A DNA stretch of 64,000 bases from positions 558,001 to 622,000 of the forward strand of contig NZ_BAABIA010000003.1 in the NCBI RefSeq assembly GCF_039542385.1, read 5' to 3'. Position numbers and translations under genes: made by a program. This stretch comes from Prosthecobacter algae (lineage in GTDB: Bacteria; Verrucomicrobiota; Verrucomicrobiia; Verrucomicrobiales; Verrucomicrobiaceae). Position 1 is the stretch's first letter; every line of letters starts with the position of its first letter. The notes beneath the pieces were generated by a model. That model was given only the letters and a program-made list of their open reading frames with translations. It did not search any database and was not told the DNA's origin. Positions 1 to 64,000 of this stretch are shown here, piece by piece.

Positions 1-3000
1 TGTTCGTGGCCAGGGTGACGCCATCGAGAGTCCAGTTGAAGTTGTTCGATGTCAGCAGAGGCCCGGCGCTGGCCAGACTGCCGCCTTTCAGCGTGCCACC
101 CTGGAAGATCCAGGGTGCCCCCGGAGTATCCGGCACAAAGGTGAAGCCCGTATTGTCCAGGATGCCTGTGATGGCACGTGTACCACCCGTGCGGTTGATC
201 ACGCCGAGCTCGCTGAGACGGAACTCGCCGCCGAAGTCGAGTCGGCTGTCGGTGGCATTGATGGTGCCGTTGTTCACCCAGTCCCCATTGAGGTTCAACT
301 GGCCCTCCGTCACCTGCACGGTACCCTGGAGGTTCACCGACTCCAGGGTGGCCACCGCATTTTGGGCCACCGTCAGCAGGGAACCATCCGCCGTGGTCAC
401 CGTGCCCCCCAGGATCTTGCCGGCGGAGAGGATGTTCCAGGACCCGGTGGCTGCATTCAGCGCCAGCGTTTTTCCGGTGTTGTCCAGCGTGCCCGCGATG
501 TTCACCGTGCCGCCCGTGCGATTCAGCGTGCCGAGCTGGGCCAGGGTGAAATCCCCGGCCATCGTCAGCTTGCCCGTGCCAGAAAGATTGAGGGTACCCA
601 GGTTGGTCCAGGGCTGGTCGGTGTAGCCCTCAAAGTGAAGATTCCCTGCCGTCGCTGTGATCGTACCCTCATTGGTGAAGCGTCCGGTCATGTAAACGGC
701 GGTGGCGTAATTGACCTCAGGTGGGATCGGCACGTTCGCGTTGATGCTGCCTTTGATGATGAGATGCGCCGTCTGGCCATAGGCCCGAAGGCCCGCGTAG
801 TGGCCGAAGTGGAAGCTGATGCCAGGCTCGAACGTCAGCACCCCTGGGTCCACAGCCCCGGACAGGGAGCCATCGTTCGTGCTGAGTTCCAGCCCACGGA
901 AACCATCGCCGCCATCAAACTGCAACGCCCCATTTCCAGAGACCGACTGCGTGCCGTAGAAGTATAAAAATGGCGAGTTAAAGTGGCCTCCAGGCCCCAC
1001 GCTGCCAGCGATGATGTCGGCATTGTTCAGCACCAGCCCATGCACGATGTAAAAGACCACGCTGGAGCCAAGAAGCAGATCCTGATTCAACGTCACCCCA
1101 TCCAGCCGCCAATCCGAATTGGCAGGCACATTGATGGGGGCGGAGCCGGAAAGGATGCCCCCCTTGATGGTGCCTGAGGTGCCGATGCGGACGAAGTTCG
1201 GCAGGGCATCCAGCATTAGAGTTTGGCCGACGTTGTCCAAGATGCCTGTGATCTCCACTGAATTGCCCGTGCCCGTGTAGTTGCCGATCTCGTTGAGCTT
1301 GAATTCGCCTTCGAGAAGAACCGTTCCGTTCGTCCCATTGATGGTGCCGTGATTGGCCCAGTCATCCGTCAGCGTCAGCCGCACGCCGGACGGCACCGTC
1401 ACCAGTCCCTGGATGTCCACACTGCGCAGCCGGGAGTTGAAGGTGCCGCCGACGACCAGAGCCGCCCCGTCCGCCGTGGTGAGATTCCCGTTTTGAATCT
1501 CGCCATCCAAAAGCTCCCAGTTCCCCGTCGTGGTATTGAGCGCCAACGTGCCATTTTCCAGATCCATATAGCCTGAGATGACGACACGGCCCCCGGTCCG
1601 GTTCAGCGTGCCGATGGCGCTGAGGGGAAAGGCGTAACCGCCCTCGCCGAAATCCAGACGACCGGCGGCGCTGACTTGCAGAGTCCCGTTATTCACCCAG
1701 GTATGGACCAAGCTGATGCGGCCGAGCGCCGTAGAAATGCTGCCCTGGTTGTTGAGGTTGCTGATACGCAGGTGGGCACCGGGGGCATCCGTCATGAGGG
1801 TGCCCTGGTTCACCACGGAGTTCAGGAAGCTTTGAGTCGCGATAAAGGCATCACCCCGCGTCCGGACGGTGATACCTGCCTCCAGAATGCCCTGAATATC
1901 GGCATAAATCTGGCCGCCTGTGCCAAACACAATTTCTCCGTTTCCTGCTACCGCCGTGGCACTGCCATAGCAGGTGAGGTAACGAGTATTTGCTCCGTTC
2001 TGATCTTGGAAAACCAGGTTCGCATTTTCCAGCCGCAGACCGCCGATGACGGTGACATTGCTGAGTTCTCCCACGAAAAGGTCACTGCCCAAAGTCACCC
2101 CGGCGAGGGCTACGGCGGAGTTCTCCGCCACGACCAGGCGTGCGCCGCCCTGGGTGGTGATGGCGCGGGCCTGCACATAGGAGCCGCCCAGATTTACCTC
2201 CAGCTCCGGCGGTCCGTTGATGACCACCAGATCGTTAGGCCCAGGGATCGCACCGGTGTTCCAGTTGGCTGCATTGTTCCAGTTGCCGCTGCTGCCGCCC
2301 GTCCAGAACACGGGGTCGCCCTCCACGCTGAATTGCCAGGTGCGGTCTGCCGCCAGCGCATTGTTGGAAAGGTCCTTCACGCCCGTCGTCAGCACCGCCT
2401 GGTAAACACCCGGCGGCAGTTCGCCCGTGACGGTGAAGGAGGCCGCCTGGATCTCTGGGCGGAAGGTCACAGCGGAGGCCGTCACCGGCACATCGTCACC
2501 GGTGCCGAAGATATCGTCTGGACCGGCCTCGGTGACCACAAAGGTCGTGTCATTCACGGTGGCGGAATCCAGGGCCTCGCTCATGAAGGCCAGCGCGCTG
2601 GTCACCTTTCCGGTTAGGCCAGAAGGGCCCACACGCGTCACCACAGGCGGTGTGGTATCCGGCACCAGGGTCACGGTAAATTCGCGGGTCAGCGTGGCAT
2701 TGCCACCCGTGTCCGTCGCCCGAGCACGCACTTTGAACTGGGTGCGCAGGGCCGTGGCCTTCGGGGTGAGGAAGCGATGCTCAAAGGGGTAGTTCCCATC
2801 CACCGAGACCAAGGCGCCATCCACGTAGAATTCCACATTGCGCACCTGCACATCATCCGTCACTCCGGCGGAAAGGCGCATCAGCTTGCCAGACTCTGCC
2901 ACGCCCGTGCCATCGGCTTGGTTCAGGGTGAAATTAGAACTGAGGGCGACCGTCGGGGCTTGGCCCTGGGTATCAAAGGCCTGGTAAGCCATCACTTGCA

Positions 3001-6000
3001 GGCCGCTGGCCGCATCCGCCACATAAGCGATGCCATTGAAGATGGAGAGCGCGGTAGCCACCCCCGGTGTCAGAAAAGTGGTATTGAAAACCGGCTGGCG
3101 ACCGTCATTGCCGAGCTGGTAGGCATCCACATCATGCGGGTCCGACAGTGGCGAATTGGGCCCCACGGCGACGAGGGCCAGCCCGGAGCCGTTGCTGACG
3201 AGTTGCTTCCAAGCGACTTGGCTGGTGAGGAAGTTTTGCAGGACGGGCGGATTGCTCTCGCTGGCGGCGGTGTCCAACAGATGAAAGCCCCGGCCGTGCA
3301 CGGCATACAGCGTGCCTTCCCCTGCAAACAACCTAGGCCGCCAGCCAGTGATGGTCTGGTCCAACAGCGGCACCACGGCCCCCACGCCCAAGTCCGCCAG
3401 ACTGATGCACGTCACCCGGCCCTGCTGCAAAACATAGAGATGCTCCCGCCACACGGCCAGATCATAGATAAGGCTATTCACGGGCAGGGAGATGCGCTCC
3501 AGCACCGTGCGGCTGACGAGGTCCACCGCGACCACAGTGCCATTGCTCATCGCGACGTAGGCCGTGGGGCCGCTGACAGTCACCACCCTCGCGCCATGCA
3601 CCCCGCCGCCCACATTCACCTGCGCGGCGATGCGGACGTTGTTGAGGACGGAAAGATCCACCAGCACCAGGCCCGTCAGCCCATCGGCCACCACGGCGGT
3701 GGTTCCAGAGATGGCCACGGAAGCCGCCTCGCCCGGCGTGTCCAGATCCGCCACCCGCGTGGGGTTCAGCCCGGTGGCCACATTGAAGATGCTGACACCC
3801 GCCGCACCATTGGCGGTAACGACCAGGTTGTTGCTGGAGGCCACATCCACCGCTGGGCCGGAGGTGGGCACGCTGGCCAGGATGCCCGTGCTGGCGGCCA
3901 GACCGCTGGCGGGATCGCTGCCCTGGCGGATTTCCGTGCCATCGGGGATGCCGTCGTTGTCCGTATCGGCCTGAGTGGGATTCGTGCCGATGACGGACTC
4001 GGCCAGATTGGAAAGGCCATCCCCATCCAGGTCCACCGTCGCCCCATTGGCGGCGGAGATGCCGGGGAAAAGTAGCGTGGACTGGCTGCCGGTAGGGCCA
4101 CTGGTGAAGGAAGTCTCCGCCACGGCCAGGGTGGAGGGGTAGAAAAAGCGCACCACAAAATCCGTCTCCGGCGTGAGGATGAGGTTCGGCAGAGCACCAG
4201 AGCTGGAGGTCCGGCCACGCTGCAAGACCTGGCCATTGTCCTCACGCACCAGGACAAAAAAGGCGCTCTCGGGCTGACGAATCGGGAAGAGGCCGGTGGT
4301 GGTCACGGTGGCCAGTTTCTGGCGAAGCTGCGCCCACTGCGGCTCATAAAATTCATGCGCGCTGAGACCGCCGAGATGGGTGTTGAGCTGGGCCTTCGCC
4401 GCCGTGATGACGGCCTGCTCCTGCACCGTCGGTGTGTAGCCCTCAGGCTTGCCGGCATAGATATCTTGGATCTGCTGCTCGATCTGGTAATGCGCCAGCA
4501 TGGAGGCGGCCAGGGCCTCGTAACTCATCACCAGACTGTCCACCTGGGCATTGCCAGAACCCGCCATGACAGAGGCCCCTAGGCTGCGTTTGCCCTTGGC
4601 TGACTGGACGGAAGGCGCACAAGGCGGCTGCGGGCGGCCTGGGCCAATGCCATCCGCATACTCCACATAAAAGTCGCGCAGGGCCTCCAGATAAAGCCGG
4701 TAGGCATGGGCATCGGCCACCATCTTGTCCATCTCCTGGAACTCCTTGCGGGCCCCTTTGCCAAATTTGAAAAGCTCCTTCACACCCCGTGGGATGTCGC
4801 CCAGCATCTTGATGAGGCGACCACCGATGCCCATGCCTGCGTTGGTGGCATTCGCAGCGATCATTTCCTGCACTTCTTGGAGATCCTGCGGGTCCTTGAA
4901 ACCTGGGCCGCAGGGAGGAAGTCCCGGCGCACCCGGACTGCCGATGGAGGGCCCGTTTGGCTGTCCCGGAGGTGAACCCGGATCGCCTGGGCCGCCGCCG
5001 CCGGCGCTGGGGTTCGTGCCATGCCAGCCGGGCTGGCGCACGCCCACACCGGCATCGGTCTTCACAAAGTTGCCATCCTCGGTCACTGTCATCGGCCCCA
5101 CCACTTCCCACTCGCCCGTGTCATGGTTGAAGGAAAACAGCGCCGACTTCGCCCCCGGCGGCAGCTTTTGCCCCGTCACAGGATCGGGCAAATTCGGGAA
5201 ACACACTGGCACGGGTGTGTCAAAGTTGCTCGCGCCATCGGTCTGGATGGTGATGACCATCGGCAGTTCCAGCCCTGGGGGCAGTGGGCTGGGCAGGCGA
5301 TTGGGGTCCACCGGGGCCAGCCCCACCTGACCGCCACGGGTGCCGTCATCGGCAAACAAAGAGTTCGCAGGGACGAGGAGTTCCGTCCCCTCCAGTTCCG
5401 GATACTCCGCCAGCACACTGGCGGGGAAATCAATCGGCGTGTCCTGCATTTGACTCACCGCACTGAGGCTGCCTGCGATGATCTTCGGCAGGTAGATGGT
5501 GCCACGGGCCGTGTCGTCGCTGTTGCCGGAAAGGTTGTCCGTACGGCCAGCGATGGCGTCCCAGCGTTTGCCCACATTGGGGTAGTAGTCGCCATTGGGG
5601 TAATTGCTCACCAGGGCAGTGCGGCCATCCACATGCACAAAAAAGCTGCCTGCGGGGCACGGTGTCAGCGTGAAGTGGCCATTCACATCCGTCGTCGCGC
5701 GCAGGGTTTCCTCCGCGCCATCCACCGTCACCGTCACGCCCTGCAACGGCACATCGGCGCCACCTTCGCCCAGTTCACTGGCCAGCACACGGCCCGTGAT
5801 GGCGGTGCCTGCCAGCGCGGTGATGCTCAGCGTATCAAACGACGTGGTGTAGCTGCCACCGGCCGTGCCATCGCCATCGGGATCCACCGGGCGGCCCACG
5901 AGGTCATTCAGGCCGGTGGGGGCAAAGGTGACATGGATGCGCGCATTCGAGGGCAGCGGCTCCTGGTAAAACAGCGTGGCCTTCTTTTTGTCCGAGGAAA

Positions 6001-6463
6001 TCTCCACCCGCGCCAAGATCTTGCGCCCGCCAAACTCGGCATAAAATTGGTTCGTATCCAGCACCGCATTGAGCGCCAGGGGCATGGAGAAATTCAGGAT
6101 CGTTTCACGGGTCACCGCCACGCCTCCTGCACCGCTGTGGGGGGAGGCCGACCGCACATGCGCCAGGGGCAGGGCCTGGGGAGAGGAGGTCTCCAGGATC
6201 AGCTTCACCAGCTCGGCATGGTCCGCGTCATTGATCACGCCGTCCTGGCTGAGATCGGCAAAAGGCAGCAGCGTTTCAGCCAGCAAAGACGTGCCTGCGG
6301 TGTGGCCCACCAAACGGGCCAGATCATGGGCGGTGAACACCCCATCTTTGTCGAGATCCCCGAGGGCATCGGATTCGACCTGGGCCAAGAGAATCCCGTG
6401 ACAAAAGACCCCCCAACACAGCAGGGAAGACATCCGTGCAAAAAGTAACTTCCAGGCGCGCAT
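1..6463 (-). CDS. Giant secreted multi-domain protein with autotransporter-type strand repeats (3' end missing)
   Basis: One reading frame stays open from an ATG at 6463 to the window edge, 2154 codons without a stop, so the C-terminus is outside the window. Visible parts in order: signal peptide (about residues 1-28); two dockerin or EF-hand-like loops (about 35 and 72, DLDKDG and DLSQDG); a Big_5-like Ig domain (about 114-210); a carboxypeptidase-regulatory-like domain (about 211-287); a Gly/Pro-rich linker and helical stretch; a thrombospondin type 3-like calcium motif (about 809-846); an LVIVD-type beta-propeller (about 870-1167); two more Ig-like segments; then, from the FWTGG..NWNNAANW motif (about 1388) to the edge, N/G/T-rich strand repeats typical of autotransporter-associated proteins. 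It is probably a surface or exported adhesin-like protein. No clear Shine-Dalgarno precedes the start. The substrate and any C-terminal anchor cannot be seen. Confidence 0.85.
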   Translation of the reverse strand, partial: MRAWKLLFARMSSLLCWGVFCHGILLAQVESDALGDLDKDGVFTAHDLARLVGHTAGTSLLAETLLPFADLSQDGVINDADHAELVKLILETSSPQALPLAHVRSASPHSGAGGVAVTRETILNFSMPLALNAVLDTNQFYAEFGGRKILARVEISSDKKKATLFYQEPLPSNARIHVTFAPTGLNDLVGRPVDPDGDGTAGGSYTTSFDTLSITALAGTAITGRVLASELGEGGADVPLQGVTVTVDGAEETLRATTDVNGHFTLTPCPAGSFFVHVDGRTALVSNYPNGDYYPNVGKRWDAIAGRTDNLSGNSDDTARGTIYLPKIIAGSLSAVSQMQDTPIDFPASVLAEYPELEGTELLVPANSLFADDGTRGGQVGLAPVDPNRLPSPLPPGLELPMVITIQTDGASNFDTPVPVCFPNLPDPVTGQKLPPGAKSALFSFNHDTGEWEVVGPMTVTEDGNFVKTDAGVGVRQPGWHGTNPSAGGGGPGDPGSPPGQPNGPSIGSPGAPGLPPCGPGFKDPQDLQEVQEMIAANATNAGMGIGGRLIKMLGDIPRGVKELFKFGKGARKEFQEMDKMVADAHAYRLYLEALRDFYVEYADGIGPGRPQPPCAPSVQSAKGKRSLGASVMAGSGNAQVDSLVMSYEALAASMLAHYQIEQQIQDIYAGKPEGYTPTVQEQAVITAAKAQLNTHLGGLSAHEFYEPQWAQLRQKLATVTTTGLFPIRQPESAFFVLVREDNGQVLQRGRTSSSGALPNLILTPETDFVVRFFYPSTLAVAETSFTSGPTGSQSTLLFPGISAANGATVDLDGDGLSNLAESVIGTNPTQADTDNDGIPDGTEIRQGSDPASGLAASTGILASVPTSGPAVDVASSNNLVVTANGAAGVSIFNVATGLNPTRVADLDTPGEAASVAISGTTAVVADGLTGLVLVDLSVLNNVRIAAQVNVGGGVHGARVVTVSGPTAYVAMSNGTVVAVDLVSRTVLERISLPVNSLIYDLAVWREHLYVLQQGRVTCISLADLGVGAVVPLLDQTITGWRPRLFAGEGTLYAVHGRGFHLLDTAASESNPPVLQNFLTSQVAWKQLVSNGSGLALVAVGPNSPLSDPHDVDAYQLGNDGRQPVFNTTFLTPGVATALSIFNGIAYVADAASGLQVMAYQAFDTQGQAPTVALSSNFTLNQADGTGVAESGKLMRLSAGVTDDVQVRNVEFYVDGALVSVDGNYPFEHRFLTPKATALRTQFKVRARATDTGGNATLTREFTVTLVPDTTPPVVTRVGPSGLTGKVTSALAFMSEALDSATVNDTTFVVTEAGPDDIFGTGDDVPVTASAVTFRPEIQAASFTVTGELPPGVYQAVLTTGVKDLSNNALAADRTWQFSVEGDPVFWTGGSSGNWNNAANWNTGAIPGPNDLVVINGPPELEVNLGGSYVQARAITTQGGARLVVAENSAVALAGVTLGSDLFVGELSNVTVIGGLRLENANLVFQDQNGANTRYLTCYGSATAVAGNGEIVFGTGGQIYADIQGILEAGITVRTRGDAFIATQSFLNSVVNQGTLMTDAPGAHLRISNLNNQGSISTALGRISLVHTWVNNGTLQVSAAGRLDFGEGGYAFPLSAIGTLNRTGGRVVISGYMDLENGTLALNTTTGNWELLDGEIQNGNLTTADGAALVVGGTFNSRLRSVDIQGLVTVPSGVRLTLTDDWANHGTINGTNGTVLLEGEFKLNEIGNYTGTGNSVEITGILDNVGQTLMLDALPNFVRIGTSGTIKGGILSGSAPINVPANSDWRLDGVTLNQDLLLGSSVVFYIVHGLVLNNADIIAGSVGPGGHFNSPFLYFYGTQSVSGNGALQFDGGDGFRGLELSTNDGSLSGAVDPGVLTFEPGISFHFGHYAGLRAYGQTAHLIIKGSINANVPIPPEVNYATAVYMTGRFTNEGTITATAGNLHFEGYTDQPWTNLGTLNLSGTGKLTMAGDFTLAQLGTLNRTGGTVNIAGTLDNTGKTLALNAATGSWNILSAGKILGGTVTTADGSLLTVAQNAVATLESVNLQGTVQVTEGQLNLNGDWVNNGTINATDSRLDFGGEFRLSELGVINRTGGTRAITGILDNTGFTFVPDTPGAPWIFQGGTLKGGSLASAGPLLTSNNFNWTLDGVTLATN

Positions 6464-6643
6464 AAGAGTCAAAAGGGTTAATTCGATAAAGGAGTTTTAC
6501 ACTTTTTTTTACTCCAAGTATCTCATAGCTCAACGGACTTAAGGAAAATATTCGATAGCATCCTGAATCATCTCTAAAACGTGGCAAAAAGCACGACAAC
6601 ACTGGGATTGCGGGGCACGGGCATCCATCGCAATTTATCGGCC

Positions 6644-8314
6644 ATGCTCTTCCACCGCTTTCGCCCCCACCTCATCCGCCTCTGGCGGTTGGCGCTGCTG
6701 GTGGCAGTGGTCCTGCTGCTGCGGGAGAACGCCCAGCAACGGGCGCTGGAGGAAACCGTGGCCGCCCTGCAACCCGAACGCCTGCGGGACTTCTTCCCCC
6801 AAGCCACCAGCCTTGGCGAGGCCCAGCCCGGCAGTGGCTGGCGGCCCGTTTTGGATGCGGAGCAAAAGCTGCTGGGCCATGTCACCACCACCGCGCCGGA
6901 ATCCGACCGCCTCATCGGCTACTCCGGCCCCACCACCACCCTGCTCGCCTTTGACTCGCAGCGGGTGCTCATCGGCCTGCGCGTGCTGAAAAGCCACGAC
7001 ACCTCCGACCACTTGGCCGAGGTGGTGGCGGACCGGAAGTTCTTCAACCAGTTCAAAAAACTGAAGCCGGGCGAGGCTGCCAAGCAGCCCCTGCACACCG
7101 TTACCGGGGCCACGCTGACGAGCGCCGCCATCGCCCAGGGTGTGATGGCCAAGCTGGGGCAGTCTGCGGGCACCTCCCTGCGCTTCCCAGACGAGATCAC
7201 TCTGGCCGAGGTGCAGACCTTGTTGCCTGAGGCCACCGCCCTGCGCCCCGCCCCAGGCTACCCCGGTGGCCATGAGGTCCTCAACAAGGAGCAAAAGAAG
7301 ATCGCCCTCGCCGTGCGCACCTCTCCGGTGACGGATACGGTGATCGGCTACAAGGGCCCGACGGACACGCTGCTGCTGCTGGACCCGGACGGCCTGGTTT
7401 TGAAAAAGATCGCCCTGCGCCGCAGCTACGACACGAAACGCTACGTGGCCTATGTGACGGGGGACAGTTACTTCCTCAACCTCTTCAATGACCGCCCGCT
7501 GGAGGCCCTGGCGGAAATGGATTTCGAAAAAGCGAAGGTGGAGGGCGTGTCTGGGGCCACGGAAACGAGCTGGTCCATGGCCGAGGGCCTGAAAGTACGC
7601 GCCCGCCATCTGCTGGAGCAACGCCCCGCCGGGTGGCTGCGGCAGATCCAGTGGCGCTGGCAGGACTGGGGGCACGTGGCCGTCATCGTCTCCGCCCTGG
7701 TCATGGCTTTCACCCGCCTGCGCGGGCGGGCCTGGGCCCGGCACAGCCACCACGTGCTGCTGGTGCTGTATGGCGGCTTCATCGCCGGGGAGCTGCTGTC
7801 CCAGGGCCTGCTCACCGGCTGGGCCGCCCATGGCACTCCCTGGCGCAGCGCCCCCGGCCTGCTGCTGCTGGCGGCGGTAGCCCTGCTGGGGCCTGTGATC
7901 ACCAGCAAGCAGCTCTACTGCCACCACATCTGCCCGCATGGCGCGCTGCAGCAGCTTCTGGCCCGCAGGCTGCGCTGGCAGTGGCGCGTGCCCGCCCGGC
8001 TGGACCGCGCGCTCTCCCTGCTGCCCTTCCTCCTCCTCGCCTTTGTCCTCATCAGCGTGGTGGCTGGCTGGGCGGTGGACCTGAATGCGCTGGAGCCCTT
8101 CGATGCCTACCTTTTCCGCGTGGCCGGGTGGGCCAGCATCGCCATCGCTCTGGCCGGGCTGGCCGCGTCCCTCTTCACCCCCCTGGCGTATTGCAAATAT
8201 GGCTGCCCCACCGGAGCCGTCTTCAAGCTGTTGCGCTTCACCGGGGATGCAGATCGCCTGGGCGCGCGGGACTGGATCGCCGCCAGTCTGATCGGCCTGC
8301 TGGCTTTCCTTTGA
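6644..8314 (+). CDS. NosR/NirI-like membrane protein: two FMN-binding domains plus a two-cluster 4Fe-4S membrane module
   Basis: A 556-residue protein from the ATG at 6644; a GTG at 6581 would add 21 residues, but the hydrophobic segment (LALLVAVVLLL) follows the ATG directly. Two FMN_bind domains follow, each ending in the flavinylation-type motif: TGATLTS in the first and SGATETS in the second, where the Thr would carry covalent FMN. The C-terminal half has about five membrane segments and two short cysteine motifs, CHHICPHGA and CKYGCPTGA, the CxxxCP pattern of NosR, NirI and NapH-type electron-transfer proteins. Likely role: moving electrons across the inner membrane between quinol, FMN and a periplasmic acceptor. 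No nitrous-oxide reductase or other nos gene is visible nearby, so the partner is unknown. Family assignment is firm; physiological role is inferred. Confidence 0.8.
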   Translation: MLFHRFRPHLIRLWRLALLVAVVLLLRENAQQRALEETVAALQPERLRDFFPQATSLGEAQPGSGWRPVLDAEQKLLGHVTTTAPESDRLIGYSGPTTTLLAFDSQRVLIGLRVLKSHDTSDHLAEVVADRKFFNQFKKLKPGEAAKQPLHTVTGATLTSAAIAQGVMAKLGQSAGTSLRFPDEITLAEVQTLLPEATALRPAPGYPGGHEVLNKEQKKIALAVRTSPVTDTVIGYKGPTDTLLLLDPDGLVLKKIALRRSYDTKRYVAYVTGDSYFLNLFNDRPLEALAEMDFEKAKVEGVSGATETSWSMAEGLKVRARHLLEQRPAGWLRQIQWRWQDWGHVAVIVSALVMAFTRLRGRAWARHSHHVLLVLYGGFIAGELLSQGLLTGWAAHGTPWRSAPGLLLLAAVALLGPVITSKQLYCHHICPHGALQQLLARRLRWQWRVPARLDRALSLLPFLLLAFVLISVVAGWAVDLNALEPFDAYLFRVAGWASIAIALAGLAASLFTPLAYCKYGCPTGAVFKLLRFTGDADRLGARDWIAASLIGLLAFL

Positions 8315-8434
8315 ATTCGGAAAATTCACCCCGCCACATCCAGCCTTTACAGGGCAGCCGTCTCTAGGTTAGCCTGTTAAATACGCAGGTCTGTCCGGCA
8401 GCCCTGCTTTTTGTCTTACCCTCCCCCGACCTGC

Positions 8435-11400
8435 ATGAGATCTTCCACCCAGCGCCTCCTGGCGGCGGCTGTCCTGGTGCTATTGAGCATCAGTGTGTGG
8501 CAGATGATGCAAAGCCCCGTTTCTCTGCCGGGAGAAACCGCCCCGCCAGATTCCCTCGGGGTCGCCAGCGCTCCCGCCCCCCTCCCCCCTGGCCTGCCCG
8601 CCATGCAGGCAACGCAGGTCCGGGAGAAACCGACCCAACCCGGCACTAAAACGGACCGCTATGCAGGCCGGGAAATCATCGCGGAAAAGGAAACCGTGCA
8701 GCAGGTGCAGGGCAGCCAGCAGGTGAAGCGCGTGCGGCTCCTGCGCGATCCCTCCTTCAAGTATCCCATCATCCGCGTGGAAGATGAACTGGTGCGCGGC
8801 CCGGCTGGGGACCGCCTCATCCGTCAGGTGGCCATGGTGGGTGACCATGTGATGGTCAAACCTGCCGACAAGAAAATGAGCGAGGCCGCCCTGCTGGAGG
8901 CGCTGAAAAAAGAAGGGGCCACCCTGCGCCGCAAGATGCCCGCCTCCGGCACCTGGCTGGTCGCTTTCCCCAAGCCGGATCTGGATACCGTGCCGCGCAT
9001 GGTCGCCGAGATTTCCGAGATGAAGCCGCTCATCCGTTATGCCGAGCCGGACTTCATCGTGAATGCCAACGTGCTGCCGAACGACCCCGGCTTCACCAAT
9101 CTCTGGGGCCTGGACAATACAGGCCAGGCCAGCGGGCTGGCGGATGCGGACATCGATGCGCCCGAAGCCTGGCAGATCACCACCGGCAGCGATGCGGTGA
9201 AGGTGGCCGTGATTGATACCGGCATCGATGCCAGCCTCACCACCGCCCATCCCGACCTGCAGGCCAACCTCTGGATCAACCCAGACGAAACCGTCAACGG
9301 CCTGGATGACGATGGCAATGGCTACATCGATGACGTGCGCGGCTGGGACTTTGTGAACAACGACGCCCTGCCCCAGGATGACCACGGCCACGGCACGCAC
9401 TGCGCTGGCACCATCGGTGCCGTAGGCAACAACGGCATCGGCGTCACCGGCGTGTGCTGGGATGTCTCCCTCATCGCGCTAAAGATCCTGGATGCTGGAG
9501 GCAGCGGCACCTCCTCCGACGGTGAAGAGGCTGTATTTTACGCCACCGGCCTCGGCGTGACACTGACCTCCAACTCCTGGAGTGGCGGCGAATACTCGGC
9601 CATCCTGAAGGAGGCCATCGACGAGGCCGCCGCCGCCGACATCTTGTTTGTGGCAGCAGCAGGCAACGACTCCAACAACACGGATTACTTCCCCGCCTAT
9701 CCCGCCTCCTACGACAGCCCCAATATTATCTCAGTGGTCAACACCACCCGGCTGGACACCCTTTCGGATCTTTCCAACTACGGGCCTACCTCCACCGATC
9801 TCAGCGCCCCAGGCACCGAAGTTTACAGCACGCATCTGAACGGCGGCTATGCCACCATGAGCGGCACCTCCATGGCCTGCCCGCATGTGGCCGGGGCCTG
9901 CGCCTTGCTAAAGTCCCTGCGGCCAGGGCTTACCTCTCAAAACATCCGCAACATCGTACTGAAATCTGTGGATGAAATCCCCGCCCTGGAAGGCAAGACC
10001 AGCACGGGCGGGCGGCTGAATCTGCACAAGGCCCTCCTGGGCACACAGGATGTACTGCTCACCCCCGGCAGCGGCCTCATCGCCTCCGGCGCGCTCAATG
10101 GTCCCTACACCCCTTCCAGCAAAGTTTACACCGTCTCCAACGAGACCCAGCAGACGGCCACCTGGACGGCCTCCGCCAGCCAGCCCTGGGTCACCCTCAC
10201 CCCCGCCAGCGGCACCCTGACCGCTGGGGAAACCATGACGCTCACCGCCACCCTCAATGCCCTGGCCAATGAGCTGCCCGCAGGCACCCACGTGGGCACC
10301 CTCACCGTGGTCAATCCAGGCACCACCCGCAGTGTCACCCGCCCCCTGGCCGTGCAGGTGAATTCGTTCCCGGTTTACGATCACAACCTCGATACCGACC
10401 CCGGCTGGGCCCGCACGGGCGAGTGGGCCTACGGGGTGCCGCAGGGCCGGGGCGGCGATTCCTATGGCCAGCCGGACCCCCGCAAAGGGGCCACAGGCAA
10501 TCAGGTCTTCGGCATCAATCTCGGCGGCGACTACTCCATCCAGCAGGCCCCGGCCCAGTACCTCACCGCCGGTCCCTTTGACCTTTCCGAGTACCGCAAC
10601 ACCCGCCTGCATTTCCAGCGCTGGCTGAATTCCGACTACCAGTCCTGGGTCTATGCCACCCTTCAAATCTCCACCGATGGCAGCACTTGGCAGACCCTTT
10701 GGAACAACGGCGTCACCACCGCCCAAACCTCCACCTGGACTCCCATCGAACACGACATCTCCTACTACGCCGATGGCCAGGCCACCGTCTATGTGCGCTG
10801 GGGCCATGAGGTGGCTCGGTCGGACAGCTTCCCCTTCTCCGGCTGGAACTTGGATGACATCCAGATCATCGGCACGCCCAAGCAGCAGCTCCACCTCACC
10901 CTGCCTGCCACCCTCAAGGAAGGCGGCACCGCCGGGCTGGCCCGCGTGACGGTCTCCCCCGCGCCGCCGGTGGATCTCCTCGTCACCCTCGACTCCAGCC
11001 GACCCGGTCAGGAAGTAAGCCACCCCGCCACCATCACCATCCTTGCCGGCACTGAAGAGGCGACCTTTGACGTGGCCGCAATTCAGGATGCCCTGGCCGA
11101 TGGCAGCCAGCCCGTCACCCTCACGGCTACGGCCACCGGCTACCCCGCCAGCACGGCCACCCTAGTGGTGCATGATGATGAGCAAGTAACGCTCTCCCTC
11201 AGCCTGCCCGCCAGCCTCCAGGAAGGCAGCGGCCTCGTGACCGGCCAGGCCAGCCTCACCCTCAGCATCCCCGCCGGGGCCAGCCTCCAGGTGAATCTCC
11301 AATCCAGCGACACCACGGAGCTGCAAGTCCCGGCCACCGTCACCGTCTCCCCGGGCCAGGAGTCCGTCAGCTTCCCGCTCACCCTGCCTGATGACAACGT

Positions 11401-13843
11401 CATTGACGGCACCCAACCCGTGACGGTCACCGCCTCCGTCACCCAGTGGACTCCCGCCCAAAAAAGCCTGAACATCACTGACAACGAGTCCACCAACCTT
11501 TCCGTGACGCTGCCTAACCAGCGATTGGAAAGCGCAGGCGTCCTTTCCGCCGCAGGCAGCGTCAGCGTCTCCGGCATCCTGGCCGCCCCGCTCACCGTCA
11601 ACCTCAGCAGCAGCGATGTTTCGGAGCTGAGCGTGCCCGCCACCGTCACCATCCTGGCAGGCAATTCGGCCGCCAATTTCACCCTGCGCCTCCAAGATGA
11701 TGCAGAGGCCGATGGCGACCAGTCCGTGGGGGTCACTGCCAGCAGCACAGGCTTCACCTCCGGGATGAAAAGCATGATCGTGGCGGATGATGAAGTCCCC
11801 GCCCTGCCCACCCAGCCCACCCCAGCAAACGGCCAAAACCCCACCCCGCCCAATACCGGACTGACCTGGCAGTATGATCCCCACAGCGGTGCGACACCTG
11901 AAAGCTACGAGATCTTTTTTGGCACAGATCCCTTGCCAAACGATTCGTTAGGCAGCACCCCCACGCCTTCCTGGCAGCTTCCCCTGCCCGGCCTCCAGGC
12001 GGCCACCACCTACCGCTGGCGCATCGTTTCCCGCAAGGGCAGCGCCACCCGCCAGGGCCCGGTGTGGGCCTTTACCACCCCGGAGGTCGGTGCCCTGCAC
12101 CACTTCCGCTGGGACCCCCTGCCCGCCGCCGTGGCCCAGGGCGTGCCCGTCCCCGTGCGCCTGACAGCGGTGGATCAATATGACCTGCAACTGGACCGCT
12201 ATGACAAACGCGCCAGCTTCAGTGCCCGCATCGTCCAGCCAGAAAAAGTCACCGGCACCGGCAGCTATCCCTGGAGCTTTCCCCTCGCCAGCAATTACCA
12301 CGATGCCCGCAGCCAGAGCATCTTCACCCCGGCGGAGGCTGGGCCCGCGGGACGCCTCACCGCCCTCGCGCTGGATGTCCACACCCCACCCGGCCAACCG
12401 CTCACCCAGTTCACTATCCGGCTGCGCCACACCGCCAAGACCGATTACCTCAGCGGCGGCCTCACCTGGGAAACTGAGGGCTGGACCACAGTTTATTCGG
12501 CGGCGCAGGCCCTCCCCACCTCTGGCTGGACCTGGTTCACCTTTCAGACCCCGTTTGATTACGATGGCAGCCAAAACCTGATGGTAGACATCAGCTTTAA
12601 CAACAGCGACTTCAGCACCGCCGGGGCCACCCGCACCACCATCATCGGTGACTACCGCACCCTCGCCTTCCGCACGGACAGCACCCATGGCGATCCCCTC
12701 ACCTGGGAGGGCAGCAACCCCAGCGCCCTCGCCTACAATGGCATCCCCAACCTGCGCCTGCGCCGGACCGATGTCGCCGTGCCCATGACCCCGGAGACCA
12801 GCGGTGCCTTTGCACACGCCGTCTGGAGCGGCCAGGTGACCCTCCAGGCCACCGGCCAGGGGGTGCAACTGCGCGCCACAGACCCGGACAATGCCGGCAT
12901 CCTCGGAGATTCCGCCCCCTTCAACGTCGTGGTGGTGGATGACTTCACCCTCGAAGCCGAGCCGCCCTTCACCGGTGGCAGCACCAATGTCATCACCGGC
13001 CTGCCCCTGGCCAGCGGCTACGAGTACGAATTCCAGCGAGCCACCCTGCCCAACTTCAGCGATGCCGCCTCCAGCGGTTACCTCGCCACCCCCCAGCACC
13101 TTTTCAGCCAGCTCAAAGACGGCAAGCTCTACTACTTCCGGGGCCGCGCCCGCAATGCCGGGGCGCTGGGCCGATGGTCGCCCGCGCAGACTTCCACCCA
13201 GGATGCCACGCCGCCCACCCTCACCTTCACCCCCGGCAGTGGCGGCATCACCAGCCACGCCACCACCACGCCCACCGGTCTGGGTGCGGATGCCACCAGC
13301 GGTATCCAAAGCATCACCATCAACGGCACACCCGCCACCTCCGACGATGCCCTAGCCTCCTGGTTCGGCCCCAGCCTGCCCCTCGAAGAAGGACTCAACA
13401 CCTTCTCCGTGAGCGCCACAGACAACGCCCAGCCGCCCAACGTCCGCAACGTCACCTGGAGCATCACGCGCCTCACCCAGCCCGATGCCGATGACGATGG
13501 CAACGGCATCACCGCCCTGCTGGAATACGCCTTCCACACCACCGGCGACCCCTCCGGCCAAGGCATGCCCACCGTCTCCTTGGAAAAACATCCGGGCACA
13601 GGAAAAATGCACCTCGTGCTGACCTACCGCCGCCTCATTTCGAACCCCTCCGCCATCGTTTACACCGTCGAAACCAGCACCAGCATGAGCGACTGGCAAC
13701 CCGTGGAAACCCCGGTGGACATCCTTTCCACCACCACCACCGGCGATGGCATGACCGAGCAGGTGAAAGTGCGCATCAACCCCGGCATCGAGGCCCACCA
13801 ACGCCGCTTTGCCCGCGTCCGCGTGGCCCCGCCAGCCAACTGA
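8435..13843 (+). CDS. Large secreted subtilisin-family (S8) serine protease with Calx-beta-like repeats
   Basis: An 1802-residue protein from the ATG at 8435; a TTG at 8411 is the other possible start. An N-terminal hydrophobic segment (LLAAAVLVLLSISVW) serves for export. A propeptide-like region precedes the S8 domain, whose triad is visible: Asp about 261 (VIDTGID), His about 319 (GHGTHCAG) and Ser about 479 (SGTSMACPH), with the oxyanion Asn about 411 (AAGND). Downstream are a beta-sandwich region, three Calx-beta-like repeats (about 820-1115, each ending near a DDE or DNE turn), fibronectin type III-like segments and a C-terminal DADDDGNGI..LLEYAF tail of the kind common on large Verrucomicrobia secreted proteins. 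It probably degrades protein outside the cell; the C-terminal tail may direct sorting (inference). The gene ends at the repeat block 13971-14679. Confidence 0.92.
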   Translation: MRSSTQRLLAAAVLVLLSISVWQMMQSPVSLPGETAPPDSLGVASAPAPLPPGLPAMQATQVREKPTQPGTKTDRYAGREIIAEKETVQQVQGSQQVKRVRLLRDPSFKYPIIRVEDELVRGPAGDRLIRQVAMVGDHVMVKPADKKMSEAALLEALKKEGATLRRKMPASGTWLVAFPKPDLDTVPRMVAEISEMKPLIRYAEPDFIVNANVLPNDPGFTNLWGLDNTGQASGLADADIDAPEAWQITTGSDAVKVAVIDTGIDASLTTAHPDLQANLWINPDETVNGLDDDGNGYIDDVRGWDFVNNDALPQDDHGHGTHCAGTIGAVGNNGIGVTGVCWDVSLIALKILDAGGSGTSSDGEEAVFYATGLGVTLTSNSWSGGEYSAILKEAIDEAAAADILFVAAAGNDSNNTDYFPAYPASYDSPNIISVVNTTRLDTLSDLSNYGPTSTDLSAPGTEVYSTHLNGGYATMSGTSMACPHVAGACALLKSLRPGLTSQNIRNIVLKSVDEIPALEGKTSTGGRLNLHKALLGTQDVLLTPGSGLIASGALNGPYTPSSKVYTVSNETQQTATWTASASQPWVTLTPASGTLTAGETMTLTATLNALANELPAGTHVGTLTVVNPGTTRSVTRPLAVQVNSFPVYDHNLDTDPGWARTGEWAYGVPQGRGGDSYGQPDPRKGATGNQVFGINLGGDYSIQQAPAQYLTAGPFDLSEYRNTRLHFQRWLNSDYQSWVYATLQISTDGSTWQTLWNNGVTTAQTSTWTPIEHDISYYADGQATVYVRWGHEVARSDSFPFSGWNLDDIQIIGTPKQQLHLTLPATLKEGGTAGLARVTVSPAPPVDLLVTLDSSRPGQEVSHPATITILAGTEEATFDVAAIQDALADGSQPVTLTATATGYPASTATLVVHDDEQVTLSLSLPASLQEGSGLVTGQASLTLSIPAGASLQVNLQSSDTTELQVPATVTVSPGQESVSFPLTLPDDNVIDGTQPVTVTASVTQWTPAQKSLNITDNESTNLSVTLPNQRLESAGVLSAAGSVSVSGILAAPLTVNLSSSDVSELSVPATVTILAGNSAANFTLRLQDDAEADGDQSVGVTASSTGFTSGMKSMIVADDEVPALPTQPTPANGQNPTPPNTGLTWQYDPHSGATPESYEIFFGTDPLPNDSLGSTPTPSWQLPLPGLQAATTYRWRIVSRKGSATRQGPVWAFTTPEVGALHHFRWDPLPAAVAQGVPVPVRLTAVDQYDLQLDRYDKRASFSARIVQPEKVTGTGSYPWSFPLASNYHDARSQSIFTPAEAGPAGRLTALALDVHTPPGQPLTQFTIRLRHTAKTDYLSGGLTWETEGWTTVYSAAQALPTSGWTWFTFQTPFDYDGSQNLMVDISFNNSDFSTAGATRTTIIGDYRTLAFRTDSTHGDPLTWEGSNPSALAYNGIPNLRLRRTDVAVPMTPETSGAFAHAVWSGQVTLQATGQGVQLRATDPDNAGILGDSAPFNVVVVDDFTLEAEPPFTGGSTNVITGLPLASGYEYEFQRATLPNFSDAASSGYLATPQHLFSQLKDGKLYYFRGRARNAGALGRWSPAQTSTQDATPPTLTFTPGSGGITSHATTTPTGLGADATSGIQSITINGTPATSDDALASWFGPSLPLEEGLNTFSVSATDNAQPPNVRNVTWSITRLTQPDADDDGNGITALLEYAFHTTGDPSGQGMPTVSLEKHPGTGKMHLVLTYRRLISNPSAIVYTVETSTSMSDWQPVETPVDILSTTTTGDGMTEQVKVRINPGIEAHQRRFARVRVAPPAN

Positions 13844-13970
13844 GGCGATTGAGCCTCTCGGGGGGGCCATATCCGTCGGACGGATCGCGCTTTTTAGCTC
13901 CCAGGCATGGGCACTCCTGATCTCAGACTCGCTCATTGCATCGGAGGGGCACAAGGATACAACCCCACGA

Positions 13971-14334
13971 ATTCGCGAAGCGTCCCGGAGTGCGGTGGCA
14001 GAGAAGCCCGTGCCAACAGGCTTCGTCGACACCGCTCTCGTGCGGAGGCCAAAGGCAGACCTCACCCTCCCAGTCCGAGCGCAGAGGAAGCCGCGTCGCG
14101 CACCTTCACGTTCATTCACGTTCATTCACGTTCATTCACGTTCATTCACGTTCATTCACGTTCATTCACGTTCATTCACGTGCCTTCACGTTCATTTACC
14201 TCGAGACCCGCCCATCCCCCTGCCTCGCACATCGCGAGCGCGGCCAGCGGCCTAACAAAAGGATTATTCACTCATCGCCCCCTCTGGCTCCGGCGAAAGC
14301 GGTGTCGCCGAGGTCAAGGGCTTGCCCCTTGCCT
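13971..14334. repeat. Long direct repeat, copy A (364 bp)
   Basis: This copy matches 14347-14650 almost base for base: the same 130-bp left part (beginning near attcgcgaagcgtcccgg), then a 10-bp tandem array, then the same right part from ttcatttacctcgagacc to cttgccccttgcct. The length difference of exactly 60 bp is accounted for by six extra 10-bp units in this copy. The pair fills most of a 980-bp region (13844-14823) between the converging ends of the protease and DUF1501 genes, in which I find no credible gene. Confidence 0.9.
14101..14200. repeat. 10-bp tandem array (ttcattcacg) inside copy A
   Basis: Seven perfect head-to-tail copies of ttcattcacg lie at 14111-14180. They are flanked by variant units caccttcacg (14101-14110), tgccttcacg (14181-14190) and ttcatttacc (14191-14200), so ten units in all. 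The period is not a multiple of three, so the array does not encode a simple peptide repeat. It reads open in several frames only because it lacks stop codons. Copy B has two interior units where copy A has eight. Confidence 0.95.
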
Positions 14335-14346
14335 CATAGGGCTGCA

Positions 14347-14650
14347 ATTCGCAGAGCGTCCCGGAGTGCGGTGGCAGAGAAGCCCGTGCCAACAGGCTTC
14401 GTCGACACCGCTTTCGTGCGGAGGCCAAAGGCAGGTCTCACCCTCCCATTCCGAGCGCAGAGGGAGCCGCGTCGCTCACCTTCACGTGCCTTCACGTGCC
14501 TTCACGTTCATTTACCTCGAGACCCGCCCATCCCCCTGCCTCGCACATCGCGAGCGCGGCCAGCGGCCTAACAAAAGGATTATTCACTCATCGCCCCCTC
14601 TGGCTCCGGCGAAAGCGGTGTCGCCTAGGTCAAGGGCTTGCCCCTTGCCT
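14347..14650. repeat. Long direct repeat, copy B (304 bp)
   Basis: This is the second copy of the repeat at 13971-14334, with only two interior decamers (14487-14506) instead of eight. Its left end, 14351-14379 (gcagagcgtcccggag..), is repeated in inverted orientation at 14651-14679 with 27 of 29 bases matching. Copy B plus that inverted end therefore forms a unit with terminal inverted repeats about 29 bp long, like a small non-autonomous mobile element. No transposase and no clear target-site duplication is visible. Confidence 0.85.
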
Positions 14651-14753
14651 CTCTGCCACCGCACTCCAAGACGCTCTGCGACTGCGAGCCGAAAAACTAT
14701 CCGCACAGGGACTGTGCGGGCTACTTTAAAGACCTTCCGTTTCGCTCCCACCC

Positions 14754-14788
14754 AACAAAAAGGCACCCGGCCAAAAAGGCCGGGTGCC
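14754..14788 (-). terminator. Rho-independent terminator of the DUF1501 gene
   Basis: A perfect 11-bp stem (14762-14772 with 14778-14788, GGCACCCGGCC and its complement) closes a 5-nt loop. Read on the minus strand it is followed by TTTTTGTT. It lies 36 bp past the stop codon of the DUF1501 gene. Confidence 0.9.
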
Positions 14789-14823
14789 GGGATCATGGTC
14801 AGACTGTCAGGAAACCGCGCCGA

Positions 14824-16131
14824 TTAAGCGAAGATATCCACCACAGGCACGCCCTTGTCACCGACGGTGAACGGACGGTTCGAAGGCGACATGACGACTT
14901 CGTCCACAGGCAGGCCCATCGCGTGACCGATGGTGGCCAGGAAATCCTGAGGGCTGGTCTGCTTGTCGGCAGGGCGGCGGCCTTCCTTGTCGGTCGCGCC
15001 ATAGGCGAAACCACGCTTCGCACCACCACCGGCAAAGACCGTGGAGTAAGCGAGAGGATAGTGGTCGCGACCGTCGTTTTCATTGATGTCAGGCGTGCGG
15101 CCGAATTCGGAACCGAGCACCACGAGGGTGGACTCGAGCAGGCCCTTGGCCTCCAGGTCCTGAAGCAGGGCGGCAAAGCCATTGTCCAGCGTGGCACCAT
15201 TGCTGGTCATGCCGTTATCAATGGTGTTGTGCATATCCCAGCCACCCATCTGCACTTCGACGAAGCGGACACCGCTTTCCACCAGGCGGCGTGCCAGAAG
15301 GCAGCCCTGGCCAAAGCTGGTTTTGCCGTACTTCTCGCGAGTTTCAGCGGATTCCAGCGTCAGGTCGAAGGCCTTGAGGTCTTCGCTCTTCATCAGCTTC
15401 AGCGTCTCGTCATAGAACTCGGTGTAGGCCTTCACATCTTCTGTCTGGAACTTCTTGCGGAAAGAAGTGTCAAACTCGTTCATGAGGCTGATGCGCTTGC
15501 CAAACAGGGAATCATTTTCCGTGGTCGGCTTGATGTTCTGAAGGCCGGTTTCCGGATTGGAAATCGGGATCGGAGACATGGCGGGTGGGAAGAAGCCTGC
15601 GCCAGGATAGGCACTGCCGCTGTTCACGATGACGCTGTCTGGCAGGGTCTTGTCCTTGATCTTGCCCAGGAAGTGAGTGCCCCACACGCCCATGCAAGGA
15701 TGCACGATGGTGGTGCGCGGCTCATAGCCGGTCTTCATGATGTAGGTGCCGGACTCATGCACACCTGTCTTAGAGGACATGGAGCGGATGATGGACAGCT
15801 TGTTGGCGTTTTCGGCCAGCTTTGGCAGGTAGCTGCCCAGGTAGTCGATGCCTTCGGCCTTGGCCTTGATCTGCTCGCCCGGGCCTTTGGTGGCGCCAGT
15901 CTTCGGATCGAAGGTGTCCAGGTGGGTCATGCCACCATTCATCCAAAGGAAGATGACGTGCTTCGCCTTGCCAAACCCAGGGGTGCCTGGGCCGGAGACG
16001 GAGGCACCTTCCGCAGCCGCCATCTTGGAGGCGATGCCGGGGAGGAGGCTGACGCCGAGGGCGGTTTTCGCCGTGTTCATCATGAACTGGCGGCGGCTGT
16101 GGTCGTTGAGGCGGAGTAATTCGGTTTTCAT
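14824..16131 (-). CDS. DUF1501 family protein (exported, sulfatase-like fold)
   Basis: A 435-residue protein if the ATG at 16131 (MKTELLRLNDHSRRQF) is the start; an earlier in-frame start at 16161 adds ten residues. The N-terminus has a twin-arginine-like signal (SRRQFMMNTAKTALGVSLL), which fits export in folded form. The body carries DUF1501 hallmarks: HVIFLWMNGGMTHLDTFDPK near the start and GSEFGRTPDINENDGRDHYP near the end, a region that resembles the alkaline phosphatase/sulfatase fold. It lies 41 bp after the DUF1549/DUF1553 gene on the same strand, the standard pairing in Planctomycetes and Verrucomicrobia, so the two are probably co-transcribed. The biochemical role of this pair is not established. 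A strong terminator follows. Confidence 0.92.
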   Translation of the reverse strand: MKTELLRLNDHSRRQFMMNTAKTALGVSLLPGIASKMAAAEGASVSGPGTPGFGKAKHVIFLWMNGGMTHLDTFDPKTGATKGPGEQIKAKAEGIDYLGSYLPKLAENANKLSIIRSMSSKTGVHESGTYIMKTGYEPRTTIVHPCMGVWGTHFLGKIKDKTLPDSVIVNSGSAYPGAGFFPPAMSPIPISNPETGLQNIKPTTENDSLFGKRISLMNEFDTSFRKKFQTEDVKAYTEFYDETLKLMKSEDLKAFDLTLESAETREKYGKTSFGQGCLLARRLVESGVRFVEVQMGGWDMHNTIDNGMTSNGATLDNGFAALLQDLEAKGLLESTLVVLGSEFGRTPDINENDGRDHYPLAYSTVFAGGGAKRGFAYGATDKEGRRPADKQTSPQDFLATIGHAMGLPVDEVVMSPSNRPFTVGDKGVPVVDIFA

Positions 16132-16172
16132 ATTCAAATCGTTTCGTCGGTTATCGTTCAAGGATTTCGTGA

Positions 16173-18380
16173 TTACTGGATGAACATGAATTCACGCGTG
16201 TTGATCAGCGCCCAGATCATGTTGCCATAGCCGTCTTCACCGCTGGCGCTCAGCGCGCGTTTGGCGATTTCCTTTTCCTGCAGCGTTGGTCGGCGGTTCA
16301 TGATGGTCATGAACATGCGCTCCACTTTCTCCGAAGGGCCGGTCACTTTGTTCATCGTGCGCAGCACCAGGGAATCACTGCTGGTGAGCATCTTCTGCGC
16401 CTTGCCGTTCATCATCATCAGCACCTGCGGCACGTTGCCGATGCGAGAGCTGCCATCGATGATGTTGCGGGGAGACTGGCCGAAGTCGATCAGGAAGTGG
16501 CCACCAGGAGCAGGCTGCTGGATCTCAGAGGAGCGCATCAGGCGCATGCCTTCATAGGCCAGGATCTTGCCGGGGCCATCGGTGGCGGTCGTCTTCTCAG
16601 CAGCGGCGCTCTTGGAGCCGCCTTCCATCATCATGCTACCCTCGCCAGCCATATCCAAGCCGCCACCCATGAGGGCGTTTTCCTTCTCCTGCATGCGGCG
16701 GAAGGCGTCGTATTTGATCAGCACGGTCTTAGCATCCACCTTGGTGAGATCCAGGTCGATCGAGCGGGCATACAGGTCCTGGAGAGGAGCCTTGTAGGCA
16801 TCGGGCTGGCCCAGCACCAGGGTCATGTAGGAGTCCCAGGCCTGTTCAGCCGTCATGCGGCGCAGCATCGGCCCCTGGAAGTAATAAACTTCACCGAGAG
16901 CAATGTTTTCAGTGGTGGCTTCCGACTGGTAAGCGCGGGTGTTGTAAACGATGCGCATGAACTCCTTGAGGTCGAACTGCACACGCTTCATTTCCTGGGC
17001 CAGATGCTTCAGCAGTTCTGGGTTCGAGGCCTGCTCGATGTCATCAATGTTGGTGACGGGCTCATTCACGCCGGAACCAAAGGCACGCTTCCACATGCGG
17101 TTGGCGATGGTCATGGCAAAGCGGGGATTCTCAGGATGCGTCATCCAGTTGGCAAAGGAAGTGCGCAGCTTTTCCTCATCGTTCTTCTTCTGCTTGTAGG
17201 CAGGGTTGTTCTTGTCCTGGGGGGACCAAGTCACGAACTTCGGTGCCACTGGGTCGCCAGGCTTGCCGTCTTTGTACTGGTAGTCATGCGGCAGCTTCAT
17301 GCCGTTCATGTCGCGGTCTTTGATCGCGGACTGGTTGGCACTGATGTAGTTCTGGATGCCGTTGCGCAGGCGGCGGATGTCCTGGCCGGACTTCTCGATC
17401 ATCGGCTCAATGTCGGCCATCAGGCGATCGCGAGGATTGGTGCCGTTGAGGTCCTTGGCGTTCAGACGGGTGGTGGTGGCCCCGAAGAAGGAGGCCATTT
17501 CATAGAACTGCTTCTGCGTCCAGTCGGCGAAGGGGTGGTCATGGCACTGGGCGCAGGCCACGTCCGTACCCAGAAACACCGTCAGGGTGTTGGCCAGGTT
17601 GTCCAGCGGCATACCAGCATCGCGGAGGAGGTAGCCCGCTGCGCCGTTGTAGGTGCCGTCTTCTTTTTTGTCCCACATTTTGCCAGTGGCGGTCACCATC
17701 TGATAGACGACCTTGTCCCACTTCTCGTTTTTGGCGATCTGGTCCTTGAACCAGTTGATGTAGGGGGTGCCGCGGACGTTGTCCTGCTCGAAGTTGTCCT
17801 TGATGCGCAGCATCTCGGCAAAGTAGTTGAACATGTGTGCCTTGTAGCCATCGGACTCCAGCAGCATGTTGATCAGGTTCGAGCGCTTCTGTGGGCTCCC
17901 GTCCTTGATGAAGGCGCTGGCCTCCTCGTAGTTCGGGATACGGCCGGCGATGTCCAGATACACGCGGCGGACGAACTGCTCGTCATTCGCCATCGGGTTG
18001 AAATTCGTGATCGGCGGCTTGCCAGCGGTCTGGCGGGCCGGGTTGGCCTTCATCAGGCCAGCAGCTACCAATTGGTCAATCTTGGCCGAGGCCTGGGCCA
18101 CGGTGGCATTGGCCATCATCTGCGGGGCTTCGGGCGGCAGGGCGGCCTGGGCAGCCTTGGCGATGGCCTGATCTTCCGCCGACAGACGAGTGAGCGGGAA
18201 GCGGTGCTGGAGCTTTTCTTCGGTTTCCAGGACGATGAGATCGCCCTCGAGTTTCACAAAGGCGGCTGAGACCTGGCGGCCTTCAACGTCGGTCCAGGTG
18301 CGGGTTTCCGCTGCTTGAGCGGAAATGCCCCCGAGACCGGCGATCAGGAGACCGGCGAGCATGGATTTGGTGGCTTTCAT
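16173..18380 (-). CDS. DUF1549/DUF1553 protein with an N-terminal SHD1-like domain and a CxxCH motif
   Basis: A 735-residue protein. A signal peptide (MKATKSMLAGLLIAGLGGISAQA) is followed by an SHD1-like domain (about 26-72: RTWTDVEGRQV..FVKLEGDLIVL..FPLTRLSAEDQ), a small beta fold frequent in this phylum. DUF1549 follows (VRRVYLDIAGRIPNYEEASAF) with a CAQCHDHPFADWT motif near residue 275 that could hold heme c. DUF1553 makes up the rest (NPRFAMTIANRMWKRAFG..). Such proteins are exported and are usually encoded next to a DUF1501 gene, as here. Unlike the relative at 52727-57844, it has no separate N-terminal cytochrome or WD40 part. Function is unknown; roles in handling sulfated or other complex polysaccharides have been suggested for the group, and that is only inference here. 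Confidence 0.92.
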   Translation of the reverse strand: MKATKSMLAGLLIAGLGGISAQAAETRTWTDVEGRQVSAAFVKLEGDLIVLETEEKLQHRFPLTRLSAEDQAIAKAAQAALPPEAPQMMANATVAQASAKIDQLVAAGLMKANPARQTAGKPPITNFNPMANDEQFVRRVYLDIAGRIPNYEEASAFIKDGSPQKRSNLINMLLESDGYKAHMFNYFAEMLRIKDNFEQDNVRGTPYINWFKDQIAKNEKWDKVVYQMVTATGKMWDKKEDGTYNGAAGYLLRDAGMPLDNLANTLTVFLGTDVACAQCHDHPFADWTQKQFYEMASFFGATTTRLNAKDLNGTNPRDRLMADIEPMIEKSGQDIRRLRNGIQNYISANQSAIKDRDMNGMKLPHDYQYKDGKPGDPVAPKFVTWSPQDKNNPAYKQKKNDEEKLRTSFANWMTHPENPRFAMTIANRMWKRAFGSGVNEPVTNIDDIEQASNPELLKHLAQEMKRVQFDLKEFMRIVYNTRAYQSEATTENIALGEVYYFQGPMLRRMTAEQAWDSYMTLVLGQPDAYKAPLQDLYARSIDLDLTKVDAKTVLIKYDAFRRMQEKENALMGGGLDMAGEGSMMMEGGSKSAAAEKTTATDGPGKILAYEGMRLMRSSEIQQPAPGGHFLIDFGQSPRNIIDGSSRIGNVPQVLMMMNGKAQKMLTSSDSLVLRTMNKVTGPSEKVERMFMTIMNRRPTLQEKEIAKRALSASGEDGYGNMIWALINTREFMFIQ

Positions 18381-18505
18381 AGGTGGTGATGGAGAGTGGA
18401 GACGAGTCTCTGCCCCAAAAACGCGCCACCCACTGCTTCATTAGCTATTTTCTGGCAATTTTATTCAAAAACCGCCTCGACCGCCCTTCATCACTCCTCA
18501 AAAAG

Positions 18506-18540
18506 CAAAATGCCGCCCCCAAAACAGGGACGGCATTTCA
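18506..18540 (-). terminator. Rho-independent terminator of purM
   Basis: Read on the minus strand, AAATGCCGTCCC pairs with GGGGGCGGCATTT around a TGTTTT loop, with one G-T pair. TGCTTTTTG follows. It begins about 20 bp past the purM stop codon. Confidence 0.85.
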
Positions 18541-18560
18541 AAGAGATTGGAAAAACCGGC

Positions 18561-19556
18561 TTATTTCACCAGTTCGCAGGTCACGTCCCCGCTTTTGTCC
18601 ATTTCACCCAGGACCACAGCACCCGTGCCCACTTTGAGGGCTTTTTTCGCCTGCTTGGCGTCCACGATGGCCACCCAGCCGATGCCCATGTTGAAGGTGT
18701 CCCAGCAATCCGCTGGGTCCGCATGGCGCAGCACCTTCTGCACCACGTCATTTTGCCAGAAAGGCACCTTCAGGTGGCAGCCAAGACCGCGCTTGGTGAA
18801 GATACGGCCCAGGTTTTCCACCAGACCACCGCCAGTGATGTGCGCCATGGCGGCAGGTTTCACCTTGGCCTTTTTCAGGCCCCAGCACTGCTCATGATAC
18901 AAAAGCGTAGGAGTCAGCAGTTGCGCGGCGTCCTTCTTGCTCAGCTTGATGCTTTCCTTTTCCAGGATGCGGCGCACGAGGCTGAAACCATTGGCGTGGA
19001 AGCCCGCGCTCGGCCAGCCGATGAGGACATCGCCCTCTTTAATCTCGGCAGGATTCAGCACGTCCTTCTTCTCCGCAGCCCCAATGGCAAAGCCGGACAG
19101 CTCCACCATGCCTTCGAGCACAGCACCGGGCATTTCGGCGGTTTCTCCACCAGCCAGGATGCAATTGCAGGAGACGAGGTATTCAGACATCCCGGCGATG
19201 ATGCGCGCGAGCTGCTTTTTCTTGATCTGGTTCACGCCCACGTAGTCGAGGAACATGATCGGATCCGCGCCGCAGGTGAGCACGTCGTTCACATTCATCG
19301 CCACCAGGTCCTTACCGGCGTTTTCCAGCAGGTCGTATTTCAGCAGCAGCTCAAGCTTCGTTCCCACGCCATCGCAGCCGGTGAAGATCATCGGCTCCTT
19401 GTACTTGCTGAGGTCATACCCTGCGGCAAAGAGACCGAAAGCATTGGCCAGCTTGCGCTTCTTTTGGGTGGCCTTCACCAGCGCGCCGATGTCATCCACA
19501 AAGGATGCTGCTTCATGGATATCAACGCCGGCCTGTTTGTAAGTGTGCTTGGACAT
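18561..19556 (-). CDS. purM: Phosphoribosylformylglycinamidine cyclo-ligase (AIR synthetase)
   Basis: A 331-residue protein that closes the imidazole ring in de novo purine synthesis (FGAM plus ATP to AIR). The start is the ATG at 19556 (MSKHTYKQAGVDIHEA), since the frame upstream to 19712 shows no PurM-like sequence. Recognisable segments are TGCDGVGTKLELLLK, the nucleotide/loop region VAMNVNDVLTCGADPIMFLDYVG, ILAGGETAEMPG, AHITGGGLVENLGRI and DTFNMGIGWVAIV, in the order expected of the family. Length is close to other PurM proteins. It lies on the same strand as purQ and purL but is separated from them by two plus-strand genes, so it needs its own promoter. Confidence 0.96.
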   Translation of the reverse strand: MSKHTYKQAGVDIHEAASFVDDIGALVKATQKKRKLANAFGLFAAGYDLSKYKEPMIFTGCDGVGTKLELLLKYDLLENAGKDLVAMNVNDVLTCGADPIMFLDYVGVNQIKKKQLARIIAGMSEYLVSCNCILAGGETAEMPGAVLEGMVELSGFAIGAAEKKDVLNPAEIKEGDVLIGWPSAGFHANGFSLVRRILEKESIKLSKKDAAQLLTPTLLYHEQCWGLKKAKVKPAAMAHITGGGLVENLGRIFTKRGLGCHLKVPFWQNDVVQKVLRHADPADCWDTFNMGIGWVAIVDAKQAKKALKVGTGAVVLGEMDKSGDVTCELVK

Positions 19557-19726
19557 GGGAGAAAACCCGGCGCGCTCAGCCACCGGAAAGTCTGAGAGTG
19601 CCTCGGGAAGGCCGGGATGCAAGTGCGGGGTGAGAGGAAACCACCGCCACCAGAGTCGGCCCGCCGTCAAAACCCCGGTTAGGGCTTGATTCCCAGCGAG
19701 CCAATCCGTCATTGTGCCTTCTTCTC

Positions 19727-20155
19727 ATGAATGCCTCCCTCCCACGCCTCTTTTTACTGCTGCTTGTGGCTCTGGCTCCCGTCTTTGGTGGGGAAACTTT
19801 CACGCCGCAGCTAGGGAGTCCTGAACGCAAAGCCATCGTGGATGCGCTGCGTATCCCGGTGAAGGCGGAGTTGAAAAAGGAAGTCATCTTCAAAATCAGC
19901 CGTCTGAAACTTCAGGGCGACTGGGCCTTTCTAGCGGGCGTGCCCCTGAAGCCGGATGGCAGCGAGATGGACTACCGAGGAACCATCCACGCCGAAGCCA
20001 TCCGCGAAGGAGCCTTCGATGGCGGCATCTTTGCCCTTCTGCAAAAGCGGAACGGCCAATGGAAAACCGTCCGCTACATCATCGGTGCCACGGATGTGCC
20101 TTACGTGGACTGGCCCCAGGAGTTCGGCGCTCCGGCGGTGATTTTTGAGCCTTGA
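19727..20155 (+). CDS. Small secreted protein of unknown function
   Basis: A 142-residue protein from the ATG at 19727 (an upstream GTG at 19712 would put charged-free but unneeded residues before the signal). A clear signal peptide (MNASLPRLFLLLLVALAPVFGGE) is followed by a compact domain with the pattern ERKAIVDALRIPVKAEL..VIFKISRLKLQGDWAFLAGVPL and a C-terminal NGQWKTVRYIIGATDVPYVDWP. Similar short exported proteins with the 'LRVQGDWAF' signature occur in Proteobacteria as uncharacterised proteins (from memory). It starts divergently from purM, 170 bp away. No function can be assigned. Confidence 0.7.
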   Translation: MNASLPRLFLLLLVALAPVFGGETFTPQLGSPERKAIVDALRIPVKAELKKEVIFKISRLKLQGDWAFLAGVPLKPDGSEMDYRGTIHAEAIREGAFDGGIFALLQKRNGQWKTVRYIIGATDVPYVDWPQEFGAPAVIFEP

Positions 20156-20216
20156 ATGCATTTGCCGAAACGCATTCACTTCCCACCTCTCAAGGAGCCT
20201 TAGCGACACAACTTTC

Positions 20217-20930
20217 ATGACACCTGCGGTCCTTAAATTTTTCGAAGCTGCGGCAGATCAAGTGACGGTTGAAGATGTGGTAAAGTTTTGCCCCCATGAC
20301 CCCGGCTACCCTGAGTATGTCCGCACCTTTGAGTCCATTTTAACATCACGGGTCATTCCCCTCGATTTTGATTTTGATATCTCAGAAACCATCAATCTGA
20401 CTCAATACAGTCATCCGGAAAAAGAATTCCAGACTCAAGAAGCACTCCGATTTCGTCGCTTTCGGATCTTCACCAATGCCGTTGGCTTAGCGATCATTTT
20501 GGGGCCTAACGAAAGTGGTTGGCTCCTGGCCTGCAACTACTACGCGATCAATCTCATCGAAGACATCGACGCACTCGAAGATGATCGTTTGGAAGATCTC
20601 CTCCTCCCCGTGCTGGTGGAAATGTACCAAAAACTTTCGCTCGAATTATGGCGTTCAGAAGAGAGTCTTTTTTATCTCCTGGCTCAACTTCTCATCGGCT
20701 TCAGGCGCGATGCACCGCGCGCCCATCTCAATGAACTCGCCGATCAATTGATGACGCATGAAGCCAAACTCGATCTCGATCTAAAAGAAGGCCGTCACGG
20801 GTTCCTCTGGCAACGCACGACTTATGATCAAATGCATCCTCGGTGGAAGCACTTTGTTGAAAAGCTGTTTCCGCCAGTGGCCACTCAAGATTCCATCTCG
20901 CGGCTGCGGGAAGCTCTTCTGGCCTCATGA
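20217..20930 (+). CDS. Conserved-looking cytoplasmic protein of unknown function
   Basis: A 237-residue protein from the ATG at 20217; AGGAG at 20193-20197 lies rather far upstream of it, and an in-frame start at 20145 is possible but overlaps the previous gene. It is acidic and mostly helical, with no signal peptide or membrane segment. Distinctive segments are SGWLLACNYYAINLIEDIDALEDDRLEDLLLPVLVEMYQ and the C-terminal MHPRWKHFVEKLFPPV. Its base composition is visibly more A+T-rich than its neighbours, which may reflect transfer or relaxed selection. I do not recognise the family. Confidence 0.7.
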   Translation: MTPAVLKFFEAAADQVTVEDVVKFCPHDPGYPEYVRTFESILTSRVIPLDFDFDISETINLTQYSHPEKEFQTQEALRFRRFRIFTNAVGLAIILGPNESGWLLACNYYAINLIEDIDALEDDRLEDLLLPVLVEMYQKLSLELWRSEESLFYLLAQLLIGFRRDAPRAHLNELADQLMTHEAKLDLDLKEGRHGFLWQRTTYDQMHPRWKHFVEKLFPPVATQDSISRLREALLAS

Positions 20931-21034
20931 CGGATTCACCTAGCGAATCAAGAAATTGATTCCCGAAATGTGGCGGGTTGGATCAGGTAAAAAAAATTTG
21001 CCAACCAACTTCTCCCCAATTCTTGCTCCCGGCC

Positions 21035-21075
21035 CTAAAACCAAACACCCCAGATGCGAGGCAACTGGGGTGTTT
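21035..21075 (-). terminator. Rho-independent terminator of purQ
   Basis: An 11-bp perfect stem (21043-21053 with 21065-21075, AAACACCCCAG) encloses an 11-nt loop. On the minus strand GGTTTTAGGG follows. It lies 13 bp past the purQ stop codon. Confidence 0.85.
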
Positions 21076-21088
21076 GAGAAGTGGTTTG

Positions 21089-21805
21089 TTAGGCCGCAAT
21101 CGCTTCAGCCACACCTTTGAAGAGGTAATAACCCCAGCCTTGCTCGGCCCCATTCCAATCGGGATCGTAGTGGGTGTTTTTGGCGATGAAGCGCTCGGGG
21201 TGCGGCATGAGGCCGAAGACGCGACCGGTATCATCCTGGAGACCGGCGATCTGGGCGCTGGAGCCGTTGATGTCCTTGCCGTAGAGCAGGGCGGCGTGGC
21301 CGTCCTTGATGTATTTTTCGGCATCGCCGGATTCACCGACGAAGCGGCCCTCGGCGTGAGCGACGGGCAGTTCAAAATTGTCTGGCAGGGCCTTGAGGAA
21401 GGGGCTGGTATTGCCGTTTTTCTTCAGCGGGGTCCAGCGGCAGATGAAACGACCGGTGTTGTTATGAATGAGGCTGCCGCGCGGGAGGAGATCGAGCTGC
21501 GTGAGGATCTGGAAACCGTTGCAGATGCCGAGCACGTAACCGCCATCGGCCACGAACTGCTTCAGGCGCTCACCCAGCTTGTGCTTGGTGATGAGCTGGG
21601 CGATGCGGCCGCTCATGACGTAATCGCCATAGCTGAAGCCACCGGAAAACACGATCAGCTTGGCGCGGTCCAGCGAGGTAGGCTCCAGGTGGGCGACGGG
21701 CAGGACTTCAGCGGTGAAACCTGCGGCTTCCAGCGCGCGGGAAGTTTCCAGGTCGCAGTTGGTGCCGGGGAATTTGATGAGAAGGGCGTGGGGCATGGAA
21801 GGCAA
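21089..21805 (-). CDS. purQ: Phosphoribosylformylglycinamidine synthase, glutaminase subunit
   Basis: A class I glutamine amidotransferase of 238 residues (235 if the second ATG at 21796 is used) that supplies ammonia to PurL for FGAR to FGAM conversion. Motifs seen are KFPGTNCDLETSRAL at the N-terminus, VFSGGFSYGDYVMSGRIA, the nucleophile elbow GYVLGICNGFQIL with the catalytic Cys, and GLMPHPERF near the C-terminus with the His and Glu of the triad. It follows purL with a gap of 20 bp, so the two are co-transcribed. Its TAA stop sits in a GCCTAAC heptamer and is followed by a terminator. Confidence 0.95.
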   Translation of the reverse strand: MPSMPHALLIKFPGTNCDLETSRALEAAGFTAEVLPVAHLEPTSLDRAKLIVFSGGFSYGDYVMSGRIAQLITKHKLGERLKQFVADGGYVLGICNGFQILTQLDLLPRGSLIHNNTGRFICRWTPLKKNGNTSPFLKALPDNFELPVAHAEGRFVGESGDAEKYIKDGHAALLYGKDINGSSAQIAGLQDDTGRVFGLMPHPERFIAKNTHYDPDWNGAEQGWGYYLFKGVAEAIAA

Positions 21806-21825
21806 ATCTTCAGGTCAAACAAGGA

Positions 21826-24243
21826 TCAATAATACTGCACGAGACCGTTCTGCCAGATGGGCTTGAGGTCGGCGATGGCGGCGTCGATGAGGGTGGTGCC
21901 ACGGTTGGTGACGTGCAGCCAGCGTTCGCCGGTGCTTTCACCAATGAAGACGGCACCCGCTGCGCGGACGGCTTCGACGTGCTCCGGGGCGACTTCGATG
22001 AGGAAGCGGCCGGGAGTTTCGCCAAAGAGGATCTCGGCGGTGGTGCAGTCCTTCGTGGCGGGGAAGTTTTCCAGCTCGATTTTCACACCGCCTTTGCCGC
22101 TGAAAGCGAACTCGGCCAGGGCGACGGCGAGGCCGCCTTCGGAGAGATCGTGGGTGGCCAGGATGGCACCTTTTTTCACCAGTTCGTGATACTTGCCGTA
22201 GTTGGCCCAGGTCTCGGTTTCGCTCCAGGTCGGGGCTCCGTTGAGGCCAGCACCCTGGGTGTATTTGGCGAAGACGCTGCCGCGCAGACCGGGGGTGGTT
22301 TTGCCCAAGATGGCTAGCTTGCTACCCACACGGCGCAGGGAGGAACCGATGACGTGGGAGGCATCTTCCACGACACCGAAGCCGCTCACCAGCAAGGTGA
22401 CGGGGATGGAGACCGGACCTTCATCGGTGATGAAGTAATTGTAGAAGCTGTCCTTACCAGAGACGAAAGGCGCGCCGTAGGCCAGGGCAGATTCCGCCAT
22501 GCCTTTAGTACACTCGATGAGGGCACCCAGCTCTTTTTCGTTGTCCGGGTTGCCCATGCAGAAGTTATCCAGAATGGCGATGCGCTCAGGATTCGCTCCC
22601 ATGGCGACGAGCTGGCGGACGCACTCGTCCACACATGCACGGCCCATGGCGTGAGGGTCGGTCTTGCCCCATTCAGGAAGCAAGGCGCAGGAAAGGGCGA
22701 CGAGCTGGTTGCTGCCATCCACCTTGATGACGGAGCCATCCTGGGGGGCATCGCCACTGGCACCGGCCAGCGGTTTCAGGACGGTATTGCCCTGCACTTC
22801 ATGGTCATACTCGCGGATGATGGGCTCGCGGGAGACAATGGAGAAATCACCCAGCACGGTCTTCAGCACCTGGGTCCAGGATTCTGGACGAACGGCCACC
22901 TTCGGCGGCAGGGAGGCAGGCTGGCGCCACTGAGCTTTCATCTCACGGCGTGGGGCCCCGTGCAGCTTATCCACCGGCAGGTCGCACACGGACTGGCCGT
23001 GGTGCCACACCTTCAGGCGCTTCAGGCCATCGGCCTTGGCGAGGACAAAAATCTCGGTCTGCCAGGTATCGGCGATCTTCTGGAGGGCGGGCAGGTTGTG
23101 CTCTTCCACAGCCAGCACCATGCGCTCTTGAGACTCTGAAATGAAGACCTGCCAGCTTTCCAGGCCGGGCTCCTTCAGGGGGCAATTTTCCAGCCACACT
23201 TCCCCGCCCACTTCGCTGAGCATCTCGCCAGCCGCGCTGGAGAAACCACCTGCGCCGCAGTCGGTCACGAACTCGATGAGGCCGGCCTCACGGGCTGCGA
23301 GGACAAAGTCCGCCACCTTCTTTTCTTCGATCGGGTTGCCGATCTGCACCGCTGTCTGGTCTTCCTCATGGGAATCCGTGGTCAGCTCGGCCGAGGAGAA
23401 GGTCGCGCCTTTGAGGCCGTCCTTACCCGTGCGTCCGCCAGCTGCGATGAGCAGGTGGCCTGGCTTCACTTCCTTGGCGATGTCCTTGATCGGGATCACC
23501 CCAGCGGTGCCGCAGAACACGAGGGGATTGTAAATGAAGGTGTCGTCAAATTGGATGGCACCATTGACCGTCGGGATGCCCATGCGGTTGCCGTAATCAC
23601 GCACGCCGCGCACCACGCCCCGCATCACGCCCAGGGGGTGGATGACGTCCTTGGCCTTCAGGTCTTCCTGTTTGGTGTCTGGTGGGCCAAAGCAAAATAC
23701 GTCAATCGAGGCCACGGGCTTGGAGCCCTTGCCTGCACCCAGGATGTCGCGGATCACCCCGCCCAGGCCCGTATTGGCACCGGCGTAGGGTTCGATGGCG
23801 CTTGGGTGGTTGTGCGTTTCCACCTTCAGACACACGGCCTGGTTGTCGTCCAGCTTCACAAAACCCGCGTTATCCACAAAGGCGCTGAGCACGAAGTCAG
23901 GCTTATCCGCCATGATCTTCTCCGTGACGTTGCGGATGTAGGTCTTGAAAAGGCTATCCACCACTTCGTCCTGACCGTTCAGGGTGTGGGCGATTTTGGC
24001 GTTGAAGATGCGGTGCTTGCAGTGCTCCGACCACGTCTGGGCGATGACTTCCAGCTCCACGTCGGTGGGGTCGCGACCTTCGTCATTGAAGATCTGCTGC
24101 ACGGCCTGCATGTCCACCTTGGAGAGGGAGAGCTTCATCTTCTTCGACAGGTCGAGAAGCTGGTCAGCAGAGAGGTCACGAACAGAGATCGTGCGGAAAA
24201 CTGCGCGTTCAGTGCGCGGCGCGGAGGAGGAGTTGGCTTGCAA
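21826..24243 (-). CDS. purL: Phosphoribosylformylglycinamidine synthase, synthetase subunit
   Basis: An 805-residue protein with the PurL signature TWSEHCKHRIFNAKI, the ATP-binding PYAGANTGLGGVIRDILGAG, the FVTDCGAGGFSSAAGEM segment and the second AIRS-like half (FVSGKDSFYN, LATHDLSEGGLAVALAEFAFSG). The only start giving the full N-terminus is a TTG at 24243; the first ATG would be at 24135 and would remove the conserved-looking FRTISVRDLSADQLLDLSKK. It is longer than the roughly 740-residue B. subtilis type, mainly through this N-terminal segment. It works with PurQ encoded 20 bp downstream; the small PurS subunit that this enzyme type usually needs is not visible in the window. Confidence 0.95.
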   Translation of the reverse strand: MQANSSSAPRTERAVFRTISVRDLSADQLLDLSKKMKLSLSKVDMQAVQQIFNDEGRDPTDVELEVIAQTWSEHCKHRIFNAKIAHTLNGQDEVVDSLFKTYIRNVTEKIMADKPDFVLSAFVDNAGFVKLDDNQAVCLKVETHNHPSAIEPYAGANTGLGGVIRDILGAGKGSKPVASIDVFCFGPPDTKQEDLKAKDVIHPLGVMRGVVRGVRDYGNRMGIPTVNGAIQFDDTFIYNPLVFCGTAGVIPIKDIAKEVKPGHLLIAAGGRTGKDGLKGATFSSAELTTDSHEEDQTAVQIGNPIEEKKVADFVLAAREAGLIEFVTDCGAGGFSSAAGEMLSEVGGEVWLENCPLKEPGLESWQVFISESQERMVLAVEEHNLPALQKIADTWQTEIFVLAKADGLKRLKVWHHGQSVCDLPVDKLHGAPRREMKAQWRQPASLPPKVAVRPESWTQVLKTVLGDFSIVSREPIIREYDHEVQGNTVLKPLAGASGDAPQDGSVIKVDGSNQLVALSCALLPEWGKTDPHAMGRACVDECVRQLVAMGANPERIAILDNFCMGNPDNEKELGALIECTKGMAESALAYGAPFVSGKDSFYNYFITDEGPVSIPVTLLVSGFGVVEDASHVIGSSLRRVGSKLAILGKTTPGLRGSVFAKYTQGAGLNGAPTWSETETWANYGKYHELVKKGAILATHDLSEGGLAVALAEFAFSGKGGVKIELENFPATKDCTTAEILFGETPGRFLIEVAPEHVEAVRAAGAVFIGESTGERWLHVTNRGTTLIDAAIADLKPIWQNGLVQYY

Positions 24244-24439
24244 GGTCTGAGGACGGTTTGGTTCCCCATTGGTTTTGGCGAGGAAACCGGGCGGGTCAAT
24301 GGCGGAGGTGCCGAGACCATCAGGGGATTCCGCCGCTTTCCCGGCTTTTCACAAATGAACCCTCAAGCATTCACCGAAAATCTTAGGAATGCACCTGCCT
24401 TAGAGACATTCATGTGAGACTTATTGGCGTTTTAAAAAC

Positions 24440-25768
24440 ATGAACTATTCAGAAGCATCACATGACATTGCAGAGATCCTCGAAATTTTTGCCAGATACA
24501 AAAGCCAGCGTCCCGAAAGAATGGTGGACTCTATGCATTATGGCTTTGCGTTGCGCTATCACGGAATGTTTGACCGAGAGGGGCTGCCGGAATCGCTCTT
24601 GCAACTGGAGAGCTCGGTAGGAGGGATTGGCAAGGATGAGCTGTCCCAAATCACGCCTCTGTTGGAAACACATGCCTGGAGAGTAGGCTGGATGCAGATG
24701 CGCACTTTGCCTACGCGGGTCTGGACAGACCTATCACCCAAAGCCCGCGCACGTTATCTCGCCGGGTTTTCTTATAACCTGAGTTCTTCTTCGAACTCGC
24801 CTGATATAAATGCTGTCATTTCTGGAGACATCCTCCAGAAACTCGCGGCAGCATCCTTGGATGCCGAGTGCACGGCAGAAATCGGGGCCAACGCGATCCG
24901 CTCAAACTGCCTTGACGTCGTCAAAGCGGTGCTGGTCCATCGCAATTTTGATCCCGACGGCCATGTGTGCCGAAACCCGGAGAATTCTAATCAAAACCAT
25001 TTCGCCCAGCAGCTATCCAGCCTCAGCACCCGAGTCCTCGATGTCCTGCTAGAGGCTGCGGTGCGCTGCCAAAAGCCCGAGGCCGCCAGGATCCTTCTTG
25101 ATCTTGGTGCCAGTCCAGATCTTCCCTGCTGGAATCTGGAGAGAAGCTTCAATGATTGGTTCAGTTTGCTGTCTTTTTCTCTGGATGGGATGAACCAGAC
25201 GGACGGGGATGCCCCGATGGCCCTCGTTGATTTACTCCTGGAATATGGGGCTAATCCACAGGGGCTGGAATGCGAAGGGAAAAACAATCCCTTGATCCAT
25301 GCCATTTATCGCAATCATTGGGAACTGGTGGATCGGCTTTTGGAGCTGGGAGCCCGTTTTGACGGAGGGATGGACGAGACAGCCAAGCGCCTTCGGGCGG
25401 AACCTTCTCGGATGTATTATTCCCAGGCGGATCTCGATTGGGTGACCCAGGCCCTAGGCCCCCTGATTCCTTTGGTGAACTTTTGGGAAGTTCCCTGGTT
25501 TTTCAAAGGCCATGCCCAAGGCGGATACCATCGCACGTTCCTTTCCTACTTTCTGAAAGACAACGAGCTGCCGATGTTAAAAAAATATGTCGCACGAGGC
25601 CTGCCCACGAAACTCACGTCCACGATCGTCTTGGACATGGTGAAAGGCGGCTACTGCCAGGCTTTGAGTTATCTCCTGCGCGACAATCCCAATCTGCCTC
25701 AAGTCCTGTCGCGGATCTGCGAACGTAGGCCAGATTTTTGTAGCCCAAAATTGTCAGATATCCAATAG
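24440..25768 (+). CDS. Ankyrin-repeat-like protein of unknown function
   Basis: A 442-residue cytoplasmic protein from the ATG at 24440. The middle holds degenerate ankyrin-type units: KPEAARILLDLGASPDLP, APMALVDLLLEYGANPQGLE, NNPLIHAIYRNHWELVDRLLELGARFD. The C-terminal third has further helical pairs (FLSYFLKDNELPMLKKYVARGLP, VLDMVKGGYCQALSYLLRDNPNLP) that look like diverged repeats. The N-terminal 150 residues match nothing I know. The codons are more A+T-rich than in the neighbouring purL and prx genes. Probably a protein-binding scaffold; partner unknown. No signal peptide. Confidence 0.75.
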   Translation: MNYSEASHDIAEILEIFARYKSQRPERMVDSMHYGFALRYHGMFDREGLPESLLQLESSVGGIGKDELSQITPLLETHAWRVGWMQMRTLPTRVWTDLSPKARARYLAGFSYNLSSSSNSPDINAVISGDILQKLAAASLDAECTAEIGANAIRSNCLDVVKAVLVHRNFDPDGHVCRNPENSNQNHFAQQLSSLSTRVLDVLLEAAVRCQKPEAARILLDLGASPDLPCWNLERSFNDWFSLLSFSLDGMNQTDGDAPMALVDLLLEYGANPQGLECEGKNNPLIHAIYRNHWELVDRLLELGARFDGGMDETAKRLRAEPSRMYYSQADLDWVTQALGPLIPLVNFWEVPWFFKGHAQGGYHRTFLSYFLKDNELPMLKKYVARGLPTKLTSTIVLDMVKGGYCQALSYLLRDNPNLPQVLSRICERRPDFCSPKLSDIQ

Positions 25769-25968
25769 CTGAGAGATCCTCGCCCCGCCGTTTCATTGAT
25801 GCAGAAAGCCACGGCGGGCGCTGGATCAAACAAATTGAAGTTGGCTAGAAAGCAGCTAGGGAAAAGCTTGGCTACCCCCTGGGCCGCAGATCGCCAAGCC
25901 TCTCCCGAGGCTGCATCTGCCCAGGGATCCGCCATTCCTCCCCCCCCATCCAGATACCCAAACTCCCC

Positions 25969-26496
25969 ATGCTTACCATCGGTCATCCGTTCCCAGAATT
26001 CCGTTCCAAGGCCTGCAATGGCGTCACCAACGACGACATCATCGAAATCACCAACCAGTCCTACCCCGGCAAGTGGAAGTTCTTCCTGTTCTACCCGAAG
26101 GATTTCACCTTCGTGTGCCCCACGGAGTTGGTGGAATTTGGCAAGCGCGTGCGGGATTTCGCGGATCGCGATACCCAGCTCATCGGTGGCTCCACGGACA
26201 ATGAATTTTCCCATCTGGCCTGGAAGCAGTCCCGTGAAGATCTGGCCGCGCTGAAGTATCCCCTCATCGCCGCGCAGAAGCTGGCTGGTGACCTGGGCAT
26301 CCTGGATCCCGTGGAGCACGTGTGCCTGCGCGCCAGCTTCCTGGTGGACCCGAACGGCGTCATCCAGTGGGTGAACGTGAACAATCTCTCCGTGGGCCGC
26401 AGCGTGGAAGAAGCCCTGCGCGTGCTGGATGCCGTGCAGTCCGACGAGCTCTGCCCCTGCAACTGGAAGAAGGGTGAAAAGACTCTGACGGTCTAA
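25969..26496 (+). CDS. ahpC: Peroxiredoxin, AhpC type
   Basis: A 175-residue thiol peroxidase that reduces peroxides. The peroxidatic Cys is residue 50 in FYPKDFTFVCPTELVEF. Candidate resolving cysteines are 162 and 164 in the ELCPCNWKKGE tail, an arrangement seen in AhpC enzymes that use AhpD as reductant rather than AhpF. An AhpD gene follows 75 bp downstream, which supports that pairing. The 200 bp upstream hold no gene; a GC-rich inverted repeat (25784-25791 with 25811-25818) sits there without a T tract. Assignment is firm; the exact oxidant preferred is not visible. Confidence 0.94.
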   Translation: MLTIGHPFPEFRSKACNGVTNDDIIEITNQSYPGKWKFFLFYPKDFTFVCPTELVEFGKRVRDFADRDTQLIGGSTDNEFSHLAWKQSREDLAALKYPLIAAQKLAGDLGILDPVEHVCLRASFLVDPNGVIQWVNVNNLSVGRSVEEALRVLDAVQSDELCPCNWKKGEKTLTV

Positions 26497-26509
26497 TTTC
26501 ACCCTTTTT
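26470..26509 (+). terminator. Hairpin with T tract overlapping the end of the peroxiredoxin gene
   Basis: AAGGGTGAAA (26470-26479, inside the last codons) pairs perfectly with TTTCACCCTT (26497-26506), and the 3' arm runs into TTTTTG. It looks like an intrinsic terminator lying between prx and ahpD, so it may reduce read-through into ahpD or stabilise the prx message. Confidence 0.75.
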
Positions 26510-26571
26510 GTTAGCTCAAAAACCTCCTCGCGGGGCTGGTGCATCCGGCCCCGCCTTTCTTCCTTTTTCCC

Positions 26572-27099
26572 ATGTCCCAAATTGACGCTCTTCGCGACAA
26601 AATGCCCGATGCCGCCAAGGATCTGCGGCTGAACCTTCAGGCCGTCCTCCGGCCCGAAAACCTCACCTCGGATCAGGTCTGGGGCATTGCCCTGGCCTCC
26701 GCCTACTTCATCAACAACGCCGAACTGCGCGAAGCCGTCTTGGCCGATGCCCTCGCTGCGGGCCTCAACGAGGACTTTGTGGATGATGCCAAAGCCTCCG
26801 CCTCCATCATGGGCATGAACACGGTGTACTACCGGTTCCGCCACCTGGTGGAAAAAGAAAGCTACGCCACCCTGCCCGCCCGCCTGCGCATGCTCCGGAT
26901 GGGCCAGCCGAAGACGGACAAAGCCACCTTCGAGCTCATGTCCATGGCCTGCGCCGCCCTCGCCGGCTGCGGCATGTGCATCCAGGCACACGAGGCCACG
27001 CTGACCCAGCATCAGGTCTCCGAAGCCGCCATCCATGACTCCGTCCGCATCGCCGCCGTGCTGCAAGGCACCGTCGTGGCGCTGGGGATTGGGGTATAG
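26572..27099 (+). CDS. ahpD: Alkyl hydroperoxidase AhpD (CxxC reductant of the peroxiredoxin)
   Basis: A 175-residue protein from the ATG at 26572 (MSQIDALRDK); a GTG at 26539 is possible but less likely. It carries the AhpD/carboxymuconolactone-decarboxylase-like active site: Glu121, Cys133, Cys136 and His140 in the segments TFELMSMACAALAGCGMCIQAHE, with the same spacing as the catalytic Glu118-Cys130-Cys133-His137 described for mycobacterial AhpD. It probably passes electrons from a dihydrolipoyl protein to the peroxiredoxin encoded just upstream. A 29-bp perfect inverted repeat starts 9 bp past its stop codon. Confidence 0.93.
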   Translation: MSQIDALRDKMPDAAKDLRLNLQAVLRPENLTSDQVWGIALASAYFINNAELREAVLADALAAGLNEDFVDDAKASASIMGMNTVYYRFRHLVEKESYATLPARLRMLRMGQPKTDKATFELMSMACAALAGCGMCIQAHEATLTQHQVSEAAIHDSVRIAAVLQGTVVALGIGV

Positions 27100-27108
27100 G
27101 GAATTTCT

Positions 27109-27200
27109 CAAGTGATGCGGGCACTCCTGCCTGCAATCAAGGCCTCGTGCGCAGTTCGACGCCCACGAAGAATTGCAGGCAGGAGTGCCCGCATCACTTG
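27109..27200. repeat. Perfect 29-bp inverted repeat with a 34-bp centre
   Basis: The arm at 27109-27137 (CAAGTGATGCGGGCACTCC..) and the arm at 27172-27200 are exact reverse complements over 29 bp, and the 34-bp centre (27138-27171) is unpaired. There is no T tract, so it is a poor intrinsic terminator. It could be a small repeat element of the REP or MITE kind, or a bidirectional RNA structure between the converging ahpD and 27239-27631 genes. Confidence 0.9.
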
Positions 27201-27238
27201 GTTAGACCTTTGAAGGAGACTCGATGCCCCGAAGCCAG

Positions 27239-27631
27239 TTACTTCCTCTTTGCACGCAGTTCGCTTTCGATCTTCATCACGGGATCAAAGCCGTGTTTGG
27301 CTTTGAGATGATCAATGACCGTCTGACGATAGGCGCGGTCAAAGTCCACCCGAGGGCCAATCATGCAGCCTGAAAAGGCGACGGTGATCTGATACCTCTC
27401 TTTCGCCACACGGCTGAGTTCGGCATCCGTCGGCGAAGGTATGCCGCCGATTTCATATCGGACGATCCCCTGGGCGATGTCCTTGCGGGCGGCAGCTTCC
27501 CCCGCAGAGGCTTCTTTACGGGCTTTCCATTTTGCGAATAGCTGGCCATGAGACTCTTGAGGGATCGCCAGGCAAGCGAATACGGTCACCATCAGAGCGA
27601 AGACCTTGATCGGCATTTTCAGGATATTCAT
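27239..27631 (-). CDS. Small secreted protein of unknown function
   Basis: A 130-residue protein from the ATG at 27631 (MNILKMPIKVFALMVTVFACLAIPQESHGQ, a signal peptide); the frame extends to 27715 without added sense. The mature part is basic and helical (FAKWKARKEASAGEAAARKDIAQG), then has YEIGGIPSPTDAELSRVAKERYQITVAFSGCMIGPRVDFDRAYRQTVIDHLKAKHG. The combination of a short polar protein and one Cys suggests a periplasmic protein, but I do not recognise a family. It ends beside the 29-bp inverted repeat. Confidence 0.65.
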   Translation of the reverse strand: MNILKMPIKVFALMVTVFACLAIPQESHGQLFAKWKARKEASAGEAAARKDIAQGIVRYEIGGIPSPTDAELSRVAKERYQITVAFSGCMIGPRVDFDRAYRQTVIDHLKAKHGFDPVMKIESELRAKRK

Positions 27632-27733
27632 GGGGGGTTTTGAGATTGAGTTCTTGGTGCACACAGCACAACGGCGAGAAATACCATTTCTTGGGGATGC
27701 GGCACTTTGCCTCAAATCCGTCTGATAGCCACC

Positions 27734-29107
27734 CTACTTTTGGTTAGTCTCGCCAGACTCCCCAGCCTGCTTTTCCCACTGCTGCCGGTAGTGATCCAGG
27801 CGTTCTTTGATGCGGCCTTCGAGGCCGTTGGTGGTGGGGTCGTAGTATTGTTTGCCGCCCTCCAGGCAGCGCTGGGGGACGAAGCCGCCTTCGAAGTCGT
27901 GGGGGTAGAGGTAACCTTCGCCGTGGCCGAACTGTTTAGCGCCTTTGTAGTGGGCATCGCGCAGGTGTTTGGGCACAGGGAGGGTGCGGCCGTTTTTGAC
28001 ATCTTCGAGCGCGGCGTTGATGGCCATGTAGGCGCGGTTGCTCTTCGGAGCGGTGGCGATGTAGATGACGGCGTGGCCGAGGATGATGCGTGCCTCGGGC
28101 ATGCCGATGACCTCCACAGCCTGCTGGGCGGCCACGGCCACGCGCAGGGCATTGCTATCCGCCATGCCCACGTCTTCACTGGCGGCGATGACGATGCGGC
28201 GGGCCAGGAAACGGATGTCTTCCCCAGCGTAGATCATTTTGGCCAGCCAGTAGATGGCGGCATCGGGATCGGACGCGCGCATGGACTTGATGAAGGCGCT
28301 GGCGGTGTCGTAATGCGCGTCGCCATCGCCATCATAGACCACGGTTTTTTGCTGCACGGATTCCTCCGCCGCCTGGAGGTCAATGGTGACGCGGCCCTCG
28401 GCATCGGGCGTGGAGGAGAGGACGGCCAGCTCCAGAGCATTGAGGCATTTGCGGGCATCGCCATCGGCCACGGTGGCCAGGTGCAGGCTGGCCTCGGGCG
28501 TGAGGGTGGCGTTCCATTTGCCCAGGCCGCGCTCCTCATCGGTCAGGGCGCGCTGCATGAGAATCTGGAGGTCTTCGATACCCAGGGGCTCCAAGGTGAA
28601 GACCTGGGAACGACTGACGAGGGGGCTGTTGACGTAGAAGAAGGGATTGTGCGTGGTAGCGCCGATGAAGCGCAGCGTGCCGCGCTCCAGATGCGGGAGG
28701 AGGACGTCCTGCTGAGCTTTGTTAAAGCGGTGGATCTCATCCACAAACAGCACGGTGCCCTGGCCGGTGAGCTTCTTCAGCTTCAGCGCGGCATCGGCTT
28801 CTTTGCGGATGTCGGCCACGCTGCTTTCCACGCCGCTAAGGGTGACGAAACGGGCCTTGGTTTCCTGGCTGATGATGTGGGCCAGGGTGGTCTTGCCCAC
28901 ACCTGGCGGGCCGTAGAGGATGATGGAGGAAAAACGGTCTGCCTGCACGGCGCGGCGCAGCAGCTTGCCCTCGCCCAGGATGTGGCCCTGCCCGGTGTAC
29001 TCCGCCAGCACGCGCGGCCTCATGCGCGAGGCCAGGGGGGCATCTGGCTGCGCATCCACGACGGTGCCGGAGGCTTCGGCGGGGGCTTGGAAGAGATCTT
29101 CGCTCAT
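27734..29107 (-). CDS. rarA: Replication-associated recombination protein A (MgsA/RarA AAA+ ATPase)
   Basis: A 457-residue protein from the ATG at 29107 (MSEDLFQAPAE); the frame upstream to 29299 overlaps potA and is not coding. Motifs are RMRPRVLAEYTGQGHILG, Walker A GPPGVGKTT (66-74), Walker B LFVDEIHRFNKAQQD (about 125), sensor 1 IGATTHNPFF and the C-terminal tetramerisation part SDPDAAIYWLAKMIYAGEDIRFLARR. RarA/Mgs1-type clamp-loader-like ATPases act at stalled replication forks. The family's N-terminal P-R-P-x-x-L-x-E-Y motif is present. It is divergent from potA, with 105 bp between starts that contain an imperfect inverted repeat. Confidence 0.96.
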   Translation of the reverse strand: MSEDLFQAPAEASGTVVDAQPDAPLASRMRPRVLAEYTGQGHILGEGKLLRRAVQADRFSSIILYGPPGVGKTTLAHIISQETKARFVTLSGVESSVADIRKEADAALKLKKLTGQGTVLFVDEIHRFNKAQQDVLLPHLERGTLRFIGATTHNPFFYVNSPLVSRSQVFTLEPLGIEDLQILMQRALTDEERGLGKWNATLTPEASLHLATVADGDARKCLNALELAVLSSTPDAEGRVTIDLQAAEESVQQKTVVYDGDGDAHYDTASAFIKSMRASDPDAAIYWLAKMIYAGEDIRFLARRIVIAASEDVGMADSNALRVAVAAQQAVEVIGMPEARIILGHAVIYIATAPKSNRAYMAINAALEDVKNGRTLPVPKHLRDAHYKGAKQFGHGEGYLYPHDFEGGFVPQRCLEGGKQYYDPTTNGLEGRIKERLDHYRQQWEKQAGESGETNQK

Positions 29108-29120
29108 GAAAAAGTTTGCG

Positions 29121-29209
29121 ATGGTTGGCAGTTGTTTGCCGTCGTTGACGATGGTTTCTTTAAAGCCAGTGCCAACTACTGCAATCCTTAGACACCAACT
29201 GCCAGCCAT
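29121..29209. promoter_or_regulatory. Imperfect inverted repeat between rarA and potA
   Basis: ATGGTTGGCAGTTGT (29121-29135) and 29195-29209 are inverted copies with 13 of 15 bases matching, separated by 59 bp. A third related word, GTGCCAACTAC, lies near 29169. The element fills the divergent promoter region almost entirely. It could bind a regulator shared by the two genes, or be a repeat remnant; nothing in the sequence decides. Confidence 0.45.
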
Positions 29210-29212
29210 TCT

Positions 29213-30289
29213 GTGAACGATTTTCTCTCCATCGAAAAAGTCTCCAGGCACTTCGGCCCGCTGCGGGCAGTGGATGGGGTGACTTTGCAGATCCGCCAAG
29301 GGGAGATCTTTTCTCTCCTAGGGCCCAGCGGCTGTGGCAAAACCACGCTGCTGAAGATGCTGGCCGGGTTTGAGAAACCGGACGCGGGACGGCTGATCCT
29401 AAATGGCCAGGACATCACGGATCTGCCACCGGAGCGGAGGCCCGTAAACACGGTGTTTCAAAACTACGCGCTCTTCCCGCACCTGAGCGTGTGGGAAAAC
29501 ATCGCCTTCGGGCTGCGGATCGCAGGACGGCCCAAGGCAGAAATCACCGCCGCCGTGGAGCGGATGCTGGCGATGATCCAGCTAGGTGATCATGCGAAGA
29601 AAAAACCCGCCCAGCTCAGTGGCGGGCAACGCCAGCGCGTGGCCATCGCCCGGGCGCTGGTGAATGAACCCAAACTCCTGCTGCTGGATGAGCCCCTGGC
29701 GGCGCTGGATCTGAAACTGCGGCAGCACATGCTGGCGGAGCTGCAGGCCATCCATGCCCAGGTGGGCACCACCTTCATCTACGTGACGCATGACCAGGGG
29801 GAGGCCCTGAGCCTGAGCCACCGGATCGCGGTGATGGAGGCAGGCAAGGTCTCGCAGGTGGACAGCCCACGAGGCCTGTATGAGGCCCCCGCCACCAGCT
29901 TTGTGGCCGGGTTCATTGGCGATGCCAATTTCCTCGAAGGTCGTGTGGAAGAGCCACTTTCCCATGGAAGACTGCGCGTGACGGTGGCGGGACTGGGCAG
30001 CCTCATCGTGACGGGTCACTCCACACTTTTGGTTGGGCAAACCGTGCGCGTCATGGTGCGGCCCGAGCGGCTGCACCTCAGCCTGGAAAGGCCCACCCTA
30101 GCCGCTGGCGAAAACCTCTTCTCCACCCGGATTGAAGCCGTCACCTACTTCGGCCCTCATGCAAAGGCTCAGGTGCGCTGCGGCCCACACGCGCTGCATA
30201 TCCAGCAGCCCACTGGGAAGACTATGTTAGCGGCGGATACGGAAGCGTGGCTGCACTTTGAACCTGAGGCCGCTCGAGTGGTGGATTGA
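29213..30289 (+). CDS. potA: ABC transporter ATP-binding protein, spermidine/putrescine type
   Basis: A 358-residue importer ATPase starting at GTG 29213. Visible are Walker A GPSGCGKTT (37-45), the Q loop VFQNYALFPHLSVWENIAFGL, signature LSGGQRQR (135-142), Walker B LLLLDEPLAALD and switch His in YVTHDQGEAL, followed by a C-terminal TOBE domain (about 270-350, VRVMVRPERLHLS). This fits PotA of the polyamine importer family; related ferric or sulfate ATPases (FbpC, CysA) are the alternatives. The potB gene overlaps or directly follows it. The substrate-binding protein and second permease are absent from this locus. Confidence 0.9.
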   Translation: MNDFLSIEKVSRHFGPLRAVDGVTLQIRQGEIFSLLGPSGCGKTTLLKMLAGFEKPDAGRLILNGQDITDLPPERRPVNTVFQNYALFPHLSVWENIAFGLRIAGRPKAEITAAVERMLAMIQLGDHAKKKPAQLSGGQRQRVAIARALVNEPKLLLLDEPLAALDLKLRQHMLAELQAIHAQVGTTFIYVTHDQGEALSLSHRIAVMEAGKVSQVDSPRGLYEAPATSFVAGFIGDANFLEGRVEEPLSHGRLRVTVAGLGSLIVTGHSTLLVGQTVRVMVRPERLHLSLERPTLAAGENLFSTRIEAVTYFGPHAKAQVRCGPHALHIQQPTGKTMLAADTEAWLHFEPEAARVVD

Positions 30290-30321
30290 GGAAAGATCCC
30301 GCCGAAAAACTGTCTTTACCC

Positions 30322-31146
30322 ATGAAATCCCGCCGCGAACTCCTGCTCACCCTGCCCTCTTTGGGCTGGCTGCTGGTGTTCTTTGCTTTGCCCTGTGTGC
30401 TGATCTTGGGGCTGGCATTTCGGGCCAGTGATCTGCGAGGTGGTGTGGGCGATGCGTGGTCCCTGGAGACGGTGAAGTCTCTGGCGGACAGTCAGTATCT
30501 ACCTGTGGTATGGAAGACACTCTGGATGAGTGTGGCGACGACGGCGTGCTGCCTAGCCCTGGCACTTCCCGTAAGCTGGGCGCTGGCGCGCATGGGGGCT
30601 TTTTGGCGGCAGATCGTGCTGCTGCTGATCATCGTGCCTTTTCTGACAAACTTCATCATCCGCATCTTTGCGTGGCGCTCGCTGCTGCATCCGGAAGGGA
30701 TCATCAAGCAGGCGCTGGTGTGGCTGCACCTGGCCACGGAGGACACGCTTTTACTCAACAATGCCGGGGCGGTGCTGCTGGTGATGGTCTATACCCAACT
30801 GCCCTTTGCCATCTTGCCCCTGTATGCAGCGGCGGAGAAATTTGACTTCACACTGGTGGATGCGGCGCGGGACCTGGGGGCCTCCACATGGCAGGCGTTT
30901 CGGAAGGTGTTTTTGCCAGGCGTCCGGCAGGGGTTGATCTCGGCCATTGTCATCGTGTTTGTCTGTTCCCTGGGGCAGTATGTGATTCCCAAATACGTGG
31001 GCGGCACGGGCGATGAGATGATCGGCAACAAGATCGAACAGCGCGCCTTCAGTGATCGCAACCTGCCGCTGGCAAGCGCGCTGTCGGGGGTGTTGTTGCT
31101 GGCGGTGCTGGTGCCCACCTTGTGGTTAGGCCGGAAGCGTGAGTGA
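30322..31146 (+). CDS. potB: ABC transporter permease, PotB type
   Basis: A 274-residue inner-membrane permease from the ATG at 30322; a TTG at 30286 overlapping the potA stop would add 12 residues. Six hydrophobic segments are visible, and the EAA loop that docks the ATPase reads YAAAEKFDFTLVDAARDLGASTWQAFRKVFLPGVRQGL. The segment LGQYVIPKYVGGTGDEMIGNKIEQ is typical of PotB. The length matches complete PotB proteins, so the gene is not truncated. Normally potC and potD follow; here a tandem-repeat block and the converging hisD gene follow instead. Confidence 0.9.
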   Translation: MKSRRELLLTLPSLGWLLVFFALPCVLILGLAFRASDLRGGVGDAWSLETVKSLADSQYLPVVWKTLWMSVATTACCLALALPVSWALARMGAFWRQIVLLLIIVPFLTNFIIRIFAWRSLLHPEGIIKQALVWLHLATEDTLLLNNAGAVLLVMVYTQLPFAILPLYAAAEKFDFTLVDAARDLGASTWQAFRKVFLPGVRQGLISAIVIVFVCSLGQYVIPKYVGGTGDEMIGNKIEQRAFSDRNLPLASALSGVLLLAVLVPTLWLGRKRE

Positions 31147-31182
31147 GGTGGCTGGTGAGGGCAAGGCCGCACGCATTCTGGC

Positions 31183-31407
31183 CACCTGCTGGTGCAGGCA
31201 ACTACTCACAAACCCCACCTGCTGGCGCAGGCAGCTACTCCAAACCCCACCTGCTGGTGCAGGCAGCTACTCCAAACCTCACCTGCTGGCGCAGGCGGCT
31301 ACTCCAGACCCCACCTGCTGGCGCAGGCAGCTACTCCAACCACCACCTGCTGGCGCAGGCAGCTACTCCAACCACCACCTGCTGGCGCAGGCGGCTACAC
31401 CCCAACC
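31183..31407. repeat. Seven tandem copies of a 32-bp unit
   Basis: Units begin at 31183, 31216, 31248, 31280, 31312, 31344 and 31376; the first is 33 bp and the rest are 32 bp. Each starts CACCTGCTGG(C/T)GCAGGC and ends near TACTCCAA. Within a unit CCTGC and GCAGG can pair around a 4-nt loop, so the array could fold as a row of seven small hairpins. Copies differ at a few positions. The block occupies the gap between the converging potB and hisD genes. There are no unique spacers, so it is not a CRISPR array. Confidence 0.95.
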
Positions 31408-31418
31408 TTGCAGGGAAC

Positions 31419-32705
31419 TTAGCGAGCGCGGATGGCGACGGATTCGCCGTGGGCGTCCAGGCCTTCGACAGCGGCGAAGGCGCGGACGATGGGCACGGAG
31501 GCGGTGACGCTGGCTTTGTCCAGACGGATGATGCTGGTGCGGCGCTGGAACATGTCCACGGTGAGACCGGGGAAAGATTTGCCCGCGCCACCGGTGGGCA
31601 GCGTGTGGCTGGGACCGGCGAGGAAATCACCCACGGCCACGGGGGAATCATTGCCCAGGAAGATGGCCCCGGCGGTGCGGATGAGGGGCAGGATGTCCCC
31701 TTCCCGTTCGGTGATGAGAGTCAAGTGCTCGGGCGCATAGGCATTCACCAGACGGGCACCTTCCTCCAGAGAAGGTGCCAGCAGGAGGAACACGCCTTTT
31801 TCCAAAACGGGGGTCAATTGCGCCTGACGGCTGAGCGTCGCGCACTGGCGGTCCACTTCAGCCACCACAGCATCCAAAAGGGCGGCATCGTCGGTGATGA
31901 AACCGGCTTGGCTGTCCTTGCCGTGCTCGGCCTGGGCCAGGATGTCAGCAGCGATGAAGGCGGGATTTCCGGACTTGTCCGCCAGGATGAGGACTTCGCT
32001 AGGCCCAGGCAGGAGGTCAATGGACACGACGCCGAAGGCCTGGCGCTTGGCCTCGACCACAAAGCTGTTGCCAGGGCCGAAGATCTTTGCCACCGGGCGG
32101 ATGGTTTCCGTGCCGTAGGCCATGGCGGCGATGGCTTGAGCCCCGCCAATTTTATAAACCTCCGTGGCACCGGCCAGTTTCAGAGCAGCCAGCAGGCCCG
32201 GATTCACCGTGCCGTCCTTGCCACAAGGGGTGCAAACAACGATCTCTGGCACCCCTGCCGCAGATGCTAGGGTGACGGTCATGATGGCGGTGGAAACCAG
32301 GGGAGCCGAGCCACCGGGGACGTAGCAGCCCACACGCTCAAAGGGGTGATACACCTCCCCGACCTGAGCCCCTTGCTCATTGGTGCCGGACCAGTCCTGG
32401 CGCAGGCTTTTCTGGGCAAACGAGAACACGTTCCGGTGGGAGGCGATGAGCGCCTGCTGTAAATCTGGGCTTGCTGTATTCCAGGCACCGGCCAGTTCAT
32501 CCTGGGAAATGGCCAGCGTTTCAGGCGTCAGCGTGGCACCGTCAAACTTTTGGGTGAGCTCGATCAGGGCGGCGTCACCAGCGGTGCGCACCTGCTTGAT
32601 CACGCCGGAAACGACCTCCTGCACAGCATCGCTGGCCTCAGCACGGCGATTCAGGGCGGCAGCGGTTTCCTGCCAGGTAGGGTCGGTGTGGCGAATGATC
32701 TTCAT
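31419..32705 (-). CDS. hisD: Histidinol dehydrogenase
   Basis: A 428-residue zinc enzyme that catalyses the last two oxidations of histidine synthesis (histidinol to histidine, using NAD). The start is the ATG at 32705 (MKIIRHTDPTW). Family segments are GCYVPGGSAPLVSTAIMTVTLASAAGV, KIGGAQAIAAMAYGTETI, KIFGPGNSFVVEAKRQAFG, DLLPGPSEVLILAD, AQAEHGKDSQAGFIT and the C-terminal GPSHTLPTGGAGKSFPGLTV. Length matches the family. It is not clustered with other his genes here; it lies last in a minus-strand run after the lactonase and the small membrane protein. Confidence 0.96.
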   Translation of the reverse strand: MKIIRHTDPTWQETAAALNRRAEASDAVQEVVSGVIKQVRTAGDAALIELTQKFDGATLTPETLAISQDELAGAWNTASPDLQQALIASHRNVFSFAQKSLRQDWSGTNEQGAQVGEVYHPFERVGCYVPGGSAPLVSTAIMTVTLASAAGVPEIVVCTPCGKDGTVNPGLLAALKLAGATEVYKIGGAQAIAAMAYGTETIRPVAKIFGPGNSFVVEAKRQAFGVVSIDLLPGPSEVLILADKSGNPAFIAADILAQAEHGKDSQAGFITDDAALLDAVVAEVDRQCATLSRQAQLTPVLEKGVFLLLAPSLEEGARLVNAYAPEHLTLITEREGDILPLIRTAGAIFLGNDSPVAVGDFLAGPSHTLPTGGAGKSFPGLTVDMFQRRTSIIRLDKASVTASVPIVRAFAAVEGLDAHGESVAIRAR

Positions 32706-32789
32706 GGAACGTGTCTTACGTGCCATGGAGGCGGAAGGCGTCAAGATCAAGTCGCTGAGAGCGGCGGAGTCTGCTGCTTTCTGTCCTTT

Positions 32790-33176
32790 TCAGCCCAACT
32801 TGTCTTTCCACTGCTTGACCACGATCTCATAAAACTCATGCCCGGCGGTCACGACATCTGCCGCCATGTAAACCCAGCCGGGGAGAATAACGAAGGCACA
32901 GACGAGGGATGCCAGGCCGTTGCCCACCCGCCCATGGATCATCATCCGGATGGCCAGCGCGGTCACCACCAGGGCCACGCCCCCCACGATGTACCAGTTC
33001 CACGCAGCCAGCCCGAGCCGGGGCATGGCGATGACGACCATGCCGGCCACCATCACCGCCGTGGCCCAGCGATAGCTCGTCTGCGCCACCTGCGCATGAT
33101 ACTCGGCGAGGTTTTTCTCGCGTTCACGCTCCCGGGCATCGGGCCGATTGTCAGAGGAAAGGAAGGCACCACTCAT
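32790..33176 (-). CDS. Small membrane protein of unknown function
   Basis: A 128-residue protein with a charged N-terminus (RPDAREREREKNLAEYHAQVAQ) and three membrane segments (about 38-58, 64-83 and 88-108: VMVAGMVVIAMPRLGLAAW, WYIVGGVALVVTALAIRMM, GLASLVCAFVILPGWVYMA). The stop of the lactonase gene is 6 bp upstream, which suggests one transcript. I recognise no family; it resembles generic small inner-membrane proteins. Confidence 0.7.
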   Translation of the reverse strand: MSGAFLSSDNRPDAREREREKNLAEYHAQVAQTSYRWATAVMVAGMVVIAMPRLGLAAWNWYIVGGVALVVTALAIRMMIHGRVGNGLASLVCAFVILPGWVYMAADVVTAGHEFYEIVVKQWKDKLG

Positions 33177-33182
33177 ACAACA

Positions 33183-34322
33183 TTAATCCAGAGCGAGGAA
33201 TCGAACGCAAACGGAGCCGCCGACATTCACTTTTTTGCCCGTGAAGGCCAGCTTGCCCGTCTCAGCATCCACCTTGAAAAGAGCTGCCGTGTTGCTGTTC
33301 TGGTGTGCGACGATCATCCACTTGCCGGCGGGATCGAGGTTGAAGTTGCGAGGGATCTGCCCCTCAGCCGAGGCATTTTGGATGAGGGTGAGTTTGCCCG
33401 TTTCAGGATCGCAGGTGAAGACGGCGATGGTGTCATGGGTGCGGTTAGAAACATACACGACTTTCCCGTTGGGGTGCACGACGGTCTCCGCCGTGCTGAA
33501 GCCTTCTTTGCCCCGATCTGCCTCCGGAAGGGTGGAAACGGTGGCGATCTCGCTCAGCGCGCCTTTCTCAGCATCGTAGGCAAAGGAGGTCACCGACATG
33601 AGCATCTCGTTGTTCACAAAGACGTACTTCCCGTTCGGGTGAAAGGCGAGGTGACGGGGGCCACTGCCTGGAGGCACGGTGCCATGACCATGGGCAGTCA
33701 TCTTGCCTGTGGCGGGGTCGATTTTATAGATCAGCACCTTATCCAGCCCCAGATCACAGGCCAGGGCAAAACGGTTGTCCGGGCTGGGATTGATGCTGTG
33801 GCCGTGGGGACCAGCCTGGCGTTTGGCATTCACGCTGCCGCCCTCATGCTGTACAAAGGTGGCGGCCTCCCCCAGGGAACCGTCCAGCCCGAGGGCATAA
33901 CTGGCCACGCTGCCGCCGCCATAGTTGGCGATCATGGCCATCTTGCCCGTGCGATCCAGGGAGACGTGGCAGGGCCCGGCACCCACAGAGGACACCTGGT
34001 TGATCGGGGTCAATTGGCCTTCCGGCAAAGCGATGCTGAAAGAGCTGACGCCTCCGGCTTTTTTATCGGCAGTGGGCATCTCCCCCACGGCATAGAGGTA
34101 CTTTTTGCTGGGGTGAATGGCGAGGAAGCTCGGGCTGCCAGTTTCCACCGCCAGCTTCGGATCGCTGATCTCCCCGGTGCCACTGTTGAATTTGGAAACG
34201 TAGATGCCTTTGCTGCCGGACTTTGCATTCGTGTAGCAGCCGAAATAAACGAGGTAGTTGTCCCCTGCGATGGCGGTGGTGGTAAGGGCGGCAAAGAGAA
34301 AGGAAAGGGAGGCGCGGTTCAT
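33183..34322 (-). CDS. Exported lactonase-family seven-bladed propeller (6-phosphogluconolactonase-like)
   Basis: A 379-residue protein from the ATG at 34322 (MNRASLSFLFAALTTTAIAG, a signal peptide). The rest is the PF10282-type beta-propeller: YLVYFGCYTNAKSGSKGIYVSKFN, FLAIHPSKKYLYAVGE, CHVSLDRTGKMAMIANYGGGSVASY, GPHGHSINPSPDNRFALACDLGLDKV, PRHLAFHPNGKYVFVNNE and FNLDPAGKWMIVAHQNSN. The best-studied cytoplasmic member (Pgl/YbhE) hydrolyses 6-phosphogluconolactone, but the signal peptide places this one outside the cytoplasm, so a different lactone or sugar acid is likely (inference). It may share a transcript with the 128-residue membrane protein. Confidence 0.88.
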   Translation of the reverse strand: MNRASLSFLFAALTTTAIAGDNYLVYFGCYTNAKSGSKGIYVSKFNSGTGEISDPKLAVETGSPSFLAIHPSKKYLYAVGEMPTADKKAGGVSSFSIALPEGQLTPINQVSSVGAGPCHVSLDRTGKMAMIANYGGGSVASYALGLDGSLGEAATFVQHEGGSVNAKRQAGPHGHSINPSPDNRFALACDLGLDKVLIYKIDPATGKMTAHGHGTVPPGSGPRHLAFHPNGKYVFVNNEMLMSVTSFAYDAEKGALSEIATVSTLPEADRGKEGFSTAETVVHPNGKVVYVSNRTHDTIAVFTCDPETGKLTLIQNASAEGQIPRNFNLDPAGKWMIVAHQNSNTAALFKVDAETGKLAFTGKKVNVGGSVCVRFLALD

Positions 34323-34462
34323 AAGGATCTGAATGAGCCTGAGGAAAACGCGGCCACAGGTCAAGCCCTCGCAAAAGAATGCGCGATGCCAGCTCTCAGC
34401 CTTTGGATGTCCTGCGCGGTGTCCCGTGGCGGCAGTTACAGGCTGCCGCCGTAGGAATGGCT

Positions 34463-34496
34463 GCAAAAAAGTAAACGCGGGGATAAGCCCCCCGCG
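34463..34496 (-). terminator. Probable intrinsic terminator of the topoisomerase subunit gene
   Basis: On the minus strand CGCGGGG (34496-34490) pairs with CCCCGCG (34482-34476) around a 7-nt loop, and TTTACTTTTTT follows. It lies 20 bp past the stop codon. The T tract is interrupted, so efficiency is uncertain. Confidence 0.6.
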
Positions 34497-34516
34497 CTGG
34501 GAACAGGAGGCGGAAC

Positions 34517-36403
34517 CTACGCCGCCGCAGGCAGGGCACCGTCTTCACCATTGAAGTCCAGCTCCTTCTCCACACGCAAGTTGTCCACGATGTAAAGCTG
34601 GCGGTCGGGGGTGTTTTTCCCCATGTAGAAGGTGAGGAGTTCCTTGATGCTTTTGTGCTCGGGCATCATCACGGGTTCCAGGCGGATCTTGGGCCCGATG
34701 AAGTGCTTGAACTCATCCGGGGAGATTTCGCCCAAGCCTTTGAATCGGGTGATCTCGGCATTCTTGCCGCACTTGTGAATGGCGCGCTGGCGCTCCGCAT
34801 CGCTGTAACAGTAAAAGGTGTCCTTCTTGTTGCGCACGCGGAAGAGCGGGGTCTGGAGAATGAAGAGGTGGCCGGCCCGGACGATGTCGGGGAAGAACTG
34901 AAGGAAGAAGGTGATCATCAGCAGGCGGATGTGCATGCCGTCCACATCCGCATCGGTGGCAAGGATGATTTTGTTATAGCGAAGGTCCTCGATGTTTTCA
35001 TCAATCTGGAGGGCATTCGCCAGGAGGTAGAACTCCTCGTTCTCATAGACGATCTTGCGGCTGAGGCCAAAGCAGTTCAGCGGCTTCCCTCGCAGGGAGA
35101 AGACGCCCTGGGTATTCACGTCGCGGCTTTTGGTGATGGAGCCGGAGGCGCTGTCACCCTCGGTAATGAACAGGGTGCTTTCCTCGCGCTGCTTGTCCTT
35201 GGTGTCAAAATGGATGCGGCAGTCGCGCAGCTTTTTGTTATGCACCTTGGCCTTGCGGGCAGACTCACGGGCGGCTTTCTGGATGCCGGAGATCTCCTTG
35301 CGCTCCTTTTCATTGGAAAGGATTTTTTCCTGCAGGGCCTTGGCGATGTCAGGCTTCTTGTGCAGGAAGTTGTCCAGTTCCTTGACCACCGTATTGATGA
35401 TATGGCTGCGCAGGTTGCGGCCATTGGGCTCCATGTGGGTGGATCCCAGCTTGGTCTTCGTCTGGCTTTCGAAGATGGGCTCCTGCACCTTCACGGAAAC
35501 AGCCGCGATGATGCCGGTGCGGACGTCTCCAGGCTCGAACTGCTTCTTATAAAATTCGCGGCATTCCTGGACAATGGCTTCACGGAAGGCGGCCATGTGG
35601 GTGCCGCCCTGCGTGGTGTGCTGGCCGTTGACGAAGGTGTAGAACTCCTCGCCGTAACCCGTGCCATGGGTGAAGGCCACCTCCACATCCGTACCATCCA
35701 GGTGGATGACGGGATACTGCGGCTCCTCGGTCAGTTTGGCAGCGATGAGGTCGCGCAGGCCTTCCTTGGACTTGAAGCTTTCGCCATTGAGCTTCAGCGT
35801 CAGCCCAGGATTCAGCCAGGAGTAAAAGCGCAGCATCTCGCGGACGTAGTCCAGCTTGAAATGAACATGCGCGGTGAAGTTCTCCGTATCTGGCCGGAAG
35901 GAAATGCGGGTGCCATCGGCCTCTTCCGTCGCCTGGGGCGTCTTCATGTCCTTGCGGACGATGCCCTGGCTGAACTCCATAGCGCGGGTCTGGCCGGCGC
36001 GGAAGGCCTGGATTTTAAACTGGGTGCTCAGGGCGTTGACCGCCTTGATCCCCACGCCGTTGAGCCCCACGGAGCGCTTGAAAACTTCGCTATCGTACTT
36101 GGCCCCGGTATTGATCTGGGCGCAGCACTCCATGAGCTTGCCCAGGGGGATGCCGCGGCCGTAGTCACGAATGGTGACTTGGTGATCTTCAGTGATTTCC
36201 ACCTCAATGAGTTTGCCGTAACCCATGACGTGCTCATCGATGCAGTTGTCGATCACCTCTTTGAGCAGCACGTAGATGCCGTCCTCGGGCTGGGAACCAT
36301 CGCCCAACTTCCCAATGTACATGCCAGGCCGCAGGCGGATGTGCTCACGCCAGTCGAGCGACTTGATGCTGTCTTCAGTGTAATTGTGGGCAGGAGTGGA
36401 CAT
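34517..36403 (-). CDS. parE: Type II topoisomerase subunit B, ParE-like (possibly GyrB)
   Basis: A 628-residue protein with the GHKL ATPase domain ([44 protein letters not shown]), the transducer domain ([21 protein letters not shown]) and a Toprim domain ([13 protein letters not shown] about residue 414; [10 protein letters not shown] with the metal-binding acidic residues). The length fits ParE or short GyrB; full-length GyrB of about 800 residues would have an extra insert. Together with a ParC/GyrA partner it would relax, decatenate or supercoil DNA using ATP. No subunit A gene lies within the window. The start at ATG 36403 is divergent from the 36685 gene. Confidence 0.9.
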
Positions 36404-36646
36404 GGGGATGGGCGGGGACTGAACGGGGCTGCCGAAAGATAAACGTGTGCTTCCTTGGTAAGGCGGATTGGCGGGGCGTCAAGACATGGCGAACTTTGGC
36501 CGCCGCCCTGACGGTAATACCACCTTTTTAAAAAACGGCTTTTTGCACGTTTTTAGCATGGTTTCCCGGTCATTCGTGCAGGATGCGGCTCCCCTTGGGA
36601 TAGCGGATATTCAAAAAAAGTTTACTTTTCGTTGGAATATTTATGG

Positions 36647-36662
36647 AAATTTATATAAATTT
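36647..36662. promoter_or_regulatory. A+T-only perfect palindrome before the 36685 gene
   Basis: AAATTTATATAAATTT is a perfect 16-bp palindrome, 22 bp upstream of the ATG at 36685. It stands in an unusually A+T-rich 90-bp stretch (36600-36690) of the 281-bp divergent region between the topoisomerase and histidine-kinase operons. It could be an operator or simply part of an A+T-rich promoter. The remainder of the 281 bp contains no gene. Confidence 0.5.
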
Positions 36663-36684
36663 ACATAACAGTTACAAATTCCAT

Positions 36685-37449
36685 ATGACTTTCCCCTTCT
36701 CCCTTTTTGCATCACGCCGCCCCAGAGCTTCCCGCTCTGAGGTGGTGATGGAGGCGGGAGACGACTTCCAGGCCAAAGACGATGAGCGGCAGTCCTGGAT
36801 CATGGATGAGCCTGCAGATTCCCTTTCCGATTCATCGCCCCCAGAGGTCTGCCAGGGGGGACTCGCAGCCCTGGCTGTGCAGCAAAGCGCCAGTGGTCCA
36901 CTGGCTCCGCCCTCGCGTCGGTTGGCCAGTTGCATGGCCCCAGGCTCGGCCATTGCCGCCAGCCTCGCCTTGGCCACCCAAACTCCGGTGCCTGTCTCTC
37001 CACCCGTGGAATCTCCTCAGGTGGCGGTCCCTGCGACCCATCATTTTAATGCGGTGCAAAGCCTGCAAAGCCGGGACCTTGCCCAACTGCGGGTCGAGCT
37101 GGAAACAGAACTGGAGCAGATGCGGCACGACTTGTTTGGTGCCGCCATGGGCGTCAGCACTCTCAAAGACAGGCTGGACGGGCTTGAATCGTCCCAGGGG
37201 CCAAAGTCCGCCGTTCCAGAAGACATCTCGGCTAGCGGGATCGAACTTCTCGTCCAAAATTGGCTGGACGCTCATCTGTCTGCCCGTGTGGAGCAAGCAG
37301 TCCAGGCCACGCTCGACCAAGCTCTGCAACAGACGGTCAACCGGCTGAGCAGCCACGAATTTTTCCGCCTCACCGCCCCGCTGCCAGACTTCTGCGCGGA
37401 AACTTTCCTGTCCCAGCCTCCGCAGATTCTCTCCGCATCCCTCACATGA
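36685..37449 (+). CDS. Coiled-coil protein of unknown function, translationally coupled to a histidine kinase
   Basis: A 254-residue protein from the ATG at 36685 (MTFPFSLFASRR). It is acidic and Pro/Ala/Ser-rich in the first half, with a helical coiled-coil stretch at about residues 125-175 (RDLAQLRVELETELEQMRHDLFGAAMGVSTLKDRLDGLE) and a C-terminal helical region. There is no signal peptide or membrane segment. Its TGA overlaps the ATG of the kinase by four bases (ATGA at 37446-37449), so the two products are probably made together. It may act as a partner or adaptor for the kinase; no family is recognised. Confidence 0.7.
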   Translation: MTFPFSLFASRRPRASRSEVVMEAGDDFQAKDDERQSWIMDEPADSLSDSSPPEVCQGGLAALAVQQSASGPLAPPSRRLASCMAPGSAIAASLALATQTPVPVSPPVESPQVAVPATHHFNAVQSLQSRDLAQLRVELETELEQMRHDLFGAAMGVSTLKDRLDGLESSQGPKSAVPEDISASGIELLVQNWLDAHLSARVEQAVQATLDQALQQTVNRLSSHEFFRLTAPLPDFCAETFLSQPPQILSASLT

Positions 37450-39425
37450 ACTCCCTCCGAATCCGATTTCTACTCCCGCTCGTGCTGTTCGGCTTTTTAC
37501 CCGCGATAGGGGCCGCACGCCTCATGGGTCATTCCCTGGAATGGTTTTTCGGCATGGAAGGGGTGCTGCTCGGCGGCGGAGTGCTGCTGGCCGCCTATCT
37601 CCTGAGTGGGTGGGTGCTCAAACCGCTGGCCTCGGTGATGAATGCCACGTCTTCGGTGCTGCGCGGGGTGCCGCCGACGAAAGAGATCGCCCAATGGCTG
37701 CCGGCTGATTTTTGGAAGCTGCGCTGCGACATCAACATGCTGTTTGCCAAGCATCGCCAGTCCCTAAACGCAGCGGAAACCCACGCCTGCCAGACGGCGC
37801 AGCGGCTGATGAATGCCGAGCGCCTGCTGAGGGAAGCCTTTACCGCCCTGCAAGGCATCTTTGCCGCCAGCGATGAAGGCGTGGCCGTTGTGGATTCCCA
37901 GGGCTCCATCATTGCCTCCAACAACAAGCTGGATGAATTCCTCGGCAAGCCGCTGGAAGAACTGGGTGGCCGCGATGTGAAGACCCTTTTGCAGGCCATG
38001 TCCGGCCGTTTTGCAGACGCTGAAAAAATGAGCCTGTGGCTGGGGCAGAGCCTCCAAGATCCGAATTTCCAGGACCAGGTGGAAGCGGACCTCGCGGGCA
38101 AAGACGGCCGCAACTACAGCGTGCGCACCGCCCCCATGAAAACAGACACCGGCGAGGTGATCGGCCGACTGTGGATGGTCCGCGATTGCAGCCAGATGCG
38201 CGGCCTGCAACGGCAGCTTCGGGAATCGCAAAAACTCGGCACGCTGGGGCAGCTCGCCGGCGGCATCGCCCATGACTTTAACAACATGCTCACCGCCATC
38301 CGCGGCAACCTGACACTGGCCGAACTGCAGCCCGCCTCCAACCAAAGCGAAGTACGCGAAAAACTGCAATGCGCCAACCAAGCTACCCAGCGCGCGGCGG
38401 ACCTCGTCAAAAGCCTGCTGGGCTACTCACGCCGCAGTGCCGGGCAGAGCCTGCGCAAGGTCACCAACGTGAAAAAGCTGCTGGCGGAAGTGCAGACGCT
38501 TTTGAAACACAGCGTGGACCCTCGCGTGGACATCCGGGTGCGGGCAGGACTGGATGCCTCCTTCGTCATCTCGGACGCCACTCAACTGGAGCAGGTCATC
38601 CTCAATCTCTGCCTCAATGCACGTGATGCCCTGCCAGAAGACAAAGGCATCATCGAAATCGGCATCGAAAACGTCACCCATCGCAATCCGGCCGGCGACC
38701 AACCACCCGCCGAATTCGCCATGATTGTCGTGCGCGACAACGGCCATGGCATCCCTGAAGATGCCCGTGGTCGCGTTTTTGAGCCCTTCTTCACCACCAA
38801 GACCAACGGCAAGGGCACCGGCCTGGGACTGAGCATGGCGCAGGACATTGTGCGCGAGCATGGTGGCTGGATCGAATTTGACAGCATCGAAGGCCAGGGC
38901 ACCGAATTTCGCATCTTCCTGCCCCGCACGACAGACCCCGAAAATGTGGAGGAAGAACCCGCCTTTGAGCCCCAGGTCGCCAGCACACCCGCTGGGCTGC
39001 GCGGAAACATTCTGGTGGTGGATGATGAAGCTCCTGTGCGCTCCATTGCCGTAAACATGCTGACCTTCCTGGGCTATCGCGTGCTGGAGGCCAGCGATGG
39101 CCAGCAGGCCCTGGACATCCTCTTCCGCAGCGGCGAACGCGTGGACGTGATGCTGCTGGACATCTACATGCCGAAGCTGAGCGGGCGCGACACCTTCAAG
39201 CAACTGCGCGCCGCTGGCCATGATGTGCCTGTGGTGGTGTGCAGCGGCTTTGTGATTGACCCCGATGAATTCGTGATCCTGGGCGAGGGCCGCAATCCCC
39301 CTGTGGACATCATGCTGAAACCTTACTCCCTGGATGGACTGAGCAAGTCGATGGCCAAGGCGATCAAGAACGCTCCTTCGCCCGACCAGTTTGCCCGCGA
39401 GATGAATCCGGTGATGTCGGCGTAA
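37446..39425 (+). CDS. Hybrid sensor histidine kinase (PAS, HisKA, HATPase, receiver)
   Basis: A 659-residue protein. Two membrane segments lie at about 7-27 and 40-60, then a PAS-like domain (about 130-245, GIFAASDEGVAVVDSQGSII). The phosphoacceptor is His276 in GGIAHDFNNMLTAIRGNL. The HATPase N box is NLCLNARDALP and the G boxes are DNGHGIPEDARGRVFEPFFTTKTNGKGTGLGLSM. A C-terminal receiver has acidic residues in VVDDEAPVRS and the phosphoacceptor Asp572 in LLDIYMPK; it ends with LKPYSLDGL. The 'HDFNN' H box is typical of kinases paired with sigma-54-type or orphan regulators. The signal is unknown. It shares a transcript with the 36685 gene and ends at a strong terminator. Confidence 0.93.
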   Translation: MNSLRIRFLLPLVLFGFLPAIGAARLMGHSLEWFFGMEGVLLGGGVLLAAYLLSGWVLKPLASVMNATSSVLRGVPPTKEIAQWLPADFWKLRCDINMLFAKHRQSLNAAETHACQTAQRLMNAERLLREAFTALQGIFAASDEGVAVVDSQGSIIASNNKLDEFLGKPLEELGGRDVKTLLQAMSGRFADAEKMSLWLGQSLQDPNFQDQVEADLAGKDGRNYSVRTAPMKTDTGEVIGRLWMVRDCSQMRGLQRQLRESQKLGTLGQLAGGIAHDFNNMLTAIRGNLTLAELQPASNQSEVREKLQCANQATQRAADLVKSLLGYSRRSAGQSLRKVTNVKKLLAEVQTLLKHSVDPRVDIRVRAGLDASFVISDATQLEQVILNLCLNARDALPEDKGIIEIGIENVTHRNPAGDQPPAEFAMIVVRDNGHGIPEDARGRVFEPFFTTKTNGKGTGLGLSMAQDIVREHGGWIEFDSIEGQGTEFRIFLPRTTDPENVEEEPAFEPQVASTPAGLRGNILVVDDEAPVRSIAVNMLTFLGYRVLEASDGQQALDILFRSGERVDVMLLDIYMPKLSGRDTFKQLRAAGHDVPVVVCSGFVIDPDEFVILGEGRNPPVDIMLKPYSLDGLSKSMAKAIKNAPSPDQFAREMNPVMSA

Positions 39426-39442
39426 GCCCTTCACTTCAAGAC

Positions 39443-39487
39443 AAAGGCACCCATGGATTTTCTCCATGGGTGCCTTTTCTTTTTTTG
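39443..39487 (+). terminator. Rho-independent terminator after the hybrid kinase
   Basis: A 15-bp perfect stem (39443-39457 with 39463-39477, AAAGGCACCCATGGA) encloses a 5-nt loop and is followed by a long T tract ending near 39486. It lies 18 bp past the kinase stop codon, facing the converging receptor gene. Confidence 0.92.
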
Positions 39488-39540
39488 GGATTGGCGATCT
39501 GAAGAGGGATCAATGCCCTGACCTCAGCCCAGCCCCGACT

Positions 39541-41607
39541 TTAAAACCGATAGGTCACACGGAAGCGGAACATGCGAGGCTCCACGGGGTGAAAGTGGAC
39601 GTCGTTCACGGGAGCGGCTTCGTTTTGGAGCTGGCTCTCGTAAGCGTACTCGATGTCGTTATCGGCACGATTGAGGATGTTCAGGCAATCCACGGCAGCT
39701 TCCCAGTTTTTGCGGCGGTAGCCCACGGTCGCATTCACCATGAAGCTTTCGCGACCTTCGATCTGGCCGGTTTCCTCCAGTGGACGACCAGTGAAAGCGC
39801 GCACGCGCAGGCCGGTGAACCAGCCATCCGCATTGCCCTGGGCACCCACGTTAAATCCACCGCTGAACATGACGGGCACGCTGTTGGGGATGCGGTCGGC
39901 ATTGCCACTGTCCTTGAGGCGGGCGTAGGTCATGGCCACCTCGGCATCGGCGCTGAACCATTGGTTAGGCCGCCAGTAGGTGGCAAGCTCCACCCCGTAA
40001 CGTTCGGAACCGGGACCGGGTTCATTCGTGCCGGCATCGCCCACGTAGATGAGTTCGCTGTCACTCTGCAGCCAGAAGAGGGCGAGGGTGGTGGTGAGCT
40101 CTGGGATGGCCTGAGTGCGCAGGCCGATCTCTCCGCCCATGGTGCGGACGAGGGGATCTGCCTGCAGGGAGCGGGCGGTGACGCCACGGGCATCGTTGCT
40201 GTGGAAGCCGGTGCCGAAGTTGAGGTAGAGCTCCGTCTCATGCCAGGGGCCGAAGATGGCGCTGAACTTGGGGCTGATGATGCCTGCCCACTCGGCGTCT
40301 TCGCCATTCACGGTGCTCTCGAGAGAGTCGAAGTAATACAGGTCCCCGCGCAGGCCCAGGACGGTGCGGAACCAGGGAGTCCAGCGGTTCACCATTTCAC
40401 CATAGAGCCCGGCGCTGCCTTCCCAAATGTCGTCCTGGCGGGTGGTGGCGTAGCGTTTGCGGTTGGTGGTCTGGTAAAGGCCGATGCCGTTGATGAGGTC
40501 ATGCCGGGTCTGGAAGCCGAGGGTGAGATCCGACTTGATGCCGAAGAGGTCGCGGTCTTCCCAGGTGCGGGAGACTTGGCCGCCGAAGACCCAGCGTTTT
40601 TCAGACTGCTCAAACTGGTCGCCCTGAGGCCCCTGGGTGAAGTAGGTGAAATTGGAAAAAAGGCCGAGCGAGTAGTAGATGCCGTAGATGTTCGCGCGGG
40701 TGACGACGTCGTCATCGCGGTGCTCATAGGCCATGTTCAGGCTGTAACGCTCGCTGTCGCCACCGGCGCTGGGGTCCAGCGTGGAGAAGCGATCCAACGT
40801 GCCATTGGTGACCGCGCGGCGGGGAATCTGATCCGTGCTGACCCAGCTCCCGCGATAGCCCATGAAGGTGATGGAAAACTTATTGTCCTCATCCCCGGCG
40901 AAGTAGCGCAGGAGGCCGTTCCAGCGATTGAACTCCTCGGCCTGCTGCCAGGGTCCATCGTAGTAATTGTATTCCAAACCATAGGTTAGGCCTTGCTGCA
41001 TGCCCTGCTGCTCTGCGGCAGCGATGGGGAGGGTACCGGCGATGAGGGCGCGGTAGTAATTGTACTCGCCGAACTCCACGCGCAGGATGTTTTCCGGCAT
41101 GGTGTCCCAGAGGAGAAAATTGGCACTGCCTGCGGTGGAGAGGTCGCCATCGGCAGCGGTGTAGGTGCCCTTGGCGTAGTCAATGGCCTGCACCAGCTCG
41201 GGGATGACGGGGTTTAAATCCGTGTAGCCTTGACCGTGGGCATGGGTGCGCATGTTGAGGGGCATGCCATCCAGGCTGATGGAAAAGTCCGTGCCGTGAT
41301 CCAGGTTGAAGCCGCGTAGGAAGTATTGGTTCGCCTTTCCCCCGCCTGCGTGCTGGGTGATGATGACGCCGGGGATGGTCTCGAGGATTTCACCGCGACG
41401 CATGAGGGGGCGGGACATGAAGTCCTCCTGAGTGGCGCGGCCTTTGGAAGCACCATCGGTGGTGCCGAGGAGGTTGCTGGCTTTTCCTTCCACGACGACT
41501 TCGGGAAGGGTCTGGGAATCTTGGGGAGGGGCTGCTTCTTGAGCAGTGGCGGTGCTGACGAAGACGAGGGCCAGCAGGGCCTTTGAAAGGGGATGGGAGA
41601 GAGACAT
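39541..41607 (-). CDS. TonB-dependent outer-membrane receptor
   Basis: A 688-residue outer-membrane receptor from the ATG at 41607 (signal peptide MSLSHPLSKALLALVFVSTATAQ). A TonB-box-like start (LPEVVVEG) is followed by the plug domain (RRGEILETIPGVIITQHAGGGKANQYFLRGFNLDHGTDFSISLDGMPLN..RTHAHGQGYTDLNPVIPELVQAIDYAKGTY). Numerous amphipathic strands then form the 22-strand barrel. The C-terminus ends in FRFRVTYRF, the aromatic ending used by the barrel assembly machinery. The ligand is not evident; the plug lacks a clear siderophore or cobalamin signature. A 138-residue membrane protein and a CAP-domain protein lie upstream on the same strand. Confidence 0.93.
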   Translation of the reverse strand: MSLSHPLSKALLALVFVSTATAQEAAPPQDSQTLPEVVVEGKASNLLGTTDGASKGRATQEDFMSRPLMRRGEILETIPGVIITQHAGGGKANQYFLRGFNLDHGTDFSISLDGMPLNMRTHAHGQGYTDLNPVIPELVQAIDYAKGTYTAADGDLSTAGSANFLLWDTMPENILRVEFGEYNYYRALIAGTLPIAAAEQQGMQQGLTYGLEYNYYDGPWQQAEEFNRWNGLLRYFAGDEDNKFSITFMGYRGSWVSTDQIPRRAVTNGTLDRFSTLDPSAGGDSERYSLNMAYEHRDDDVVTRANIYGIYYSLGLFSNFTYFTQGPQGDQFEQSEKRWVFGGQVSRTWEDRDLFGIKSDLTLGFQTRHDLINGIGLYQTTNRKRYATTRQDDIWEGSAGLYGEMVNRWTPWFRTVLGLRGDLYYFDSLESTVNGEDAEWAGIISPKFSAIFGPWHETELYLNFGTGFHSNDARGVTARSLQADPLVRTMGGEIGLRTQAIPELTTTLALFWLQSDSELIYVGDAGTNEPGPGSERYGVELATYWRPNQWFSADAEVAMTYARLKDSGNADRIPNSVPVMFSGGFNVGAQGNADGWFTGLRVRAFTGRPLEETGQIEGRESFMVNATVGYRRKNWEAAVDCLNILNRADNDIEYAYESQLQNEAAPVNDVHFHPVEPRMFRFRVTYRF

Positions 41608-41735
41608 GAAGGGAGAACGAAAAAGAGTGCGCAGAGCGGTGGAATACCGGTGCAGGAGCTGAGAGAGACCTGGGAGACAGGCCGTGGGTATGACGAGGCG
41701 GGCCATGCAGCAAAGGCAGGGTCACGCTCGAAAAT

Positions 41736-42152
41736 TTAGCAACTCCGTGGAGGCGGCAGCGGCGGTGCCTGGGCACGGCGATGAGGCACAGGATCATGCC
41801 CGGGCCCGGTGGGGAGCATCAGCGGTGCGGGGCGCTGCCAGCCCGGCTGTGCAAAGTCATTCAGCGCCCAGAGTTTGCTCTTGCTGTCTTTCAGTTTGGC
41901 AGGCGCAGGTCCCTGAGGTTTGGCCGGAGGCAGCAGGCCTTCATCTGCCGACCAAGTCCACTCCCCTGCCCCAAGGGTGGCGGCGCCGTCCAGATTTTCC
42001 AGCGTGTGAGTGACACTCTGGGCGAGTGTCATCTCCCGGTCTGCCATGAGGCGGGTGACCATCATCAAGCCGCCCAACACCAAAGGCCCGCCCAGCAATT
42101 GAAACAGGGCGAGCAGGTAAAGGAGACGGGCATGTCGCAGGAGGACGGCCAT
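41736..42152 (-). CDS. Small membrane-anchored protein of unknown function, upstream of the TonB receptor
   Basis: A 138-residue product with one N-terminal membrane segment (about 8-32, LLYLLALFQLLGGPLVLGGLMMV) and a polar, proline-rich periplasmic tail (LENLDGAATLGAGEWTWSADEGLLPPAKPQG..KLWALNDFAQPGWQRPAPLML). The final 25 residues are low-complexity. The gene lies between the CAP-domain gene and the TonB-dependent receptor, all on the minus strand, with gaps of 59 and 128 bp. It may be a real accessory gene of the receptor, but coding evidence is modest because its G+C-rich DNA stays open in several frames. Confidence 0.5.
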   Translation of the reverse strand: MAVLLRHARLLYLLALFQLLGGPLVLGGLMMVTRLMADREMTLAQSVTHTLENLDGAATLGAGEWTWSADEGLLPPAKPQGPAPAKLKDSKSKLWALNDFAQPGWQRPAPLMLPTGPGHDPVPHRRAQAPPLPPPRSC

Positions 42153-42211
42153 TTAATGGCGCATCCTGACGAAGGGAGGCCACCTGTGCAAGCACCAGAT
42201 GCGTCACGCCC

Positions 42212-45200
42212 TCACTGAGGCCGCAGCAACAGGCTGCCGGAAAGAATGGGCGTGGCCGCTGGGCCACCGGGACTGGGCAGGGCTGGCAGGAGGAAGTAGC
42301 CGACACCGCGATAATTCACGCCATCCCGGATGAGCAGGCCCTGGAGGGTGACGGTGCGTTTGATTTCCTTCGCCCCGGCGCTGGGCGCATCCGTGAGGGT
42401 GAAGCTGCCACTGAGCAGACCTGAGGTGACGACGGCGGAAAGGCGTGTGGCGGCGGGATTGCTGGCAGGAGCAAAGGAGGTGATCTTGCTTTTCAGGGCG
42501 ATGTTCAGGACCTGGTCTGGCTGGTCTGAGGTGGTTTCGATATCGGCAAAGTCGAATTCCACACGGCCATTTTGCACACCGGCCTGGAGGTTTAAGATCA
42601 CGTCGGTGGGCCCCACAGGCGGGACATGCCGGGCACCCACAGCCTGCAGTGGCACGGGATCTACCACGGGAGTGCCAGGGAGGCCAAAGCCAGTCTTGTA
42701 GAGGCGGGCGGAGGCGAGTGTGCTGGCCGGACGTGTCCAGGTGAGGGCGCCGGTGACGGTATTGTCGTCTGGGTTATTGAGGATCTCAGGGTTCAGTGTC
42801 AGCAGGCCTAACAAACTGCCTTTCACGGGAGTGGTGTAGAGGGCCTGATAAATCAACACCTCACCGAGGGGTCCCAACACGGAAGCGCAGGTGAATTTTT
42901 CACCATCTGCCGTGCGACCTGCGGCGATGAGCTTGCCATCTGTCAAGGGGGTCAAGGAGCCGTAACCCCAGCCCTGCGGCACGTCCGCATCATTCGTTAG
43001 ACCACTGTCATCTGCCAGGCGCAGGCCAAAGGTATGCAGGCCCTGGAAGGCGGAGGCGGCAGGGCCTTTGGCATTCCATTTCTGATGCCAGGCGGTGAGG
43101 GGCACCTGCTGGCCTGAGGCGGCCACGCTGGCCTGGGTGAGGCGGTGATTCGCAAAGTCCACCTCAAACGTCAGCGTGAGGAGAGGCGGCAGGGGCTTGC
43201 CGGGGGGCTGGATCTGCACCTGGCCGGACGGCAGAGCGGCAGCGCCAGAGACGAGATCCAGCGCGCCTTTGAAGGGCATCTTCAGGCTGCCCTGAGTGAG
43301 GCTGCCGCTGAACTGGCCAAGGCTGGTGATGGTGAGGTCTAGCCGATGGCCTAACCTTTGATTGATCACAGCATGACGCTCGGCCAAACCGACGTAGGCC
43401 CCCGCGAGCCCGGTGGGGTAGGGCTCGATGACGATGGTTTGGCGGCTTTGTCCTGGGCCGACGGCATTGCTGGCGATGAGGAGGACTTCTTCATAGGTGC
43501 CGGGCTTGGTGGGAATGCCGGTGATTTCGCCCGTCTTGGCATTGACCTTCAGGCCCGGGGGCAAATTTTTCGCGGCGTAGGAGATGGGGGTCTTTTGCAC
43601 CAAATCACTGGTGCGAATGAGATGGTAGAAAGATCCACCGACGATGCCGACATCCAGATTTTGCACCGGGGCGACGATGGGGACATCGTGGTAAATGCGC
43701 AGGTGGGTGGTGGCCCCCGCCGTGGCGGTGCTGTCGCCGGTTTTCACCTCGCACACGTAGGTGCCGCTCTGGGCGGTGACGAGGCCTTTGAGGGTCAAGG
43801 TTTTGGTGAGCTTGCCGATGACGTTGGGGCCCTCCTCCAAGGTGGGGCCGCCGACTTTTTTCCATTCGTACTGAATGTTAGGCCCAGTGGCCTTGGCGGT
43901 GAGAGTGACGGCTTTTGCTTCCTGAAGGGCCAAGGTTTTTTCGATGTCTTCCACCACGGCGAGATGGGCCGGAAGGCTATCCTGCGAGGTGACGGGCTGC
44001 CCACCGGTGACACGCACGGAGTAGGTGCCAGCATCGGTCAACTGGGTGGTGGCGAAGATGAGGCTGGACCCGGCGGCACCCGGCAAGGGGCTGTTGTTTT
44101 TCCGCCAGAGATAACTCTGCACGTCTGGCCCTGCGGTGACGCTGAGGGTCGTGGTGGTGCCTGCCTTCACCACCTGGCTGCGGGGTGGAACGGTGATGCT
44201 CAAGGCATTGGAACCTTGGCCACTGAGGCTGATGAGGAAGGGGCTTTCATCTGGGTCATTGCTGAGGACCCGCAGCGTGGCGGTGCGTGCGCCCGTGGCC
44301 TGGGGAGCAAAGGTGAGAGGCACCTGCATCTCTGCGCCTGCGGCGAGGGTGGTGCTAGCGAGACTGCCGACGGTGAAATCCTCCGCGTGCGTGCCGGTGA
44401 CTTCCAACGCCAGACTGGTGAGATCTCCCGTGCCGGAGTTTTGGATCACCAGGGTCTGCACGGCACTGGTCCCGACGCCCGCGGTTTGGAAAGTCAGGCT
44501 GGCCGCACCGGGAACGAAGGCAGGCTGAGAAGGCAGCAGGAGAGTGATGTCCACGGGAGGGAGCTGCGCATTCACCTCCAGCGGAGGACTGAAGGGCCAT
44601 GGGCGACCGGAGATGAGCGGCCTAACCGCAAGTAAATAACGCCCCGTCGCGGGTGGGGTGAACTGAAAGCCTGTCTGCCCTGGAGTGACCGCCGTCACCA
44701 CGCCACTGGAGGCATCCAGCACTTGGCTGAAGGCCACCTCATCCACATACCAGCCGAGGGCGGCATCCGTGCCGGGGAAAAAATCTCCGCCCAGCACCTC
44801 ATAGTTGAAGCGGAGCTGAATGTGCTTTCCCACAAAAGCGGCAAGGGAAACGGTGCGAAGCTGGAAAGCAGCCTCCCCGGGGACGCTGCTCTGGCCGCTG
44901 GGGGTGGCCCCAGGTTGGGAGTAAACATCCACCCAGTTGATGCCGCCATCGGTGGTGACCTGTACTTTGGCCACCTGGTTTTCCGTGGCGAAGCGGAGGC
45001 GGCTGCGGAAGGTCATCTGGCCGCCAGCTTGCACCAGAAAGGTCTCTGGATAAGTGAGACGCTCCGCTGTGTAGGCCGTTTCGGGATGAGTGAGGCGATA
45101 GGCAGCCGTGCCCGCGTGCTTCACGGTGGTGGAGCGCGGACTGTAGGTGCCACTGGTGGTCTGGGTGACACGGGTCAAAGTCTCCGCGCCATCATTCGTG

Positions 45201-46231
45201 GCGGACTGGGCAGCGAGGGCCTCCCACTGATACGCGGTGGCCCCGGTGACAGCGGGGAAGGTGTAACCTGCCGCTGTGCCCACCAGCGGCGTGACCGACC
45301 CCGTGGGGAGCGGCGAGACAAGGGCGGGCTTGAAGTCCACCTTCACATTGGCGCCGCCGACGAGGTTTGTCTGCGCCGTGGCATTGGCCCCGAGGCCGGA
45401 AAAGGTGACGGTGCGGTTGGCATTCGCCGTGGGCACAGGGACGGCGTAGCCACCCGAGTCTGCGGTGATGGCATGGAAACTGGAGCCTGTCACATTCACG
45501 GTTAGGCCACCGATGCCTTCGCCCAGATCATAGAAGTCATTGCCATTCAGGTCATAAAAGGCCACGCCCGTGACGTAGGCGAGGCTGTTGATTTGACTGC
45601 CGAAATTTTGCGTGACGAGCTGCGGGCCCACCGTCTGCTGAGTGGTGGTATTTTTCTTCGTTCCTCTCAGCACGCCCACCCCCACTTCGCGGAAGTCGCC
45701 ATGGATGCTGTCGCGGTGGCCGCGTGGGTCCTGCATGCCATCGGTATCGCCATCGTCTCCCCAGTCCACCTGGAAACCTGCGTGGCCATGGAAGACTGAT
45801 TGCGAAAAGGAGAACACATTTTCCCCCAGCGAGGTGAAGGGGTAACCCACCAGGGTCACCCGATCTCCCAGGTCGTCTCCATTGCTGCTGAAGTGGCCCT
45901 GAAAGGCATTGTCCAGCATGTCCTGCGTGTGCCCACGCGCCATCTGGGTGAGCTTGGCATTCATGGCCAAAGGTGGGCGCACGGGCAGGACGGCAAATTC
46001 CTGCTGCATGAGCGGGACATCCACCTCAAAACCTATGAGCGCAGCACGCACGGCCGCATCCGTGGTGGTGGCCAGGCGCAGGCCCTCCGCCGTGGGATTG
46101 GCCCGGCCGCGATTGATCATCTCCAGATAAAGCTGCTCCTCATCCGTGGGCGTGCCGATGGAATACAGCGTGGTCCCCTGCCCCCACGCAGACGAGGCGA
46201 TGGCGAGACAAAGGAGCAGGGCGGCTTTCAT
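42212..46231 (-). CDS. Large secreted protein with a CAP (SCP/PR-1) domain and Ig-like repeats
   Basis: A 1339-residue protein with a signal peptide (MKAALLLCLAIASSAWG). The CAP domain follows at about 20-205: LYLEMINRGRANPTAEG, LAMNAKLTQMARGHTQDML, GENVFSFSQSVFHGHAGFQVDWGD and HRDSIHGDFREVGVGV, including the His/Glu pattern of the family. Then come a SpaA/SdrD-B-like beta domain (GVAFYDLNGNDFYDLGEGIGG), an HYDIN/choice-of-anchor-D-like domain (about 575-675), Ig-like domains, a He_PIG-type Ig domain (LPPGLKVNAKTGEITGIPTKPGTY) and a C-terminal beta-rich region (about 970-1339). It is presumably exported and surface-associated. CAP proteins have varied roles (adhesion, lipid binding, proteolysis-like folds), so a function cannot be named. 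A large repeat-rich gap lies upstream. Confidence 0.9.
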   Translation of the reverse strand: MKAALLLCLAIASSAWGQGTTLYSIGTPTDEEQLYLEMINRGRANPTAEGLRLATTTDAAVRAALIGFEVDVPLMQQEFAVLPVRPPLAMNAKLTQMARGHTQDMLDNAFQGHFSSNGDDLGDRVTLVGYPFTSLGENVFSFSQSVFHGHAGFQVDWGDDGDTDGMQDPRGHRDSIHGDFREVGVGVLRGTKKNTTTQQTVGPQLVTQNFGSQINSLAYVTGVAFYDLNGNDFYDLGEGIGGLTVNVTGSSFHAITADSGGYAVPVPTANANRTVTFSGLGANATAQTNLVGGANVKVDFKPALVSPLPTGSVTPLVGTAAGYTFPAVTGATAYQWEALAAQSATNDGAETLTRVTQTTSGTYSPRSTTVKHAGTAAYRLTHPETAYTAERLTYPETFLVQAGGQMTFRSRLRFATENQVAKVQVTTDGGINWVDVYSQPGATPSGQSSVPGEAAFQLRTVSLAAFVGKHIQLRFNYEVLGGDFFPGTDAALGWYVDEVAFSQVLDASSGVVTAVTPGQTGFQFTPPATGRYLLAVRPLISGRPWPFSPPLEVNAQLPPVDITLLLPSQPAFVPGAASLTFQTAGVGTSAVQTLVIQNSGTGDLTSLALEVTGTHAEDFTVGSLASTTLAAGAEMQVPLTFAPQATGARTATLRVLSNDPDESPFLISLSGQGSNALSITVPPRSQVVKAGTTTTLSVTAGPDVQSYLWRKNNSPLPGAAGSSLIFATTQLTDAGTYSVRVTGGQPVTSQDSLPAHLAVVEDIEKTLALQEAKAVTLTAKATGPNIQYEWKKVGGPTLEEGPNVIGKLTKTLTLKGLVTAQSGTYVCEVKTGDSTATAGATTHLRIYHDVPIVAPVQNLDVGIVGGSFYHLIRTSDLVQKTPISYAAKNLPPGLKVNAKTGEITGIPTKPGTYEEVLLIASNAVGPGQSRQTIVIEPYPTGLAGAYVGLAERHAVINQRLGHRLDLTITSLGQFSGSLTQGSLKMPFKGALDLVSGAAALPSGQVQIQPPGKPLPPLLTLTFEVDFANHRLTQASVAASGQQVPLTAWHQKWNAKGPAASAFQGLHTFGLRLADDSGLTNDADVPQGWGYGSLTPLTDGKLIAAGRTADGEKFTCASVLGPLGEVLIYQALYTTPVKGSLLGLLTLNPEILNNPDDNTVTGALTWTRPASTLASARLYKTGFGLPGTPVVDPVPLQAVGARHVPPVGPTDVILNLQAGVQNGRVEFDFADIETTSDQPDQVLNIALKSKITSFAPASNPAATRLSAVVTSGLLSGSFTLTDAPSAGAKEIKRTVTLQGLLIRDGVNYRGVGYFLLPALPSPGGPAATPILSGSLLLRPQ

Positions 46232-47078
46232 GCGTTACTATTCTCTACCCCAGATTTCCAGCAAGGTATCAGTTCGCCGGTGGGGGTAGGTGTCGTGCGG
46301 GGTGGGTCCGTTCGGAAAAGGGTGCTCTTCACCCTGGATCGACGCTTCTGAACTTGATGTTTAAGAGCTCTCGACCGCCCCTCACCCCTGGCCCTTTCGC
46401 TGCGCGGCTTCGCAACCCCAGTTCCTGGGGCGAGGGAGGATGTCTTTTCGCCCTTTGTTCACTCAACACCCAGCCATCTCCGTCCGCCCCCTGGCTTCCA
46501 CCCCGCTGCGCATTGGGACAATGCGCCCTACCTTCCCCTCCTTCCCCTACTTCCCCTCCTTCCCCTCCTTCCCCGTCGCCCCGGAGGGGCGAAAGCCGGT
46601 AGCCGGGGGTGAAAGTGCGCAGCACCGAGAACCCCCGGATGTCGAATAACCAAAAGCGCGTCAAAGTCAGCGCGCCCTGGAGGGGCGCGAGAAGCGTGCT
46701 TGGTCCTAGACGTCCGCCCCTCACCTCCTCCGACACCGCAGGCCCGCAGACGGAGCGCGAATATCCTTTTCGCCTAACCTTCCCAGCGCCCACGGAGACC
46801 TTACCGCCGCCGTCCCCCCTTTTCCCAGACCGGCTGAAGCCGGGACTACAATACACGGAGTCCGAACCGCGACCCTCTAAGCCCAACTGCGGGCGCAAGA
46901 TACGACGGGCCCCTTGCACAGCGCTGCAAAGGCCGTGCGACGGCTCAAGAACGGAGTTCCGCGAGACGCGAAACTCAGCACGCAAGATGCGTGCGCTCCA
47001 TGGCGGACGCCGCCGCCAAAACGCCCACACCCAAGAAGCGCCTCGGAGGGGCGAAAGCCTACTTCCCCTGACCCGCGC
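46232..47078. other. Repeat-rich region with no credible gene
   Basis: These 847 bp separate the CAP-domain gene from the CobW-type gene. They contain a 9-bp tandem repeat (ccttcccct, five units, 46531-46575), a 16-nt exact direct repeat (CGGAGGGGCGAAAGCC at 46582-46597 and 47044-47059), and palindromic GC-rich words such as GCCCCGGAGGGGC. A 233-codon open frame spans 46329-47030 on the minus strand, but it is rich in Arg, Gly and Ser, lacks domain features and runs through the tandem repeat. I read the block as accumulated repeat elements or degraded DNA. Confidence 0.75.
46531..46575. repeat. 9-bp tandem repeat (ccttcccct), five units
   Basis: Five head-to-tail units occupy 46531-46575; the third begins with A instead of C and the fifth ends with G. 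The strand is purely pyrimidine apart from two positions. The period is a multiple of three, so any reading frame stays open through it, which explains the open frames nearby. Confidence 0.9.
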
Positions 47079-48197
47079 CTATTCGTGGCCGTCCCGGTGA
47101 GTGGGGGTGGGTTTGCCGGGGCGGAAGTGTTCTTCGTGGTCGAGCTTGGCGGTGAGGGTGGCGAACTGGGCGGTGGTGGCGGTGAGGCCGGCTTGCACGG
47201 CGTGCATGAGGGTGGCGGGGTCTGCCTCGGCGCGGAGGTTGACGATGAGTTGGCCGCCTTCGCTGGGTTCATCCAGTTCCATGCCGAGCTCGGGGATGTA
47301 GTCGCTGCGCACCAGATTGATGGAGGCGAGTTCCCCTGCGATGCCGTCATCGGGGCTGTAGGTCATTTTGAAATGAGCGATCTCAGTGCCGTCTTTTTGC
47401 AGGCGCTGCTGCACGTCCGTGGCGAGGGCGCGGAGGAAGTCATTGGCCTCGAATTCCTCCGTGGCTTTCAGGGTGACGGTGGCATTCAGCCAGCCCAGCA
47501 GAGCTTCGCCATCGGCATAGACTTCGTAGTCCACAGCCATGGGATTTCGACGCGCTTGCTCGTCGGTCATGAGCTGGGCAAAGAGATCTGCCAGCCCGGT
47601 TTCTTCACGGGGTGAGGCGGTGACGATGCGAGCCAGGGGGAACTCCCGCTCCAGCACGGCGCGCAGTTCCTCACGCTCGGTTTCGCCGATGAGGTCGCTC
47701 TTGCTGATGACGATGATATCGGCCTCTTCGAGCTGCTTTTTAAAAATGTACGCCACCTTGCTGGAGAAGGTGCCGCCTGCATCCAAGCCGAAGACGCGGC
47801 GCGCCCGCACGGGGTCCACCAGGACACTGAGGGGGGCGATGGTGAAGGCATTCCCGTACATGCGGCGGAGGGGATAGGTGACGGTGGCGACGAGATCCGT
47901 GCAACTGCCCACGGGCTCAGCGATGAAAACATCGGGCTTGGATTGGTCAGATAATTTGTTAGCCGCGTCCACCAGCGTGTTAAATCGGCAGCAGAAGCAG
48001 CCCCCAGCGATCTCCTCGGTGGCGTAGCCTTGGCCGCGCAGGAGTTTGGTATCCACCAGCCCGCCGGCTTGATCATTGGTGATGAGGCCCACGCGCAGCC
48101 CCTGGTCCGTGAGGTGGCGCGCCAGGCGACCCACCGTGGTGGTCTTTCCGGCTCCGAGGAAACCGCCGATCATAATGTAACGTGCTTTGGTGGGCAT
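47079..48197 (-). CDS. COG0523/CobW-family GTP-binding metallochaperone-like protein
   Basis: A 372-residue GTPase from the ATG at 48197 (MPTKARYIMIGGFLGAGKTT). The P-loop is GFLGAGKTT (12-20). The metal-binding motif is GGCFCCRFN (Cys67, Cys69 and Cys70, the CxCC motif of COG0523 proteins). The guanine specificity motif is SKSD, a variant of NKxD. The C-terminal domain is the CobW_C type. Family members insert or handle zinc, cobalt or nickel. It is the last gene of a minus-strand run (uppP, DUF2062, arsR, this gene), and an inverted repeat at 48288-48315 lies 90 bp upstream. Regulation by the neighbouring ArsR protein in response to metal is plausible but inferred. Confidence 0.88.
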   Translation of the reverse strand: MPTKARYIMIGGFLGAGKTTTVGRLARHLTDQGLRVGLITNDQAGGLVDTKLLRGQGYATEEIAGGCFCCRFNTLVDAANKLSDQSKPDVFIAEPVGSCTDLVATVTYPLRRMYGNAFTIAPLSVLVDPVRARRVFGLDAGGTFSSKVAYIFKKQLEEADIIVISKSDLIGETEREELRAVLEREFPLARIVTASPREETGLADLFAQLMTDEQARRNPMAVDYEVYADGEALLGWLNATVTLKATEEFEANDFLRALATDVQQRLQKDGTEIAHFKMTYSPDDGIAGELASINLVRSDYIPELGMELDEPSEGGQLIVNLRAEADPATLMHAVQAGLTATTAQFATLTAKLDHEEHFRPGKPTPTHRDGHE

Positions 48198-48287
48198 GGG
48201 CTCTTTTGAAGCAAGGGACGCAGGTGCGCAAGTGTCACCGCAGGGGGGTGCCAAAGAGAACAGGGAAGAAAACCGGGGGGGTGATCA

Positions 48288-48315
48288 TTTTACTTGCACG
48301 AAGTGGCAAATAAAA
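48288..48315. promoter_or_regulatory. Candidate ArsR-type operator before the CobW-family gene
   Basis: TTTTACTTGC (48288-48297) and GCAAATAAAA (48306-48315) are inverted copies with 9 of 10 bases matching, separated by 8 bp. The size, A+T-rich outer part and 8-bp spacing resemble operators of metal-sensing ArsR regulators. It lies between the stop of the arsR gene and the start of the CobW-family gene, inside a 212-bp gap, where a promoter for that gene would be expected. Confidence 0.55.
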
Positions 48316-48409
48316 CCCGCAACGGCTTCTGCTTCTTTCAAAAAAGTCTCCTCATGACGAGCGGGCACCGGGGCTGCCAATGGGACCTTTGCCGAGAACG
48401 CGACGGCGC

Positions 48410-48733
48410 TTAGGCTTCTTCAAACTGGTCCAGATGAAACTGGCAGCAGCCGAGATCCAGCGTCTGGGTGCCGGGTTTCATGCGGGCGCGGAAGGCCTCG
48501 GCCAGGGAATAGACGCGCTGCTGGCTGTGCTTTTCCACTTCGATCAATCCGGCCTCGCGCAGCACGCGGAGGTGCTTGGAGGCATTGTAGGGCGTGGCGG
48601 AAAGTTCCTCGCACAGGTCATTCACGCAGCGGGGGCCGCCTAACAAAGAGCGCACCAAAGCGAAGCGTGTGGGCTCCCCCAGAGCGCGCATGGCGGTGAG
48701 GCAGTCAAAGTGGACACGACGGCTGCGAGGCAT
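48410..48733 (-). CDS. ArsR-family transcriptional regulator
   Basis: A 107-residue winged helix-turn-helix protein from the ATG at 48733 (MPRSRRVHFDC). The helix-turn-helix is LCEELSATPYNASKHLRVLREAGLIEVEKHSQQRVYSL. Possible metal or redox ligands are His8 and Cys11 near the N-terminus and Cys96, Cys97 and His100 in the C-terminal helix (LGCCQFHLDQF), the region where SmtB and CzrA hold the alpha-5 zinc site. It would repress DNA when metal-free and release on binding metal. The gene upstream on the same strand is DUF2062, and the next downstream is the COG0523 GTPase, which suggests its target. Confidence 0.88.
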   Translation of the reverse strand: MPRSRRVHFDCLTAMRALGEPTRFALVRSLLGGPRCVNDLCEELSATPYNASKHLRVLREAGLIEVEKHSQQRVYSLAEAFRARMKPGTQTLDLGCCQFHLDQFEEA

Positions 48734-48786
48734 GGAGAGATGATGACGCGGAGTGCGGGGCTGTGCAAGAGCAGGCTGCCGCGACT

Positions 48787-49362
48787 TCAGATCTCCGGGC
48801 CTTTTTCCAGCGGCAGATCGGGCTGCTTGCGAAATTTGTTCCACTGATCAATCGCACCCCAGATGAAGTAAGAGAGGATGTAACCCACGGGTGCCAGTGC
48901 ACCGCCCAGGAAGACGCCCCCCAAGAACATGGCCTTGGCAAACTGGATGCCGCGAGCCAGCGTCTCATGCTCTTCCACGATGGCGGCGGCGGCAGCGGTG
49001 GGATCGCCAAACTTGTGCATGATCCAGGTGCCCATCCAGTTTTCCAACAGGCCGATGGGGGCCAGGGTGGCAGGATTGCTGAGCCAGCAGAGGGCGATGG
49101 CGATGGGGATATTCACCCGGAAGATGGCCGCGAGAATGGCTGCGGTGGGCATCTGAATGGGCAGCAACTGCACGGTGACAAAGAGGCCCACGGCCATGCC
49201 GCCGGCAAAGGTGTGCTGGGTGGGCTTCCACACGCGCTTGTCCAGAAAGTGACGGGCAAACCAGCGCATGATGGGGCTGGTCTTCAGCTTCCGGGGATGC
49301 TTGAAGAAGCGGTAGGTCTTGAAGATGGAGCGGCGAAAGTAGCCTTTGGCAAAGTCAACCAT
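48787..49362 (-). CDS. DUF2062 membrane protein
   Basis: A 191-residue protein with an amphipathic, basic N-terminus and about three membrane segments (FAGGMAVGLFVTVQLLPIQMPTAAILAAIFRVNIPIAIALCWLSNPAT and FAKAMFLGGVFLGGALAPVGYILSYFIW). The conserved DUF2062 core is PTQHTFAGGMAVGLFVTVQLLPIQ..NPATLAPIG. The family's function is unsettled; members often lie next to glycosyltransferase or phospholipid genes. It lies 13 bp after uppP on the same strand, so the two are probably co-transcribed, which fits a role in the envelope. Confidence 0.9.
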   Translation of the reverse strand: MVDFAKGYFRRSIFKTYRFFKHPRKLKTSPIMRWFARHFLDKRVWKPTQHTFAGGMAVGLFVTVQLLPIQMPTAAILAAIFRVNIPIAIALCWLSNPATLAPIGLLENWMGTWIMHKFGDPTAAAAAIVEEHETLARGIQFAKAMFLGGVFLGGALAPVGYILSYFIWGAIDQWNKFRKQPDLPLEKGPEI

Positions 49363-49375
49363 TCAGGGGGGCGGT

Positions 49376-50176
49376 TCAGTGGTTGAGTGTGGCCGCGTAA
49401 ATCAGCAATCCCGCACCGAGGACGATGCGGTAGATGGCAAAGCTATTGAAGGTGTGGCTCTGGACAAAACGGATGAGCCACTTCACCACGACAAAGGCGG
49501 ACAGGGCACTGACGAGGGTGCCTAGGGCCACCATGGACCAGTCTTCGCCACCCACGCCGTGATCTTTGATCTCGGAAAAGATTTTCAGCCCGCCCGCAGC
49601 CATGAGGGTGGGAATGCCGAGCAGGAAGGAGAACTCCGTGGCAGCAGGCCGGGCGATGCCGAAGGCCATGGCCATCATGATGCTGGCACCGGAGCGGGAA
49701 GTGCCGGGAAAAACAGCGGCGAGGAGCTGCGCGGCGGCCACGGCGGCGACGACGACCCAGGTGATCTCCGTGGTGCCCGCTTTGCCCCGATACACGCGCT
49801 CCAGCCACAGGATGATGATGCCACCAATGAGGGTGGCCCAGGCCACGGGGGGCACGGTTTCCGGCAGCTCCACGTCCAGCTTTTTGATGATCAGTCCACC
49901 AGCAGCGGTGAGGAGGAAGGCGGCGGCTAACTTGGCCAAGTAGTCACGCGTCTCTGGGCTGCCGAGACTGAAGGCCAACTGCTTCACCCGCTGGGTGAAA
50001 ACGGCCAGTACAGCCAACACGGCACCGCTCTGGATGACCACGTTAAAGAGGTCACTCTTCGCGGGTAACCAACCGAGGGTCTGGGGTATCAAGAGGTGCC
50101 CCGTAGAGGAGATGGGTAGGAACTCGGTGACACCTTCGATGATGCCAAGCAAGATAACGGAGAGCCAGTCGGGCAT
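49376..50176 (-). CDS. uppP: Undecaprenyl-diphosphate phosphatase (BacA type)
   Basis: A 266-residue polytopic inner-membrane phosphatase that recycles the lipid carrier for peptidoglycan synthesis and confers bacitracin tolerance. The start is the ATG at 50176 (MPDWLSVILLGIIEG), because the frame upstream to 50251 does not resemble the family. Both conserved motifs are present: EGVTEFLPISSTGHL (14-28) and the FPGTSRSGASIM motif (about 166-177). Around eight membrane segments are visible. The next gene on the strand is DUF2062, 13 bp away. Confidence 0.95.
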   Translation of the reverse strand: MPDWLSVILLGIIEGVTEFLPISSTGHLLIPQTLGWLPAKSDLFNVVIQSGAVLAVLAVFTQRVKQLAFSLGSPETRDYLAKLAAAFLLTAAGGLIIKKLDVELPETVPPVAWATLIGGIIILWLERVYRGKAGTTEITWVVVAAVAAAQLLAAVFPGTSRSGASIMMAMAFGIARPAATEFSFLLGIPTLMAAGGLKIFSEIKDHGVGGEDWSMVALGTLVSALSAFVVVKWLIRFVQSHTFNSFAIYRIVLGAGLLIYAATLNH

Positions 50177-50389
50177 GGGAAAACAGGTCGGGGACAAACG
50201 CCAGGGAGGAACGCGAGGGGAGGACTTACGGGCCGATACTGCGGATTGCAAGCCCTGCGGAAAGGGGAGGGAAACAATCCTGGCACACGTATGCCCACCC
50301 GAGGTCTACCATAGAGGTCTCGCTCATTGACATACCCTAAGCTTCCTGATAGCCTTTCAGAAATTCCTGAGAATCCTGAGACACCTGCC

Positions 50390-50746
50390 ATGAAAGTTGC
50401 CCTTCATTTTATACGCATCCTTGGTGTGTGTGCGTGCCCGATTCTGGTCGGCTGCAAGGACCTCCAGTTCACCCAAACGCAAGCCGAGAGAAATGAGATT
50501 CAGGCCAAAATATCCAGCCTGACAAGCCAGAACAACGAACTGGACCAACAGATCCAGACCCTCAGGCAGGTGGTGCCTCCAGGACTTGCCTCCACGGCGG
50601 CGGCAAACCAGCAGGCGGAAAAACTCGCCAAAGAACTGTCTCTTCAGGAGCAGGAACTCCTTAAGGTGATCAAAAATTATGAGGCGACTGATGCCGCATT
50701 GAAAGCCCAGCAGCAGGAACTCGAAAGCTTGCGCAGCAGCCAGTAA
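50390..50746 (+). CDS. Lipoprotein with a coiled coil (module 1, first gene)
   Basis: A 118-residue protein from the ATG at 50390 (MKVALHFIRILGVCACPILVGC). The signal peptide ends in a lipobox (ILVGC), so Cys22 should be lipidated and the protein anchored in a membrane. The rest is helical with heptad character (TQAERNEIQAKISSLTSQNNELDQQIQTLRQVV; QEQELLKVIKNYEATDAALKAQQQELESLRSSQ), broken by a PPGLASTAAANQQA linker. It starts a same-strand group of four genes; the third gene (51321) has the same architecture. No known lipoprotein family is recognised. Confidence 0.75.
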   Translation: MKVALHFIRILGVCACPILVGCKDLQFTQTQAERNEIQAKISSLTSQNNELDQQIQTLRQVVPPGLASTAAANQQAEKLAKELSLQEQELLKVIKNYEATDAALKAQQQELESLRSSQ

Positions 50747-50793
50747 ACGGGACTTGCCGATATTTTGCCAGCCCTTTCAGCCATCCTCTTTCC

Positions 50794-51273
50794 ATGAAAA
50801 ACTTTCTCGCCCTGCTCATCTTCGCCGCTGCCGGCGGTGGCTGGTATGTTTATCACCAGAATACCCAGGCCAAGATACAGATCGCTGAAATGACCCAAAA
50901 TCTGCCGATCTATGAACAGACCGTGGCCACCCGCCAGGCCGAGGTGCAGGCCTATTCACGGATGCTGGACCTTCAGAAAAAAGTGCAGGCCAAGCGGACA
51001 GAAGTGAACGCCATCGTGGAGAAAGAAAGTAGCCTCAAAGAAACCCTGAGCAAGCTAGCCAAGGAGAAATCCGACATCGTCAGCCGGGCCCGTCAGGCCT
51101 TTGCAGGCAAGGTGATCCCAGAACTGACTCTCACCGATGGCAGAAAACTTGCTCAAGTGAAAATCATCAAGGTGGAAGAATCCGGCCTCTCCGTCAGCCT
51201 GCCCAGCGGGGTCCAAAAAATACAGCCTTCTGAGCTTCCTGAAAATTTGCGCAAGAGTTTCCATTACCGCTAA
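50794..51273 (+). CDS. Membrane coiled-coil protein with a C-terminal SHD1-like domain (module 1, second gene)
   Basis: A 159-residue protein. One N-terminal membrane segment (LALLIFAAAGGGWYVYH) is followed by a long coiled coil (about 25-100, rich in Q, E, K), then a small beta domain at about 106-159: GKVIPELTLTDGRKLAQVKIIKVEESGLSVSLPSGVQKI..ELPENLRKSF. The same domain recurs in the 51701 protein and resembles the SHD1-type domains of this phylum (compare the DUF1549 protein at 16173). Predicted to sit in the inner membrane with the coiled coil and domain outside the cytoplasm. It lies 47 bp after the first lipoprotein gene. Confidence 0.75.
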   Translation: MKNFLALLIFAAAGGGWYVYHQNTQAKIQIAEMTQNLPIYEQTVATRQAEVQAYSRMLDLQKKVQAKRTEVNAIVEKESSLKETLSKLAKEKSDIVSRARQAFAGKVIPELTLTDGRKLAQVKIIKVEESGLSVSLPSGVQKIQPSELPENLRKSFHYR

Positions 51274-51320
51274 ACAAAGGCCCAGACTGCTTTTCACCAT
51301 CGCCCGCAATCCCCCCCGGT

Positions 51321-51698
51321 ATGCAAAAGATCTCCCCAACATCCTCTAACTACCCCTGGCAAGGCTTTCTGCTTCTGGTCATCACCCCCTTCCTCACAGG
51401 CTGCTTTGAGATCAGCAAAACGCAGGGCCAGACTCAAGTTCTGATCCAAGAGCGGCTGGAGGTGGAAAAGCAGATCCCCATCTATGATCAGCACATCGCC
51501 TACTACCAGAGCCAGCTTCATCAAGGCACCAAAATCACAGGCGGTGTCGATCCTTATTACGACACGCTCAACGCCTACCTGCAAAAGGTAGAGACCGCCT
51601 TGGTGGAAACCAAGGTCAAAATGGCGGGCCGCAGCGCTTACTTGAACATCCTGCGCGAAGAATCTTCACGCCAACACAGCCTCCAGCCACAGCCCTGA
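51321..51698 (+). CDS. Lipoprotein with a coiled coil (module 2, first gene)
   Basis: A 125-residue protein from the ATG at 51321. The signal peptide ends in a lipobox (PFLTGC, Cys28), so it should be lipidated. The mature part is helical (VLIQERLEVEKQIPIYDQHIAYYQSQLHQG, then YYDTLNAYLQKVETALVETKVKMAGR). Its segment QIPIYDQHIAYYQSQL resembles NLPIYEQTVATRQAEVQAY of the 50794 protein, a sign of shared ancestry or fold. It corresponds to the 50390 gene in position and design. The stop is 2 bp before the next ATG. Confidence 0.75.
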   Translation: MQKISPTSSNYPWQGFLLLVITPFLTGCFEISKTQGQTQVLIQERLEVEKQIPIYDQHIAYYQSQLHQGTKITGGVDPYYDTLNAYLQKVETALVETKVKMAGRSAYLNILREESSRQHSLQPQP

Positions 51699-51700
51699 TT

Positions 51701-52573
51701 ATGAGCAGCATTCTCGCCGTTATTTTTTGCCTGGCTGTGGTGTTGGGTTCCTTTGGCCTCTACCTGCAAGATAAGCAGGCGGAGGCGTCCCTGGCCATGG
51801 AAAGCGCCAGACGACAGCTTACCCTCGCCAAAAATGCCCTGGCTGACCGTGACCAACATCTCTCACTGCTGAAACGACACTACGATATTCAGCGGAGCAT
51901 TTACGACACCAACCAGGCCTACATCGAAGCGGCCACTGTGATGCAGGAACTGGAGCAGGAAATCGACAGCCAAAAGAAGACCTACCAGCACATCGTGGAG
52001 GCCCGCCGCAATTCTGCCCGTGGCACCACCCTCGAATTCCTGGAACTGCCCGATGGTACTGTTCTCCGCAGTGCCAAGATCTTGAACTTTGATGACACTA
52101 CCCTTTCAGTGCTCACTCCCAGTGGCATCTTGAAAATACCCGCGCAGGAACTGCCGGATCACCTGAAAGACTATTTCAGATTGGATCTCATCGAACCCGA
52201 GTCCGAACTGGCTGCGGGAGCGTTGGATCCTGAAAATTCCAATGGGGAGACGCCCAAAGGCGCTTTTCAATACAGCAACATTTCCATGGAACCTTCGAGT
52301 GGCGAACCCACCTTGTCGCACAATGAGAAGGTGAAACTTTACAGCCAGCATCTCCAGGTCCTGAGCACTCGGATTAGCAAGCTAGAACAAGCCAAAAACG
52401 CCCCTTTCATCGGCATTGACTCTTACCTGAAACCTGGCAGTGCGGCCCACAAACACCGCCTGAGAGATCGTGCAAAGAAACTGGATCGAGAGATTGCCGT
52501 CCTGGCCGCGAGAAGACGCGAACTGGAAGCTCAGCGCAGGAAACTCACTGCGCCGGCAGTGACCAACCGCTGA
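51701..52573 (+). CDS. Membrane coiled-coil protein with an SHD1-like domain and a C-terminal extension (module 2, second gene)
   Basis: A 290-residue protein. One N-terminal membrane segment (MSSILAVIFCLAVVLGSFGLYL) is followed by a coiled coil (about 25-100) and an SHD1-like domain at about 104-160 (GTTLEFLELPDGTVLRSAKILNFDDTTLSVLTPSGILKI..QELPDHLKDYF), alignable with the domain of the 50794 protein (shared DG, KI, LSV, PSG, KI, ELP, L and F). A further 130 residues with a second coiled coil (KLYSQHLQVLSTRISKLEQAKN, DREIAVLAARRRELEAQRRKL) are absent from the 50794 protein. It is the last gene of the cluster. No function is known. Confidence 0.75.
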   Translation: MSSILAVIFCLAVVLGSFGLYLQDKQAEASLAMESARRQLTLAKNALADRDQHLSLLKRHYDIQRSIYDTNQAYIEAATVMQELEQEIDSQKKTYQHIVEARRNSARGTTLEFLELPDGTVLRSAKILNFDDTTLSVLTPSGILKIPAQELPDHLKDYFRLDLIEPESELAAGALDPENSNGETPKGAFQYSNISMEPSSGEPTLSHNEKVKLYSQHLQVLSTRISKLEQAKNAPFIGIDSYLKPGSAAHKHRLRDRAKKLDREIAVLAARRRELEAQRRKLTAPAVTNR

Positions 52574-52726
52574 TCTGTCCGCCATCACGGTGGCTGAGAC
52601 TGACGAGCCCCAGGAAGACACTGCCTCAACGGTTTCACAACGAGCCGGTCCATCGTCGTACTGCTTGCCCGAGGACCAAGGTTTCCGCCACGTTTGAGGC
52701 AACGCGGCGGAAAACCCAAAGTAGCC

Positions 52727-55700
52727 TCAGTGGTTGAAGAGAAACGCCGGTGAATTGATGAGCGCCCAGGCCAAGTCCTGCGCGGCCGTGAGTCGTTTGT
52801 TGCCGAGTTGTTTGGAGCTGAGATCCGCATCACGGCGGAGCTGCACCAGTTTAGGATCCAGCGTGATGGGGCTCTGGCTGCTCTGGTATTTGGCCTCCAG
52901 GGCAACCAGTTGAGCATCCACTGGCAATGGCTTCTTGGCGGCGGCCAGGGTTTTTTTCGTGGTTTGATAGTCACGCGCTTGATCGAGGAAGTGAGTCACC
53001 AGCGCAGCCTTCTGCTCGGCGGTGCGTTTAGCCGCAGACGTTTTGATGGCATCGGCCACCGCCTTCGCCACGCCGAAACGGACCACGGGGCTGGAGGTCA
53101 CCCACAGGCGGAAGCGCCCCAGATTGTAGCGACCATTTTGGAAGGGCTGGCTCATCTGGATGATGAACTGCGAACCGCCTTTGAAGGCCACAGGTTTGGC
53201 AAACTCAAAGGTCGCCTCATGGCGGAAACCACCTTCAGGAGACACGGCCCAGCCCCGGTCCCGATTGCCCTTTTTCAGAGCTTCCGTAACCGCGAAGTTC
53301 GCCTGTTCAAAATCCGCTTTCGGATTGCGCAGTTCCTGCGGCACACCGCCCTTCACACGCTGGCCGCCAGCGGGGCTCAATGCAGTGGCACTGACATTAA
53401 ATTCGCTGAGCACAAAGTTACCATCTGGGGCGGTGCCAGGTCCATTGTTAGGGAGGCGGTCATCCGGCAGCATTTCCAGCTTGATGGCCGTGACGTTTTC
53501 CAGCGGGGTCTTGCCACTGAGTTGGTAGTTACCCGCGGCTAAACGACTTTCTGGAAAGGCGGTGGCGAAGACGGAGCCATCGGGCTGGACCTCCAGTTTC
53601 TCCACGCCTGCGGCACGCATGACAGTGAGTTCCAGCGGCACCCATTCCGTCGTGAGGTCGGCATACTGCTCCCAGCGCGGCTGCAGCATCGGGGCGGTCT
53701 CGGCCGCTTTCTTTACAGCCTCTTCGGCTTTCTTGATCGCAGCGAGGCGGGTCTCTTGTTTCCTCTTCACCTCAGGGGCCATCTTCACCTGGTAGTCTTC
53801 CAGTTCCTTCTTAGCCGCGGCAATCAGAGCCAGGCGCTCGGCTTCTGCCTTGGCGATCACTGGCTTTTGTTCCGCCTCTTTCGCCTGCCATTCAGCAGCG
53901 AGTTGTTTATGCTCCACATCCATGCCCGCCATGCTGGCCAGGGCTGCATTGATCTCCTTACCTGTCGGTTTGCGATTGAGAATGCGCAGGAAGATTTCTT
54001 CCACCAGCTTGGCGTCGTCCTTCACTTCATTCGTGAGCTTGGCGATGGCGTTGTTCGGATCACTGATCGCATCACCCACCGTTGGGCCGGACATCAGGGC
54101 CATGACAGGGCCGAGATTCACCTCGTTGCTGCGCTCGCACTCGCACACGCTCTCACGCGCAGGTTTACCAAAGTTGGTTAGGAAGCCATCTGGCAACTGC
54201 GTTTGACCGTCAATGAGCTGAGCCGCCCGTGTGCCTTTGGGCACGCCAGGGATGTTGGGCATGGAGCCAGTCACCGCAAAGACAGAGTCAAACAGCACCT
54301 CGGCAGGCAGGCGGCGGGCTTTAGCATGGCTGTAGTTCACCTTGTCATCCTCGTTCCATTTGTTGGTGGAGAGGCTAAGTTGATAGGTGCGGCTCTGGGT
54401 GATGATCTTCATCAGGTGACGCACATTGAACCCGCTCTGCACAAACTCATTCGTCAGATATTGGAGCAGCTCAGGATTGCTCGGCGGGTTGCCTGCACGG
54501 ATGTCGTCCAGGGGCTCGATGACTCCAGTGCCGGTGAGGTAACCCCAAATGCGATTGGTGTAACTCATGGCGAAGTAGTCGTTTTCCGGGCTAGTCATCC
54601 AGGTGGCAAACTGCTCGCGGCGGCTGGTGGCGGTCTTGCTAACCAACTCCATGTCAAAGGGCACCTGAGGAGCGACGGGGGCATTGGTGCGCAGGTGATT
54701 CATCTCGCCCATGGTTTTGTCACCGACGATTTCATACAGAGGTTTGGCTCCTTCCACGGCGGTACCACCGATGGTCTTGCCAGCGCTTGCGGGATCGGTC
54801 TTCATGTCCACTTGGGCAAAGAAAGCGGCGGTCTGGTAGTATTGGTCCCAGGTCCATTTTTCAAAAGGATGGTCGTGGCACTTGTTGCAATTGAATCGAG
54901 TGGCCAGGAAAAGGTGCGTGGTGTTTTCCACCAGTTCTTCCGGGGTGCGAACGGTCTTGTAATAAGCAGCAGCGGGATTGTCCTTGGTAGAACCCGTGGC
55001 CGTGATGATGCGATAGGCCATGCGGTCATATGGCGTGTTATCCGCGACCTGTTGCTTGATCCAATCTCGCAAAATCTTGACGCCTTCGTTGCCGAGAAAT
55101 TTGCTGTTCACCTGCAGCATGTCCGCCCATTTGTTCGACCAATGATCCACAAAGTCTGGATTGCCGATGAGCTTATCAATGACCTCATTGCGCTTCGTCC
55201 GGCTGTCCCGTGCATCTGCTACAAAGGCGCGCACTTCTTCCACCTTTGGAGGCAGGCCGGTGAGGTCAATGTGAATGCGGCGTAGGAAGTCTTCATCGCT
55301 GCACAGTCCGCTGGGTTCGATCTTCATGCGCTCCCACTTGCGGGTCACGAGTTCATCAATCTTGGTCCACTTCTCAGGCTCCTTCCAGGCGAAGCCGGTG
55401 CGATCTCCCATGACGGTGACGGTGGTGGCGGCATAGGCCCCTTCAAAGCGTGCGAGGATGGCGGCCTCCCCACGGCGCAGGCTGGTCACGAGGCCGGTTT
55501 TATCCGCTTCCAGTACTTCCATGTTGCCGCTGTCCACAAAGGCTTCGGCGGTGACATCTTTGACATAACCATCGGCATAACGGGCGATGACGCGGATCTG
55601 CTGGCGGCTGCCGATGCGCTCCAGCACGGGATTCTTGGGGAACACTTCGATGCTCGTTACCCGTGGGGTCTTAAGGTCGAGCTTGGCTCCCTGGCTGATC

Positions 55701-57844
55701 CAGGCCTTCAGCGTTTCATAATAAAGTTCACCCGGGACGGTCAACTGCCCGCCTTCATGGGGGACGGAACCGCTGGCCTTCAGCAGCATCAGCGAATGAT
55801 CTGGAGAAGCCACATTGGCACGACGGCTGGCGAGTTCATCGGTAAAAGCGAGCACGTCATAAATGGGGTCATAACCGCGCAGGCTGAGCTTAAAGCCTGC
55901 CTTGCCATCCTTGGCCCCATGGCAGGTGCCCATGTTGCAACCGAGCTTGGAGGTGATGGGCATCACATCGCGCACGTAGTCCGGTTTCAGCGCTAGATTC
56001 ATGCCTGTCACCGTCACGGGCACGGTGGCACTTTTGCCCATGAAGGCGACCTTCACTTCGCCTTTGCCATCGCTGCCAGGGCGCAGCAGACCGTGCTCAT
56101 TGATGCTGGCTGCCTCGCCACCTTGGAAGGTCAATTTGGCCATGCGGGTGACATCGGCCTTCGTGCCGTTGCTCAGAGTCGCCGTGACCAAAAGCTGGGC
56201 ATACTCCATGGGCTTGCTGAGGCTGATGGTGGTGGGCTGCACCTCGATGGAGGCGACGGTAAGACCGGGAACCAGAGTCTCCACTTTGTCATCCTTTACC
56301 GCCGTCGCACGCACGCTGTCATCGGCAATGACTTCACTGGCCGCGAGGGCTTTGTTCTCGACCAATGGCACGCTCACAAACTCCTTGGCGATCTTACCCG
56401 TGGCGGATTCGATGAGCCGGATGCGACCATCCTGCCCGGCGGCCGCCACGGTTTGACCATCGGGACTGAAGCTGACGGTAAAGATGCCACCGGTGGGCAT
56501 GGGCACACTGGCGATGAGCTTCACGTCTTTGACGATCCAGTCCTCCAGGGCCTTGCCAGCGCCGCTGCGGGTTTCGACGATGGTCTTCACCTCGTCCGGC
56601 ATGGTGCTGTCGTAGTCGGAGGCGTAGATATTCACCTGGCCGGTGCCTTCATGCGAGGCCCCTGCGGCGATGCGTTTGCCATCGGGCGCGAAGTCCACCC
56701 CGAAGATGCGGCCCTGCATGAGGGGAAACTTGCGGATGAGGTTGGCATTGTCCCCGATGACTCGTTTGGTGATGCGCTCCATGCGGTAGATGGCCGGCAT
56801 GCCATCGGTGCCGCCGATGAGGATTTCATTGCGCAAAGGATGGCGCACCAGGGCCTGCACACCGCCTTTGAGAGCGCCCGGTGTGATGGAGGTGATGTTG
56901 TCCACAAAACGCTGCGTTTCCACCTCCGTAAGTTTCACACTCATGTCACGGCCGCAGGAGGCGATGAACTTGCCATCCGTGCTCCACACGGTGTCCAGCA
57001 CCCAGTCACTATGGCCACCCATGAAGAGGGTTTCTTTACCTGTGGTTGCTTCAAAAGCGCGCAAGCCATTGTCCGCACAACCGACGGCGATGAACTTGCC
57101 ATCGGGCGACCAACTGGCGCCGTAAAGAGTGTCGAAAGTCAGTGACTTGGACAGCTCCAGCTTCTTCTTCGCCACATCCCAGACCTGGATCTCCCCTTCG
57201 CGCGCTGGGCTACCGCCAGTAACGAGGATCTTGCTGCCATCGGGCGACCAGGCCAGCTTTTGAATGCGCTCCGCCAGCCCAACCAAACGTGTAACAATGC
57301 CACTGCCATCGGCCTTATGAATGAGCACTTCGTGGTAACCGGCCACTGCGAGCAGGGTGCCATCGGGCGAATACTCCATGGAGGTCACGGCTGGGGCGGT
57401 GACATACACGGGCGGGTGCTCCATGTCATAGTGCGCCATGGCGGAAGCTGGGGTATCATCTTTGGCCCCCTCGCTGACCCAGCGCTTGATGAGAGCGACC
57501 TGGGTTTCATGCAGGGGATCGCCCTTGGGTGGCATCTCCACCTTGCCTTCGGCATTGGGGGTGGAGACCTTGAGGAGGTTCGATTCCTCTGGCTTGCCGG
57601 GGACGATGGCGTTGCCCTCTTCTCCACCTGCCAGCAGTTTGGCAAAGTCGGTCATCACGTAGTCGCCCTTGGCCTTCGCTGGCTGGTGGCAGCCCGTGCA
57701 GTTTGCCTGGAGGATGGGGCGGATGTGTTTGTAAAACGAGACCGGTTTGTTGGGATCAATGCCCTCCTCTTTCTTCGGCGGGGCAGCCTGGACGGCCAGC
57801 GCAAGAAGGGACAAGCTGGCAAAGGTAAGGAAAGGCGTCTTCAT
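52727..57844 (-). CDS. Giant PSD1-type fusion: cytochrome c, WD40 propeller, Ig-like domain, DUF1549 and DUF1553
   Basis: A 1705-residue protein from the ATG at 57844 with a signal peptide (MKTPFLTFASLSLLALAVQA). A PSCyt1-type cytochrome domain has CTGCH at residues 49-53. WD40-like blades fill about 150-470 (repeated WSPDGK/SPDGTLLAV motifs). An Ig-like Big_2-type domain follows (about 530-625, SNGTKADVTRMAKLTF). A second cytochrome-like segment has CNMGTCHGAKDG near 635. DUF1549 holds CNKCHDHPFEKWT near 985. DUF1553 follows, with TNRIWGYLTGTGVIEPLDDIRAGNPPSNPELLQYL, then a long coiled coil and a C-terminal jelly-roll-like part. It has no adjacent DUF1501 gene, unlike the pair at 14824-18380. 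Function unknown; three CxxCH-type motifs suggest redox or metal chemistry outside the cytoplasm. Confidence 0.9.
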   Translation of the reverse strand: MKTPFLTFASLSLLALAVQAAPPKKEEGIDPNKPVSFYKHIRPILQANCTGCHQPAKAKGDYVMTDFAKLLAGGEEGNAIVPGKPEESNLLKVSTPNAEGKVEMPPKGDPLHETQVALIKRWVSEGAKDDTPASAMAHYDMEHPPVYVTAPAVTSMEYSPDGTLLAVAGYHEVLIHKADGSGIVTRLVGLAERIQKLAWSPDGSKILVTGGSPAREGEIQVWDVAKKKLELSKSLTFDTLYGASWSPDGKFIAVGCADNGLRAFEATTGKETLFMGGHSDWVLDTVWSTDGKFIASCGRDMSVKLTEVETQRFVDNITSITPGALKGGVQALVRHPLRNEILIGGTDGMPAIYRMERITKRVIGDNANLIRKFPLMQGRIFGVDFAPDGKRIAAGASHEGTGQVNIYASDYDSTMPDEVKTIVETRSGAGKALEDWIVKDVKLIASVPMPTGGIFTVSFSPDGQTVAAAGQDGRIRLIESATGKIAKEFVSVPLVENKALAASEVIADDSVRATAVKDDKVETLVPGLTVASIEVQPTTISLSKPMEYAQLLVTATLSNGTKADVTRMAKLTFQGGEAASINEHGLLRPGSDGKGEVKVAFMGKSATVPVTVTGMNLALKPDYVRDVMPITSKLGCNMGTCHGAKDGKAGFKLSLRGYDPIYDVLAFTDELASRRANVASPDHSLMLLKASGSVPHEGGQLTVPGELYYETLKAWISQGAKLDLKTPRVTSIEVFPKNPVLERIGSRQQIRVIARYADGYVKDVTAEAFVDSGNMEVLEADKTGLVTSLRRGEAAILARFEGAYAATTVTVMGDRTGFAWKEPEKWTKIDELVTRKWERMKIEPSGLCSDEDFLRRIHIDLTGLPPKVEEVRAFVADARDSRTKRNEVIDKLIGNPDFVDHWSNKWADMLQVNSKFLGNEGVKILRDWIKQQVADNTPYDRMAYRIITATGSTKDNPAAAYYKTVRTPEELVENTTHLFLATRFNCNKCHDHPFEKWTWDQYYQTAAFFAQVDMKTDPASAGKTIGGTAVEGAKPLYEIVGDKTMGEMNHLRTNAPVAPQVPFDMELVSKTATSRREQFATWMTSPENDYFAMSYTNRIWGYLTGTGVIEPLDDIRAGNPPSNPELLQYLTNEFVQSGFNVRHLMKIITQSRTYQLSLSTNKWNEDDKVNYSHAKARRLPAEVLFDSVFAVTGSMPNIPGVPKGTRAAQLIDGQTQLPDGFLTNFGKPARESVCECERSNEVNLGPVMALMSGPTVGDAISDPNNAIAKLTNEVKDDAKLVEEIFLRILNRKPTGKEINAALASMAGMDVEHKQLAAEWQAKEAEQKPVIAKAEAERLALIAAAKKELEDYQVKMAPEVKRKQETRLAAIKKAEEAVKKAAETAPMLQPRWEQYADLTTEWVPLELTVMRAAGVEKLEVQPDGSVFATAFPESRLAAGNYQLSGKTPLENVTAIKLEMLPDDRLPNNGPGTAPDGNFVLSEFNVSATALSPAGGQRVKGGVPQELRNPKADFEQANFAVTEALKKGNRDRGWAVSPEGGFRHEATFEFAKPVAFKGGSQFIIQMSQPFQNGRYNLGRFRLWVTSSPVVRFGVAKAVADAIKTSAAKRTAEQKAALVTHFLDQARDYQTTKKTLAAAKKPLPVDAQLVALEAKYQSSQSPITLDPKLVQLRRDADLSSKQLGNKRLTAAQDLAWALINSPAFLFNH

Positions 57845-57977
57845 GGGTGGTTGAAGGGGGGATTCTAACAAAGTGTAACGCGCAGAAACGCCCCGGCGAG
57901 AGAGTCTCTTGCCGTGCCCACCCGCTCAGGCGGGATCATCCATGCCTAAGCGTGGAAGTACCAGGGAAAAGTCGTCC

Positions 57978-59141
57978 TCACTGCCCCAGCGCGTAGATGT
58001 AAAAACCCGCCCCCAGTACCAGCGGCAGCAGCAGAGCTACCCAGCCCGGCCAAGCCATAAGCCCAGGCGGCAAGGGGCGCGGGTAGTCCGGCGTGACCCC
58101 GGCCTGGAGCATGCGGTCATACAGATGCGGATGGAGCTGCCGCCCACGCATCACCGCAGGCATTTGATTGACTTGATACAGCTTTTCCAAAGCATGAGCA
58201 TAGATCGCAGAATCCGCCGCGCCCTGCATGGCCGCCTCATCGGCCACCCTTTCCAGACGACGAGAAAACCAGGTGAACAGGCGCTGCAAGCCATACATGG
58301 CCCCAAACAGAACCAGCAGGCCGCGCGAACCGAAATGATGATGAACGGGATGGAAGAAAATCAGGATCGTCCAGCACAGCATTCCCGCTAGTCGCGCCAC
58401 CTGCACAATCAGCCGCTCACGCAAATGCGCCATTTCATGCAGGATGACGGCGCGCACCTCGTCATCGTCCAGCACCTCCATCAGGCGCGTGGTGACCACG
58501 AGGCCCTGGATGTAAACGAGTGCTCCGGCATTGGCCACGGGACTGACGGAAAGCCAGGTATGGCGCGGCTTGACGACAGAGATGGCGGTAGCTTCCTCGG
58601 TGATCCGATCCAACCGCGCTTCCTCTGGATGCTTGCATCGACATAGCCGCGCCATCACCGGCATCCACAAGGCAGAAACAATGAAGGCCATGGCAGCAAT
58701 GCCCAAAACTGCCCGCACCCAGTCTTGCCACGTTAGCACCTTCGGCATGGTGAACATGAGCCCGAGAAAGATACCCACCAGACCAAACTGCACGATGAGC
58801 GTCCAGACGGTGTGGACGAGCCAAACGCGGAAAGTGTATCGCGGCTCGATCTCGCGCGCTGCCGGGTACCCACCCAGGACCAGGCCTATCACCGGGAGGA
58901 GCAGCCACCAGCGCCCGTCATCCTCTGGAAACTTAAACGCCCAGACCGCCCCTATCGTGAACATGATCCCCAGGGTCACGCCAAACTGAGCCCGCCGTGC
59001 CTGCCAGAGCAAGCGCGCCCGCTCCGTCCAGTGCGCGCCCTGACTCTTCCGCCAACGACGCAGAGAAAGGTGCATGAACAAGGCCATCAATAATTCTGCA
59101 GACACACTGCTGAAGATCAGAAAAAGCCCTTTGGAATCCAT
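57978..59141 (-). CDS. M48-type membrane metallopeptidase
   Basis: A 387-residue protein from the ATG at 59141 (MDSKGLFLIFSSVSAELLMALF). Five to six membrane segments surround a zinc-protease motif HEMAH (His235, Glu236, His239: RAVILHEMAHLRERL), and the downstream RVADEAAMQG supplies the third zinc-ligand Glu region seen in M48/BlaR1-like enzymes. The pattern ASPVANAGALVYIQGLVVTTRLMEVL before it is typical of M48 proteases. Membrane M48 enzymes act on membrane or misfolded proteins; the target is unknown here. It diverges from jetA with 190 bp between starts. Confidence 0.82.
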   Translation of the reverse strand: MDSKGLFLIFSSVSAELLMALFMHLSLRRWRKSQGAHWTERARLLWQARRAQFGVTLGIMFTIGAVWAFKFPEDDGRWWLLLPVIGLVLGGYPAAREIEPRYTFRVWLVHTVWTLIVQFGLVGIFLGLMFTMPKVLTWQDWVRAVLGIAAMAFIVSALWMPVMARLCRCKHPEEARLDRITEEATAISVVKPRHTWLSVSPVANAGALVYIQGLVVTTRLMEVLDDDEVRAVILHEMAHLRERLIVQVARLAGMLCWTILIFFHPVHHHFGSRGLLVLFGAMYGLQRLFTWFSRRLERVADEAAMQGAADSAIYAHALEKLYQVNQMPAVMRGRQLHPHLYDRMLQAGVTPDYPRPLPPGLMAWPGWVALLLPLVLGAGFYIYALGQ

Positions 59142-59331
59142 GCGGGTGCATCCAAACCTGCCGGAGCATGGATTGTCAATCCCACCCTCGCCCCAGGGAA
59201 AAAATCTGCCAGGTCTCACAGACGGGCCGTGCACGCCAGATCCGCGTAAAATCAAGGCTGCGCGAGGAAAAGAACAGGTGGCCTCGCTCAAAAGTTGCAG
59301 TCCCGGTTTGTCCTGTCAGGGTGGGCAGCCC

Positions 59332-60807
59332 ATGCCAGCCGACCAACTCAGCCAGCGCCTGTTTGCCAGTGTTTCAGCGGACTTCTTTCGTCCGCTGGTG
59401 CGCCCCTCGGCCCCGGTGTATGTGGACGGGGCGGATCGCCTGATTCAGGAGGCTGGTGAAGCGGGCCGCCTACCACAAACGGATGCCCTAGCCATCCTGC
59501 GTGAGGTGCTTTCCCAGAACCCACAGGTGGCCCTCCAAGAAGACGAAGGCGGGGGTCTCCAAGACATCCGCGCGCGGGCAGGCAAGCTGTACAATCAACT
59601 GCTGCAAGTGCGCTGGATCGAGGAGCAAGCCGTCAGCCTCCATGAGCGCTGGGTGGTCATCTCCCCTTCCCTACGCCCGCTGATGCGCACCCTGCGCGAC
59701 CTCGCCGAAAATGAGGTGGCAGAGCTGAAGAGCTTTGCCGATACCCTGCGCGGCGTCTGCACCTCCCTAGAGCAGCGGGATGTGCTGAATCCCTACATCG
59801 TCCCCGCCATGGAAATGCGCGGCACGATCCACGATCTCCTCCAGCGCATGGAAAGCGCCATCCTCCAGCTCCACGGGGTGGAAAAGCTGGTGCACAGCTT
59901 TGAGCGGCGGCAGCGGGAAACGGAGTCTGGCGCGGAGACGCTGCGCCTGTTTTACCACGACTTTCATGAAGGCCAGCACATGGTCTGTTACGATGTCTTG
60001 CGCGGTGGTGGCCTGCTGCCACGCCTGCAACGGGCCCGCAGCCGCGTGCGTGATGCGGCGGATGATCCCCTCGTGATCCAACACCTGGCGGATGGCATCG
60101 CTGAATACCGCAATCTGGAGCCAAACGAAGCCTGGGAACTGGCCAACATCCAAATCCAGCGGCTGGAGCGCCAACTCGCCGGCCTGCGCCTGCGGGCGGA
60201 GGCGATCGATGCCCGCGTGGCCTCTTTCAATCGACTTTCCGTGCAGCGGTACCGTTACCAGTCGGAGCTTCGCGGTCGCCGCCCGGACATGATCAAACGC
60301 TACTGCGAGGCGATCAATACCGCCCATCGCGGTGCCAAGTTCAACGACCTGCGAATCGAGCCGGACTTTGCCCTGGCCACTCCCGAGGTGGATTTCTTTT
60401 ACGGTATCGCTTCGCTGGCCCGTCCACGTCGGTCCCGCTCGCCCGTGGCACTGGAGCTTGGCCAGACCTTGTCCGCTGAGGATGAGGCCGCTGACCTGGA
60501 GCGCCTGCGCCAGCGGCAAAAATTTGCCCTCACCCCTCACCGCGCTGCGCGACTGGTCGCCCGCATGATCCGGCAGCACGGCCCCGGCATCGCCACGGAC
60601 GGCTTTACCCTGGAGACACCGGATGAGCTGCTGGACCTCATGGCCGCTGCGGCCTACAACCACGGCATGGATGCCACCAGTGGGGAAGAGCAGCGCTGGC
60701 ACATCGTCAGCAGCAGCCGCGATCACAGCCTCGAACCTGAAAACATCCCTCGTGACGCCCAGGCTGGCTGGCGCGTCGAACGTTTTGCCTTTGCCCGCCC
60801 CACATGA
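59332..60807 (+). CDS. jetA: Wadjet protein JetA (MukF/MksF-like kleisin)
   Basis: A 491-residue protein from the ATG at 59332 (MPADQLSQRLFASVSADFFRPL); the frame upstream to 59074 is not plausible coding and would overlap the divergent peptidase. It is helical with an N-terminal winged-helix-like start and a long central helical stretch (RQRETESGAETLRLFYHDFHEGQHM..), and resembles the kleisin-type JetA/MksF proteins. Its TGA overlaps the ATG of the next gene by four bases (60804-60807), as in Wadjet and Mks operons. In Wadjet complexes JetA bridges the JetC dimer and binds JetB; the complex extrudes and senses closed circular DNA. The subtype (I, II or III) cannot be settled by eye. Confidence 0.85.
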   Translation: MPADQLSQRLFASVSADFFRPLVRPSAPVYVDGADRLIQEAGEAGRLPQTDALAILREVLSQNPQVALQEDEGGGLQDIRARAGKLYNQLLQVRWIEEQAVSLHERWVVISPSLRPLMRTLRDLAENEVAELKSFADTLRGVCTSLEQRDVLNPYIVPAMEMRGTIHDLLQRMESAILQLHGVEKLVHSFERRQRETESGAETLRLFYHDFHEGQHMVCYDVLRGGGLLPRLQRARSRVRDAADDPLVIQHLADGIAEYRNLEPNEAWELANIQIQRLERQLAGLRLRAEAIDARVASFNRLSVQRYRYQSELRGRRPDMIKRYCEAINTAHRGAKFNDLRIEPDFALATPEVDFFYGIASLARPRRSRSPVALELGQTLSAEDEAADLERLRQRQKFALTPHRAARLVARMIRQHGPGIATDGFTLETPDELLDLMAAAAYNHGMDATSGEEQRWHIVSSSRDHSLEPENIPRDAQAGWRVERFAFARPT

Positions 60808-61451
60808 GTTCCCTCCCCTGGCCATCTTTCTGGGCCGACGTGCCTGAACGCGACCGCTCCCCCATCCGCGATGTCCTCGCAGACCTCCTGCGCTACGGCG
60901 TCATCCTGGGGGATGAAGGCAGCGGCCGCGATTCCTACCTTTTGGTTAGGGATCAGTATCCAGACCATATCCGTGACTACCTTTCCCCGCTGGGTCTGGA
61001 GCTGATCATTGACCATGAGCCACCGCTCATCCAGGCCCGCCCGGTGCCTGAGGAGTGCCAGCTCCTAGCCACCTTCACGAAGGATGAAACCCTCCTGGTC
61101 CTGGCCCTGTGGCGCATCTACGATGAATCCCGCAGTGAGCAGGCCAGCGAAACCGTCATCATCAGCGCGAATGACCTGTGGGTGAAATGGCGGGTGTTCT
61201 TTGAGCACATCGAGCCCCCAGGCATCACCGCGCTGGAGGAGCTGCTGTCCCGACTTCGCCGCAAAAAGCTCATCCGCTTTCAGCGGGCGGAGGATAGCAC
61301 CCGGCCCGGTGAGGCCATGATCGAAGTGCTGCCCAGCCTGTCTCGCAGCATCCCCTTTGACAGCATCGAAGCCTGGCTGGAACGCGCCAAGCTATACGAG
61401 CCCGAGCAGGCCGCTGCGGCCATCGTGCTCGAAGAGTCCCCTCAGCCTTAA
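60804..61451 (+). CDS. jetB: Wadjet protein JetB (DUF4194, MukE/MksE-like)
   Basis: A 215-residue protein with the DUF4194 pattern: two winged-helix-like halves (LADLLRYGVILGDEGSGRDSYLLVRDQYPDHIRDYLSPLGLELIID and LEELLSRLRRKKLIRFQRAEDSTRPGEAMIEVLPSLSRSIP). It starts in a 4-bp overlap with jetA and ends 21 bp before jetC. In Wadjet, JetB (a KITE-type subunit) binds the kleisin JetA and DNA. Gene order, overlap and size agree with Wadjet and Mks operons. Confidence 0.9.
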   Translation: MSSLPWPSFWADVPERDRSPIRDVLADLLRYGVILGDEGSGRDSYLLVRDQYPDHIRDYLSPLGLELIIDHEPPLIQARPVPEECQLLATFTKDETLLVLALWRIYDESRSEQASETVIISANDLWVKWRVFFEHIEPPGITALEELLSRLRRKKLIRFQRAEDSTRPGEAMIEVLPSLSRSIPFDSIEAWLERAKLYEPEQAAAAIVLEESPQP

Positions 61452-61472
61452 TTTCCCCCGAATCTCTCCCTC

Positions 61473-64000
61473 ATGGATCGCCCTCAGCGCATCACTCTCA
61501 GCCGCATCATCGCCATCAACTGGTATGGCTTTCGCCGCATCATTGATGTCAACGGCCTCGCCCTGCTCTGTGGTGAAAACGGCACGGGCAAGTCTGCTCT
61601 GCTGGACTTGGTACAATTCGTTTTGTTAGGCAGCAAAGGCACCCGATTCAACCGCGCGGCCACGGGCGATGGCAAACGCCCCACGGGACGGGATCGTGAT
61701 CTGCGCGGCTACTGCCTGTGCGATACGAATACCAAGACCAAAGATGGCCAGCCGCGCTACCTGCGCCCCAGTGGGGTGACCATCGCGGCCCTGGAATTTG
61801 AGTGGCCCCTGGAAGAAGGCAGCACCGAGCCCCGCCGCGAAACCTGGGGCGTGCGGGTGGAGTATGAAGGCCCCACTTCGGATGCCCGTTACGTCTGGTT
61901 TTACACTCCAGGGCGCTTGCATTGGGCGGATGTGATTCGCGAGCCGGACATCACGAAACCTGACCGCCAGGAAATGCTGGCTGAGGATGAATTCCGCGTG
62001 CGTGTGAAGCGTGACCTTCAGGGCGAACACTTTGGCCGTCTGGATACGTATTTGGACGAGATGGGTGCCCGTGAGCACCTGTTCTTTGATCGCACCCAGA
62101 TGAACAAAACCCTGCCGGGAGCCATCGCTTTCCAGCCAGTGGAAAACTTCGAAAGTTTCATCCGCGAAAACATCCTGGAACCCGGTCTGCCTGAGGTGAA
62201 GGAAGTACGCCGCAGCCTGGATGCCCTGCGTGAGGCAGAGCGCCGTGTGGACACCCTGGGGGACCAGCTCGGCTTTCTCCAGCGCATCCGCACGCACCAC
62301 CTCAGCTTCAGCGAAGCCCGGCGTGAAGAAGCCCTCTTTGGCCACCTTCGTGCTGCCCTGGACCATGCCGAATCGGAAGAAAAATTCCATCGGGCCGATA
62401 GTGACCTGCGCCTGCTGCGCGAGCGCCATGCCGAGGACAAAACCAGCATGGTGGCAGCCGTCAAAGAGCGCGACGAAGCCAAGGCTCGTTATGATGAAGT
62501 GAAGCTCGTCGCCGGACGCGATGACAGCCTGCGCAAGCTCAACGACCTGCGCCGTCAACGGGCCGACCTGATGCCCCGCATCGAGCGCCTGCGCCACGCC
62601 TCACGCACTGCGCATGAGATGCTGAATGAGCGCGCGCTGCATTGGGATGAATGGCTGCGCCACGGCCTGCGTGTCGGTTTGAATGCCAAGCTGGAGCGTG
62701 CGGAGCTGCTGCCCCAGCTCCGCAATGAGGAAGCCCATGTCGGCCTGGAGGCCCTGCCAGGGCTGGCCCGTGAGTATGACCGCATCAGCCGTCTAGGTGA
62801 AGACTGGCTGCGCCCGAAACTGGAAGAAGTGGAGGAGCTGGAAAAAGCCGAGGATGAACTGCAACGCCAGCTCGTGAGCCTTAGCGAAGGTCGCACTCAG
62901 GCCACCCCACTTCTGGATGGTCTGCGTGCCCGTGGTAACAAGGCGGAACTCTTTGCCCGCGTGGTGGAGGTGAAGCCTGAGTTTGAAGCCTGGTGGCCGC
63001 TTTTAGAGTCCGTGCTGGGTGCCCACCGCCAGACCGTGCTGGTGGAAGATGACTGCTACCTCGCAGCGTGGGAACAATTCCAGAAGAACAGTGGCACCGA
63101 GCTGCTGGCCAATGCGGAAGAGCTGCGCGAGCTGAAACCGAAAGCTGAAAAGGGCTCTCTGGCCGAAATGCTGGAGACCAAGCACCCCACGGCCCGCCTC
63201 CTCATCAATCATTTGTTAGGCCAAATCATCGCCGTCAACAGCTCCACCAAGCTGAAGATGCATGAGCACGCCATCACGCAAGAAGGCTTGCTGAAACAAC
63301 CCGGGGTGCGCCGCCACCTGAGTGCGGAGAAGGAGCTGACCCTGGGCGAGGAAGGCCTGCGCCGCATGCGCAAGGAGCGTGAGGAAGGTCTGGAACGCGT
63401 GCGTGGCTTCATGAACGAATTCCGCCGCGAGGTGCATGCTGTGCGTAGCTGGCTGAAGCGCGGCCAGGAATACCGCCTGGGCGAAGACTCCCCGAAAGCC
63501 TCCGCCATCGAGCTCTCTCAGCTGCCTGGCCTGGAGGCCAACGAACGCCAATTGGAAGAAACCATCCAACTCCTGGCCACACCCGAACAAGATCGCCAGC
63601 TCCAGGAAATGGATGAACTGGAAATGCGCCTGCGCGGGCTGGAGCAGCGCATCGGCAGCCTCAGCACCTCCGTCACCGCTTTCGTCGTGAATGAACGGCA
63701 GATGCTGGAGCAACTGGACCTATGCCGGGAAGAATTCCAAAGCGCCACCCTGTCTCTGCACGAGAGTCTGAACAGCCTGCCTCGCGGCCTGGCCCAAGAT
63801 GAAATCGCGGCAGCGATGAAGGCGGCCCTGGAAGCCGGAGGCACCTGGCAAAAGCGCAAAGACCAGTCCGAGTATGGCCGTCAATACGCCCACGACCGTG
63901 CCGAGCGCACCCGCCGTGACCGCAATGATGAACGCCGTAAACTGGCGGAGGCGCACCCTGAATACCGGCATGACTTCGATGCCGAAGAGGAGGACAACGC
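61473..64000 (+). CDS. jetC: Wadjet protein JetC (SMC-like ATPase), 3' end beyond the window
   Basis: An 842-codon open frame runs to the window edge from the ATG at 61473 (MDRPQRITLSRIIAINWYGFRR). Walker A is GENGTGKS (34-41), in the N-terminal ATPase half typical of SMC-like proteins. Long coiled coils follow (about 240-465 and 600-842), interrupted near 480-560 by a globular part (ARVVEVKPEFEAWWPLLESVLGAHRQTVLVEDDCYLAAWEQF) that should be the hinge. Walker B and the signature motif lie past the edge, as expected for proteins of about 1100 residues. As JetC it would use ATP to extrude DNA loops with JetA and JetB. The nuclease subunit JetD should be encoded next. Confidence 0.92.
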   Translation, partial: MDRPQRITLSRIIAINWYGFRRIIDVNGLALLCGENGTGKSALLDLVQFVLLGSKGTRFNRAATGDGKRPTGRDRDLRGYCLCDTNTKTKDGQPRYLRPSGVTIAALEFEWPLEEGSTEPRRETWGVRVEYEGPTSDARYVWFYTPGRLHWADVIREPDITKPDRQEMLAEDEFRVRVKRDLQGEHFGRLDTYLDEMGAREHLFFDRTQMNKTLPGAIAFQPVENFESFIRENILEPGLPEVKEVRRSLDALREAERRVDTLGDQLGFLQRIRTHHLSFSEARREEALFGHLRAALDHAESEEKFHRADSDLRLLRERHAEDKTSMVAAVKERDEAKARYDEVKLVAGRDDSLRKLNDLRRQRADLMPRIERLRHASRTAHEMLNERALHWDEWLRHGLRVGLNAKLERAELLPQLRNEEAHVGLEALPGLAREYDRISRLGEDWLRPKLEEVEELEKAEDELQRQLVSLSEGRTQATPLLDGLRARGNKAELFARVVEVKPEFEAWWPLLESVLGAHRQTVLVEDDCYLAAWEQFQKNSGTELLANAEELRELKPKAEKGSLAEMLETKHPTARLLINHLLGQIIAVNSSTKLKMHEHAITQEGLLKQPGVRRHLSAEKELTLGEEGLRRMRKEREEGLERVRGFMNEFRREVHAVRSWLKRGQEYRLGEDSPKASAIELSQLPGLEANERQLEETIQLLATPEQDRQLQEMDELEMRLRGLEQRIGSLSTSVTAFVVNERQMLEQLDLCREEFQSATLSLHESLNSLPRGLAQDEIAAAMKAALEAGGTWQKRKDQSEYGRQYAHDRAERTRRDRNDERRKLAEAHPEYRHDFDAEEEDN

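Follow-up and report, generated by a model that had tools for sequence, protein, structure and literature searches.

The window, i.e., the whole 64,000-nucleotide stretch of Prosthecobacter algae DNA that was analysed, comes from a 6.1 Mb genome and carries on its forward strand four small genes in the order lipoprotein, membrane protein, lipoprotein, membrane protein, all four open reading frames being located as a first-pass annotation had claimed. The first, A1 (50390..50746), codes for a lipoprotein of 118 residues (97 when mature) with the lipobox ILVGC and a predicted helical hairpin, as judged from its translation, a match to the A-family profile (E 2.3e-24) and an AF2 model with a mean pLDDT of 88. 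It is followed by B1 (50794..51273), coding for an inner-membrane protein of 159 residues that lacks a C-terminal extension and consists of one N-terminal membrane segment, a helical arm of about 84 residues and a small barrel (51112..51225, residues ~107–144, placed by alignment to the modelled barrel of B2). The second lipoprotein gene, A2 (51321..51698), specifies 125 residues (98 when mature) with the lipobox FLTGC and a match to the A profile at E 4.1e-21, so that both lipoboxes noted in the first pass are present. The second inner-membrane protein, B2 (51701..52573; 290 residues, AF2 mean pLDDT 87), is of a long form, with a small four-stranded beta barrel (52028..52141, residues 110–147, from AF2 and Foldseek) and a C-terminal helical hairpin (52319..52549, residues 207–283, from AF2). 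Gaps of 47 bp separate A1 from B1 and B1 from A2, and 2 bp separate A2 from B2.

On the other strand and divergent from A1 lies uppP (49376–50251, minus strand; UppP/BacA, Pfam PF02673, E 1.7e-62), and the strandless intergenic region 50252..50389 is common to both. The head-to-head placement of uppP and the array recurs in five more species (loci L037, L040, L046, L184 and L185), which suggests shared regulation, albeit of a kind that is not general across the B family. A scan of the locus found no sigma-70-like promoter, and terminator-like sites on the plus strand fall only within B1. Downstream, a convergent gene codes for a 1714-residue protein with PSCyt1, PSCyt2 and PSD1 domains (Pfam); the identified neighbours of the array are UppP, DUF2062, ArsR, CobW-like and PSD1/PSCyt proteins. 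Elsewhere in the window (42212–46231, minus strand), a 1339-residue exported protein has, by eye, a CAP/SCP-like region (MINRGRANP) at its start and Ig-like segments behind it.

The matches of A1, B1, A2 and B2 to curated Pfam or NCBIfam families all fall below the cut-offs, and a PDB sequence search returned only chance coiled-coil matches. A description of the pair was not found in the open-access literature, while subscription papers could hold one; the first-pass remark that no system of this design has been described thus agrees with the libraries searched, and the pair appears to be unnamed and its function to be without a prior test.

In the AF2 model of B2, built with 35 relatives as input, residues 2–106 form a single unbroken helix (pLDDT 92–98) comprising the membrane segment and about 85 further residues, i.e., ~13 nm at 0.15 nm per residue; this is followed by four strands within 110–147, a disordered stretch and the hairpin of residues 207–283. 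Heptad-like hydrophobic periodicity is significant in the arms of both proteins (p 0.018 for B1, p 0.004 for B2) and not significant in the tail of B2. A B2 query recovers B1 within the genome at E 1.6e-11 and 27% identity over residues 4–161, a match spanning the membrane segment, the arm and the barrel and thus reaching beyond the C-terminal motif alone. Together with the arm periodicity, this bears out the view that both membrane proteins share one membrane segment, a coiled coil and an alignable C-terminal beta domain, the barrel motif being common to the whole B family. The extra 130-residue coiled coil ascribed to B2 in the first-pass annotation is instead modelled as a disordered linker (~175–206) leading into the helical hairpin, and it is hardly extra: the long form with this C-terminal hairpin is the usual one, whereas the B1 clade (157–162 residues) and another paralogue group (190–203 residues) are the ones without it.

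The B2 barrel resembles Hfq/Sm, SH3, Tudor and Sla1 SHD1 folds in Foldseek, none of them at E below 0.001, and VIA-align 2 matches only the C-terminal hairpin of B2, with Z values that helical bundles commonly reach. Likeness to SHD1 (PF03983) is seen against Sla1 (2hbp; Foldseek probability 0.98, TMt 0.57, E 0.18), albeit at rank 50 and below the Hfq/Sm folds. The genomes that carry B also hold many SHD1 proteins, and a profile–profile comparison places the two domains in register, weakly (p 0.07, with an SHD1 set of low diversity). Unlike SHD1, the B barrel is without the W-x-D start, and Pfam detected SHD1 in none of 35 B members at E 0.01.

In some B proteins (loci L049 and L054) a trypsin-like domain recognized by Pfam is fused C-terminal of the barrel. 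As trypsin-like proteases are usually exported, these fusions agree with a C-terminal side of B that would face the periplasm. B-family proteins of 565–672 residues occur in other Prosthecobacter genomes at L049:9463-11196, L050:3909-5618, L051:5358-7055 and L054:8125-10077; those of L050 and L051 are close relatives of the trypsin-fused protein of L049, and in L049 to L051 the long protein closes an array of three pairs. In other families of the order there are also homologues in which the anchor has been swapped, with a lipobox replacing the membrane segment (L214–L220, family f3; L123:4444-5454; L125:4986-5954); no separate A was found upstream of those of family f3.

The lipoproteins were first described as having coiled coils. 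AF2 models A1 (with 43 relatives as input) not as a plain coiled coil but as a helix-turn-helix hairpin of helices 3–61 and 69–117 at a mean pLDDT of 88, with mature arms of ~40 and ~49 residues or ~6–7 nm; heptad-like periodicity is not significant in A1 or A2, and Foldseek returned no match for the A1 model. Helical lipoproteins serve as spacers in the form of Braun lipoprotein (Lpp) and RcsF, where lipoprotein length matters for the intermembrane distance of E. coli (PMC5771553). The A proteins are like these in being helical lipoproteins, and unlike them in forming hairpins and in having a stalk protein of the inner membrane as partner; no relation in sequence was found.

That the two genes belong together is clear from their distribution. 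With an automatic rule for an upstream lipoprotein, 59 of 84 B genes directly follow a lipoprotein reading frame, as opposed to 8 of 479 control genes, the controls being the other genes of at least 150 residues in the same stretches (Fisher p 1e-50, for genes that are phylogenetically non-independent). The first-pass annotation had named the lack of a conserved pairing in other genomes as grounds for rejecting its reading; the pairing is strongly conserved. The B genes without a scored A are mostly the second B of A-B-B arrays, homologues with a lipobox of their own or cases where the rule missed the lipoprotein; A comes first in the operon, and a single A may precede two tandem B genes. Within the genome of the window the A profile has exactly three strong matches (E 1e-21 to 1e-25), each directly upstream of one of the three B genes, and the fourth-best match (2.5e-6) falls in a long unrelated frame. 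The third of these pairs lies on contig 7 beside rpsT, the gene for ribosomal protein S20 (locus L036, G000:C7:171106-172271). The A profile also matches the C-terminal hairpin of the B protein at that locus (E 2.4e-4); on this match, in which coiled-coil bias is possible, that hairpin may resemble A.

The close named relatives of B1 are from Prosthecobacter or Verrucomicrobiaceae. A locus search with the B1 alignment recovered 11 related loci and one with B2 alone none; of 56 related genomes, 45 contain B1 relatives, as a rule several in each. Orthologues of B1 occur in 12 other Prosthecobacter genomes at 33–63% identity, and those of B2 in two (59% in G019, 36% in G339). In the genomes of group g2, which from their clade would be Akkermansia, a lipoprotein of 153–159 residues lies 20–22 bp upstream of a B protein of 333–335 residues, and A-B pairs are also found elsewhere in the order, beyond these two genera. 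Overall, 182 of 241 genomes of the order, in 34 of 41 genera including Akkermansia, have a B-family match, some of them to the barrel only. On the scale of the phylum, the matches outside the order are mostly barrel-only, a few of them being exported proteins that combine a signal peptide with the barrel and helices. On these matches, the barrel is a widespread exported domain of the phylum that has no name, and the A-B pair looks specific to the order Verrucomicrobiales. Selected examples of the exported type (L095–L116) are proteins of 250–280 residues with a signal peptide, barrel and helical tail from Akkermansia and other families of the phylum.

The history of the array was traced in a tree built from the arms and barrels of 49 B proteins. 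All B1 orthologues fall into one clade (13 rows, support 97/97), to which B2 and its G019 orthologue do not belong. A recent tandem duplication, with the B1 and B2 of the window and of G019 forced together, is rejected (AU p 0.023), whereas the test allows B2 as sister to, or within, the B1 clade as a whole (p 0.386). Thus, of the first-pass proposal of a tandem duplication, the recent version falls, and an older one, preceding the radiation of the B1 orthologues, is allowed by the trees. The four-gene array itself is seen in three species, i.e., that of the window, G019 (L037) and G339 (L183, where the contig holds only the A1 end), and A2 lies inside the A1 group of the A tree (99 SH-aLRT). 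The proposed tandem duplication may accordingly be right, but it would be old and later lost or moved elsewhere. Across the family, the distances in the A and B trees are correlated with a rho of 0.67, as against a permuted mean of 0 (sd 0.06, maximum 0.23); the permutation leaves shared species history in, and the deep splits of both trees are between paralogue types. As far as the trees can tell, A-B pairs duplicate and diverge as units.

A single-pass inner-membrane protein with a coiled coil next to a small lipoprotein is also the general design of the two-component spanins (Rz/Rz1, i-spanin/o-spanin; PMC6139136), and the pair could conceivably be a domesticated descendant of such a phage system, whose original task was to fuse inner and outer membrane. 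In PHROGs, B1 matches four families of Rz-like spanins at E values from 1e-4 to 0.08, but the match is confined to the membrane segment and coiled coil, which are common to any such protein, and neither B2 nor the Akkermansia B has a match. Unlike spanins, the A-B pair is chromosomal, multi-copy and spread through one bacterial order without a lysis setting: it sits in no phage lysis cassette, no lysis genes are among its identified neighbours, and uppP is kept beside it in six species. Its lipoprotein gene comes first, its A is a helical hairpin, and a barrel follows the B arm family-wide. A spanin origin is therefore very improbable.

The pair is best read as a periplasmic scaffold made of two coiled-coil parts, with an envelope tether as its likeliest role. 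B would be anchored in the inner membrane via its one N-terminal segment and extend a continuous helix of ~85 residues (~13 nm), which is probably paired with other helices; the SH3/Sm-like barrel would thereby be held out in the periplasm, close to the cell wall, and act as a head for docking or ligand binding, with a flexible linker and a second hairpin beyond it in most members. A, from the same operon, would be a lipid-anchored helical hairpin with arms of ~6–7 nm that packs against B, and, if inserted in the outer membrane, it would meet the outer end of B and form a tether or spacer across the envelope. Paralogues would then offer different heads, one type bearing the trypsin-like protease. 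That A and B are two subunits of one periplasmic coiled-coil complex, preferably with A in the outer membrane as tether or spacer, is favoured tentatively, at a little under an even chance. This reading draws on the gene pairing, the co-duplication, the constrained lengths, the predicted folds, the heptad periodicity of the B arms and the protease fusions, from which contact between A and B, the membrane of A, the oligomer and the spanning role are inferred. Against it stands the want of significant heptad periodicity in A.

The lengths of the two partners are constrained in spite of low sequence identity: across pairs, with Akkermansia left out, the values are 94 ± 3 residues for mature A and 97 ± 6 for the B arm. 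The two are negatively correlated over the same pairs (rho -0.57, uncorrected for kinship), which would suit partners that lie end to end over a fixed span, but the Akkermansia pairs, with a mature A of 130 and a B arm of 104 residues, break this correlation. Extended to a trans-envelope tether and periplasmic ruler of the Verrucomicrobiales, Akkermansia included, in which an outer-membrane hairpin would dock on the 13 nm stalk with its paralogue-variable barrel head and set or sense the intermembrane distance, the proposal is plausible but rather doubtful.

The same lengths bear on the idea that A is not a structural half of the complex but a dedicated assembly partner, needed only for the insertion or oligomerisation of B. 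There is precedent in SadB, a lipoprotein helper encoded beside the trimeric autotransporter SadA (PMC3953254); as there, a small lipoprotein is linked to a long coiled-coil protein. The A protein is small, its gene always leads the operon, and one A can stand before two tandem B genes. Unlike SadA, B is no autotransporter and is without adhesin regions. The near-constant length of mature A and the tracking of A and B distances across paralogues suggest a specific structural fit, and such a helper role is unlikely.

A more serious contender keeps the A-B complex wholly on the inner membrane: the A hairpin would pack on the lower half of the B stalk with no link to the outer membrane, and B, acting as a scaffold or a device for quality control, would offer the cell wall its barrel and sometimes its protease. 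Of 61 A proteins, 49 have D, K, E or N directly behind the lipidated Cys, Asp being the commonest (19 of 61), whereas nine other lipoproteins of the same genome, a comparison set of just that size, mostly have A, S or G there. In E. coli, Asp at this position retains a lipoprotein in the inner membrane (PMC5727369), which speaks against the tether. A1 itself has Lys and A2 Phe there, which by the E. coli rule would send both to the outer membrane, and that rule may not hold in this phylum. The B homologues with a lipobox for the membrane segment suggest that either anchor can serve the same side, and family f3, where no A was found, that two anchors are not always needed. An arrangement confined to the inner membrane is thus a real possibility, if somewhat short of probable.

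The Verrucomicrobiota, whose cell envelope is poorly understood, include Akkermansia from the gut and Prosthecobacter with its stalks. An order-wide module of two genes, multiplied to several copies in a genome and missing from the family libraries that were searched, offers a concrete entry point, as its lengths, pairing and fusions yield testable predictions on how these bacteria hold both membranes together. In three loci (L056, L059 and L062), a gene for a ParA-like ATPase adjoins the A-B modules. Behind the four-gene array of G339 (L183:3183-5837), the genes on the opposite strand read by eye as MlaA, MlaC, MlaD and the MlaF ATPase of phospholipid transport.
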